Shown here: positions 1 to 32,492 of the stretch, piece after piece | Numbering within the stretch: position 1 is the stretch's first letter | Layout of the letters: every line of letters begins with the position of its first letter | Assembly (NCBI RefSeq): GCF_000337135.1 | Contig: NZ_AOIN01000092.1 | Span: forward strand, 5,032-37,523 | Direction of reading: 5' to 3' | Source of the DNA: Natrialba chahannaoensis JCM 10990 | GTDB taxonomy: Archaea; Halobacteriota; Halobacteria; Halobacteriales; Natrialbaceae | Length of the DNA: 32,492 nt | Notes under the pieces: model-generated | Told to the model about the DNA's origin: nothing | Database searches by the model: none | The model's input: only the letters and a program-made list of their open reading frames with translations | Program-made: the position numbers and the translations under genes

Positions 1-1
1 G

Positions 2-1051
2 TTCTGGCACATGGCCATCGCCCTCGTCGAGGGGAACACGGTCGTCTGGAAGCCAGCAGAGCAGACGCCGTGGTGCGGTCAGATCATCGCCGAGATGTTC
101 GAGGACGCCGGTATTCCGGATGGCGTCTTCAACATGGTCCAAGGCTTCGGTGACGCCGGCGCGGCCATTACGGACGACGAGCGCGTCAACACCGTTCTCT
201 TCACGGGATCAGCCGAAGTCGGCCAGGAGATAGCCAGCAAGGTTGGCGGCGAACCCGGCAAACTCGCGGCCTGCGAGATGGGCGGCAAGAACGGTATTAT
301 CGTTACCGAGGAAGCCGACCTCGACATCGCCGTTCACTCGGCGATCATGTCGAGCTTCAAGACGACCGGGCAGCGCTGTGTCTCGAGCGAGCGCCTGATT
401 GTGCACACGGACATCTACGACGAGTTCAAGGAACGCTACGTCGACATTGCCGAAGACGTCGCCGTCGGCGACCCCCTGCAGGAGGACACCTTCATGGGCC
501 CGGCAATCGAGCCCGAACACGTCGAGAAGATCAAGAAGCACAACGAGTTGGCAGAGCAGGAAGGCGCAGCTGTCCTCGTCGACCGCTTCGAACTCGAGGA
601 CGACGAGATTCCCGAGGGTCACGACGAGGGCAACTGGGTCGGCCCGTTCGTCTACGAAATCGAGTACGACAGCGATCTGCGTTGTCTGAAAGAGGAATGT
701 TTCGGCCCGCACGTTGCCCTTCTGGAGTACGACGGCGACATCGAGGACGCAGTTGAGATCCACAACGACACGCCATACGGCCTCGCCGGAGCCATTATCT
801 CCGAGGACTATCGTCAGATCAACTACTTCCGCGACCGCGCGGAGATCGGTCTGGCGTACGCGAACCTGCCGTGTATCGGCGCAGAGGTCCAGCTCCCGTT
901 CGGCGGCGTGAAGAAGTCCGGCAATGGTTACCCATCCGCGCGTGAGGCTATCGAAGCCGTCACTGAGCGTACCGCCTGGACGATGAACAACTCCAAGGAG
1001 ATCGAGATGGCACAGGGGCTTTCCGCTGACATCGTCACCCGAGACGACTAA
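2..1051 (+). CDS. Aldehyde dehydrogenase family protein, 5' truncated by window edge
   Basis: NAD(P)-dependent aldehyde dehydrogenase, oxidising an aldehyde to a carboxylate in the cytoplasm. The frame is already open at the first base, so the N-terminus lies outside. About 350 residues are visible of a family that is usually near 500. Seen: an FTGSAEVG nucleotide-binding loop, an EMGGKN segment carrying the general-base Glu (codon 275-277), and the catalytic Cys in GQRCVSS (codon 377-379). They are followed by the ECFGP and PFGGVKKSG blocks typical of the superfamily. The catalytic set is intact, so the enzyme should be active. The subfamily and substrate cannot be fixed from what is visible: semialdehyde dehydrogenases of amino-acid or sugar catabolism are all possible. 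The next gene lies 460 bases away on the other strand, so there is no operon context on this side. Confidence 0.93.
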   Translation, partial: FWHMAIALVEGNTVVWKPAEQTPWCGQIIAEMFEDAGIPDGVFNMVQGFGDAGAAITDDERVNTVLFTGSAEVGQEIASKVGGEPGKLAACEMGGKNGIIVTEEADLDIAVHSAIMSSFKTTGQRCVSSERLIVHTDIYDEFKERYVDIAEDVAVGDPLQEDTFMGPAIEPEHVEKIKKHNELAEQEGAAVLVDRFELEDDEIPEGHDEGNWVGPFVYEIEYDSDLRCLKEECFGPHVALLEYDGDIEDAVEIHNDTPYGLAGAIISEDYRQINYFRDRAEIGLAYANLPCIGAEVQLPFGGVKKSGNGYPSAREAIEAVTERTAWTMNNSKEIEMAQGLSADIVTRDD

Positions 1052-1513
1052 CCCAATCTGCGTCGAGCAGCCCGCAGCCGCAGTTGCTTCTATTTTGTTG
1101 TGAGGAACAGTGTCCTCTTCTGGACTGAGTGCAGCCACCGTCAGCAACGAGTGAGCCGCCGCTATCGAACCCGGCAGTCTCGAGGTGTTGCTGTTCGTCG
1201 GCACGTAGACGACAACCGGATGAAAGGCGAAGGGGCGAAAGGAAGGATGCGGACGAAGAGACGGGAGTGGGGTGCTCGTCCCGGGAACGAGCAGTGTCGG
1301 GCCGGAGACGCGCTTGCCGGCGATGACGTGAAAAGCGCCAATACCGGCACCCATCATTTGGCACGCTAGCACAAAAAGTCAGCGGTCAGCCGACCGGAAT
1401 GATGTCTGTCTATGACTAACACAGGCGTGTGAGCAGACGAGACGTCTCTGTGTCGTCTGCGCGAGCGGACCCGCGTATCCGAGTCGCTTCATCACTCATC
1501 CTGCTATCTGGAC
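1052..1513. other. Intergenic region without a convincing gene
   Basis: These 462 bases lie between the converging ends of the aldehyde dehydrogenase and the SRPBCC gene. The open frames on both strands lack the acidic composition of the neighbouring proteins, and I recognise no family in them. The one structured element is a dyad at 1433-1460: arms GCAGACGA and TCGTCTGC around 12 bases, overlapping the 10-base palindrome GAGACGTCTC at 1439-1448. It could be a hairpin between convergent genes or a protein-binding site. No tRNA-like fold was noticed. Confidence 0.6.
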
Positions 1514-1948
1514 TCACTGTGTCGTCTGTAGGTCGCGCTCGAGTTCGTACCGAAGGTTCTCGAGTTCGTCGTCCAGATTGTGTTTGAAGAACTGTTCAAC
1601 GCCGGGGAGTTTACCGTCGACGACGAAGTGATTCTCGAGACGAGAGCCAGTTTCGGTTTCAACGATTTCGTGCTCGCCGGTGACGTGCAGGACGGAAGAA
1701 TCGCCGACGAATTTGACGTACTCTGGTGGTTTTCGAGTGACGTCTTCGGTTTCGACACTGACGGTACGACGGACGAGCGGAATGGGGAGTTCGACGTGCC
1801 AGGTGACGTGTCGCCCGGCGTTGTCGGTGACCGTGTACTCGTCGACGACACTGATCGACCGCGCGCGGTTCGCGGGGTCGGCGATGAAGTCCCAGACGCG
1901 TTCGGGGGGTGCCGAAAGTTCGAACGACCGATCGACCCGTACAGTCAT
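1514..1948 (-). CDS. SRPBCC (START/polyketide-cyclase-like) family protein
   Basis: A 144-residue protein of the SRPBCC superfamily, a helix-grip fold with a deep hydrophobic ligand pocket. Seen: the classic N-terminal start of the fold (VDRSFELSAPPERVWDFIADP), a central set of beta strands, and a long C-terminal amphipathic helix from about residue 115 (LPGVEQFFKHNLDDELENL) that would close the pocket. Length and domain order are normal, with no signal peptide or membrane segment. The ligand is unknown; members bind lipids, polyketides or hormones, or act as chaperones. It is monocistronic as far as can be seen. An AT-rich TTTTTAC on the coding strand near 1973-1979 sits about 27 bases before the ATG, as expected of a leaderless haloarchaeal promoter. 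A second, unrelated-looking SRPBCC gene lies at 19371-19901. Confidence 0.85.
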   Translation of the reverse strand: MTVRVDRSFELSAPPERVWDFIADPANRARSISVVDEYTVTDNAGRHVTWHVELPIPLVRRTVSVETEDVTRKPPEYVKFVGDSSVLHVTGEHEIVETETGSRLENHFVVDGKLPGVEQFFKHNLDDELENLRYELERDLQTTQ

Positions 1949-2126
1949 GGCACTACCTGTGTGCGTTGTGGGTAAAAAGACCGTGGACAGGCGCTAGCGG
2001 TAGCGTGTCCAACGGTAACACAATCGAGCACGGTTCGGGATGTGTGTCGTGGCGTCTTGCCAACGGCTACGACACACTGTGGACTGTGTTCGGGTCACCA
2101 ACGGATAGTTGAGGTGGCGGCCCGAA

Positions 2127-2363
2127 TCAGGCTGTCGAGGAGCGAACCGTTACTTTCCACGTGGTCGACCGAGCCCGCCCCCACTTCTCGATATCGACAT
2201 CTTCAGATTTCTCCGCAAGGTGGGGAAGGCGTGCGCCGACCTGTTTCGACGAAAGTCCGATCGCATCAGCGATATTTTTCGCCCGGAAGTACCGTTCGCC
2301 ACGGGCAGCGCTCTCGCGTAGATACGAGATGATCCGCTGTTCTTCGTCGGAGTAATCGGTCAT
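2127..2363 (-). CDS. Small winged-helix-like haloarchaeal protein (DUF7123 type)
   Basis: A 78-residue basic/acidic protein that resembles the conserved haloarchaeal family I recall as DUF7123; the family number is from memory. Seen: an N-terminal helix (SDEEQRIISYLRES), then a helix-turn-helix-like segment (FRAKNIADAIGLSSKQVGARL) at about residues 24-44, and a short strand pair ending in WGRARSTTWKV. This layout resembles a minimal winged helix, so DNA binding is plausible but not shown. The ATG at 2361-2363 was chosen over an upstream one because the added 29 residues look non-coding and because a TTAAGAG promoter-like box on the coding strand (about 2393-2400) lies some 30 bases before it. 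Not in an obvious operon. Confidence 0.8.
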   Translation of the reverse strand: MTDYSDEEQRIISYLRESAARGERYFRAKNIADAIGLSSKQVGARLPHLAEKSEDVDIEKWGRARSTTWKVTVRSSTA

Positions 2364-2498
2364 CGTCCGTACACTCTCTAGGCGGTCGGCGCTCTTAACT
2401 CTTGACGGCCGTCCCAGTGAGAGAGTCCGCTCCTGTCCTAAAAACAGCACTATCGATCAGGACGGATTGATAGGGCAATTCGTCTCGATGGCGGTCGA

Positions 2499-2678
2499 TC
2501 ACTCCCAGTAGAGGTGGATCGCAACGACTGCGAGCGCGCTAAAGAGGACTGCGCCGGCAAAGCCCCAGGCTGCTTCGATGTCCGTGACCATCAACAGTGC
2601 GCCAAGTACCGCGACCGCGCTGAGTGCGAGCGCCAGTCCAACGCCCTTGTCTGTCGTCGACTCCGTGTGCGTAGCCAT
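2499..2678 (-). CDS. Small two-helix membrane protein
   Basis: A 59-residue protein of unknown function. Residues 1-12 are polar (ATHTESTTDKG). Two hydrophobic stretches follow, at about 13-30 (VGLALALSAVAVLGALLMV) and 36-56 (AWGFAGAVLFSALAVVAIHLY), ending almost at the C-terminus. It should therefore be an integral membrane hairpin with a short outside or inside loop. The inner ATG (2676-2678) was chosen over the one at 2714 because an AATTAAGAG box on the coding strand at about 2702-2711 fits a leaderless transcript from it. Small proteins of this shape are common in haloarchaea. I can give no role, and the neighbours on the same strand are separated by over 100 bases. Confidence 0.75.
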   Translation of the reverse strand: MATHTESTTDKGVGLALALSAVAVLGALLMVTDIEAAWGFAGAVLFSALAVVAIHLYWE

Positions 2679-2785
2679 GCTCGACAGGTTGTCGATGGGG
2701 TCTCTTAATTGCACTTATTCCGGCCAGCGAGAACGGGTGACACGGCCCGGAGACACACCCGCTCGGCGCTTCCCGTTCGGTGGGT

Positions 2786-3817
2786 TCAGTTAATCGTCGT
2801 GTGCTCGGACTCCTCGTTCAGTGCGAGGTTCGCTGCAATCTCGGCGTTACGCATCGCGTACTGGGCCGTCTGCTGGAGGCTGACGAGTACCTCGCGGACG
2901 CGTAGCAGTTCCTCGTTCGACATCTCCGGCAATTCGTCGAGAATCTCGCGTTCTCGGTCTGCGATCTCGTGGAACAGCGCTCGAACCTCGTTTGACTTGT
3001 CGTAATCACGTTCAACCGCCGACTCGACAGCAAGCGAGGTAATCTCGTCGACCAGTTCGTTCAGTTCGCGGATATCTCGAATCACCGAACCCTCGACGTC
3101 GAGCGTGTGACCGTTCGTCTCGATGACAATCTCCGCGATGTCCTCGCCGTTGTCCGCTGTCAGTTCGAGGTTCTTCGCGATCGAGCGGTAACCGATCAAC
3201 GGGAAGCCGCTGTTGAGGCCGACTGCACGCGCGAGGTTTGGGTTCTGGTAGGCCGTAAAGATGAGCCGCAAGAGGAGGACGAAGATCTTATTCGCCTGTC
3301 GCTCTCGGTTGAGTGCCCGCTGAGCGAGATCTGTGTTGCCGTGAGCCAACGCCTTAATCCCCTCACCGCGCATCGTCTGTCCGGTCCGCTCGAGTCGCTC
3401 CAGCAGATTGTCGAGCGTGAAGTCCTCCGGGTCCACCGAACACCGAATCGAGATACTCTCCGGCGTCTCCTCGATCACACCCAGCCCCATGAGCTGGGTT
3501 TCGGCCTGATAGACCGCGTTGATGTGAGCCGACTCGAGTGCACCCTCCTCGCGCTCGATGCGGATCACGCGCCGACCGAGGACGTACTGGGCGACGATGG
3601 CGCGCTCGACAGCCCCGGCATCGAGGTTGTCCGCGTGGATGATCGCCTCTGTCTCTTCGGAGCTTGCGGACTCGGACATCACCGTCAGCGTGCCCTTTCC
3701 GCTGGTTCGCAGCGACACCTCGTCGCCCTTTTCGACGCCGTGTTCGGACGCCCACTCGGCGGGGAGGGTCATCGCCAGCGTGGATGGCCCAAGCCGTTGA
3801 ACTTTCCGCGTTTCCAT
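2786..3817 (-). CDS. AbrB-domain/PhoU-domain regulator, copy 1
   Basis: A 343-residue cytoplasmic protein joining an N-terminal AbrB/SpoVT-like DNA-binding hairpin (about residues 1-48: METRKVQRLGPSTLAMTLP, WASEHGVEKGDEVSL) to a PhoU-type helical bundle (about 110-330). PhoU proteins sense or transmit phosphate status to the Pst transporter; the fused AbrB domain suggests direct promoter binding. In the first PhoU repeat the metal-binding consensus (LERxxDHA) is altered to NLELTADNGEDIA, unlike the two sister copies in this window, so metal binding may be weaker or lost. It is monocistronic. The coding strand carries ATATTAAG about 30 bases before the ATG, preceded directly by TGTATAGT (3853-3860), a relative of the half-sites at the pst promoter. 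It lies 18 kb from the pst operon, so it may act on other targets. Confidence 0.88.
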   Translation of the reverse strand: METRKVQRLGPSTLAMTLPAEWASEHGVEKGDEVSLRTSGKGTLTVMSESASSEETEAIIHADNLDAGAVERAIVAQYVLGRRVIRIEREEGALESAHINAVYQAETQLMGLGVIEETPESISIRCSVDPEDFTLDNLLERLERTGQTMRGEGIKALAHGNTDLAQRALNRERQANKIFVLLLRLIFTAYQNPNLARAVGLNSGFPLIGYRSIAKNLELTADNGEDIAEIVIETNGHTLDVEGSVIRDIRELNELVDEITSLAVESAVERDYDKSNEVRALFHEIADREREILDELPEMSNEELLRVREVLVSLQQTAQYAMRNAEIAANLALNEESEHTTIN

Positions 3818-3939
3818 GCGCAGTCCGTAGGACCGAGCCGACCTTAATATTGACTATACACCCATTATGTGTGACTGCCGTCGTTATATGAGTCTGTTCC
3901 TGACCCCGCTTTGCCACCACTCCTTAAACAGGTTCCTTC

Positions 3940-5106
3940 TCAAACAACCTTCACGAGCCGGGTAGTAAACCGCCCCGTCCGGACGCGCTGCCAGCCTCGA
4001 AGCTCCTCGTTGATTGTCTCGTCGTCCGTATCGACACGAAGTGCGGGAATCTCGGCTAGTTTCTCCGCGTCGGCGACGACGGCGATCTCGTCGGCCTGCT
4101 CGAGTACGGCCGGCGAAATCTGGTGGTTGCCGCGGCCGAAGATGACCCCCTGGCCGCCGATCGGCGAGACGACGACAGTGACAGGTGACTCGAGTACGTC
4201 GAGGATGTCGGCTTCGGCGGCGTCGCTTGCGAGGAGTTGTTCGTCACCGTCGACCTCGCTGTCCGCACTCCCAGCCCGCCAGACGTCCACCCCCAGCGGC
4301 GACGGTTCGATTCCGAGTTCGGACTCGATTGTCCCGACCGTGCCACCCGGCCCGAAGACGTACGTCCGCTCCGGCTCCACCTCGCGCGCGAATCCTGCTG
4401 CTAGTGCGTCGACGGAGCCACTCGAGAGTTGCTTGCTCGATTGGACGTCCGGCGCGACGGGGACCGGGACGACGGCCTTCAGCTCCGAGCGAACCTCGCC
4501 CTCGCGGTAGGCCGCCTCGTCGATGTCGTTGACCTCGCGGGACTCGACGCGCTCGAACTCGGCTGCGATCCGGCCGGCATCCCGTGGTGTGACCGCGAAG
4601 ACGGAGGAGTAGATCTTGACGCCGGCGGGCACACCGAGTATCGGTGTCTGGTCCTCAGCTTCAGTCCCGAGTACCTCCGCCACATCGACAGCCGTTCCAT
4701 CTCCGCCGACGAACAGCACGAGATCCACACCGGACTCGAGTAGCGCGCGGACGGCGCGTCGCGTATCGGTCGCGGTAGTCTCGGCGTCGGCGGGGTCGAC
4801 GGTCGGGTCGGGTGGCGTGCCGGCCGACTCCCCCACGCGTTCGGACTCGTCGCTGGGATCATAGACGACCTGTGGCTCGAAACCAGCATCGCGCGTGGCG
4901 AACTCGCCCATGATGCCGGCGGCGGTGTAGATCGGAACGTCCGGTGCGTGCCGAGAGAAGGTGGTAAGTGCTTCTTGCGCCCGCTCGGGAGCGCGTGGCT
5001 CGGCACCGCGCTCGCGAGCCTCGGTGAGTTTGCCGTCGGTTCCCTTGAGTCCGACCCGTCCACCCATTCCCGCGATGGGGTTGACGACGACGCCGAGTGC
5101 GTCCAT
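3940..5106 (-). CDS. ATP-NAD kinase family protein (AcoX-like)
   Basis: A 388-residue cytoplasmic protein with the diacylglycerol/NAD-kinase fold. Seen: an N-terminal VNPIAGMGG (residues 8-16), the ATP/NAD-binding GGDGTAVD block (134-141), a VPAGVKIYSSVFA segment typical of the archaeal and AcoX-type branch, and a C-terminal GQGVIFGRGNHQISP. It probably phosphorylates a nucleotide-like or small-molecule substrate with ATP. Members of this branch are annotated as NAD kinase-like, but the main archaeal NAD kinase is usually a different, shorter protein, so the true substrate is open. An acidic, low-complexity insert occurs at about residues 85-115 (ESERVGESAGTPPD). The gene stands alone. A run of T residues on the coding strand near 5127-5135 may be its TATA region. 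Confidence 0.85.
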   Translation of the reverse strand: MDALGVVVNPIAGMGGRVGLKGTDGKLTEARERGAEPRAPERAQEALTTFSRHAPDVPIYTAAGIMGEFATRDAGFEPQVVYDPSDESERVGESAGTPPDPTVDPADAETTATDTRRAVRALLESGVDLVLFVGGDGTAVDVAEVLGTEAEDQTPILGVPAGVKIYSSVFAVTPRDAGRIAAEFERVESREVNDIDEAAYREGEVRSELKAVVPVPVAPDVQSSKQLSSGSVDALAAGFAREVEPERTYVFGPGGTVGTIESELGIEPSPLGVDVWRAGSADSEVDGDEQLLASDAAEADILDVLESPVTVVVSPIGGQGVIFGRGNHQISPAVLEQADEIAVVADAEKLAEIPALRVDTDDETINEELRGWQRVRTGRFTTRLVKVV

Positions 5107-5270
5107 ACGTGGGCTACGGCGGGTTGTTCAAAAAGCCGTCCGATCGGTTCCCCGTGCGCAGTTGTCGGTCTCCCTCACGGATGCGGTGACACCCATCGTA
5201 GCAACCGGCAAAACCGGCGTCGCTGCGTCGTTTCTCAAAAATTAAGAGGGATCGGGATAGAACGCCGTCT

Positions 5271-5387
5271 ATGAACGAACTGACCTACGTCCTCGACGCC
5301 GAACCAGCGATGCCGATGAGCGGTTGGGTGGCCCTGATCCTGAGCCTCCTGATCACCGTCGGCTGGGTCGTCTACTTTTACAGATAA
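5271..5387 (+). CDS. 38-residue single-span membrane protein
   Basis: A very short gene, easily missed. The product begins MNELTYVLDAEPAMPMSG and then has a single hydrophobic stretch WVALILSLLITVGWVVYFY (residues 19-37), ending in Arg and TAA. The N-terminal acidic segment and terminal Arg suggest N-out/C-in topology. An AT-rich box (AAAAATTAAG, 5237-5246) lies about 26 bases before the ATG, as for other leaderless genes here, which supports it as a real gene. The function is unknown; tiny single-span proteins often pair with larger membrane complexes, but nothing nearby suggests a partner. It is convergent with the CinA-like gene, with 74 bases between. Confidence 0.65.
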   Translation: MNELTYVLDAEPAMPMSGWVALILSLLITVGWVVYFYR

Positions 5388-5461
5388 GTAGTCTCAGCCA
5401 CGCAGGCCCGGCTGCGCCCATCCGCTCCAGTACTCTCTCAAGCGTCCGGGAGTTACGCGGC

Positions 5462-6148
5462 CTACGCTCGACTTTCAACCCGCTCGCGGAGCCACGCCGC
5501 CGCCTCCCGGACAACTGCCTCGTCGGTGCTCTCGATCGCAACCCGAACCGACTCGCCCGGATAACTTCCCACAGACACGTCGAAGGCCGACCGAAGCTCC
5601 TCGATTCGCTCGAGGAGCGCACTCTCCGGTTCATCCGCCACGACAACCTCGCGATACGTCGGTGTACCCGCAAACTCGTCGGCCACCGTCTCGAACATCG
5701 CCTTCATCTCTGCGGGCACCCCGGGGAGGACGTAGACGGACTCGAGTACTGCGCCGGGTGCGACGCCGATCTCGTTGTGCAGGGCTCGCGCGCCAGCGGG
5801 GAGGTCGGTGGTCCCATCGGTGAGGTCATCGCGGGAGTAGCCCTCGTTCGCGAGCCAGGTGTGTGCCTGTTCGTGATCGGCGAGGTCGCGCCCGAGTGCG
5901 GCGGCGACGCCGGCCATCGTCACGTCGTCGTGTGTTGGGCCGAGGCCGCCGGTGACGATTACCGCGTCGTAGGCCGCGCGATACTCGTTGACAACGTGGG
6001 CAATATCCGAGATGCGATCGGGGAGCGTCGTGACGCGCTCGACGGTGACACCGCGCTCGGCGAGTCGTTTGCAGAGCCAGGTAGCGTTCGAGTTTACTGT
6101 TCGTCCGGCAAGCAATTCGTCACCGACTGTGACGACCGCGACGTTCAT
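5462..6148 (-). CDS. CinA-type molybdopterin-binding domain protein
   Basis: A 228-residue protein of the MoaB/Mog-like (molybdopterin-binding) fold found in the N-terminal half of bacterial CinA. Seen: MNVAVVTVGDELLAGRTVNSN at the start, TGGLGPTHDD at about residues 85-94, and the segment LPGVPAEMKAMF at about 155-166, all in the standard order. The C-terminal nicotinamide-nucleotide amidase domain of full CinA is absent, as is usual in archaeal versions. Related proteins hydrolyse ADP-ribose or act in cofactor repair, so a nucleotide hydrolase role is the best guess. The start at 6146-6148 was preferred to one nine codons upstream because it gives the canonical N-terminus. Single gene, divergent from the regulator at 6288. 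Confidence 0.88.
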   Translation of the reverse strand: MNVAVVTVGDELLAGRTVNSNATWLCKRLAERGVTVERVTTLPDRISDIAHVVNEYRAAYDAVIVTGGLGPTHDDVTMAGVAAALGRDLADHEQAHTWLANEGYSRDDLTDGTTDLPAGARALHNEIGVAPGAVLESVYVLPGVPAEMKAMFETVADEFAGTPTYREVVVADEPESALLERIEELRSAFDVSVGSYPGESVRVAIESTDEAVVREAAAWLRERVESRA

Positions 6149-6287
6149 ACAGAAGGGTTCGCGTCGGTGACCCAAATGTACCTCGAAGATGTCGCGGAAT
6201 AATCAACCAAGAGTACTGACCAATCAATTTCTGTGTCACTCTGGATAACCACAAGATTCAATTCTGATAATTAGCAATGGATGGACA

Positions 6288-6641
6288 ATGTCTCGTCGGA
6301 CGAAACGAACGGAAGTCAATTCGACTGCGGTTCTTTCGGCACTCGGGAGTAAGTACAGTGCCGAAATTCTCTGCGCGGCGGGGACCCCAAAGTCGGCACA
6401 GGCATTGAGCGAAGATATCGAAATCCCGATTGCAACCTGCTATCGGCGCATTGAGGAACTCGTTGATGCGGGACTCCTCACGTGTGAGGGTCGCCAACTC
6501 TCGGAGGAGGGGCGGCGAACGAACATCTATCGGCGAACGGTCGACGAGCTCGAAGTCGACTTCTGCGACGAGCAGCCGTCGTTCTCCCAGAAGCGACGCA
6601 CCGAGGCAAAAAACAGGTTACAGGACAAACTCGAGAACTGA
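6288..6641 (+). CDS. Winged-helix transcriptional regulator (ArsR-like)
   Basis: A 117-residue cytoplasmic DNA-binding protein. Residues about 12-75 form a winged helix: LSALGSKYSAEILCAAG, then SAQALSEDIEIPIATCYRRIEEL as helix-turn-helix, then GLLTCEGRQLSEEGRRTNIYRRT as the wing. The basic C-terminal tail (KRRTEAKNRL) is likely helical. This is the common haloarchaeal HTH type that responds to unknown signals. The AT-rich GATAATTA (about 6265-6272) just before the ATG could be its promoter. It reads toward the queDEC operon, 144 bases upstream of queD, where a dyad lies at the promoter. Control of queDEC or autoregulation is possible but only inferred. Confidence 0.85.
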   Translation: MSRRTKRTEVNSTAVLSALGSKYSAEILCAAGTPKSAQALSEDIEIPIATCYRRIEELVDAGLLTCEGRQLSEEGRRTNIYRRTVDELEVDFCDEQPSFSQKRRTEAKNRLQDKLEN

Positions 6642-6756
6642 CGAGTTTGGGGTTCTCAACTGCTCTCAGCATCGTCGTGGGAGTTGCGACGCTGGTTTTC
6701 GTAGTGACTACGGATACCGACCACAGCATTCCCGGCCAACGGTCCGTTCGACCAGA

Positions 6757-6779
6757 CTTAAGTATTCTCTCGGGAATAC
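6757..6779 (+). promoter_or_regulatory. queD promoter with an operator-like dyad
   Basis: A TATA-like CTTAAGTAT (6757-6765) ends 20 bases before the queD ATG, so transcription should start close to the ATG and give a leaderless mRNA. Overlapping its end is a perfect dyad, GTATTC (6762-6767) and GAATAC (6774-6779), around six bases. A protein bound there would block polymerase entry or start-site access, so repression is the simplest reading. The cognate regulator is unknown. Confidence 0.55.
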
Positions 6780-6785
6780 CAGGAT

Positions 6786-7265
6786 ATGACTAAACGCGCA
6801 TCGAACCACGACCGAGACGGATCTGCTACCGGTGCACACGACATCGTCGGCCGCACGCGCACGCTCCACGTCGGTCAGGACCGCCCGATCAGAATCAGTA
6901 CAGGCCATCGCATCCTCCATCACGACGGCAAGTGCGCGCGACCTCACGGCCACAACTACGAAGTGTCGGTGACCGTCAAGGGGACCCTCACCGAGGAGGG
7001 CTGGGTCGCGGACAAGGGAGATATTACTGCAGTAATAGACGAGTGGGATCACAAGTTCCTGCTGCAGGCTGATGACCCCCTTGTCGAGGCCTTCGAAACC
7101 GCCGGTGACGAGGATGGGATAGTCGTCCTCGAACACCCGCCGACCGCCGAGGTGATGAGCGTCCTTCTTGAGGAGAAACTGCTCGCCGAACTCGGTGAGA
7201 ACGTCACCGATGTCGCCGTCCGGGTGAACGAAACACACGAACTCTGTGGCGGGAGCCACCTCTGA
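6786..7265 (+). CDS. queD: 6-carboxy-5,6,7,8-tetrahydropterin synthase
   Basis: QueD/PTPS-family enzyme converting dihydroneopterin triphosphate to 6-carboxytetrahydropterin, the second committed step toward preQ0, the precursor of archaeosine in tRNA. The 159-residue protein has an N-terminal extension of about 20 residues before the fold. Seen: zinc-binding His at 41 (STGHRI) and at 54 and 56 (HGHNY), the catalytic Cys in GKC at 50, the Asp-His pair 88-89 (WDHKFL), and Glu 149 near the end (VNETHELCGG). All expected residues are present. It is the first gene of a three-gene unit with queE (6 bases downstream) and queC (9 bases further), transcribed from the promoter described at 6757. Confidence 0.93.
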   Translation: MTKRASNHDRDGSATGAHDIVGRTRTLHVGQDRPIRISTGHRILHHDGKCARPHGHNYEVSVTVKGTLTEEGWVADKGDITAVIDEWDHKFLLQADDPLVEAFETAGDEDGIVVLEHPPTAEVMSVLLEEKLLAELGENVTDVAVRVNETHELCGGSHL

Positions 7266-7271
7266 TCGACG

Positions 7272-8114
7272 ATGCCGGTTTCCAACTCGACCGATCGAGA
7301 GATGTCCGCTGAACCGGACACCGAGTCGACGGGCGAGGGCCTGCCCATCAACGAACTGTTCTACTCGCTGCAGGGTGAGGGAACCCTCGCGGGCGTCCCG
7401 TCGATCTTCATCCGTACCAGCGGGTGTAACCTTCGCTGCTGGTTCTGTGATTCCTATCACACCTCCTGGGAACCAACACACGCCTGGATGGATCTCGACG
7501 CGATTCTCGACGAAATCGAGTCCCACGATGCCGACCACATCGTCCTCACTGGCGGGGAACCGCTGCTGCACGACGCTAGCGTTGCGCTTCTCGAGGAACT
7601 CGACGAACGTGGCTACCACACGACAGTCGAGACGAACGGGACAATTCACCGCGACGCGCCGATCGATCTCGCCTCGATCAGCCCGAAACTCGCGAGCAGT
7701 ACGCCGACGCCGGAGCGCGATCCGCGAAGCGAGGTTCCAGCGGAATCTCGGAACGGTGAGCCCCAATCGCAAGGTGCCGCGAACCAAGGTGATGGCGAGT
7801 GGGAGCAGCGCCACGAGGCAAACCGCATCGACATGGCTGCACTTGCCGCACTCGTCGAGGACTATACGTTCCAGTTGAAGTTCGTCGTCACCGACGCCGA
7901 CGACATGCCCGAAATCCTCGACCTGCTCGCAGACCTGCGAGAGGCAGCCGACGTGCCGATTCGCGACGACGACGTGCTCCTGATGCCGGAGGGGGCGACC
8001 CGCGACCGCCTCGCCGAAACTCGAACGCGTGTCGCCGACCTCGCGATGGAGCACGGCTTCCGGTACACGCCGCGACTGCACGTCGACCTCTGGAACGACG
8101 CCCCCGAAACCTGA
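7272..8114 (+). CDS. queE: 7-carboxy-7-deazaguanine synthase (radical SAM)
   Basis: QueE rearranges 6-carboxytetrahydropterin to 7-carboxy-7-deazaguanine using a 4Fe-4S cluster and S-adenosylmethionine. The 280-residue protein shows the substrate-entry motif FYSLQGEGTLAG (about 30-41), the cluster Cys residues C52, C56 and C59 (GCNLRCWFCD), the SAM-binding TGGEPLL (about 95-101), and a C-terminal RLHVDLW. Between about residues 138 and 180 is a hydrophilic insert rich in Glu, Pro, Arg and Gln (TPTPERDPRSEVPAES) that interrupts the barrel; haloarchaeal enzymes often carry such loops. The start at 7272 follows the queD stop by six bases; an alternative ATG ten codons later is possible. Confidence 0.93.
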   Translation: MPVSNSTDREMSAEPDTESTGEGLPINELFYSLQGEGTLAGVPSIFIRTSGCNLRCWFCDSYHTSWEPTHAWMDLDAILDEIESHDADHIVLTGGEPLLHDASVALLEELDERGYHTTVETNGTIHRDAPIDLASISPKLASSTPTPERDPRSEVPAESRNGEPQSQGAANQGDGEWEQRHEANRIDMAALAALVEDYTFQLKFVVTDADDMPEILDLLADLREAADVPIRDDDVLLMPEGATRDRLAETRTRVADLAMEHGFRYTPRLHVDLWNDAPET

Positions 8115-8123
8115 TCTCGACCA

Positions 8124-8888
8124 ATGGCTCACGAAATGACAGCGACCGACGCAAGCGACACCGAATCGACAGCAGACACGAACCCCACTTCCACCCCCAA
8201 ACGCGCCGTCGTCCTCCTCTCCGGCGGCATGGACAGCGCCACCGCCGCCGCCGAGGCTCGCGATCAGGGCTACGACATCTACGCCCTCCACACATCTTAC
8301 GGCCAGCGAACCGAAACGCGAGAACTCGAGTGCGCCCGCCAGTTGGCCGACGAGTTCGAGGCGAACGACTTCCTTCAGATTGAGACGGGTCACCTTTCGG
8401 CGATCGGGGCCTCGAGTCTGACCGACGACGAGATGGCCGTCGCAGATGCGGATATGGAGAGCGACGAGATTCCGTCCTCGTACGTTCCCTTCCGGAACGC
8501 GAACCTGCTCGCGATGGCGGTCTCCTACGCGGAGGCGAACGACTGCGAGGCGGTTTTCATCGGTGCGCACAGTGAGGACTTCTCGGGGTATCCGGACTGT
8601 CGGCCCGAGTTCTTCGAGGCGTTCGAGCGGGTCGCCGACGTGGGGACGAAACCGGAGACCGAGATTTCGATCGAAGCGCCGTTCGTCGAGTGGTCGAAGA
8701 CGGATATCGCGGCCCATGGCACTGAACTCGAAGTCCCCTACGAACACACCTGGAGCTGTTACCGGGACGATCAGCCAGCCTGTGGGACCTGCGACGCCTG
8801 TGCGTACCGGCTGCAGGCGTTCCAGCGAACCGGCGTTCGCGATCCGATCGAGTACGCCGAGCGGCCGTCGTACGTCGAGGAGGGCTGA
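8124..8888 (+). CDS. queC: 7-cyano-7-deazaguanine (preQ0) synthase
   Basis: QueC uses ATP and ammonia to turn 7-carboxy-7-deazaguanine into preQ0, which archaeal tRNA-guanine transglycosylase inserts at position 15 of tRNA on the way to archaeosine. The 254-residue protein has a polar N-terminal tail of about 25 residues, then the PP-loop SGGMDS (33-38), the HTSYGQR segment (56-62), and the four-Cys zinc site C212, C220, C223 and C226 (SCYRDDQPACGTCDAC). Everything needed for activity is visible. It is the last gene of the queDEC unit. The transglycosylase and the amidotransferase or ArcS step are not in the window. Confidence 0.94.
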   Translation: MAHEMTATDASDTESTADTNPTSTPKRAVVLLSGGMDSATAAAEARDQGYDIYALHTSYGQRTETRELECARQLADEFEANDFLQIETGHLSAIGASSLTDDEMAVADADMESDEIPSSYVPFRNANLLAMAVSYAEANDCEAVFIGAHSEDFSGYPDCRPEFFEAFERVADVGTKPETEISIEAPFVEWSKTDIAAHGTELEVPYEHTWSCYRDDQPACGTCDACAYRLQAFQRTGVRDPIEYAERPSYVEEG

Positions 8889-8946
8889 CCGCTCGCTGTC
8901 AGAATACAAACCCTTTCTCCGATCGACCGTATCCTCGTTTCACTGT

Positions 8947-9221
8947 ATGACTTCGGCCCTCCCGGTCATCGAATCGTTTCGCGACGACATCGATGGTAAC
9001 GGGGACAGCGACGACAGGGACGGCGACGGCGACGACGACGACGGCTGGACACTTCCCGAGGGTGCCGCCGCGAGTTCGTCGGTCTCGCAATCGGACTCCC
9101 GGTGTTCGCCTGGCTCGTCTCGAGTGACACCGGCTCGCTCGCGGTGACGGCACACTGGCTCCCCGCGCTGATCGGCGTCAGCTGTGGCTTTCTCTACGCA
9201 GCCCACTCCGGGATGCGGTGA
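8947..9221 (+). pseudogene. Small membrane protein gene with an apparent one-base deletion
   Basis: From the ATG at 8947 the frame reads an acidic N-terminus (MTSALPVIESFRDDIDGNG, then many Asp and Gly, ending WTLPEGAA near 9066). It then turns into a Ser/Arg-rich sequence that stops at 9147. In the frame reached by restoring one base in the GCCGCCGC tract near 9063-9071, the DNA reads EFVGLAIGLPVFAWLVSS and LTAHWL-like hydrophobic segments (ALIGVSCGFLYAAHSGMR) and stops at 9221. The two halves together make a credible protein of about 91 residues with an acidic head and two membrane spans, whereas each alone does not. The repetitive GAC/GCC tract is a natural place for slippage or a sequencing error. 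The function is unknown. Confidence 0.55.
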
Positions 9222-9392
9222 TCGACGTTTCTTCGTCGGCAGCCCGATTCTGCGACTCGTCTGCAGCACTCAGACAGCCAAGAGGACTCCTGCAGCGCCG
9301 ACTGCACCGAGGACACGCCGTCGCTTCAGCAATCTTTGTTTCTCAAGAATGTATGAGTAACAATCAGCGATCCAGATAGTTGACGGGTGCGC

Positions 9393-10670
9393 TTACCACG
9401 CCGACTCGAGTACCGCCACGAGTTCAGCAGCCGAGGGATCGAGTCCCGGCGGCGCGTTCGCCATGAAGCGGTCCGCGAGAACCACCTCCGCAACGGCCTC
9501 GAACTCGTCGGCTTCGGGACCGTCCACGTCCCGCAAGCGGGTGGGAAGCGAGAGCGCGTCCCGAACCTCGCGCACCTGCTCGACCACCGCCGCACCCGGA
9601 TCGGCGGCGTCGCCAACCCCGAGCGCGTCCGCCAACTGCCGAGCCCGCGCGTCGACGCCGTCCTGTTCGAACAGGTACTCGAGTACGTGCGGGACGACGA
9701 CGGCGTGGGCCGCTCCCTGCTGGACGGGGGAAGTGTGCGTTAGTCCGTGCCCGAAGGCGTGAACGATCGAGAGCGTCGTTCCCTCCGGCCGCGAGATGCC
9801 GTACTGCACCAGCAGGATGCCCTCGAGAATCTGCTCGAACGTCTCGGTGTCGCGCTCGCCGTGGCCGTACGCGCGCAGGCCGGACTCGAGTACGCCGAGG
9901 CCGCTGGCGGCCGTCGCGTCGGTGACCGGCGTTGCGTTGGCGGCGTAAATCGTTTCCAGTCCCTTGTCGAAGCCGTTCATGGCAGAGCCGGCGAGCACGG
10001 ACTCGGGCGTGGTTGCGACGATATCGGGGTCGTAGACTGCCGTCGCGGGCATCAGTTCGGGCGCGGAGATGCCGCCGCCGATTTCTTCGTCGACGCGTCC
10101 GGTATCGTCGGTGTCCGGCGCTGCGGTTACGCCAGCGACCTGCGAGAGCTCCGCTCCGGCGAGCGTCGTCGGAATCGTGACGACCGGGACCAGCCCCGAC
10201 TCGGGGACGGTGACCGTACCCGATTCGGCGAACTCGCTGGCAATCTCCCCACGCGAGCGGTTGTCCGCCGCGAGCGCCCCAATGACCGTTCCAATGTCGA
10301 GGCTGCTGCCGCCGCCCAGCGCGACGATTGCGTCAGCCTCCGTCTCACGCACGCGCTTGAGTCCGTCGAACACCGTCGAGAGTCGCTTCTCCGGCGTCGT
10401 CTCGTCGAAGACACCCGCGAGTCGCTCTCCGAGGCCGTCCCGGACCGGGTCGATCACCTCGGATGTGCTCCCGACCGTCGAGCCGCAGACGACCAGCGCC
10501 CGCTCACAGCCGAGAGACTCGAGTTCGCTCGCCAGTTCACCCACACTCCTCTGGCCAAAGCGGATGGTCGGCGGGGAGTACTCGAAGCGGAACGGAGCGG
10601 GTGCTGGTGCGTGTCCTGTGTTTGAACCGCCAGTCTCCGAGCCGTCGCCAGACGACGAGCCCTCACTCAT
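9393..10670 (-). CDS. Iron-containing-alcohol-dehydrogenase family protein, metal ligands largely lost
   Basis: A 425-residue Fe-ADH-fold protein, possibly a maleylacetate-reductase-type enzyme (NAD(P)H-dependent reduction of maleylacetate to 3-oxoadipate). Residues 1-27 are a Ser/Gly/Pro tail. The nucleotide-binding GGGSSLD (119-125) and the IPTTLAGAE block (166-174) are intact. Gapless alignment to E. coli FucO places the four metal ligands at N232 (normally Asp), K236 (normally His), H304 (kept) and Q318 (normally His). Three of four are therefore changed, and tight iron binding is unlikely. As I recall, maleylacetate reductases also differ at the first ligand (Asn). Its start overlaps the end of the ring-cleaving dioxygenase gene by eight bases, so the two should be co-translated in one aromatic-degradation unit. 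It could also be a non-catalytic or metal-free reductase of another kind. Confidence 0.85.
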   Translation of the reverse strand: MSEGSSSGDGSETGGSNTGHAPAPAPFRFEYSPPTIRFGQRSVGELASELESLGCERALVVCGSTVGSTSEVIDPVRDGLGERLAGVFDETTPEKRLSTVFDGLKRVRETEADAIVALGGGSSLDIGTVIGALAADNRSRGEIASEFAESGTVTVPESGLVPVVTIPTTLAGAELSQVAGVTAAPDTDDTGRVDEEIGGGISAPELMPATAVYDPDIVATTPESVLAGSAMNGFDKGLETIYAANATPVTDATAASGLGVLESGLRAYGHGERDTETFEQILEGILLVQYGISRPEGTTLSIVHAFGHGLTHTSPVQQGAAHAVVVPHVLEYLFEQDGVDARARQLADALGVGDAADPGAAVVEQVREVRDALSLPTRLRDVDGPEADEFEAVAEVVLADRFMANAPPGLDPSAAELVAVLESAW

Positions 10671-11703
10671 CGGCTGATGTCACCTCCGGTTCGTCGAACG
10701 GCGGTAGTTGCGATTCGATCTGGTCGCGCTCCTCCTCGAGTTGCGAAGGAAGTACGAGGTCGGAGCCGAGTGATTCGTACGCTTCGTCGACTGTGAAGCC
10801 CGGACCGGTGGTTGCCATCTCGAAGAGGATGCCGCCAAGTTCGCGGGTATAGATTGACTGGAAGTACTTCCGGTCGATGACCCGGCTCGGCCTGAGACCC
10901 TGGTCAGCGTAGGCCTCGCGCCACTGCTCCTGTTCGTCGAGATCGGCTGCCTCGAACGCGACGTGGTGAACCGTGCCGACACCCATCCGGCCGCGACCGG
11001 CGTCGGTCTCGACCAGATCGACGATCGAGCCGGGGCCGCCGGCTGCGCTGTGGTATCGTCGTCGCCCGTTCGTACTCGTGCCTGACGTATTGGACGCCGA
11101 GCCGGTGACAGTATTAGCGTCGGCTTCGGCTTCGGCTTCGGTTTCGGCTTCCAGTTCGTAGCCGAGCACGTCGGTCAGAATCGTCTCTGTCGGTCCGAAC
11201 TCGCTTACGGCGAGCGTGACGCTGTGGAAGCCGCGAAGCTGGTGGTCTGTCGGTACAGGTCCGTCTTCCCACGGTGTCGCGTCGCTCTCGGCGATCACGT
11301 CGCCGCCGGGTGCGACGAGTTCGAGTCGGATACCGTCGGGGTCCGAAACACCGAGCACCGGGTCGTCGAATCGCTCCGTTCGGTCGACATCGAGGCCCGC
11401 GCTCTCGAGTCGATCCTGCCAGTAGTCGACCGAGTCGGTGGGGATGAGGTACGCCGTCGCCTGCGTCTGCCCGGCACCGAACTCTCCCTGTCGTCCGCGG
11501 TCGGTCCAAGGGAAGAAGGTAATGTTCGTTCCGGGCGTGCCGCCCTCGTCGCCGAAGTAGAAGTGGTATGTGCCCGTATCGTCGTGGTTGATCGTCCGCT
11601 TGACGAACCGAAGGCCGAGCGTGTCGACGTAGAAGTCGGCGTTTTCCTGCGGATCGCCAGCGATTGCGGTCACGTGATGGAGGCCGGGTGTCGTCGGTGA
11701 CAT
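10663..11703 (-). CDS. Ring-cleaving dioxygenase, two VOC modules (MhqO-like)
   Basis: A 346-residue protein of the extradiol dioxygenase/glyoxalase superfamily, resembling bacterial MhqA/MhqO proteins linked to hydroquinone or catechol breakdown. Two VOC modules are visible. Module one (about 5-135) starts PGLHHVTAIAGD; module two (about 155-300) starts LRGFHSVTLAV. The Fe(II) triad expected for this group is present: H10, H247 (TVHHVAFE) and E295 (GGILFEMATTGPGF). An Ala/Glu/Thr/Asn low-complexity insert (ETEAEAEADANTVTG, about 187-201), encoded by a six-base repeat near 11115-11155, interrupts module two. It is the first gene of a pair with the Fe-ADH-like gene, overlapping by eight bases. 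The substrate is inferred from family and context only. Confidence 0.88.
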   Translation of the reverse strand: MSPTTPGLHHVTAIAGDPQENADFYVDTLGLRFVKRTINHDDTGTYHFYFGDEGGTPGTNITFFPWTDRGRQGEFGAGQTQATAYLIPTDSVDYWQDRLESAGLDVDRTERFDDPVLGVSDPDGIRLELVAPGGDVIAESDATPWEDGPVPTDHQLRGFHSVTLAVSEFGPTETILTDVLGYELEAETEAEAEADANTVTGSASNTSGTSTNGRRRYHSAAGGPGSIVDLVETDAGRGRMGVGTVHHVAFEAADLDEQEQWREAYADQGLRPSRVIDRKYFQSIYTRELGGILFEMATTGPGFTVDEAYESLGSDLVLPSQLEEERDQIESQLPPFDEPEVTSADE

Positions 11704-11848
11704 ACTGCCCGTAGAATCTCAGCCCTTGAGACGTTTGTCCACGGTTGTGTCACCTGGTTACGCCAGTGTTACCGCCGTTGGCGTCCGTCTCGTCACTGCG
11801 CTGAATATGGTGTGGGTTGGTAACATTGGACATTTAAAACAGCGTAGC

Positions 11849-12376
11849 ATGACCTGTCCGTTTCTGGAGTATCGAAGTGAAACGAGCGACCGCCAGTTCG
11901 ACGAATCACGCGCCTACTGCGAGGCCGCAAAGCAGTTTATCCAGCCAATGCGAGCCGATATCTGCAACGACCGCTACGAGCTGGCACACGATCAACACTG
12001 CGAAATATATCTCGAGCACGCGGACGAGGTTCCGGCTGGGTACGGGAACACAGGGCAGCCCGCCAGTGACTTGCAGTGGCTACTATACCTCGCCGGTGAC
12101 CCCGTCATCATCACCGCCGCGCTGACCGGTGGCGTGCAGGGCAAGGAAGCGACGCCACACCTCCCCGAGACGCCCGAAGAGATTGGGAAGGCAGCAGCCG
12201 AGGCCGAGGAAGCCGATGCCTCCGTCGTCCACGTCCACGCGCAAAAAGACAACGGCGAGCGCACGTTTGCGACCGGGTGCTTCCAGGAAATCGACGACGA
12301 AATCCGCCAGCAGGCGGACGACGTGATCAGCCAACACTCGACGCCGTCACAGGCACGTGCTAACCTAAACCTGTAG
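11849..12376 (+). pseudogene. Chimera: small Cys-containing haloarchaeal protein joined to a truncated BKACE enzyme
   Basis: The ATG at 11849 opens a frame of 175 residues with two unrelated parts. Residues 1-65 (MTCPFLEYRSETSDRQFDES, with MRADICNDRYELAHDQHC later) match a small conserved haloarchaeal protein I know only as hypothetical. Four Cys (TCPF, YCEA, DICND, QHCEIY) could bind metal. From about residue 80 (DPVIITAALTGGVQGKEATP), the sequence is the N-terminal third of a beta-keto acid cleavage enzyme (BKACE, DUF849), including the zinc-site HVHAQ (usually HVHxR/H). It breaks off after DVISQHST and ends in an unrelated PSQARANLNL tail. The rest of the roughly 280-residue barrel is missing, so the enzyme part must be inactive. 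It looks like the product of a deletion that fused two neighbours. The first part may still function. A TTTAAAA box (11833-11839) lies only about 13 bases before the ATG, closer than usual. Confidence 0.75.
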
Positions 12377-12405
12377 GGATTCACGCCCACCGTCACCACC
12401 CAACA

Positions 12406-13128
12406 CTACAAACGCTTCGCCACCGCCTCCAACTTCGCTTGCGTGTTCACGTTTTCAAACGACTCGAGTACCGTCCGCTCGCGAACCTCGTGCTCGTCGA
12501 GGACGACCGACTCGAGTTCGGCAAGTGCATCCTGCACACGAGAGTCGCCACGGGCAAGAGCGCGTTCGCAGGCGTCAATCATCGGTTGGGTTCGGTAGAC
12601 GGCCTGAGTGGGCTGCAGGTGTCGGAATTCGAGTTGAGGAACGATCGCCTCCGGATCTACGGTGTCGTCGGCATTCGACAGTTGCGCGAACAGCGACGAG
12701 ACGAAGTCCGGATCGACGAACGGCATATCACACGCGACAACGGCAACTACGTCGGTGTGGGTCGCCCGGAGCCCGGTCAGGATACCAGACATCGGTCCGC
12801 GGCCCGGGACGGGATCGACGGCGAACATCGGGTCGACACCGTCTGCGAGCGCCTCACGGATCGCTGGCCGCTGTTCCGCTCGGCAGTTGACGACCACCGT
12901 CTCGACGACGGGGGCCAGCCGGTCGGCAACGTGCCGAATCATCGGCGTGCCTGCGAGTTCGGCGACGGCCTTGTCCGCGTCGCCGAAGCGACGCGAGTAG
13001 CCGCCTGCGAGGATCACGGCGGTTCGGCCGGTTGGACTGGACGCCCACTCACACTCCGACTTGGATTCGGATTCGGATTCGGATTCGGACTCGGACCCGA
13101 ACTGGCCCTCACCCCTGTCGGCGACCAT
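12406..13128 (-). CDS. mobA: Molybdenum cofactor guanylyltransferase
   Basis: MobA transfers GMP from GTP to molybdopterin, making the guanine-dinucleotide form used by DMSO-reductase-type enzymes. With the start at 13126-13128 the protein has 240 residues. Residues 1-33 hold a Ser-Glu repeat (GSESESESESESKSE) and a linker, followed by the nucleotidyltransferase signature LAGGYSRRFGDADKA (about 40-54), then PGRGPMSGILTGL (about 105-117) and ACDMPFVDPDF (about 130-140) with the metal-binding Asp. All are typical. The Ser-Glu tract is coded by a six-base repeat (13058-13090) and may vary in length between strains. An upstream ATG at 13305 was rejected because the extra sequence is non-acidic and overlaps the next gene's promoter. 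It is divergent from the methyltransferase gene. Confidence 0.9.
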   Translation of the reverse strand: MVADRGEGQFGSESESESESESKSECEWASSPTGRTAVILAGGYSRRFGDADKAVAELAGTPMIRHVADRLAPVVETVVVNCRAEQRPAIREALADGVDPMFAVDPVPGRGPMSGILTGLRATHTDVVAVVACDMPFVDPDFVSSLFAQLSNADDTVDPEAIVPQLEFRHLQPTQAVYRTQPMIDACERALARGDSRVQDALAELESVVLDEHEVRERTVLESFENVNTQAKLEAVAKRL

Positions 13129-13252
13129 AGGTGCCGGTTGGACGACTGCCGCCAAAAGCACCGACGCGCAATCCAGCCGAGTGAGAACTGGATCGCGGCT
13201 CCCCGTCGCGGCGACACTTATGCGCCAGAGAACCCAAGAGACGACAACACCG

Positions 13253-13678
13253 ATGAATGTAGCACTACTCGACACCGAACTCGAGTTCGACGAGTCGGTC
13301 GTCACCCAGTCGCCCGCGGAGATCCGCGATCAGGTTCGGGAGTACGAACGCGGCGACCGCCGCACATTCGACTTGGACGTGACGTATCTCGACGGCCTTA
13401 CCGGCGACGTGATGGCCGCGATGGCGGCTATTCCCTACGGCGAGACGCGGACGTACGGCGACCTCGCAGCCGACCTCGACACGAGTCCTGTCGCCGTTGG
13501 CCAGGCCTGTGGCCGCAACCCCGCCCCGATTGTCGTGCCCTGTCACCGCGTCGTCGGCAGCGACGGCGCGCTCACCGGCTACTCGGCGGCCGACGGCGTC
13601 ACGACGAAACAGCAGCTACTCGAGTTCGAGGCACGCGAGAGCGGGCAGGCGGTGCAGACTGAACTGCCGACGGAGTGA
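13253..13678 (+). CDS. ogt: Methylated-DNA--protein-cysteine methyltransferase
   Basis: A suicide DNA-repair protein that moves the alkyl group from O6-alkylguanine onto its own Cys. The 141-residue product has a reduced N-terminal domain (1-45) and a complete catalytic winged-helix domain. Seen: IPYGETRTYGDLA (60-72), then VGQACGRNPAPIVVPCHRVV (82-101) with acceptor C97, and GSDGALTGYSA (102-112) with the conserved Gly-Tyr of the substrate pocket. The start was placed at 13253 because the catalytic-domain spacing is then normal and the sequence before it is a low-complexity shadow of mobA. A CTTATG-like box lies about 35 bases upstream. It is followed nine bases later by a convergent gene. 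Confidence 0.92.
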   Translation: MNVALLDTELEFDESVVTQSPAEIRDQVREYERGDRRTFDLDVTYLDGLTGDVMAAMAAIPYGETRTYGDLAADLDTSPVAVGQACGRNPAPIVVPCHRVVGSDGALTGYSAADGVTTKQQLLEFEARESGQAVQTELPTE

Positions 13679-13687
13679 TGGTAACTG

Positions 13688-14116
13688 CTATTCGACGTCG
13701 TCGTGCGTGAGCAGCGGCCGCTCGCGCTCGCCCGCTGGCGACTCGTAGGTAATCACCTCGAGTAAGTTCCCGTCCGGATCGAGAAAGTAGAACCCCTCGA
13801 ACTCGTCCCAGTCGTAGGGTCCTTGCTTCGGGAACTGTTCGTCGAGGGCGGCCAGCAGCCGCTCGTACTCCTCGCGGTCGGTCTCGAAGGCAATGTGTGC
13901 CTTGTCGAGGGGGTGGTCCAGTCTGCGCTCGTCCCAGCCGTCGGCGCGACCGGTTTCGGCCAGCGTGACGACGGTGTCGCCGACCTGGAACATGGCGTGT
14001 TCACCTTTGAAGTCCGAGGGCGGACGGCGAACCTCGAGTCCGAGTTCGTCGCGGTAGAACTCATAGCAGGGAGTGAGATTGTCGACGTCGATGTTGATGT
14101 GGTCGACTGCGTCCAT
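13688..14116 (-). CDS. VOC (glyoxalase/bleomycin-resistance) family protein
   Basis: A 142-residue single-chain VOC protein made of two beta-alpha-beta-beta-beta units. Seen: MDAVDHINIDVDNL at the start with candidate metal ligand H6, KAHIAFET with H74, and LDPDGNLLEVITY with E120, the usual His/His/Glu set of metal-dependent VOC enzymes. Members isomerise, cleave or add to C-C or C-X bonds of small molecules. The gene starts 11 bases after the stop of the third binding-protein-fold gene on the same strand, so it is probably the last member of that four-gene operon and may act on the same compound. The exact reaction is unknown. Confidence 0.88.
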   Translation of the reverse strand: MDAVDHINIDVDNLTPCYEFYRDELGLEVRRPPSDFKGEHAMFQVGDTVVTLAETGRADGWDERRLDHPLDKAHIAFETDREEYERLLAALDEQFPKQGPYDWDEFEGFYFLDPDGNLLEVITYESPAGERERPLLTHDDVE

Positions 14117-14127
14117 AGGAATCAGTC

Positions 14128-15156
14128 TCAGGTCCGTGGCTCCGTCTCCGCTGGCTTGCCAACGCGTTCTGCGTAGCTTCCGATTACCTCGTCGTCCGTG
14201 TCGATGAAGTCGTTCGTCCAGACCGCGTCGGGATCGATCTCACCCTCGAGGAGGTCCGTCTCCGCGAGCGTCTGCCCAAGCGTCCGCCAGCGCTCGCCGT
14301 CGTGGAGTCCCCAGCCCTGTTCTCGAGTGCGGTCGGTGAACTGGAGCTCGGTCGCCGCCGTTTCGAACTTTCGCTGTTCGACCGGGCGACTCCGCTCGAG
14401 TGTCGCGTTTCGTTCGACCAGCACGTCGATCGCCGCGTCGGGATCCGTCGTCGCAGCCGCCCAGCCGCAGGCCGTCGCTCGCAGGAACGAGCGGACCGTC
14501 TCGGGCTCCTCGCTGGCGAATTCGGGACTCGTGACGAGCATCATGCCGTAAACGCCGAGGTGATCTCCAATCGGGAGTTCGTCGGCCTGTCGGTCATGCT
14601 CGGCCTCGAGCTCGTAGCCGTTCGTCACGACACCGACAGCGGCGTCGACGCGCCCGTCGAGTAGTTTGTGCTGGACTCGGTGGTGGGTGTGGTCGTCGAC
14701 GCCGAGCAGATCGACCTCGTCGCTGATGCCCTCGTCCTCGAGTAGCTGCGCCGTCAGAATCCTCGTCTTGGTCGCAGACGGCGCGATGGTGCAGCCTCGC
14801 AGTTGGTCGGGGTCGGTCAGCGGCTCGCCGAACTCGTCCCGGAAGGTGTAGATCGCGGCCGGCGTCTTCCCGGTGACGGCGGCGACGGCGAGCGGGTCGA
14901 GGCCGCGGCTCTGAATCGAAAGGACGGCGCTCGCGCCAGCGAGGGCGAACTCGGCGCGTCCCTTCGCGGCCTGCTCGGCGGCGAAGGGCGAGCCGTGGCC
15001 TTCGACGAACCGCACGTCGAGTCCTTCGTCTTCGTAGAAGCCGCGGTCACGTGCGAGGAAGTAGGGAGCCTGGAAGCCGTTCGGTTCCCAGTTGAGCTGG
15101 AAGTCGACGGTGGTTGTGTTCGTCTCTGTGTCTGTGTCGGTGTCTGTATCCGTCAT
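14128..15156 (-). CDS. NMT1/THI5-like binding-protein-fold protein without signal peptide, gene C of operon
   Basis: A 342-residue protein with the two-lobed periplasmic-binding-protein fold (NMT1/THI5 type). Residues 1-17 are a Thr-Asp repeat (MTDTDTDTDTETNTTT), not a Tat or Sec signal, and there is no lipobox, so it should stay in the cytoplasm. The core begins FQLNWEPNGFQAPYFLARDR, very like the start of yeast THI5. However, the pyridoxal-phosphate Lys and the His consumed by THI5 fall on Ala residues (ALAGASAVL), and the CCCFC motif is absent, so a THI5-type suicide reaction is ruled out. Either it binds a ligand for an unknown partner, or it is an SBP-fold enzyme, as MqnA, MqnD and DszB are. 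It is joined to the gene before it by an ATGA overlap (15153-15156). Confidence 0.8.
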   Translation of the reverse strand: MTDTDTDTDTETNTTTVDFQLNWEPNGFQAPYFLARDRGFYEDEGLDVRFVEGHGSPFAAEQAAKGRAEFALAGASAVLSIQSRGLDPLAVAAVTGKTPAAIYTFRDEFGEPLTDPDQLRGCTIAPSATKTRILTAQLLEDEGISDEVDLLGVDDHTHHRVQHKLLDGRVDAAVGVVTNGYELEAEHDRQADELPIGDHLGVYGMMLVTSPEFASEEPETVRSFLRATACGWAAATTDPDAAIDVLVERNATLERSRPVEQRKFETAATELQFTDRTREQGWGLHDGERWRTLGQTLAETDLLEGEIDPDAVWTNDFIDTDDEVIGSYAERVGKPAETEPRT

Positions 15157-16232
15157 CGCGAGGACACCTCCAGTCGGAACAGGTCGTCCGGAATATGATC
15201 GACGCCGAGCGCCTCGGGGCCGGCGACGTCAAGCAGGTGGTCGAACAGCCGCTCCATCGCGTCGACTGTTTCCGCGTCCCAGTCGGTGACAACCATCTCC
15301 CGCCAGTGATCGCGAATGCCGTGGACGACAGTCGGTTCGTTCTCGTACATCAACTGCTCGCCGAGTTCGTCCCAGAGCTTGTCGTCCGTCTGTAACCGCT
15401 CGACGGCATCCGCGTAGGCGCGCTTGAACCCGCTGATGGCGTCGGGATTTTCGGCGAGGTAGTCTTCGCTCGTGAGGAACGTCGAGATCGGCAGCGTCTG
15501 CTCGACACCCGACAGCTGCTGGACGAGATCGGCCATCGGTACTGCCTCGCGGTAGGGGCCGGTCTCGACGATTTCGGGGATGATCTGCCAGAACTGAAGT
15601 GCCGCGTCGACGTCGCCGTCGTGCAGCATTTGGGTCAGCCCGACTTTCGAGCCCGCCTCGACCGACGTAGCCTCGTCCTCGGGGTCGAAGCCGTGGAACT
15701 CGCGGCAGGCAGCCCGCGTGAGAATCCAGTTCTTGTCGAGCCGGCGGACAACGCCAACCCGATGGCCGGGGAGGTCCGAAATGTCCTCGATCGGCGACTC
15801 CTCGGGGACGACGAGCCCGCCGACGGTCCGCCCATAGGGGTGAAACGCGACGATCGGCGCGCCGTTCGCCCGCTCGCGTGCCGTCGAGATGTAGTCGATG
15901 TCGATCAGGTCTGCATCCCCGCCGTGGAGTTTGGCCTCGACGGTTTCCAAGCCGTCCTTGAGTTCGTCCGAGACGAGTTCGACGTCGAGGTGGAAGTCGC
16001 GGTCGTGGTCGAAGCCGAACCGCTTGATGGTGTAGAGCATGTAGCGGGGGCTTCCGTTGTGCTCGAAGCGGGCGCGGAGGACAGGACGGTTGCCGTCACG
16101 GTCACCGTCGGTGTTGGCGCGGTCCGTGCGCTCCGGACTACCGTGCAACTCGTCTAGTGCCGCTTGCTGGGTCTCGATGTCCATTGCTGTGCCAGAGCCG
16201 GTATCAGTCTCGGTGTCGGTATCGGTACTCAT
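15153..16232 (-). CDS. NMT1-like binding-protein-fold protein without signal peptide, gene B of operon
   Basis: A 359-residue relative of the sulfonate/nitrate/pyrimidine-precursor binding proteins, again with no signal peptide or lipobox. After MSTDTDTETDTGSG and a charged linker to about residue 48, the fold begins RPVLRARFEHNG, with ADLIDIDYISTARERANGAP (about 107-126), LPGHRVGVVRRLDKNWILTR (about 157-176) and GDVDAALQFWQIIPEI (about 208-223) in the normal order. It is only distantly similar to its two neighbours, so the three are not recent duplicates. The ATG at 16230-16232 overlaps the stop of gene A as ATGA, which decides the start. Its own stop overlaps the start of gene C likewise. 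Tight coupling suggests equal amounts of all three proteins, perhaps one complex. Confidence 0.8.
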   Translation of the reverse strand: MSTDTDTETDTGSGTAMDIETQQAALDELHGSPERTDRANTDGDRDGNRPVLRARFEHNGSPRYMLYTIKRFGFDHDRDFHLDVELVSDELKDGLETVEAKLHGGDADLIDIDYISTARERANGAPIVAFHPYGRTVGGLVVPEESPIEDISDLPGHRVGVVRRLDKNWILTRAACREFHGFDPEDEATSVEAGSKVGLTQMLHDGDVDAALQFWQIIPEIVETGPYREAVPMADLVQQLSGVEQTLPISTFLTSEDYLAENPDAISGFKRAYADAVERLQTDDKLWDELGEQLMYENEPTVVHGIRDHWREMVVTDWDAETVDAMERLFDHLLDVAGPEALGVDHIPDDLFRLEVSSR

Positions 16233-17137
16233 TGTTTCGACGGTGCCACGATCGTCCCAATCTCCGCCTCGCTGTCGATCAACTCCCGATCCTTCATCCA
16301 CTCGAGTTCCCCGTCCAGTTCGGACGGCCCTGCGAACTCGGGTACCTCGTACTCGGGTACCCGAACTGACTCCCGGATCGCTTCGAGGTCGACGTCCACA
16401 AAGAGATCCGGCGCAACCTCAGCGTCGGACTCGAGCATCGCGAGATACTCGTCGCGGAACGCCTGCGGATCGTCGTTGATCGCATCTACAGCGCGCTCGT
16501 AGGCGCGCATGAACGCGTCGAGGTCGTCTTCGGCAAGGCTATCACTCGCTACGATGCCGATGTGATTCTCGAACTCGAGTACCCGCTGGAAGCCGAGGTG
16601 CTCGGCGAGGGTACTGTGGGGGTCGAGTAGCGTCACGGCGTCGACTTCGCCGTCCCGAAGCGCCTGCAGGCGGTTGGTCGGCATCCCGTGGTGGGCGAGT
16701 TCGATCTCGTCCGGATCGAGGTGCTCCTCGAGTGCTTTGACGGCGGTGTACTCTTGGCCGGTGCGGCGGTTGACGCCAACGGGGACGCCGGCGAGGTCGG
16801 CCGGCGACTCAATGTCGGTTTCTGGTCGCGTATAGAGCGTATAAGGGAGGTCGGCGAACGCCCCGTGGGCAACGATGGTCCCGTCGTCGAGCGACCAGGT
16901 TCGGCGCAGGCTCTCCCACTTACAGACCGGGTAGAGGTCCACGTCGTCGTCGCCGGTCAGCGTCCAGTCTGCCGGCACGTACTTCCAGTCGACCTGTCGC
17001 CGGTCTCGTTCGAAGAGGTCGACCGTGATCCCTTCCGCCTCGAAGTAGCCCTGTTCGGCTGCCACCCGTTGTGGCAGCATGAACGAAAAGGGCAGGTGAA
17101 AGACTCGGACCCCGCCGCTCGTGTCACTCTGTGCCAT
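16229..17137 (-). CDS. NMT1-like binding-protein-fold protein without signal peptide, gene A of operon
   Basis: The first gene of the four-gene unit encodes 302 residues from the ATG at 17135-17137. The start region reads MAQSDTSGGVRVFHLPFSFM, with no hydrophobic leader and no lipobox, then AAEQGYFEAEGITVDLFERD (the usual first lobe), ADLAGVPVGVNRRTGQEYTA (about 120-139), and GEVDAVTLLDPHSTLAEHLG (about 170-189). The conserved Trp and acidic residues around residues 60-90 (DVDLYPVCKWESLRR) are unusual for transporters. A longer upstream frame was rejected as non-coding. The promoter and a dyad at the ATG are described separately. With genes B and C it forms a three-way set of soluble binding-fold proteins with no permease or ATPase in the neighbourhood. 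The substrate is unknown. Confidence 0.8.
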   Translation of the reverse strand: MAQSDTSGGVRVFHLPFSFMLPQRVAAEQGYFEAEGITVDLFERDRRQVDWKYVPADWTLTGDDDVDLYPVCKWESLRRTWSLDDGTIVAHGAFADLPYTLYTRPETDIESPADLAGVPVGVNRRTGQEYTAVKALEEHLDPDEIELAHHGMPTNRLQALRDGEVDAVTLLDPHSTLAEHLGFQRVLEFENHIGIVASDSLAEDDLDAFMRAYERAVDAINDDPQAFRDEYLAMLESDAEVAPDLFVDVDLEAIRESVRVPEYEVPEFAGPSELDGELEWMKDRELIDSEAEIGTIVAPSKQ

Positions 17138-17175
17138 GCAGTACACTGCACGATAACGGTCGGCATAAAACGTTT
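17137..17175 (-). promoter_or_regulatory. Promoter and start-site dyad of the three-binding-protein operon
   Basis: On the coding (minus) strand a TATA-like GTTTTATG lies at about 17163-17170, some 27 bases before the gene A start, fitting leaderless transcription. Right at the start codon is a 14-base dyad, TGCAGT-AC-ACTGCA (17137-17150), overlapping the likely transcription start. This is a strong operator candidate for a dimeric repressor. On the other strand CTTTATA (17185-17191) may serve the divergent cupin gene. Confidence 0.5.
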
Positions 17176-17279
17176 CTAGGAATCCTTTATACGCCCGTTG
17201 GCGGCGGATACAGTCATCAAATCCTGAAACAAGATTCACGTATCGGACCGGTGGAGAAACGGTACTGGTGACTGGTGGC

Positions 17280-17621
17280 ATGGACCACAGACAGACGGGC
17301 GATGTCGTCACCGAGGAGGTCGCAGACGGCGTGTTCCTCGGGACGCTCTCGATGGGCGAGCGCGCGAGCATGAAGTACTGGCGGATCGATCCGGGCGCGT
17401 CACTGCCGACACACGAACACGAGCACGAACAGATCGGCTACGTCCTCTCGGGAACCCTGACAGCAATCCTCGAGGACGAGGAAGTCCTGCTCGAGGAAGG
17501 CGACGCCTACAGGTTCTCGAGCAACGAGTATCACGGGGCTGAAAATCGAAGTGACGAACCAGCGGTGGGGCTGGGGGTGCTCGCACCGCCGCGGAATCGG
17601 CCGGAGTGGCGAGACCGGTAG
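17280..17621 (+). CDS. Cupin-domain protein
   Basis: A 113-residue single-domain cupin. The first cupin motif is clear: PTHEHEHEQIGYVLSGTLTA at about residues 42-61, with His, His, His and Glu in the metal-binding places. The second motif (YRFSSNEYHGAENRSDEP, about 79-96) supplies the last His. So it likely binds one divalent metal and either senses a small ligand or catalyses a simple dioxygenase or isomerase step. The ATG at 17280 has GGTGG three bases before it, one of the few Shine-Dalgarno-like sites in the window; a GTG four codons upstream is the alternative. It lies divergently from the binding-protein operon, with a shared control region of about 140 bases. A role with that operon is likely but inferred. 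Confidence 0.88.
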   Translation: MDHRQTGDVVTEEVADGVFLGTLSMGERASMKYWRIDPGASLPTHEHEHEQIGYVLSGTLTAILEDEEVLLEEGDAYRFSSNEYHGAENRSDEPAVGLGVLAPPRNRPEWRDR

Positions 17622-17649
17622 GAACGGGCGGGCGCTGAGGTATGCCAGC

Positions 17650-18567
17650 TCAGTCCGACTCCGGCCGTCGCCGTCGTTCGCGTTCGATCGTCGTCACGTA
17701 GATCCCTGCGAGCACGATTAGACCGCCGAGAACCGTAATTGTGTCCGGCACCTCCGCTAGCAGCCCCAGCGCCAGCAGCGTCGCCCCGACGGGTTCGCCG
17801 AGCCAGGCCACGCTGACGACGACCGACTCGAGGTGCTTGAGTACCCAGTTGACGATCGTGTGTCCGAAGATGCCGGGGCCGATCGCCATTCCGAGGAAGA
17901 GCAGCCACTCTCGCGGCGGGTAGGCGACGATATCGTGGCCCTGTACGCCGACGAGGAGCAAGAGCGTCACCGCACAGGCGGTATAGACGACGGTGACGTA
18001 GGGAAACAGCGAGACACGCTGGCGGATCGACCGACCAGCGAGCACGTATCCCGCGACGGTGATCGCACCCAGGATGGCAAGCGCGTTGCCGTACATCGTC
18101 GCATCGGAAATCGGTGCCTCGCCCGCATCGCCGAGCGACATCGCGGCCGCACCGACCATCGCGATGACGATCCCGATCACCGTCTCTCGATTGACCCGTT
18201 CGCCGAGGACGAGCGCCGCGCCGATGGCCACGAAGATCGGCTGGGTCTGGACGAGCGTCACGCTCGCAGCGACACTCGTGTGATTCAGGCTTTCAAACCA
18301 GGTTGCGAAATGGACCGCGAGCGCGATCCCGGCGACGACTGCGAAGCCGAGGTCGTTCCGTGAGAGCCGGCCGAACTCGTCACGGTACCAGTAGACGGCG
18401 ATGGGTGCGACGATTACGGTGGTAAAAAGCACGCGGTAGAAGGCCGCGACCGAACTCGGGGCGTGACTCCAGCGAACCAGAATGGCGCTGGTACTCGCGG
18501 CGAAGATAGCGAACGCGAGCGCGGCGTACGGTGTCACCTCGAGATCTGCCCTGTACACGTCGTCCAC
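17650..18567 (-). CDS. EamA-family (drug/metabolite) transporter
   Basis: A 305-residue integral membrane protein of the drug/metabolite transporter superfamily, with two EamA repeats of five helices each. About ten hydrophobic stretches are visible, from ALAFAIFAASTSAILVRW at the start to VLGGLIVLAGIYVTTI near the end. The mid-protein sequence FVAIGAALVLGERVNRETV and the second-repeat match VSVAWLGEPVGATLLALGLL are the typical end-of-repeat motifs. Such proteins export amino acids or other small metabolites. No ATG is available at the right place; the likely start is GTG at 18565-18567. It converges with the cupin gene, with 28 bases between the stops. Confidence 0.88.
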   Translation of the reverse strand: MDDVYRADLEVTPYAALAFAIFAASTSAILVRWSHAPSSVAAFYRVLFTTVIVAPIAVYWYRDEFGRLSRNDLGFAVVAGIALAVHFATWFESLNHTSVAASVTLVQTQPIFVAIGAALVLGERVNRETVIGIVIAMVGAAAMSLGDAGEAPISDATMYGNALAILGAITVAGYVLAGRSIRQRVSLFPYVTVVYTACAVTLLLLVGVQGHDIVAYPPREWLLFLGMAIGPGIFGHTIVNWVLKHLESVVVSVAWLGEPVGATLLALGLLAEVPDTITVLGGLIVLAGIYVTTIERERRRRPESD

Positions 18568-18648
18568 TCATCCGCACGAGGGCACTAAACCAGTTGTGAA
18601 AGCTGAACCGACTGCCGGTTGGGTCTCCTCACTTCGCGCTGTGCGACG

Positions 18649-19278
18649 TCAGGACTCACCGGCGTCTTCGTCCGGAACAGTTCGGTAGATATCTGCGACA
18701 GTTCGGTCGATGTCGCCGAACCCGATGATGTCGTCTTGGGTGAGTTCCTCACCGTCCCACTCGTCTAGGTAGTCGACCGCATCTTCGCGGTCCGCGAACG
18801 GCCGCGGATTGAGCCCCATCGTCTCGCCGCTCACCGCGTCCTCGTTGGTGACGACGACGAAGTAAGCCTCGGTCGCGTCGATCAGGTCACCGGTTTCGAA
18901 ATCCGTCGTCCAGGCACCCTCCACAGGTGCGTCGACCGGCGGTGCGGCGACGTACGCGGCCATACAGCCGGGCGTGTCGAACACCGCGCCGTCGCCGTTC
19001 TCGTGAGCTAGCTGGCTCTGCCAGGCCGGGTAATCCGCCGGTGTCATGTTACATACCGCGCAGTTCTGGTCGTCCGTGAACTCGATCGGTTCACCGCCGT
19101 CGTGCTCGATTACCCGTGCCTCGTAGGGATGGCGGTCGTTGCCGTTTTCGTCCGGTTCATCGCTATCACCGAAGCCGCCAAGACAGCCGGCGAGCCCAAC
19201 GACCGTGCCCGCACCCACCGATCCGAGCACTGTCCGCCGAGCGACCGACTCGTCTGCACGGTCCGCGCGATCAGTCAT
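18649..19278 (-). CDS. nosL: NosL-like lipoprotein
   Basis: A 209-residue exported copper-handling lipoprotein of the NosL family, known as an accessory factor for nitrous-oxide reductase. The N-terminus holds a twin-arginine motif (VARRTVLGS, Arg 14-15) and a lipobox LAGC with C32. The mature part has CAVCNMTPADYPAWQSQL and DTPGCMAAYVAAP, the conserved NosL blocks, with Cys/Met likely to bind Cu(I). ATG at 19276-19278 gives the canonical signal. No nosZ, nosD, nosF or nosY is nearby, so this is an orphan copy, perhaps a general copper carrier. An acidic spacer follows the lipobox (FGDSDEPDENGND), as is common for haloarchaeal lipoproteins. Confidence 0.87.
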   Translation of the reverse strand: MTDRADRADESVARRTVLGSVGAGTVVGLAGCLGGFGDSDEPDENGNDRHPYEARVIEHDGGEPIEFTDDQNCAVCNMTPADYPAWQSQLAHENGDGAVFDTPGCMAAYVAAPPVDAPVEGAWTTDFETGDLIDATEAYFVVVTNEDAVSGETMGLNPRPFADREDAVDYLDEWDGEELTQDDIIGFGDIDRTVADIYRTVPDEDAGES

Positions 19279-19370
19279 ACGTGGCCGTACTCGTTGGGTG
19301 TTCAAAACGGCCGTGGTTCAACTCTCGATTTCTGCCACCCTCATACGACTCACATACCGCTACACCGGGC

Positions 19371-19901
19371 TCAGACTCGCGTCCGTCCCCGCGTTTCGTT
19401 TTCTTGTTCGGCCTCGAGTATCCGCCTCGTTTCACGATGTCGCTGGCGAAACATCCCTTCGAAGCCGATCACCGAAAACGGTGTTGCGAACGTGCTAAGC
19501 GGGCCGAACGGGAGTCGGTAGTCTACTCGGTCGATAATCGTCGTTTGCTCGTCGTCACCAGCGAACGTGTGACTGTGCTCCCAGTGCTCGAACGGACCGT
19601 TGACCATCGTATCTCGGAATCGAGCGATATCGCCCCCGCGGGTTCGTTCGATAATCCGCGACGTCCAGTACTGGCGCGGTCCGTGGCCAAACGGTTGGAG
19701 TGACAGCGAAATCTCGGTGCCGGCCTCGAGGGTCACTGACTGTGGATCTCCCCGCCGCTCGCCGTCGGGACCGATCACTGCCGCAACGCGCAGTCCGAGC
19801 CAGTCCGGTGTCAGCGCTTCGAGTCCTGCGACGGTGCTGTGAAAGTTCCAGACGGACTCGAGTGGTGCCCGGACGGTCGTTCGTCGTTCGTAGGTGGCCA
19901 T
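19371..19901 (-). CDS. SRPBCC family protein (cyclase/dehydrase-like)
   Basis: A 176-residue SRPBCC protein. Seen: MATYERRTTVRAPLESVWNF at the start, the typical first strand and helix; LTPDWLGLRVAAV (about 30-42); and a long C-terminal helix (FSVIGFEGMFRQRHRETRRIL, about 140-160). The mid-section YWTSRIIERTRGGDIARFRD suggests a hydrophobic cavity. Proteins of this exact layout often act on oxidised or lipid-like compounds or are annotated as cell-division inhibitor-like; no function is firmly known. The start at 19899-19901 was chosen over one eight codons upstream because the fold begins directly there. It is not in an operon with the PhoU-like gene upstream, 83 bases away on the same strand, though read-through is possible. 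Confidence 0.85.
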   Translation of the reverse strand: MATYERRTTVRAPLESVWNFHSTVAGLEALTPDWLGLRVAAVIGPDGERRGDPQSVTLEAGTEISLSLQPFGHGPRQYWTSRIIERTRGGDIARFRDTMVNGPFEHWEHSHTFAGDDEQTTIIDRVDYRLPFGPLSTFATPFSVIGFEGMFRQRHRETRRILEAEQENETRGRTRV

Positions 19902-19984
19902 GGCAGTCGGTACGTCGTCCAGCACGAAATCGGTGTGCCACGGACCACAAACGACAGACCACGAACCACAAACGCACTCCAGAC

Positions 19985-20989
19985 CTACACACCCGACGGC
20001 CGCGGTGCCGCCTTCTGCAACGCCGTTTCTGCAATATTTCCGCCGTAGTCCGCACTCCGCGAGAGCGAATCCAAAATCAACCCTAGCGACTGGGCCTGCA
20101 CCGGCTCAAGTTCTCGCAACATATCGTCGATCTGGCGCGTATGCTCGTCGATCGCCAGCACCGACTCGAGTGCATCGTGGCCGAGTTCGGTCGCCGTCTC
20201 ACTCTCGTCAACAAACAGCGCGTCCAACGCCTGCTCGAGAATCGTCGCTACATCCTCGTGAAGCGCACAGAGTCCATCCGCCACGTCCGCCGGAATCTCC
20301 TCGAGCTTGCGCGCGAGCTGGGCAATCTTCACCGCGTGGTCGGCCACCCGCTCGAGCTGACGGGCACTCGAGTGAAAGTCGAAGCAGTCCTCGCGGGAGA
20401 CGCCGAGTCCCTCGGCGGCACGAGGAGAGCGAAGTGTGGCGCGGAAGATACGCGCGACGACGAGAAAGAGTCGGTCGATGTCGTCGTCACGTTCGATCAC
20501 GTCGGTGGCCATGTCGTCGTCGTTCTCGACGAGGGCAGTGACTGCATCCGCGAGCATGGTGGTGGCGATGAGACGCATGCGCGAGATTGCACTGCTGATC
20601 GATAGCTCTGCGGAGTCGAGCAGATCCTGGACGACGACGCAGCCGGTTTCCTCTTCGACAACTTCAACGCCGACAAGACCCTGTACGGCACTGCGGATCG
20701 CTCGCCGCTGGTCGGTCGTGATGCGGTTCGCCTCGAGATGAATAATATCGAACCCTCTGACGTACATCGTGAAGACCGCTCGGACGAGCTCTGTGCCCTC
20801 AAGGGTCGCCACTTCCAGCGTGCCTTCTTGGTGGTCGACGTCGGTTTGAGGCGTCACAAGGAGTGTCTCGTTGTCAGCGTACAGTTCGACTGTATCGCCG
20901 CTGCTGACATCGTTTTCGGTTGCCCACGTCTTCGGAAGCGAGACGGTGTACGTCGAGCCGCCAGTCACCTGGACTTTTCGCGTCTCCAT
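19985..20989 (-). CDS. AbrB-domain/PhoU-domain regulator, copy 2
   Basis: A 334-residue protein with the same design as the copy at 2786-3817: an AbrB-type hairpin at 1-46 (METRKVQVTGGSTYTVSLPK, DVSSGDTVELYAD), then PhoU repeats from about 115. The PhoU metal-binding signature is kept in the first repeat (RQLERVADHAVKIAQLA) and partly in the second (LSRSADYGGNIAETAL). This suggests a phosphate-status sensor that binds DNA. The start at 20987-20989 was chosen because a coding-strand TTTATGG about 27 bases upstream is preceded, 11 bases further up, by CTATATAG, the same arrangement as at pstS. It is divergent from the membrane gene at 21199 and 0.8 kb from the pst operon, which is its most likely target. 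Confidence 0.9.
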   Translation of the reverse strand: METRKVQVTGGSTYTVSLPKTWATENDVSSGDTVELYADNETLLVTPQTDVDHQEGTLEVATLEGTELVRAVFTMYVRGFDIIHLEANRITTDQRRAIRSAVQGLVGVEVVEEETGCVVVQDLLDSAELSISSAISRMRLIATTMLADAVTALVENDDDMATDVIERDDDIDRLFLVVARIFRATLRSPRAAEGLGVSREDCFDFHSSARQLERVADHAVKIAQLARKLEEIPADVADGLCALHEDVATILEQALDALFVDESETATELGHDALESVLAIDEHTRQIDDMLRELEPVQAQSLGLILDSLSRSADYGGNIAETALQKAAPRPSGV

Positions 20990-21013
20990 GGTACGAGTTG
21001 TCGATAGGTAGAC

Positions 21014-21176
21014 CATAAATCTGTCTTTGTCTATATAGGTAGTCAACATCTGGCTTTAGAGGGCCCAATTATGAAATATAGTGGAGCATATCGCAATCAA
21101 TTACTCCGGGGTCCTATCGAATCATATTGTGGATTCTATATCTCTATATATGGTGGTGAAATAGGAACCGTTTTAC
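21014..21176. promoter_or_regulatory. Divergent control region with CTATATAG elements
   Basis: For the AbrB-PhoU gene (minus strand): TTTATGG at 21014-21020 as TATA, and CTATATAG (21031-21038, self-complementary) 11 bases above it. For the membrane gene at 21199 (plus strand): a TATA-like GTTTTACTC near 21170-21176, and CTATAT-CT-CTATATAT at 21136-21151 upstream, two copies spaced eight bases. A further TATAGT lies at 21077-21082. These AT-rich copies stand out in GC-rich DNA and resemble the site before pstS, so they may be binding sites for a phosphate-responsive regulator. Confidence 0.5.
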
Positions 21177-21198
21177 TCAGTCGACCGGATGCTGACGT

Positions 21199-21552
21199 AT
21201 GGCCGACGTGTCTTCGACCGGGCCGATGCGGCTACGAATGTCGGGTGTCGGAGTTGTCGGCGGCGGTGTTCTCCTGGCTGGGGCGGCCACAATCGTCCCG
21301 TTCTGGTTCGCTGCATCCATCGTAGTCGTCGCTGGCGTCATCTGGATGACGTTCGGCGATGGAATCGATGCGTTCCAGGGCTCGGTCGGTATTCTCGCCG
21401 TCGGCGGTATCGGGCTCTTGGAGGCGCTTCCCGGGACCGGTCTGGGGCTTGACCCTGTGGCTCTCTCGGGACTCGCAATCGCTTTCGGGTGTTTCGACGT
21501 GGTTGCGGGACTAGTGCTCGGTCGCTTCTCGAGTGCTAACGATCCCTCGTGA
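21199..21552 (+). CDS. Four-helix membrane protein of unknown function
   Basis: A 117-residue hydrophobic protein. After a short polar head (ADVSSTGPMRLRMSG) there are about four membrane stretches: residues about 16-33, 33-50 (FWFAASIVVVAGVIWMTF), 62-77 (VGILAVGGIGLLEAL) and 88-107 (LSGLAIAFGCFDVVAGLVLG), ending SSANDPS. There is no signal peptide beyond the first helix and no known motif. It is placed between an AbrB-PhoU regulator and pstS, with CTATAT elements in its promoter, so it may belong to the phosphate response, perhaps as a small transport or sensing subunit. I do not recognise the family. It starts about 26 bases after a TATA-like box. Confidence 0.75.
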   Translation: MADVSSTGPMRLRMSGVGVVGGGVLLAGAATIVPFWFAASIVVVAGVIWMTFGDGIDAFQGSVGILAVGGIGLLEALPGTGLGLDPVALSGLAIAFGCFDVVAGLVLGRFSSANDPS

Positions 21553-21684
21553 GCCGTCCCGTGCAGGCGACTTCCGACGAGTCTCGGGATGCCGGCGGGG
21601 TTCTCCACGCTCGATGGCCGTTGTACTCTTGGTCTACGTTCGGCTATTGAGCCGTTCATATCGATCTAAACGACCTGTGAGACG

Positions 21685-21733
21685 ACTATATACCCAAATA
21701 CTCAGATATATAGTTATTAGCATGCTTTTTATA
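21685..21733 (+). promoter_or_regulatory. pstS promoter with an inverted repeat (candidate P-box)
   Basis: TTTTTATA at 21726-21733 lies about 25 bases before the pstS ATG, giving a leaderless transcript. Above it is a perfect inverted repeat ACTATATA (21685-21692) and TATATAGT (21707-21714), centres 22 bases apart, about two helical turns. The inner arm is 11-12 bases above the TATA box. Regulation of haloarchaeal pst promoters by an upstream P-box has been described; this is a candidate of that kind, placed where an activator would work. Confidence 0.6.
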
Positions 21734-21756
21734 TTCATCGTTGGAAGCATCGGTCG

Positions 21757-22785
21757 ATGGCACCAAGCCAGAACTTGCGTGGACGCGGACTGAGTCGACG
21801 ATCGGCAATCGCGACGATCGGAAGTATCGGCGCACTGGCGCTAGCTGGCTGTCTCGGTGGCGACGAGGACGGACTCTCCGGGACGATTCAGGCGTCCGGC
21901 TCCAACACGGTGGCACCGATCACGCAGATTGCCGCTGAGGACTTCGAGGCAGCGTTCTCCGGCGTCGGTGTCAACGTCGAACCAGAGGGGACCGGGGCTG
22001 GATTCCAGGAGTTCTGCCGAGCGAACTCTGCATTCCAGAGCGCGAGCCGAGAGATCACCGAGGAGGAGATCGATCTCTGTAGCGAGAACGACGTCGAGTA
22101 CACTCACTACACCGTCGGCCAGGATACGCTCGCAGTCGGTGTCAACGAGGACAACGACTGGTGCGAACAGATCACGCTCGACGAACTCAACCAGATCTGG
22201 GAGTTCGAATCAGATGTCCAGCAGTGGAGCGACGTTCGCGACGAGTGGCCGGACGAAGACATTGCATTGCACGCACGAGACTCCGCATCGGGGACGTTCG
22301 ACTACTTCACCGAGAATATCAACGGCGAGATGGGGAATATCCGCGACGACTACTCCGCGACGAGCCAGACTGACGAGATCTGGAACGCTGTCGCCGACAA
22401 TGAGTACGCCCTCGGCTGGGGTGGCGTCGGCCACCTTCGGAGCCTCCAGGAACAGGACGGTACCCTGAAAACCGTCGCGGTAGAGAGCGAGCTGGATGGG
22501 GACTTCTACCCACCCGAAGAGCAGTACATCGAAGGCGGGGAATACTCACCGCTCGCCCGTCCGCTCTTCTTCTACTTCAACCACGCCGAACTCGAGGAGA
22601 ATCCCGACCTGATCGCCTCGTTTGCGCGGTTCTACATCAACAACCAGCACGAGTTCGCGACGACAGTCGACTTTTACCGAGCGACCGACCAGGATATCGT
22701 CGACAACCACGATCAGCTCGATTCGGTGCTCGAATCGATCGGCGAAGATCCCGACGAGATCACGGTCGAACGCCAGGACCCCTGA
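21757..22785 (+). CDS. pstS: Phosphate ABC transporter substrate-binding lipoprotein
   Basis: PstS captures phosphate outside the cell for the PstCAB transporter. The 342-residue protein has a twin-arginine signal (GLSRRSAIATIG, Arg 14-15) and a lipobox LAGC (C32), so it should be Tat-exported and lipid-anchored. The mature protein starts with IQASGSNTVAPITQIAAEDF, the conserved phosphate-binding loop (SGS...), followed by FQSASREITEEE (about 104-115) and DSASGTFDYFTENI (about 173-186), all standard. The first gene of a seven-gene unit, 35 bases from pstC. Pst uptake is normally induced by phosphate shortage. Confidence 0.95.
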   Translation: MAPSQNLRGRGLSRRSAIATIGSIGALALAGCLGGDEDGLSGTIQASGSNTVAPITQIAAEDFEAAFSGVGVNVEPEGTGAGFQEFCRANSAFQSASREITEEEIDLCSENDVEYTHYTVGQDTLAVGVNEDNDWCEQITLDELNQIWEFESDVQQWSDVRDEWPDEDIALHARDSASGTFDYFTENINGEMGNIRDDYSATSQTDEIWNAVADNEYALGWGGVGHLRSLQEQDGTLKTVAVESELDGDFYPPEEQYIEGGEYSPLARPLFFYFNHAELEENPDLIASFARFYINNQHEFATTVDFYRATDQDIVDNHDQLDSVLESIGEDPDEITVERQDP

Positions 22786-22820
22786 ACTGACTGATTGACG
22801 ATCGCCTTTTCACTGCACTC

Positions 22821-23897
22821 ATGAGTACAGAGACACAATCCGGATCGGGAATTTCGGGCGACGATAGCCTCGAGGCCGCCCACGAGAAGAACAGGCGCGT
22901 TCGGCGAGTGCTGTTCGGCTGTGCGGCGGTCACCGTCGTGACCACGGTCGCCATATTCCTGGTCCTGTTCGACAACGCGGCCAGTTACTTCTTCGGCGCA
23001 CGAATCAGCGAGGTGTTATTCGATGGCGACTCGATCGCCCGAACGGTCACGTTCACCGAGTTCTTTACCGGAACCCGGTGGGCACCCGATCACGCGACGC
23101 CCGCACACGGCGTCTTGCCCATCGTCTGGGGAACCCTCGCGATTACGATCGGCGCTGGGCTGGTCTCGATTCCGATCGGGACGGCGACGGCGCTGTACCT
23201 CTCGGAGTACGCCTCGAGTGACACTCGAAATAGACTGAAACCCATCCTCGAGATACTCGCTGGGATTCCGACGATCGTCTACGGGTACTTCGCGGTCTCG
23301 TTTCTCACGCCGGTGCTCGTCGACGGCATCGCGACCTTCCTCGTCAATCCCGCAGGACGAGGACTCGACTCGGTGAGCCACCATGCGCCGGGTCTCCTTG
23401 AGCCGCTCGCGTCTGGCATGATGGGTGCCAGTGTCGGTCGATACAGCATGCTCGCCGGGATCCTGGTCGTCGGCACGATGACGATCCCGATGGTCTCCTC
23501 CATCAGTGAGGACGCTATGCAGGCGGTTCCTGACGACCTCAGAAACGGTGCGTACGCGCTCGGGGCGACGAAGTACCAGGTCTCGACGCGGATCGTCCTC
23601 CCTGCGGCGGTATCGGGTATCTTCGCCTCGTACATCCTCGCGCTCTCGCGGGCGATCGGCGAGACGATGGCCGTCACCATGGCCGCGGGATTCAACGCGA
23701 ACCTGACCGTGAACCCCTTCGACGAAATCATGACGATGACTGCCTATCTGGTCTCGATGGCTCGTGGCACGTCTGCGGTCGGCACCGTCCAGTACCAGAG
23801 TCTGTTCGCAGTCGGCCTGCTGTTGTTCCTGATGACGCTTACGATGAACCTGCTCAACGATCGACTGAAACAGCGATTCCAGGAGGAGTACCGATGA
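22821..23897 (+). CDS. pstC: Phosphate ABC transporter permease subunit
   Basis: One of the two membrane subunits forming the phosphate channel. The 358-residue protein has a polar N-terminal tail (MSTETQSGSGISGDDSLEAA), then a first helix at about 30-52 (VLFGCAAVTVVTTVAIFLVL) and five more. The inner-membrane permease EAA-type loop is seen around residues 238-260 (NGAYALGATKYQVSTRIVLP, then ALSRAIGETMAVTMAAG), which contacts PstB. A larger outside loop at about 65-100 (FDGDSIARTVTFTEFFTGT) follows the first helix. It ends with an ATGA overlap to pstA, so the two subunits are coupled in translation. Confidence 0.94.
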   Translation: MSTETQSGSGISGDDSLEAAHEKNRRVRRVLFGCAAVTVVTTVAIFLVLFDNAASYFFGARISEVLFDGDSIARTVTFTEFFTGTRWAPDHATPAHGVLPIVWGTLAITIGAGLVSIPIGTATALYLSEYASSDTRNRLKPILEILAGIPTIVYGYFAVSFLTPVLVDGIATFLVNPAGRGLDSVSHHAPGLLEPLASGMMGASVGRYSMLAGILVVGTMTIPMVSSISEDAMQAVPDDLRNGAYALGATKYQVSTRIVLPAAVSGIFASYILALSRAIGETMAVTMAAGFNANLTVNPFDEIMTMTAYLVSMARGTSAVGTVQYQSLFAVGLLLFLMTLTMNLLNDRLKQRFQEEYR

Positions 23898-24814
23898 GTA
23901 CGAAACGAGAAACTGACTTCCTCGCAGATGTCGACCTCGGTCGGGAGAAGCTACTTAACCGTCTCTTCTACGGCACGCTTGTCGTCGCGTCGTTGTTCGG
24001 ACTCGCCATGTTGGTCCTGCTACTCACCGACGTGCTCTGGGAAGCCAGTCAGGCGCTGACGAACTTCGACATCGACATCGGCAACTTCCTTACGGCCACG
24101 TCTTCTTCGCGTGCCGAACAGGCTGGTTTCGGGGCGTCGATCATCGCCTCGGTCTGGCTGATGGTGTTGACAGCCGTTCTGGCCTTCTTTATCGCGGTTG
24201 GCTGTGCGATCTACCTGGTCGAATACGCCCCAGAGAACCGCGTCACCCGTCTGATCGAGGCGAACCTCGCAAACCTCGCAGGCGTCCCCTCGATCGTCTA
24301 CGGGCTGCTCGTTCTGGCGCTGATCGTCAACGACGCCGGACTCGGATCGGTTATCCTGGCAGGTGCTATCGCCCTGGCGTTACTTATCGTGCCGATCATC
24401 ATCGTCGCCTCGATCGAGTCGATCCGGGCGGTGCCGAGCAGCGTCCGCGACGGCTCATACGCTATGGGCGCGACGAAGTGGCAGACGATCCGCCAGGTGG
24501 TGCTTCCGCAAGCGATGCCCGGCATCCTCACTGGAACCATTCTGGCACTCGCCCGCGCCGTCGGCGAGACGGCCCCGCTGATCATGGTCGGCACGATGTT
24601 GCACGCGACGCGATACCCCGATGGCCCATTTGCATCGTTCAGCGCGATGCCGACGCAAATCTACAACTGGACGTACCAGGCCGACCGGATGTTCAACGGG
24701 CTGGCGGCAGTCGGTATCGTCGTCTTGCTGTTGTTCTTGGTCGCGATGTACGCCCTCGCAGGCTATCTGCGGAAACGATACGAAACTGACGGCAGCTCGA
24801 TTAGCAATGTCTAG
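23894..24814 (+). CDS. pstA: Phosphate ABC transporter permease subunit
   Basis: The second channel subunit, 306 residues. Six membrane stretches are visible, starting [20 protein letters not shown] at about 31-50. The EAA loop is present at about 190-215 ([20 protein letters not shown], then [17 protein letters not shown]), matching PstC and the PstB contact site. The sequence [16 protein letters not shown] (about 133-148) is a family hallmark. It overlaps pstC by four bases upstream and pstB by eight bases downstream, so order and stoichiometry are fixed at translation. Nothing unusual was seen. Confidence 0.94.
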
Positions 24815-25694
24815 TAACACGTCAAACGAACAGGTGACTGACGAATCGGTCAACGAAACGGATGGCACATCGGACGGTGCGATCATCGAAACCGACATTA
24901 GCGTTGATCGCGGCTCAAGTCACACCACCGGACACACCGAGACGATCGTCCGTGCAGAGGGATTGGACGTCTACTACGGTGACGACCAGGCGCTCGACAA
25001 CGTCACAATCGAAATTCCAGAGCACCGCGTGACGGCCATGATCGGTCCCTCTGGCTGTGGCAAATCGACGTTCCTGCGGTCGATCAACCGGATGAACGAT
25101 CGAATACCGGCCGCACGCGTCGATGGCGGCCTCCACTTCCGCGGGAAGAACGTCTACGACGACGATGTCGACCCTGTCGCCCTGCGCCGAACGATCGGCC
25201 AGGTGTTCCAGTCGCCGAACCCGTTCCCGAAGTCGATCTACGACAACGTCGCCTACGGCCTGCGCGTCCAGGGAAAAGCCGACGGGATGGACCTCGATGC
25301 GGCAGTCGAACGCGCACTTCGTGGGGCCGCGCTGTGGGACGAAGTCAAGGACCAACTCAACGAGTCGGGCCTCGACCTCTCAGGCGGCCAGCAACAACGG
25401 CTCTGCATCGCCCGGGCGATCGCAACCGATCCCGAGGTCATCCTGATGGACGAGCCAACGTCGGCGCTCGACCCTGTCGCTGCCTCGAAGATTGAGGACC
25501 TCATCAACGAACTCGTCGACGAGTACACAGTCATCATCGTCACCCACAACATGCAGCAGGCGGCACGTATCTCCGACAAGACGGCCGTCTTCCTCACCGG
25601 CGGTGAACTCGTCGAGTTCGACGACACTGCGACGATTTTCGAGGATCCCGACGACGACCGTGTCGAGAATTACATTACCGGTAAGTTCGGATAA
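24807..25694 (+). CDS. pstB: Phosphate ABC transporter ATP-binding subunit
   Basis: The ATPase driving phosphate uptake, 295 residues. Residues 1-45 are a hydrophilic, acidic extension ([18 protein letters not shown]) not needed for the fold and typical of halophiles. The nucleotide-binding domain has Walker [10 protein letters not shown] (80-88), Q-loop [13 protein letters not shown] (135-147), signature LSGGQQQR (191-198), Walker [13 protein letters not shown] (212-223), and switch His in IVTHNMQQA (about 246-254). The start is the ATG at 24807-24809, inside the pstA end; a longer upstream frame is a shadow. phoU follows two bases after its stop. Confidence 0.95.
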
Positions 25695-25696
25695 CT

Positions 25697-26356
25697 ATGT
25701 CACGAGACGCCTACCAACAGCAACTGTACGAACTGCGTGAGAACATTCTCGAGATGAGTGACGTCGTCTGTCAACGGGTTCGGCGCGCGCTCGAGGCTTA
25801 CGAGACAGGTGACGACGCGCTCGCCGAGCGAGTGATCGAGGCCGACCACGAGATCAATCAGTTGTATCTCGACCTCGAGAGTGACTGCGTCGAATTGCTC
25901 GCCCTCCAGCAGCCGGTCGCGGGCGACCTGCGCTTCATCGCCTCGTCGTTCAAGATTATCACCGACCTTGAACGAGTCGGCGACCTTGCAGTGAACTTAG
26001 CGGAGTACGCGACCCAGTCAACCCACGAGCGCTACCCGGACGTCGACGTCAGCCATATCGGCACCGAGACGGTCCTGTTGCTCGAGGATGCGATACAGGC
26101 GTATGCGACAGACGATTCGGCAGCGACTCACGAGATCGCTGCGACAGATGACGAGATCGATGCGCTTTGCGAACGAGCCAGCCGGACCGTTGTTCAGGAG
26201 TTACTGACAGCTGAACCGTCGGACGAGCAGATTCTCGAAGACGTCTCGCGGATACTGCTTACGATCCGCGATCTGGAACGAATTGGCGATCACGCCGTCA
26301 ACGTTGCCGCGCGAACGCTGTACATGGTCGACAACGACGAGACGCTACTCTACTGA
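25697..26356 (+). CDS. phoU: Phosphate-signalling protein PhoU
   Basis: The canonical stand-alone PhoU: 219 residues, two three-helix bundles. Each bundle shows the metal-binding signature: ITDLERVGDLAVNLAE at about 95-110 and IRDLERIGDHAVNVAART at about 193-210. PhoU reports phosphate supply from the Pst transporter and restrains uptake. It sits between pstB and an AbrB-PhoU fusion gene: two bases after the pstB stop, and its own stop shares one base with the next start (TGATG). The acidic, all-helical sequence is normal for a halophile. How it divides labour with the AbrB-fused copies is unclear. Confidence 0.94.
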   Translation: MSRDAYQQQLYELRENILEMSDVVCQRVRRALEAYETGDDALAERVIEADHEINQLYLDLESDCVELLALQQPVAGDLRFIASSFKIITDLERVGDLAVNLAEYATQSTHERYPDVDVSHIGTETVLLLEDAIQAYATDDSAATHEIAATDDEIDALCERASRTVVQELLTAEPSDEQILEDVSRILLTIRDLERIGDHAVNVAARTLYMVDNDETLLY

Positions 26357-27390
26357 TGAGACACGAAGAGCTGACACTCGATTTGGCCGATCCCGTCGAA
26401 CGGAAGATCCAAATGGCCGGTAACTCGACGTTCGTCGTCTCACTGCCGAAGTCGTGGGCAGTCGAACAGGACCTCGAGCCGGGCATGTCGATGTACCTCT
26501 ATCCACACGAAGATCGACTGGTCGCTGCACCTGAAACCGCCTCTGTTCAGGAACGAACCGTGACGATCAACGCGGGCACCGCCGCTGGTGACATCGCGTT
26601 GCGCCGCGTTGCGGTTGCGTACAAGACCGGCTTCGACCGGATCACGGTCACCAATCTCGAGGAGGCTGATTCGCGGGCCCGGCGGATGATCGAACGTGCC
26701 ACAAGTCGGCTTATTGGCCTCACCATTCAGGAGGATACCGGTGACAGCCTGACGATCACGAACGTGCTCGATGCTAGCGACGTGTCTCTCCCCCAGACGA
26801 TCACCCAGGCACAGCAACTCGTCACCGAAATGAATACCGACGCGATCACAGCACTCGTCACCGGCGACGAAGACCTCGCTAACCGTGTGATCACCCGTGA
26901 CGACGATATCGATCGCCTATTTGCGTTCGTCTGCCGGGGGTTTCACCGTGGCCTCGAGGACGTCCACGAGGTAGAACAACTCGGCACCGACCGGGTCGCG
27001 GCGTTCCGCGAGTATCGCGTTGCTCGCAGTCTGGAGCGTATCGCTGACCACGCGGAACGTATTGCGGCGGTTGCGACACAGCAAGCAGCACCGCCCGAGG
27101 AGTCGTTCGCTGAGCAACTCGAGTTGGTCGCTGCTGACGTCCGTGCTGTTCTCGAGTTGGCGCTCGAGGGAGACACCGAGTCAGCATACGAAACAGCAAC
27201 CGCTGTTGAACCGAAGCTAGACGACCTTGATCAGTCCCTCTACAGCGGAACGGTCCCAAATGCATATCTGTACGGTGCAGTCATCAGGCGACTCCGGCAA
27301 ACGACGACGAACGGCCGTTTCATTGCCGACACGATGACTGAATCGACACTACTGGACTGCGGTCTTGCCGAAAGACGATCCCACTCATGA
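26356..27390 (+). CDS. AbrB-domain/PhoU-domain regulator, copy 3
   Basis: A 344-residue fusion of an AbrB-type DNA-binding hairpin (about 14-52: ERKIQMAGNSTFVVSLPKSW, DLEPGMSMYLYPHED) to PhoU repeats. The first PhoU repeat keeps the metal-binding pattern (RSLERIADHAERIAAVA, about 217-233); the second is degenerate (RRLRQTTTNGRFIADTM). It differs from copies 1 and 2 by an extra N-terminal helix (RHEELTLDLADPV). Being inside the pst operon, it probably feeds back on the operon promoter, where an inverted repeat is present, in answer to phosphate. It overlaps phoU by one base and the next gene by four (ATGA at 27387). Confidence 0.9.
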   Translation: MRHEELTLDLADPVERKIQMAGNSTFVVSLPKSWAVEQDLEPGMSMYLYPHEDRLVAAPETASVQERTVTINAGTAAGDIALRRVAVAYKTGFDRITVTNLEEADSRARRMIERATSRLIGLTIQEDTGDSLTITNVLDASDVSLPQTITQAQQLVTEMNTDAITALVTGDEDLANRVITRDDDIDRLFAFVCRGFHRGLEDVHEVEQLGTDRVAAFREYRVARSLERIADHAERIAAVATQQAAPPEESFAEQLELVAADVRAVLELALEGDTESAYETATAVEPKLDDLDQSLYSGTVPNAYLYGAVIRRLRQTTTNGRFIADTMTESTLLDCGLAERRSHS

Positions 27391-27818
27391 ACCCAACGAC
27401 ACTCGGTTTCGTTTGCGTACAGAACGCTGGCCGGAGCCAGATGGCGACTGCGTTCGCTGAACGGGAACAGCGGGAGCGAGGACTCGAAGACCACGTTCGT
27501 ATCCGTACCGGCGGGACTGATCCCGCTGGCAGCGTTCACGATGTCGTACTGACGGTCATGGACGAGGTCGGAATTGACATGTCCGATCGGCAGCCACGAG
27601 AAATCACTCCTGGGGCGATCGAAACCTGCGATATCGTCATCACGATGGGCTGTTCTGCAGACGGGGTCTGTCCTGCCACCTGGCGCGGTGACGCTCGAGA
27701 CTGGGACCTGACTGACCCGCACGGGCGATCACTCGATGATGTCCGCGAAATACGCGAGGCGATCAGAACTCGCGTTGAAGCGTTGTTCGACGAACTCGAA
27801 AGTCAGACACAGGATTGA
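27387..27818 (+). CDS. arsC: Arsenate-reductase-like low-molecular-weight phosphatase fold protein
   Basis: A 143-residue protein of the LMW-PTPase/ArsC family, most like the thioredoxin-linked arsenate reductases of Gram-positive bacteria. Seen: the P-loop C10-VQNAG-R16-S, a second and third Cys in MGCSADGVCP (C89 and C95), which fit the redox relay, and DLTDPHGRS with the general-acid D110. So it should reduce arsenate to arsenite, or dephosphorylate tyrosine if the relay is unused. It is coupled to the AbrB-PhoU gene by an ATGA overlap and is the last gene of the pst unit. Arsenate enters cells by phosphate transporters, so joint expression makes sense. No arsenite efflux gene is in the window. 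Confidence 0.85.
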   Translation: MNPTTLGFVCVQNAGRSQMATAFAEREQRERGLEDHVRIRTGGTDPAGSVHDVVLTVMDEVGIDMSDRQPREITPGAIETCDIVITMGCSADGVCPATWRGDARDWDLTDPHGRSLDDVREIREAIRTRVEALFDELESQTQD

Positions 27819-27971
27819 GTTCCCCGAACGGTGTGATAGAGCGATCTTCTCCACAAAGTACTGTCCAGTATTCGACGTCACAGCGGGCTTGTCATCACTG
27901 GATCGCACTCGTTTTAACGGCAGGAATACGCGCCCTATACCCATCAGCTGGGCGCTAACCGCCGTCTCACG

Positions 27972-28658
27972 TCAGGACCGAAGTATCCCGAGTGCTGATT
28001 CGACGCGGTCCGTGAGAGGCCGCGATGCCCAGTACCGATCGCTTCCCCAGACAACGTCGGCATCGGCATCGAATCCCACGTATGGGTCGGTCGTCGCCCG
28101 GACGCCGACGTACAGGTAGCCATCGTCACCGTGGAACCCGAGTATCTGTGGAGTCCGGCCACGAACTGGATACGAACCGATATCGTCGGTTGTCCGGCTA
28201 TCAATTAGGTAGACAGTGGACAACGGCGGTCGTGCGGCGACCGCAACGAGCTCACCCGTCGCCCGGATCGCTGGGTGATCCAACGTCGCGTCGAACTGTC
28301 TACTGAGCCGACCGCCATCTGACTCGAGCACGACAAGTGTACTTCCGATTGTCGTCGAACGAGTGTCACAGACAAGTGCTGCCGTTCCGTCGTTTGCGAT
28401 TGTGCCGTTAACTGGCCGGGAGACACGTTGTTTGGTGACGATTGTTCCGTCGTCGATTACGAACGCATACGAATCCGCGCCATCGATCACTCGTCCGAAC
28501 ACCAGTCGCCACTTTTCGTCCGGTGACTCGACAGCGCGGCAGTGGAACTCCTGGCCACCGATATCACGAATCTCGGTAGTCGGCGATGTTGGTACGGCCG
28601 CGGGATCAAAGCCTGGCGGTTCAGTCGACCCGCGGCGAAACAGTCGTCTTCGGAGCAT
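27972..28658 (-). CDS. Protein of unknown function, beta-rich (propeller-like)
   Basis: A 228-residue soluble protein without signal peptide or membrane span. The sequence is rich in short beta-strand-like repeats with Asp/Gly turns: WRLVFGRVIDGADSYAFVID (about 50-69), GTAALVCDTRSTTIGSTLVV (about 92-111), ATGELVAVAARPPLSTVYLI (about 131-150), and FHGDDGYLYVGVRATTD (about 174-190). This pattern suggests a small beta-propeller or sandwich that might bind a protein or sugar. A basic head (MLRRRLFRRGST) precedes it. It lies between the pst and phn operons on the opposite strand, with a dyad directly before its ATG. I do not recognise the family. Confidence 0.7.
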   Translation of the reverse strand: MLRRRLFRRGSTEPPGFDPAAVPTSPTTEIRDIGGQEFHCRAVESPDEKWRLVFGRVIDGADSYAFVIDDGTIVTKQRVSRPVNGTIANDGTAALVCDTRSTTIGSTLVVLESDGGRLSRQFDATLDHPAIRATGELVAVAARPPLSTVYLIDSRTTDDIGSYPVRGRTPQILGFHGDDGYLYVGVRATTDPYVGFDADADVVWGSDRYWASRPLTDRVESALGILRS

Positions 28659-28674
28659 ACGCTCAATCGAGCGT
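28659..28674. repeat. Perfect dyad abutting the start of the unknown gene at 27972-28658
   Basis: ACGCTC (28659-28664) and GAGCGT (28669-28674) form a perfect inverted repeat around four bases, beginning at the base next to the ATG. In mRNA with a leader it would be a hairpin hiding the start; in a leaderless gene it would be an operator at the transcription start. Confidence 0.45.
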
Positions 28675-28831
28675 GCGGTACGGAGAGTTTCACTATGTTC
28701 GTTACGTTCGAGTCGGTATCACAGACGACCACTCGATACCAGGCTAAAGTACTCTATAGTCGTACGTCGGCACACGCCTCCCTCATTGCCAACCAGATAG
28801 CTGTGTTCCGGCACGTCCGTTTCCCACTCTA

Positions 28832-28861
28832 TTTATATAAAAAATATAAGGTGTATTTAGG
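28832..28861 (+). promoter_or_regulatory. AT-rich promoter region of the phn operon
   Basis: Three TATA-like stretches lie in tandem: TTTATATAA (28832-28840), AAAATATAAG (28841-28850) and GTATTTAGG (28853-28861). The last is about 27 bases before the phnD ATG and would give a leaderless start; the others may give a short leader or serve regulation. TCTATAGT at 28753-28760, a weak relative of the pst elements, lies further up. Confidence 0.45.
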
Positions 28862-28883
28862 AAGGCATGCGGACTGACTGGTG

Positions 28884-30059
28884 ATGGCGAAACGACAGTC
28901 AAACTCCGGTGAACGGTCCTCGAGACGAACATTCGTACTGGCGACCGGCGCGATCTGCACGTCGATTCTCGCGGGTTGTCTTGATGGAGACGACAGTGAA
29001 AATCAAGCGGGTGCGGGATTGGGTGGGGGTGGAGGCAGTGAACCCGATGACCCAATGCTCTCTGATTCGTTCGACCCGCAAAACCCCGACTGGGAGAACA
29101 ACAACTATCTCGGCAGCCAGATAGTCGAACACGACTTCATTCGGGGATCGGAGTTCGATCTCGAGCAGATGGGAGACCGCGGCCGGACCGAGGCAGTGTA
29201 CGGGCGGGAACCGGTCGAGCATCCTGACGACCCGTCGGAGTGGATCGATCCCGATCCGATCGTGTACGCCGACCTGCCACGAGAAGATAGCGAGCAGGCC
29301 TATGCCGATCAGCTTGAACCGATGATCGAAAAACTCGAGGCAGAGACGGGTCGGGACGTCGAATTTCAGACCATCGAGAGTTATGCGGCAGTTGTCGAGG
29401 GGATGCGCTCGGAACGGATCCATATCGCGAACTTCGCGACCGGCAACACGCCGTTCGGTGTGAACATGGCCGGCATGGTGCCGCTGGCGATGGGTGTCGC
29501 GGGGGACGGCGAGTTCGGATACCGGCTCCTTGCGATCACTCGCGCAGACATGGACGAGATCCAGAGCGTCTCGGACTTTACCGACTTCCGAGCGACACAC
29601 ACCGAAGAATCGTCGAACTCCGGGAATCAGGCACCGTCTGCGCTGTTCGACGAACACTTCGGGCTGACCAGAGGCGAGAACTACGATCCCGAGATGTCCG
29701 GAGGACACGAACAGTCCGTCCGGGGAATCGCATACGGGGACTACGACTGCGGCCCGATCTGTAGTACCTGTATGGAGCAAACGGTCGACGCCGTCGACAA
29801 CATCGACTGGGACGACTTCAAGGTCGTCTGGGCGGCCGATCCGTTCCCGACCGGACCGGTCGGCTACCGGTACAACCTCCACGAAGACATCATCCAGGCC
29901 ACCCGCGAGACCTTCCTGAACACGGACTGGTCGGGAACCGTGTTCGGCGAAGAGGCAGGTTACCCAACCTACGAGGAGGTTGACTACATGAACCATTGGC
30001 ACGACGTTATGGTCAATCAGCAGTACAATGGCGTCGAGTACGACGAAGCGAACCTCTAG
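28884..30059 (+). CDS. phnD: Phosphonate/phosphate ABC transporter substrate-binding lipoprotein
   Basis: PhnD-family binding protein for phosphonate, phosphite or phosphate, 391 residues. The signal is twin-arginine (SSRRTFVLATG, Arg 14-15) with a lipobox LAGC (C32), followed by an acidic and Gly-rich linker (AGAGLGGGGGSEPDD). The binding domain begins near residue 126 (PIVYADLPREDSEQAY), with the family's QTIESYAAVVEGMRSERIHI (about 160-179) and ANFATGNTPFG (about 180-190) regions. An unusual CGPICSTCMEQTVDAVD (about 287-303) with three Cys is present where other members have a binding loop. The ATG at 28884 was preferred to a GTG one codon earlier. phnC follows after 21 bases. No C-P lyase gene is in view, so the substrate may be phosphate or phosphite. 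Confidence 0.9.
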   Translation: MAKRQSNSGERSSRRTFVLATGAICTSILAGCLDGDDSENQAGAGLGGGGGSEPDDPMLSDSFDPQNPDWENNNYLGSQIVEHDFIRGSEFDLEQMGDRGRTEAVYGREPVEHPDDPSEWIDPDPIVYADLPREDSEQAYADQLEPMIEKLEAETGRDVEFQTIESYAAVVEGMRSERIHIANFATGNTPFGVNMAGMVPLAMGVAGDGEFGYRLLAITRADMDEIQSVSDFTDFRATHTEESSNSGNQAPSALFDEHFGLTRGENYDPEMSGGHEQSVRGIAYGDYDCGPICSTCMEQTVDAVDNIDWDDFKVVWAADPFPTGPVGYRYNLHEDIIQATRETFLNTDWSGTVFGEEAGYPTYEEVDYMNHWHDVMVNQQYNGVEYDEANL

Positions 30060-30080
30060 ACTACACGCACCCTGTTATCA

Positions 30081-30914
30081 ATGCTCGAAGTTACGAACTT
30101 GCGAAAAGTGTACCCGACCGGTGACGAAGCGTTGACCGGCGTCTCGACCGCGATCGAGGGGAACGAGATCGTCGCAATGATCGGGCCGAGCGGTGCCGGA
30201 AAGTCGACGTTCATTCGGTGTGTTAACAAATTGACCGAACCGACCGACGGCGAGGTCTCCCTCAACGGAACCGAACTCACTGCACTCGACAGCCGAGAGA
30301 TGAAAGCGGCACGCCGGAACATCGGAATGGTGTTCCAGGAGTACAACCTCGTCGAACGGCACACCGTCATGGAGAACGTTCTCTCCGGCCGACTCGGCTA
30401 CGTTTCGAACTGGGCGGCCTTGCGCCGGAAGTTCCCACAGGAAGACGTCGAACTGGCCTACGACATCCTCGAGACGGTCGGACTCGGCGGGATGGAGAAC
30501 AAACGGGCAGACGAACTCTCTGGTGGCCAGCGCCAGCGCGTCGGCATCGCCCGCGCCGTCGTCCAGGAGCCGACGATTTTGCTCGCCGACGAACCGACCA
30601 GCAGCCTCGACCCGGAAACCTCACACGCCGTGATGGAACTACTCACGGAGATCGCAGCCGAACGGAACATTCCCGTTCTGATCAACATCCACGAGGTCCA
30701 CCTGGCCGTCGAGTACGCCGATCGAATCCTCGGCTTACACGACGGCACGCTCGTCTTCGATGGCCCGACCACGGATCTCGACGAGAACGCGAAAGACGTC
30801 ATCTATCGCGGCGAAGCCATCGCAGGCGAGTCCTCGAGCAACTTCGTCGACGAGTCCGACACCGTCACTGACGACGCAGAGCGCACCGAACGATCCGCGA
30901 TCACGGGGGATTGA
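30081..30914 (+). CDS. phnC: Phosphonate/phosphate ABC transporter ATP-binding subunit
   Basis: The ATPase of the second phosphorus transporter, 277 residues. Seen: Walker [10 protein letters not shown] (35-43), Q-loop [16 protein letters not shown] (84-99), [11 protein letters not shown] (101-111), the PhnC-specific stretch, signature LSGGQRQR (146-153), Walker [13 protein letters not shown] (167-178), and switch His in [16 protein letters not shown] (201-216). The C-terminal 35 residues are acidic ([19 protein letters not shown]). The next gene, phnE, begins one base after its stop. The family match is clear, whereas substrate choice depends on PhnD. Confidence 0.93.
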
Positions 30915-30915
30915 G

Positions 30916-31749
30916 ATGGCGACCGGAGACAGACACGCCGACGTCGGTTCGACGGATCGGACATGGCGGCGACCGACTGCGTTCGGCAGTCACCGACTGA
31001 AGTGGGCTGTCTACGTCGGAGCGATGCTGTTCGTCCTGTGGTCACTCGTCTCCCTGCTGTCGGGCGTCAGTCTCGGCCGAGTGCTGACTGGCGTGAACAA
31101 CGGCGTCTTGCTCCTCGAGGCGATGGTACCGCCGAACACCGCGAGCGAAAACGTCGACCGAGTCGTCGGATATATGGGCGAAACGATCGCGATGGCGTTC
31201 GTCGCGACGTTTACTGGCGTCCTCATCTCGGTTCCGATCGCGTTTGGGGCGGCAGAGAACATTGCACCCCGGCCGATCTACTACCTGAATCGGGGGATCA
31301 TCAGCATCACGCGGGCGATCGACGAACTCATCATCGCCATCATCGCCGTGAAAGCCGTCGGTGTCGGGCCGCTGGCAGGTATCATCGCCATCAGCTACCT
31401 GACGATTGGCTTCTTCTCGAAGCTGTTCGCTGAGGATATCGAGGACATCGACATGGGGGCAAAAGAGGCCATCGACGCCGCCGGTGCCTCGCGATTCCAG
31501 ACGCTCGTCTACGCTGTCATCCCGCAGGTCGCACCGCGATTCATCGGGCTCACAGTATACCGCTGGGATATCAACATCCGTTCCTCGACGATCATTGGAA
31601 TCGTCGGCGCAGGTGGCATCGGGACGTTGCTTCTGCGAGCGTTCGAGCGCTACGAATTCGACTTCGCTGCGTTGATCCTCTTCTCGATCATCGCCGTCGT
31701 CCTCGTCGGTGAACTCTTCAGCGCGTACATCCGACGGAGGGTCCAGTAA
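30916..31749 (+). CDS. phnE: Phosphonate/phosphate ABC transporter permease, first copy
   Basis: A 277-residue membrane subunit of the PhnE type. Residues 1-30 are hydrophilic. A first helix at about 33-55 (WAVYVGAMLFVLWSLVSLL) and five others follow. The ABC-contact loop is present at about 185-205 (DMGAKEAIDAAGASRFQTLV), and VYRWDINIRSSTIIGIVGAG (about 213-232) is a PhnE signature. The end, LFSIIAVVLVGELFSAYIRR, is complete, in contrast to the second copy. It is coupled to the next phnE by TAATG. Two phnE genes in tandem probably form a heterodimeric channel. Confidence 0.92.
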   Translation: MATGDRHADVGSTDRTWRRPTAFGSHRLKWAVYVGAMLFVLWSLVSLLSGVSLGRVLTGVNNGVLLLEAMVPPNTASENVDRVVGYMGETIAMAFVATFTGVLISVPIAFGAAENIAPRPIYYLNRGIISITRAIDELIIAIIAVKAVGVGPLAGIIAISYLTIGFFSKLFAEDIEDIDMGAKEAIDAAGASRFQTLVYAVIPQVAPRFIGLTVYRWDINIRSSTIIGIVGAGGIGTLLLRAFERYEFDFAALILFSIIAVVLVGELFSAYIRRRVQ

Positions 31750-32492
31750 TGGGCGCTGAATCTGGTCGTCACTGGCAACGCTTCGAACCGCGACAGCGCG
31801 TTACACGGATCGCCGCGTTTCTCGTCGCGATGGGAACGGTCGTCGGCTCGTGGCTCTACATGGGGCTCGACACCCAGTACATCCGGACAGCACCCGCTGA
31901 ACTGATGGATCTCGCAGTCCGGATGTTCCCGCCGGAGTGGGCCTACACCCCGGAGATCGTCATGCCGCTGCTCGAGACGGTTCACATCGCCGTCGTTGGG
32001 ACGATCATCGCCGTCACCGCGTCGCTCCCTGTTGCTTTCCTTGCAGCCGAAAATACGACTCCCAATCGGGTGACGTACGCGGTTGGCAAGCTGATCGTCA
32101 CCGTTACGCGGTCAGTTCACGTCATTATCTGGGCGATGCTGTTCGTCGTCATGCTCGGCCCCGGCGCGTTCGCCGGGATGGTCGCGATCGCCGTCCGATC
32201 GATCGGCTTCGTCGCCAAACTGCTGGGCGAAGAGATCGAGGAGATCGAGATCGACCAGGTCGAGGCGATCCGCGCGACCGGTGCCTCCACGGTTCAGGTC
32301 CTGCTCTACAGCGTTCTCCCCCAGATCAAGCCCGCGCTGGTCGGGATCGGCGTCTATCGCTGGGACATCAATGTCCGCAGCGCGACGATCCTCGGCGCGG
32401 TCGGTGCCGGCGGGATCGGCGTCCAGCTGTTCAACGCCGTCGACCCCGGTCGTGGCGACGTCGCTCGGTTTGTTGGTGGGCACTGTACCGTC
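31749..32492 (+). CDS. phnE: Phosphonate/phosphate ABC transporter permease, second copy, 3' end outside or damaged
   Basis: Starts at ATG 31749-31751, sharing a base with the stop of the first copy, and is open to the window end (248 codons). Seen: a first helix AAFLVAMGTVVGSWLYMGL (about 22-40), PLLETVHIAVVGTIIAVTAS (about 74-93), the contact loop IDQVEAIRATGASTVQVLLY (about 167-186) and the signature GVYRWDINVRSATILGAVGA (about 200-219). After LFNAVD the frame turns to PGRGDVARFVGGHCTV, which is not the hydrophobic last helix expected. From about 32452 another frame reads VATSLGLLVGTV, which is. So a frameshift or a sequence error near 32440-32455 is possible. Confidence 0.82.
   Translation, partial: MGAESGRHWQRFEPRQRVTRIAAFLVAMGTVVGSWLYMGLDTQYIRTAPAELMDLAVRMFPPEWAYTPEIVMPLLETVHIAVVGTIIAVTASLPVAFLAAENTTPNRVTYAVGKLIVTVTRSVHVIIWAMLFVVMLGPGAFAGMVAIAVRSIGFVAKLLGEEIEEIEIDQVEAIRATGASTVQVLLYSVLPQIKPALVGIGVYRWDINVRSATILGAVGAGGIGVQLFNAVDPGRGDVARFVGGHCTV

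Follow-up and report, generated by a model that had tools for sequence, protein, structure and literature searches.

A conserved cytoplasmic trio of binding-protein-fold proteins accompanies a PQQ-type quinoprotein dehydrogenase in haloarchaea

What do three genes for binding-protein-like proteins do in an operon without a transporter? The question is raised by a stretch of 32,492 nucleotides from Natrialba chahannaoensis JCM 10990 (the window). A first-pass annotation of this DNA had described three mutually divergent NMT1-fold genes (A, B and C), followed by a VOC-family gene, and had proposed a cytoplasmic enzyme system that acts on an unknown small molecule. When we re-derived the genes from the window, coordinates and orientation were the same as in that annotation (Table 1), as were the ATGA overlaps at the A/B and B/C junctions and the gap of 11 bases between C and the VOC gene. 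All three proteins exceeded the cut-off of the Pfam NMT1 family (PF09084; A 45.8, B 43.4 and C 106 bits), as the proposed fold had implied. A comparison of 43 orthologous loci revealed that the order of a divergent cupin gene and A-B-C, with the VOC gene nearby, is kept across haloarchaeal genera and families, which excludes chance. The VOC protein conserves His6, His74 and the Glu of a typical metal site (40 distinct orthologues), while the cupin, for which a GTG start at 17268 is possible besides the ATG at 17280, conserves H.H..EQ and a further His. Judged by these residues, both look like metalloenzymes. Genes for oxidoreductases (AOR, FDH and molybdenum hydroxylase) recur near the trio, in sets that differ between genomes; in about ten loci AOR sits between the cupin and VOC genes.

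Table 1. Features of the locus in window coordinates.
Feature	Position	Strand	Basis
Gene A, NMT1-fold protein, 302 aa	16229..17137	minus	Pfam PF09084 45.8 bits; 43 orthologues; predicted SBP-fold model
Gene B, PqqT-like cytoplasmic protein, 359 aa	15153..16232	minus	phmmer versus 9b1u; 48 orthologues
Asp166-Lys167-Asn168 codons of B	15729..15737	minus	Alignment; PDB numbering offset; PMC12828617
Gene C, THI5/ThiY-like cytoplasmic protein, 342 aa	14128..15156	minus	Pfam PF09084 106 bits; PDB profile matches
VOC-family gene, 142 aa	13688..14116	minus	Pfam PF00903; 40 distinct orthologues
Cupin gene, divergent	17280..17621	plus	Pfam PF07883; 42 loci
EamA-cupin junction	17622..17649	n/a	Comparison with sister genomes L089 and L090
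DMT/EamA permease gene	17650-18567		28 bases past the cupin gene

Public records annotate the trio proteins as ABC transporter substrate-binding proteins. If they were normal components of an ABC transporter with its other genes at a distant site, this annotation and the NMT1 fold would be explained. However, A, B and C of the window start without a signal peptide, and neither a Tat motif nor a lipobox was found; the same is true of all 132 orthologues (43 A, 48 B and 41 C). The genuine exported binding proteins of the window, at 21757 and 28884, do have the Tat and lipobox starts ascribed to them. Neither a permease nor an ATPase gene of the ABC type adjoins the trio at 39 of the 43 loci. At the other four (L081, L082, L087 and L109) a complete ABC importer is present, but it comes with its own C-like lipoprotein. 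Taken together, we regard the trio as extremely unlikely to consist of ordinary ABC binding proteins. Homologues are thus neither always found beside ABC genes nor always equipped with signals, and the earlier statement that the operon lacks a transporter holds for ABC genes next to the trio in the window and for most homologous loci. It does not hold for the four importer loci, nor for the DMT/EamA permease gene near the cupin gene.

Which molecule is involved? Among solved structures the closest relative of B is PqqT (9b1u, phmmer E 1.7e-30), the periplasmic PQQ-binding protein of Methylorubrum extorquens, whose structures 9B1U, 9B1V and 9OOZ contain PQQ. Residues 65-352 of B align to 18-297 of 9b1u, and the homology thus spans about 290 residues, the whole domain. 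According to this alignment and a PDB numbering offset of 27 (9b1u/9ooz), Lys167 of B, part of an LDKNW motif, corresponds to K142 of PqqT, whose exchange for Asp affects how metal is bound at the PQQ site (PMC12828617). This lysine is invariant across 46 distinct B orthologues, and the position of PqqT Tyr161 is occupied by Phe214 in an invariant QFW motif. In two segments B differs from bacterial PqqT-like proteins, with NGSPRY for GTVNWE and GSKV.L for GAPPL, so that its ligand may not be PQQ itself. The bacterial relatives of B that we inspected are exported SBPs encoded in PQQ-dehydrogenase or pqq clusters; L037-L039 have a signal peptide, in contrast to the 48 B sequences. An AF2 model of B built from an 8-sequence alignment reached a pLDDT of 37 and was left out of the analysis.

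Sequence searches gave no specific kinship of A or C with PqqT. The orthologue alignment of A revealed the invariant motifs FHLPfSF.LPQ, YP.CKWES and N.RTGQEYT. Other haloarchaea have A2, a cytosolic relative about 30% identical to A, whose distribution does not follow that of the quinoprotein described below, and homology of A by itself is therefore no pointer to PQQ.

B was present in 40 of 292 genomes. A quinoprotein alcohol dehydrogenase was detected in 39 of these 40 compared with 11 of the 252 genomes without B (Fisher test over related and hence not independent genomes, p 3e-37). Counted by genus, the quinoprotein occurs in 12 of 13 with B versus 6 of 64 without, and within genus g2 it accompanies the trio in 9 of 9 genomes while 0 of the 5 checked trio-less genomes have it. 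The exception is genome G051, which carries the trio and has no detectable quinoprotein. In 21 genomes the dehydrogenase gene and B are no more than 12 kb apart. In the same genus as the window genome, two sister genomes have genes for a blue-copper protein (domain identified), the quinoprotein, c5 and c10 at the EamA-cupin junction (L089, 3724-8918; L090, 11032-16210; EamA 84% identical). The quinoprotein of the window genome itself is unlinked to the trio, 42% identical to the query and without the Cys-Cys pair. That the operon is almost confined to genomes with a PQQ-type dehydrogenase suggests that the trio probably supplies its cofactor, by an undescribed route. With the kinship of B to PqqT, the small molecule of the first-pass annotation is narrowed to what is probably a quinone cofactor or its precursor; the conserved cytoplasmic non-transport system with VOC and cupin partners stands as proposed, and the enzyme-system idea is supported in part.

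The quinoproteins keep GGE[YF]G and WDYD, most of them also NPGP and Cys-Cys. Since WDYD is the lanthanide-type ligand motif of the dehydrogenase and the bacterial relatives of B are encoded in PQQ-dehydrogenase clusters, one could imagine that the ligand of the trio is a lanthanide or metal chelate that this enzyme needs. We consider this highly improbable: a lanmodulin-like metal-binding protein was not noticed and, to our knowledge, PqqT binds metal only through PQQ.

In other genomes the dehydrogenase gene adjoins the genes of an ABC importer whose binding protein resembles C; it is a lipoprotein to which C is about 40% identical. This importer was found in all 11 quinoprotein genomes without the trio, in 24 of the 44 with it and in none of 20 controls. 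Each of the 54 dehydrogenase genomes has the trio, the importer or both, and in genus g83 one genome has the trio only and another the importer only. Trio and importer are therefore interchangeable across quinoprotein genomes. The same pattern would be expected if both supplied the substrate of the dehydrogenase. Closest to the original enzyme idea, A-B-C, VOC and cupin would then be enzymes that make or process a compound oxidised by the quinoprotein, AOR, FDH or molybdenum hydroxylase, and the importer would take up that same compound. Such a role in substrate supply or catabolism would agree with the recurrent oxidoreductase genes, the exchange of trio and importer, the metalloenzyme-like VOC and cupin and the existence of SBP-fold enzymes. 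We nevertheless think it rather unlikely: the nearest solved relative of B binds PQQ, bacterial relatives lie in PQQ clusters, and the oxidoreductase neighbours vary whereas the quinoprotein is nearly constant.

If a quinone cofactor is supplied, where could it come from? PqqC gave no match in the 40 trio genomes (positive control L039, 386 bits), and for PqqE, in the 25 trio genomes tested, only radical-SAM matches below the cut-off were obtained, with controls alike. A source of PQQ for archaeal quinoproteins did not turn up in the searchable literature, nor did relevant work on haloarchaea with PQQ or lanthanides. In our view the chances are evenly balanced that the trio is a cytoplasmic module supplying a PQQ-type quinone cofactor or precursor to the haloarchaeal quinoprotein alcohol dehydrogenase. 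The computed support consists of the conservation, the lack of signals, the homology of B to PqqT with the pocket lysine, the co-occurrence with the quinoprotein, the interchange with the importer and the lack of a PqqC match. A-B-C would act together with VOC and cupin in the cytoplasm and without transport. B would bind the quinone in the manner of PqqT, C would be the cytoplasmic counterpart of the importer's binding protein, with the importer meeting the same need elsewhere, and A, VOC and cupin would probably carry out chemistry on the compound. This compound may be PQQ or PQQ-like, the module may make or convert rather than only carry it, and loading may take place in the cytoplasm. The quinoproteins themselves carry no signals. 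In some genomes, however, a partner protein encoded next to them begins in a Tat-like way, and a blue-copper gene follows, which makes it conceivable that the quinoprotein is preloaded and then Tat-exported as a complex.

A plain carrier, binding PQQ from some importer and delivering it without synthesis, would be in line with the binding-protein fold of all three proteins and with the resemblance of B to a PQQ-binding protein. Yet genomes with the importer alone manage the same type of quinoprotein, those with the trio alone are without that importer, and VOC and cupin are retained alongside the trio; we judge this reading improbable. The more far-reaching form of cofactor supply, a PqqA-E-independent cytoplasmic route of partly SBP-fold enzymes by which A-B-C, VOC and cupin make PQQ or a PQQ-like quinone that haloarchaea lacking the route import, is a tentative possibility.

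The conserved cytoplasmic trio system is not described in searchable papers; the annotation of many haloarchaeal genes of this kind goes no further than stray ABC binding proteins. Because the module follows the distribution of a lanthanide-type quinoprotein and takes turns with an importer, the use and source of PQQ in these archaea become testable, including a possible second biosynthetic route. If our proposal is true, the small set of binding-protein-fold proteins acting inside the cell gains members.

How does the trio compare with known systems? The PqqABCDE pathway would yield the same cofactor, but the trio genomes are without a PqqC match. The predicted fold of A aligns with the SBP-fold enzymes MqnA, MqnD and DszB (Z about 13-15.5), yet the scores for plain binding proteins are higher (Z 17-21); as the model is only moderate (pLDDT 73; four other models stayed below 46), we take these matches as SBP fold and no more. 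Among solved structures C is nearest in sequence to the FAMP-binding SBP ThiY (3ix1) and a thiamin SBP of Clostridium difficile (4nmy), both exported ABC components, whereas C is cytoplasmic. With THI5/NMT1, the HMP-P synthase (profile search against the PDB, E 6e-16), C shares fold, sequence, an Asn-Trp pair and the nature of a soluble cytoplasmic SBP-fold protein. However, opposite the catalytic residues Lys62 and His66 of THI5, C has Ala73 and Ala77, in agreement with the replacement reported before, and the CCCFC segment is missing, the aligned region having no cysteine cluster. This tells only that C is no THI5-type HMP synthase. A thiamin-precursor role, suggested by the THI5 and ThiY similarity, was rejected in view of these residues and of annotated plasmid neighbourhoods without thiamin genes. 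Bacterial PqqT-like proteins are exported, have ABC permease and ATPase genes alongside and differ from B in the N-terminal and GAPPL-region segments; B has no signal and no adjoining ABC transporter here. B and PqqT are alike in their domain-wide homology, the LDKNW lysine, an aromatic residue at the Tyr161 position and a genomic link to quinoprotein dehydrogenases.

The first-pass annotation had described, from the sequence, an operon of three signal-less genes of binding-protein fold followed by a VOC gene, read as a cytoplasmic enzyme system. Its description of the operon proved accurate in the coordinates, in the ATGA overlaps that join A, B and C, and in their Pfam NMT1 matches. Sequence alignment also bore out that Lys62 and His66 of THI5 are replaced by alanine in C. 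One nuance has to be added: an EamA-type permease gene adjoins the cupin gene. All three proteins (the trio) score far beneath the NCBIfam transporter cut-offs, and it is hardly credible that they are plain transporter parts. The two transport clusters at the far end of the window, with normal Tat lipoproteins, are apparently unrelated to the trio.

Coordinates of the features in the window and in compared loci (L numbers)
Feature	Location	Strand	Remark
Gene A	window 16229-17137	-	Pfam NMT1 match
Gene B	window 15153-16232	-	Pfam NMT1 match
Gene C	window 14128-15156	-	Pfam NMT1 match
VOC gene	window 13688-14116	-	11 bases behind C
Cupin gene	window, start ATG 17280 or GTG 17268, end 17621		divergent, upstream of A
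EamA permease	window 17650-18567		next to trio
NosL-like lipoprotein gene	window 18649-19305		next to trio
Pst/PhoU-type cluster	window 21757-27390
Phosphonate-type ABC transporter	window 28884-32492
Second A-like family	L105, around 9-14 kb
Quinoprotein alcohol dehydrogenase	L040:12488-14200	-	lanthanide-type WDYD; no own signal peptide
Quinoprotein alcohol dehydrogenase	L121:7466-9376	-	lanthanide-type WDYD; no own signal peptide
Family of about 300 aa	L121:9373-10311	-
Family of about 300 aa	L078:3100-4017	-
HTH-NMT1 regulator	L108:15821-17086	-
HTH-NMT1 regulator	L132:5192-6478	-
AOR	L097:11128-12822	-
AOR, or in Halococcus molybdenum hydroxylase large subunit	L045:4271-6610	+

Within the order, 27 of 195 genomes have a B-type gene at E<=0.001, and 20 of these 27 still do at E<=1e-30; within the class, the search at E<=1e-10 detected one in 40 of 292 genomes. 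Across 43 readable loci, the window included, the order cupin<- A-> B-> C-> recurs, with the VOC gene right behind C or beyond the cupin gene; the exceptions are L091 and L092, where C was not recovered, L079, where VOC was not recovered, and L096, where the cupin fell under the cut-off. One genus carries a duplicated B in the tandem A-B-B'-C (L079, L080, L083, L117, L033), and the copy adjoining A is 54-60% identical to the B of the window. A signal peptide is absent from the start of every sequence compared for A (43), B (48) and C (41). Invariant motifs are FHLPfSF.LPQ, YP.CKWES and N.RTGQEYT in A; RARFEhNGSPRy, PYGrTVGgL, RRlDKNWIL.RAA and QFW in B; and FQLNWEPNGFQ, VEGhGSP, PSATKTRIL and THHRV in C. 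Such clustered columns are of the kind that lines a binding cleft, and since the proteins are also signal-less, selection on A, B and C seems to be strong and to act on them as cytoplasmic proteins. The VOC orthologues conserve His, His and Glu, the cupin orthologues H.H..EQ and a His. Structure prediction of A was of moderate quality. In other haloarchaea a second cytosolic A-like family without signal (about 30% identity; L098, L100, L101, L104-L107) shares an operon with genes for a permease, an ABC ATPase and an NMT1_2 binding protein that has a Tat lipobox; plasmids of Geminicoccaceae, Mesorhizobium, Aminobacter and Nostoc carry distant A relatives.

Many trio loci also encode a 570-aa protein (Pfam PQQ PF01011, 187 bits) that matches PDB chains of quinoprotein alcohol dehydrogenases and scores 372 bits against NCBIfam TIGR03075, under the 480-bit cut-off. 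It keeps GGE[YF]G and WDYD, the D-x-D of which we take to be the lanthanide signature, and in most copies NPGP and vicinal Cys-Cys. At E<=1e-30 this quinoprotein was present in 39 of 40 B genomes versus 11 of 252 B-less genomes of the class sample (Fisher p 3e-37, related genomes not being independent), and per genus in 12 of 13 with B versus 6 of 64 without (p 6e-9). In genus g2 all nine sampled B genomes had it; at E<=1e-8 it was found in none of the five B-less g2 genomes checked and none of three B-less g3 genomes. The distance from B to the quinoprotein gene is at most 12 kb in 21 genomes; one trio genome (G051) has no quinoprotein. In L089 and L090, from the window's own genus, a block of blue-copper protein, quinoprotein, its partner c5, and c10 stands between EamA and cupin, a gap of only 28 bases in the window; in the window's genome a more distantly related quinoprotein is encoded, with a c5 homologue, on another contig. 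In L141 and L142 the quinoprotein gene, too, has homologues of the window's EamA permease and NosL-like lipoprotein next to it. Proteins of about 300 aa that form a family without Pfam or NCBIfam match are nearly always encoded together with the quinoprotein, and only some of them have a Tat-like start.

Whether or not the trio is present, many quinoprotein genes adjoin an ABC importer (two permeases and an ATPase); its lipoprotein shares 37-42% identity with C, and in most cases the importer comes with a regulator in which an HTH and an NMT1 domain are fused. Such one-component regulators (MarR/Lrs14-like N terminus), also found beside the trio, would sense a cytosolic ligand. Among 75 chosen genomes, which are not a random sample, the importer protein (E<1e-100, well apart from C at 1e-52 to 1e-64) occurred in 11 of 11 trio-less quinoprotein genomes versus 24 of 44 trio genomes (Fisher p 0.003), and in none of 20 lacking both trio and quinoprotein. 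All 54 quinoprotein genomes had trio, importer or both; within genus g83 the two are split between genomes, the trio alone in G303 and the importer alone in G237. Two alternative ways to get one compound would be expected to give this pattern. As the importer-only genomes possess a quinoprotein of the same kind, its assembly does not in general depend on the trio, and a pure carrier or insertion role is improbable; as that importer is missing from trio-only genomes, the trio should itself provide the compound.

Most likely, at about even chances, trio, VOC and cupin are a cytoplasmic supply module for a quinone cofactor. B would hold the quinone, C would handle what the importer's binding protein handles, or something related to it, and chemistry would be left to A, VOC and cupin. 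The cytoplasmic setting fits the quinoproteins, which have no signals of their own. Because c5 has a Tat-like start (window's genome and L093) and a blue-copper gene lies behind the quinoprotein, loading inside the cell and export as a folded complex may be envisaged. Supply of substrate to the dehydrogenase is rather unlikely, though the strongest of the alternatives: with AOR (aldehyde ferredoxin oxidoreductase), FDH and molybdenum hydroxylase as neighbours, the module could be part of a pathway of alcohol oxidation instead of serving the cofactor. In about ten loci AOR separates cupin from VOC, a place taken in Halococcus by a molybdenum hydroxylase large subunit. Metal handling by the trio is very improbable.

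PqqC was found in none of the 40 trio genomes, with a model that recognises known PqqC at 386 bits, and PqqE matches never exceeded the cut-off in the trio genomes searched. If the compound of the supply module is PQQ, it would be made by another route or brought by an unknown importer. No paper on the trio system was found among the open-access papers searched.

The best solved match of B is PqqT, the PQQ-binding protein of Methylorubrum (9b1u/9ooz, E 1.7e-30 and 3.2e-30; 'PqqT with PQQ bound' and 'PqqT Y161W variant with PQQ bound'; 9b1v is titled 'PqqT with PQQ and Gd3+ bound'). According to the review PMC12828617, which also covers the structures with PQQ, the Kd of PqqT for PQQ is 50 nM, and the K142D variant has altered La3+ and Ca2+ affinity. 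With an offset of 27 between the 9b1u and 9ooz numbering, K142 is the lysine of LDKNW, which is invariant in B (K167) and also kept in bacterial relatives, and Tyr161 corresponds to Phe214 of B. Because two other segments of B are unlike those of the bacterial PqqT-like relatives, PQQ itself is a likely but not a certain ligand. The bacterial relatives that we examined belong to clusters of PQQ-dehydrogenase or pqq genes, carry signal peptides and have ABC partners.
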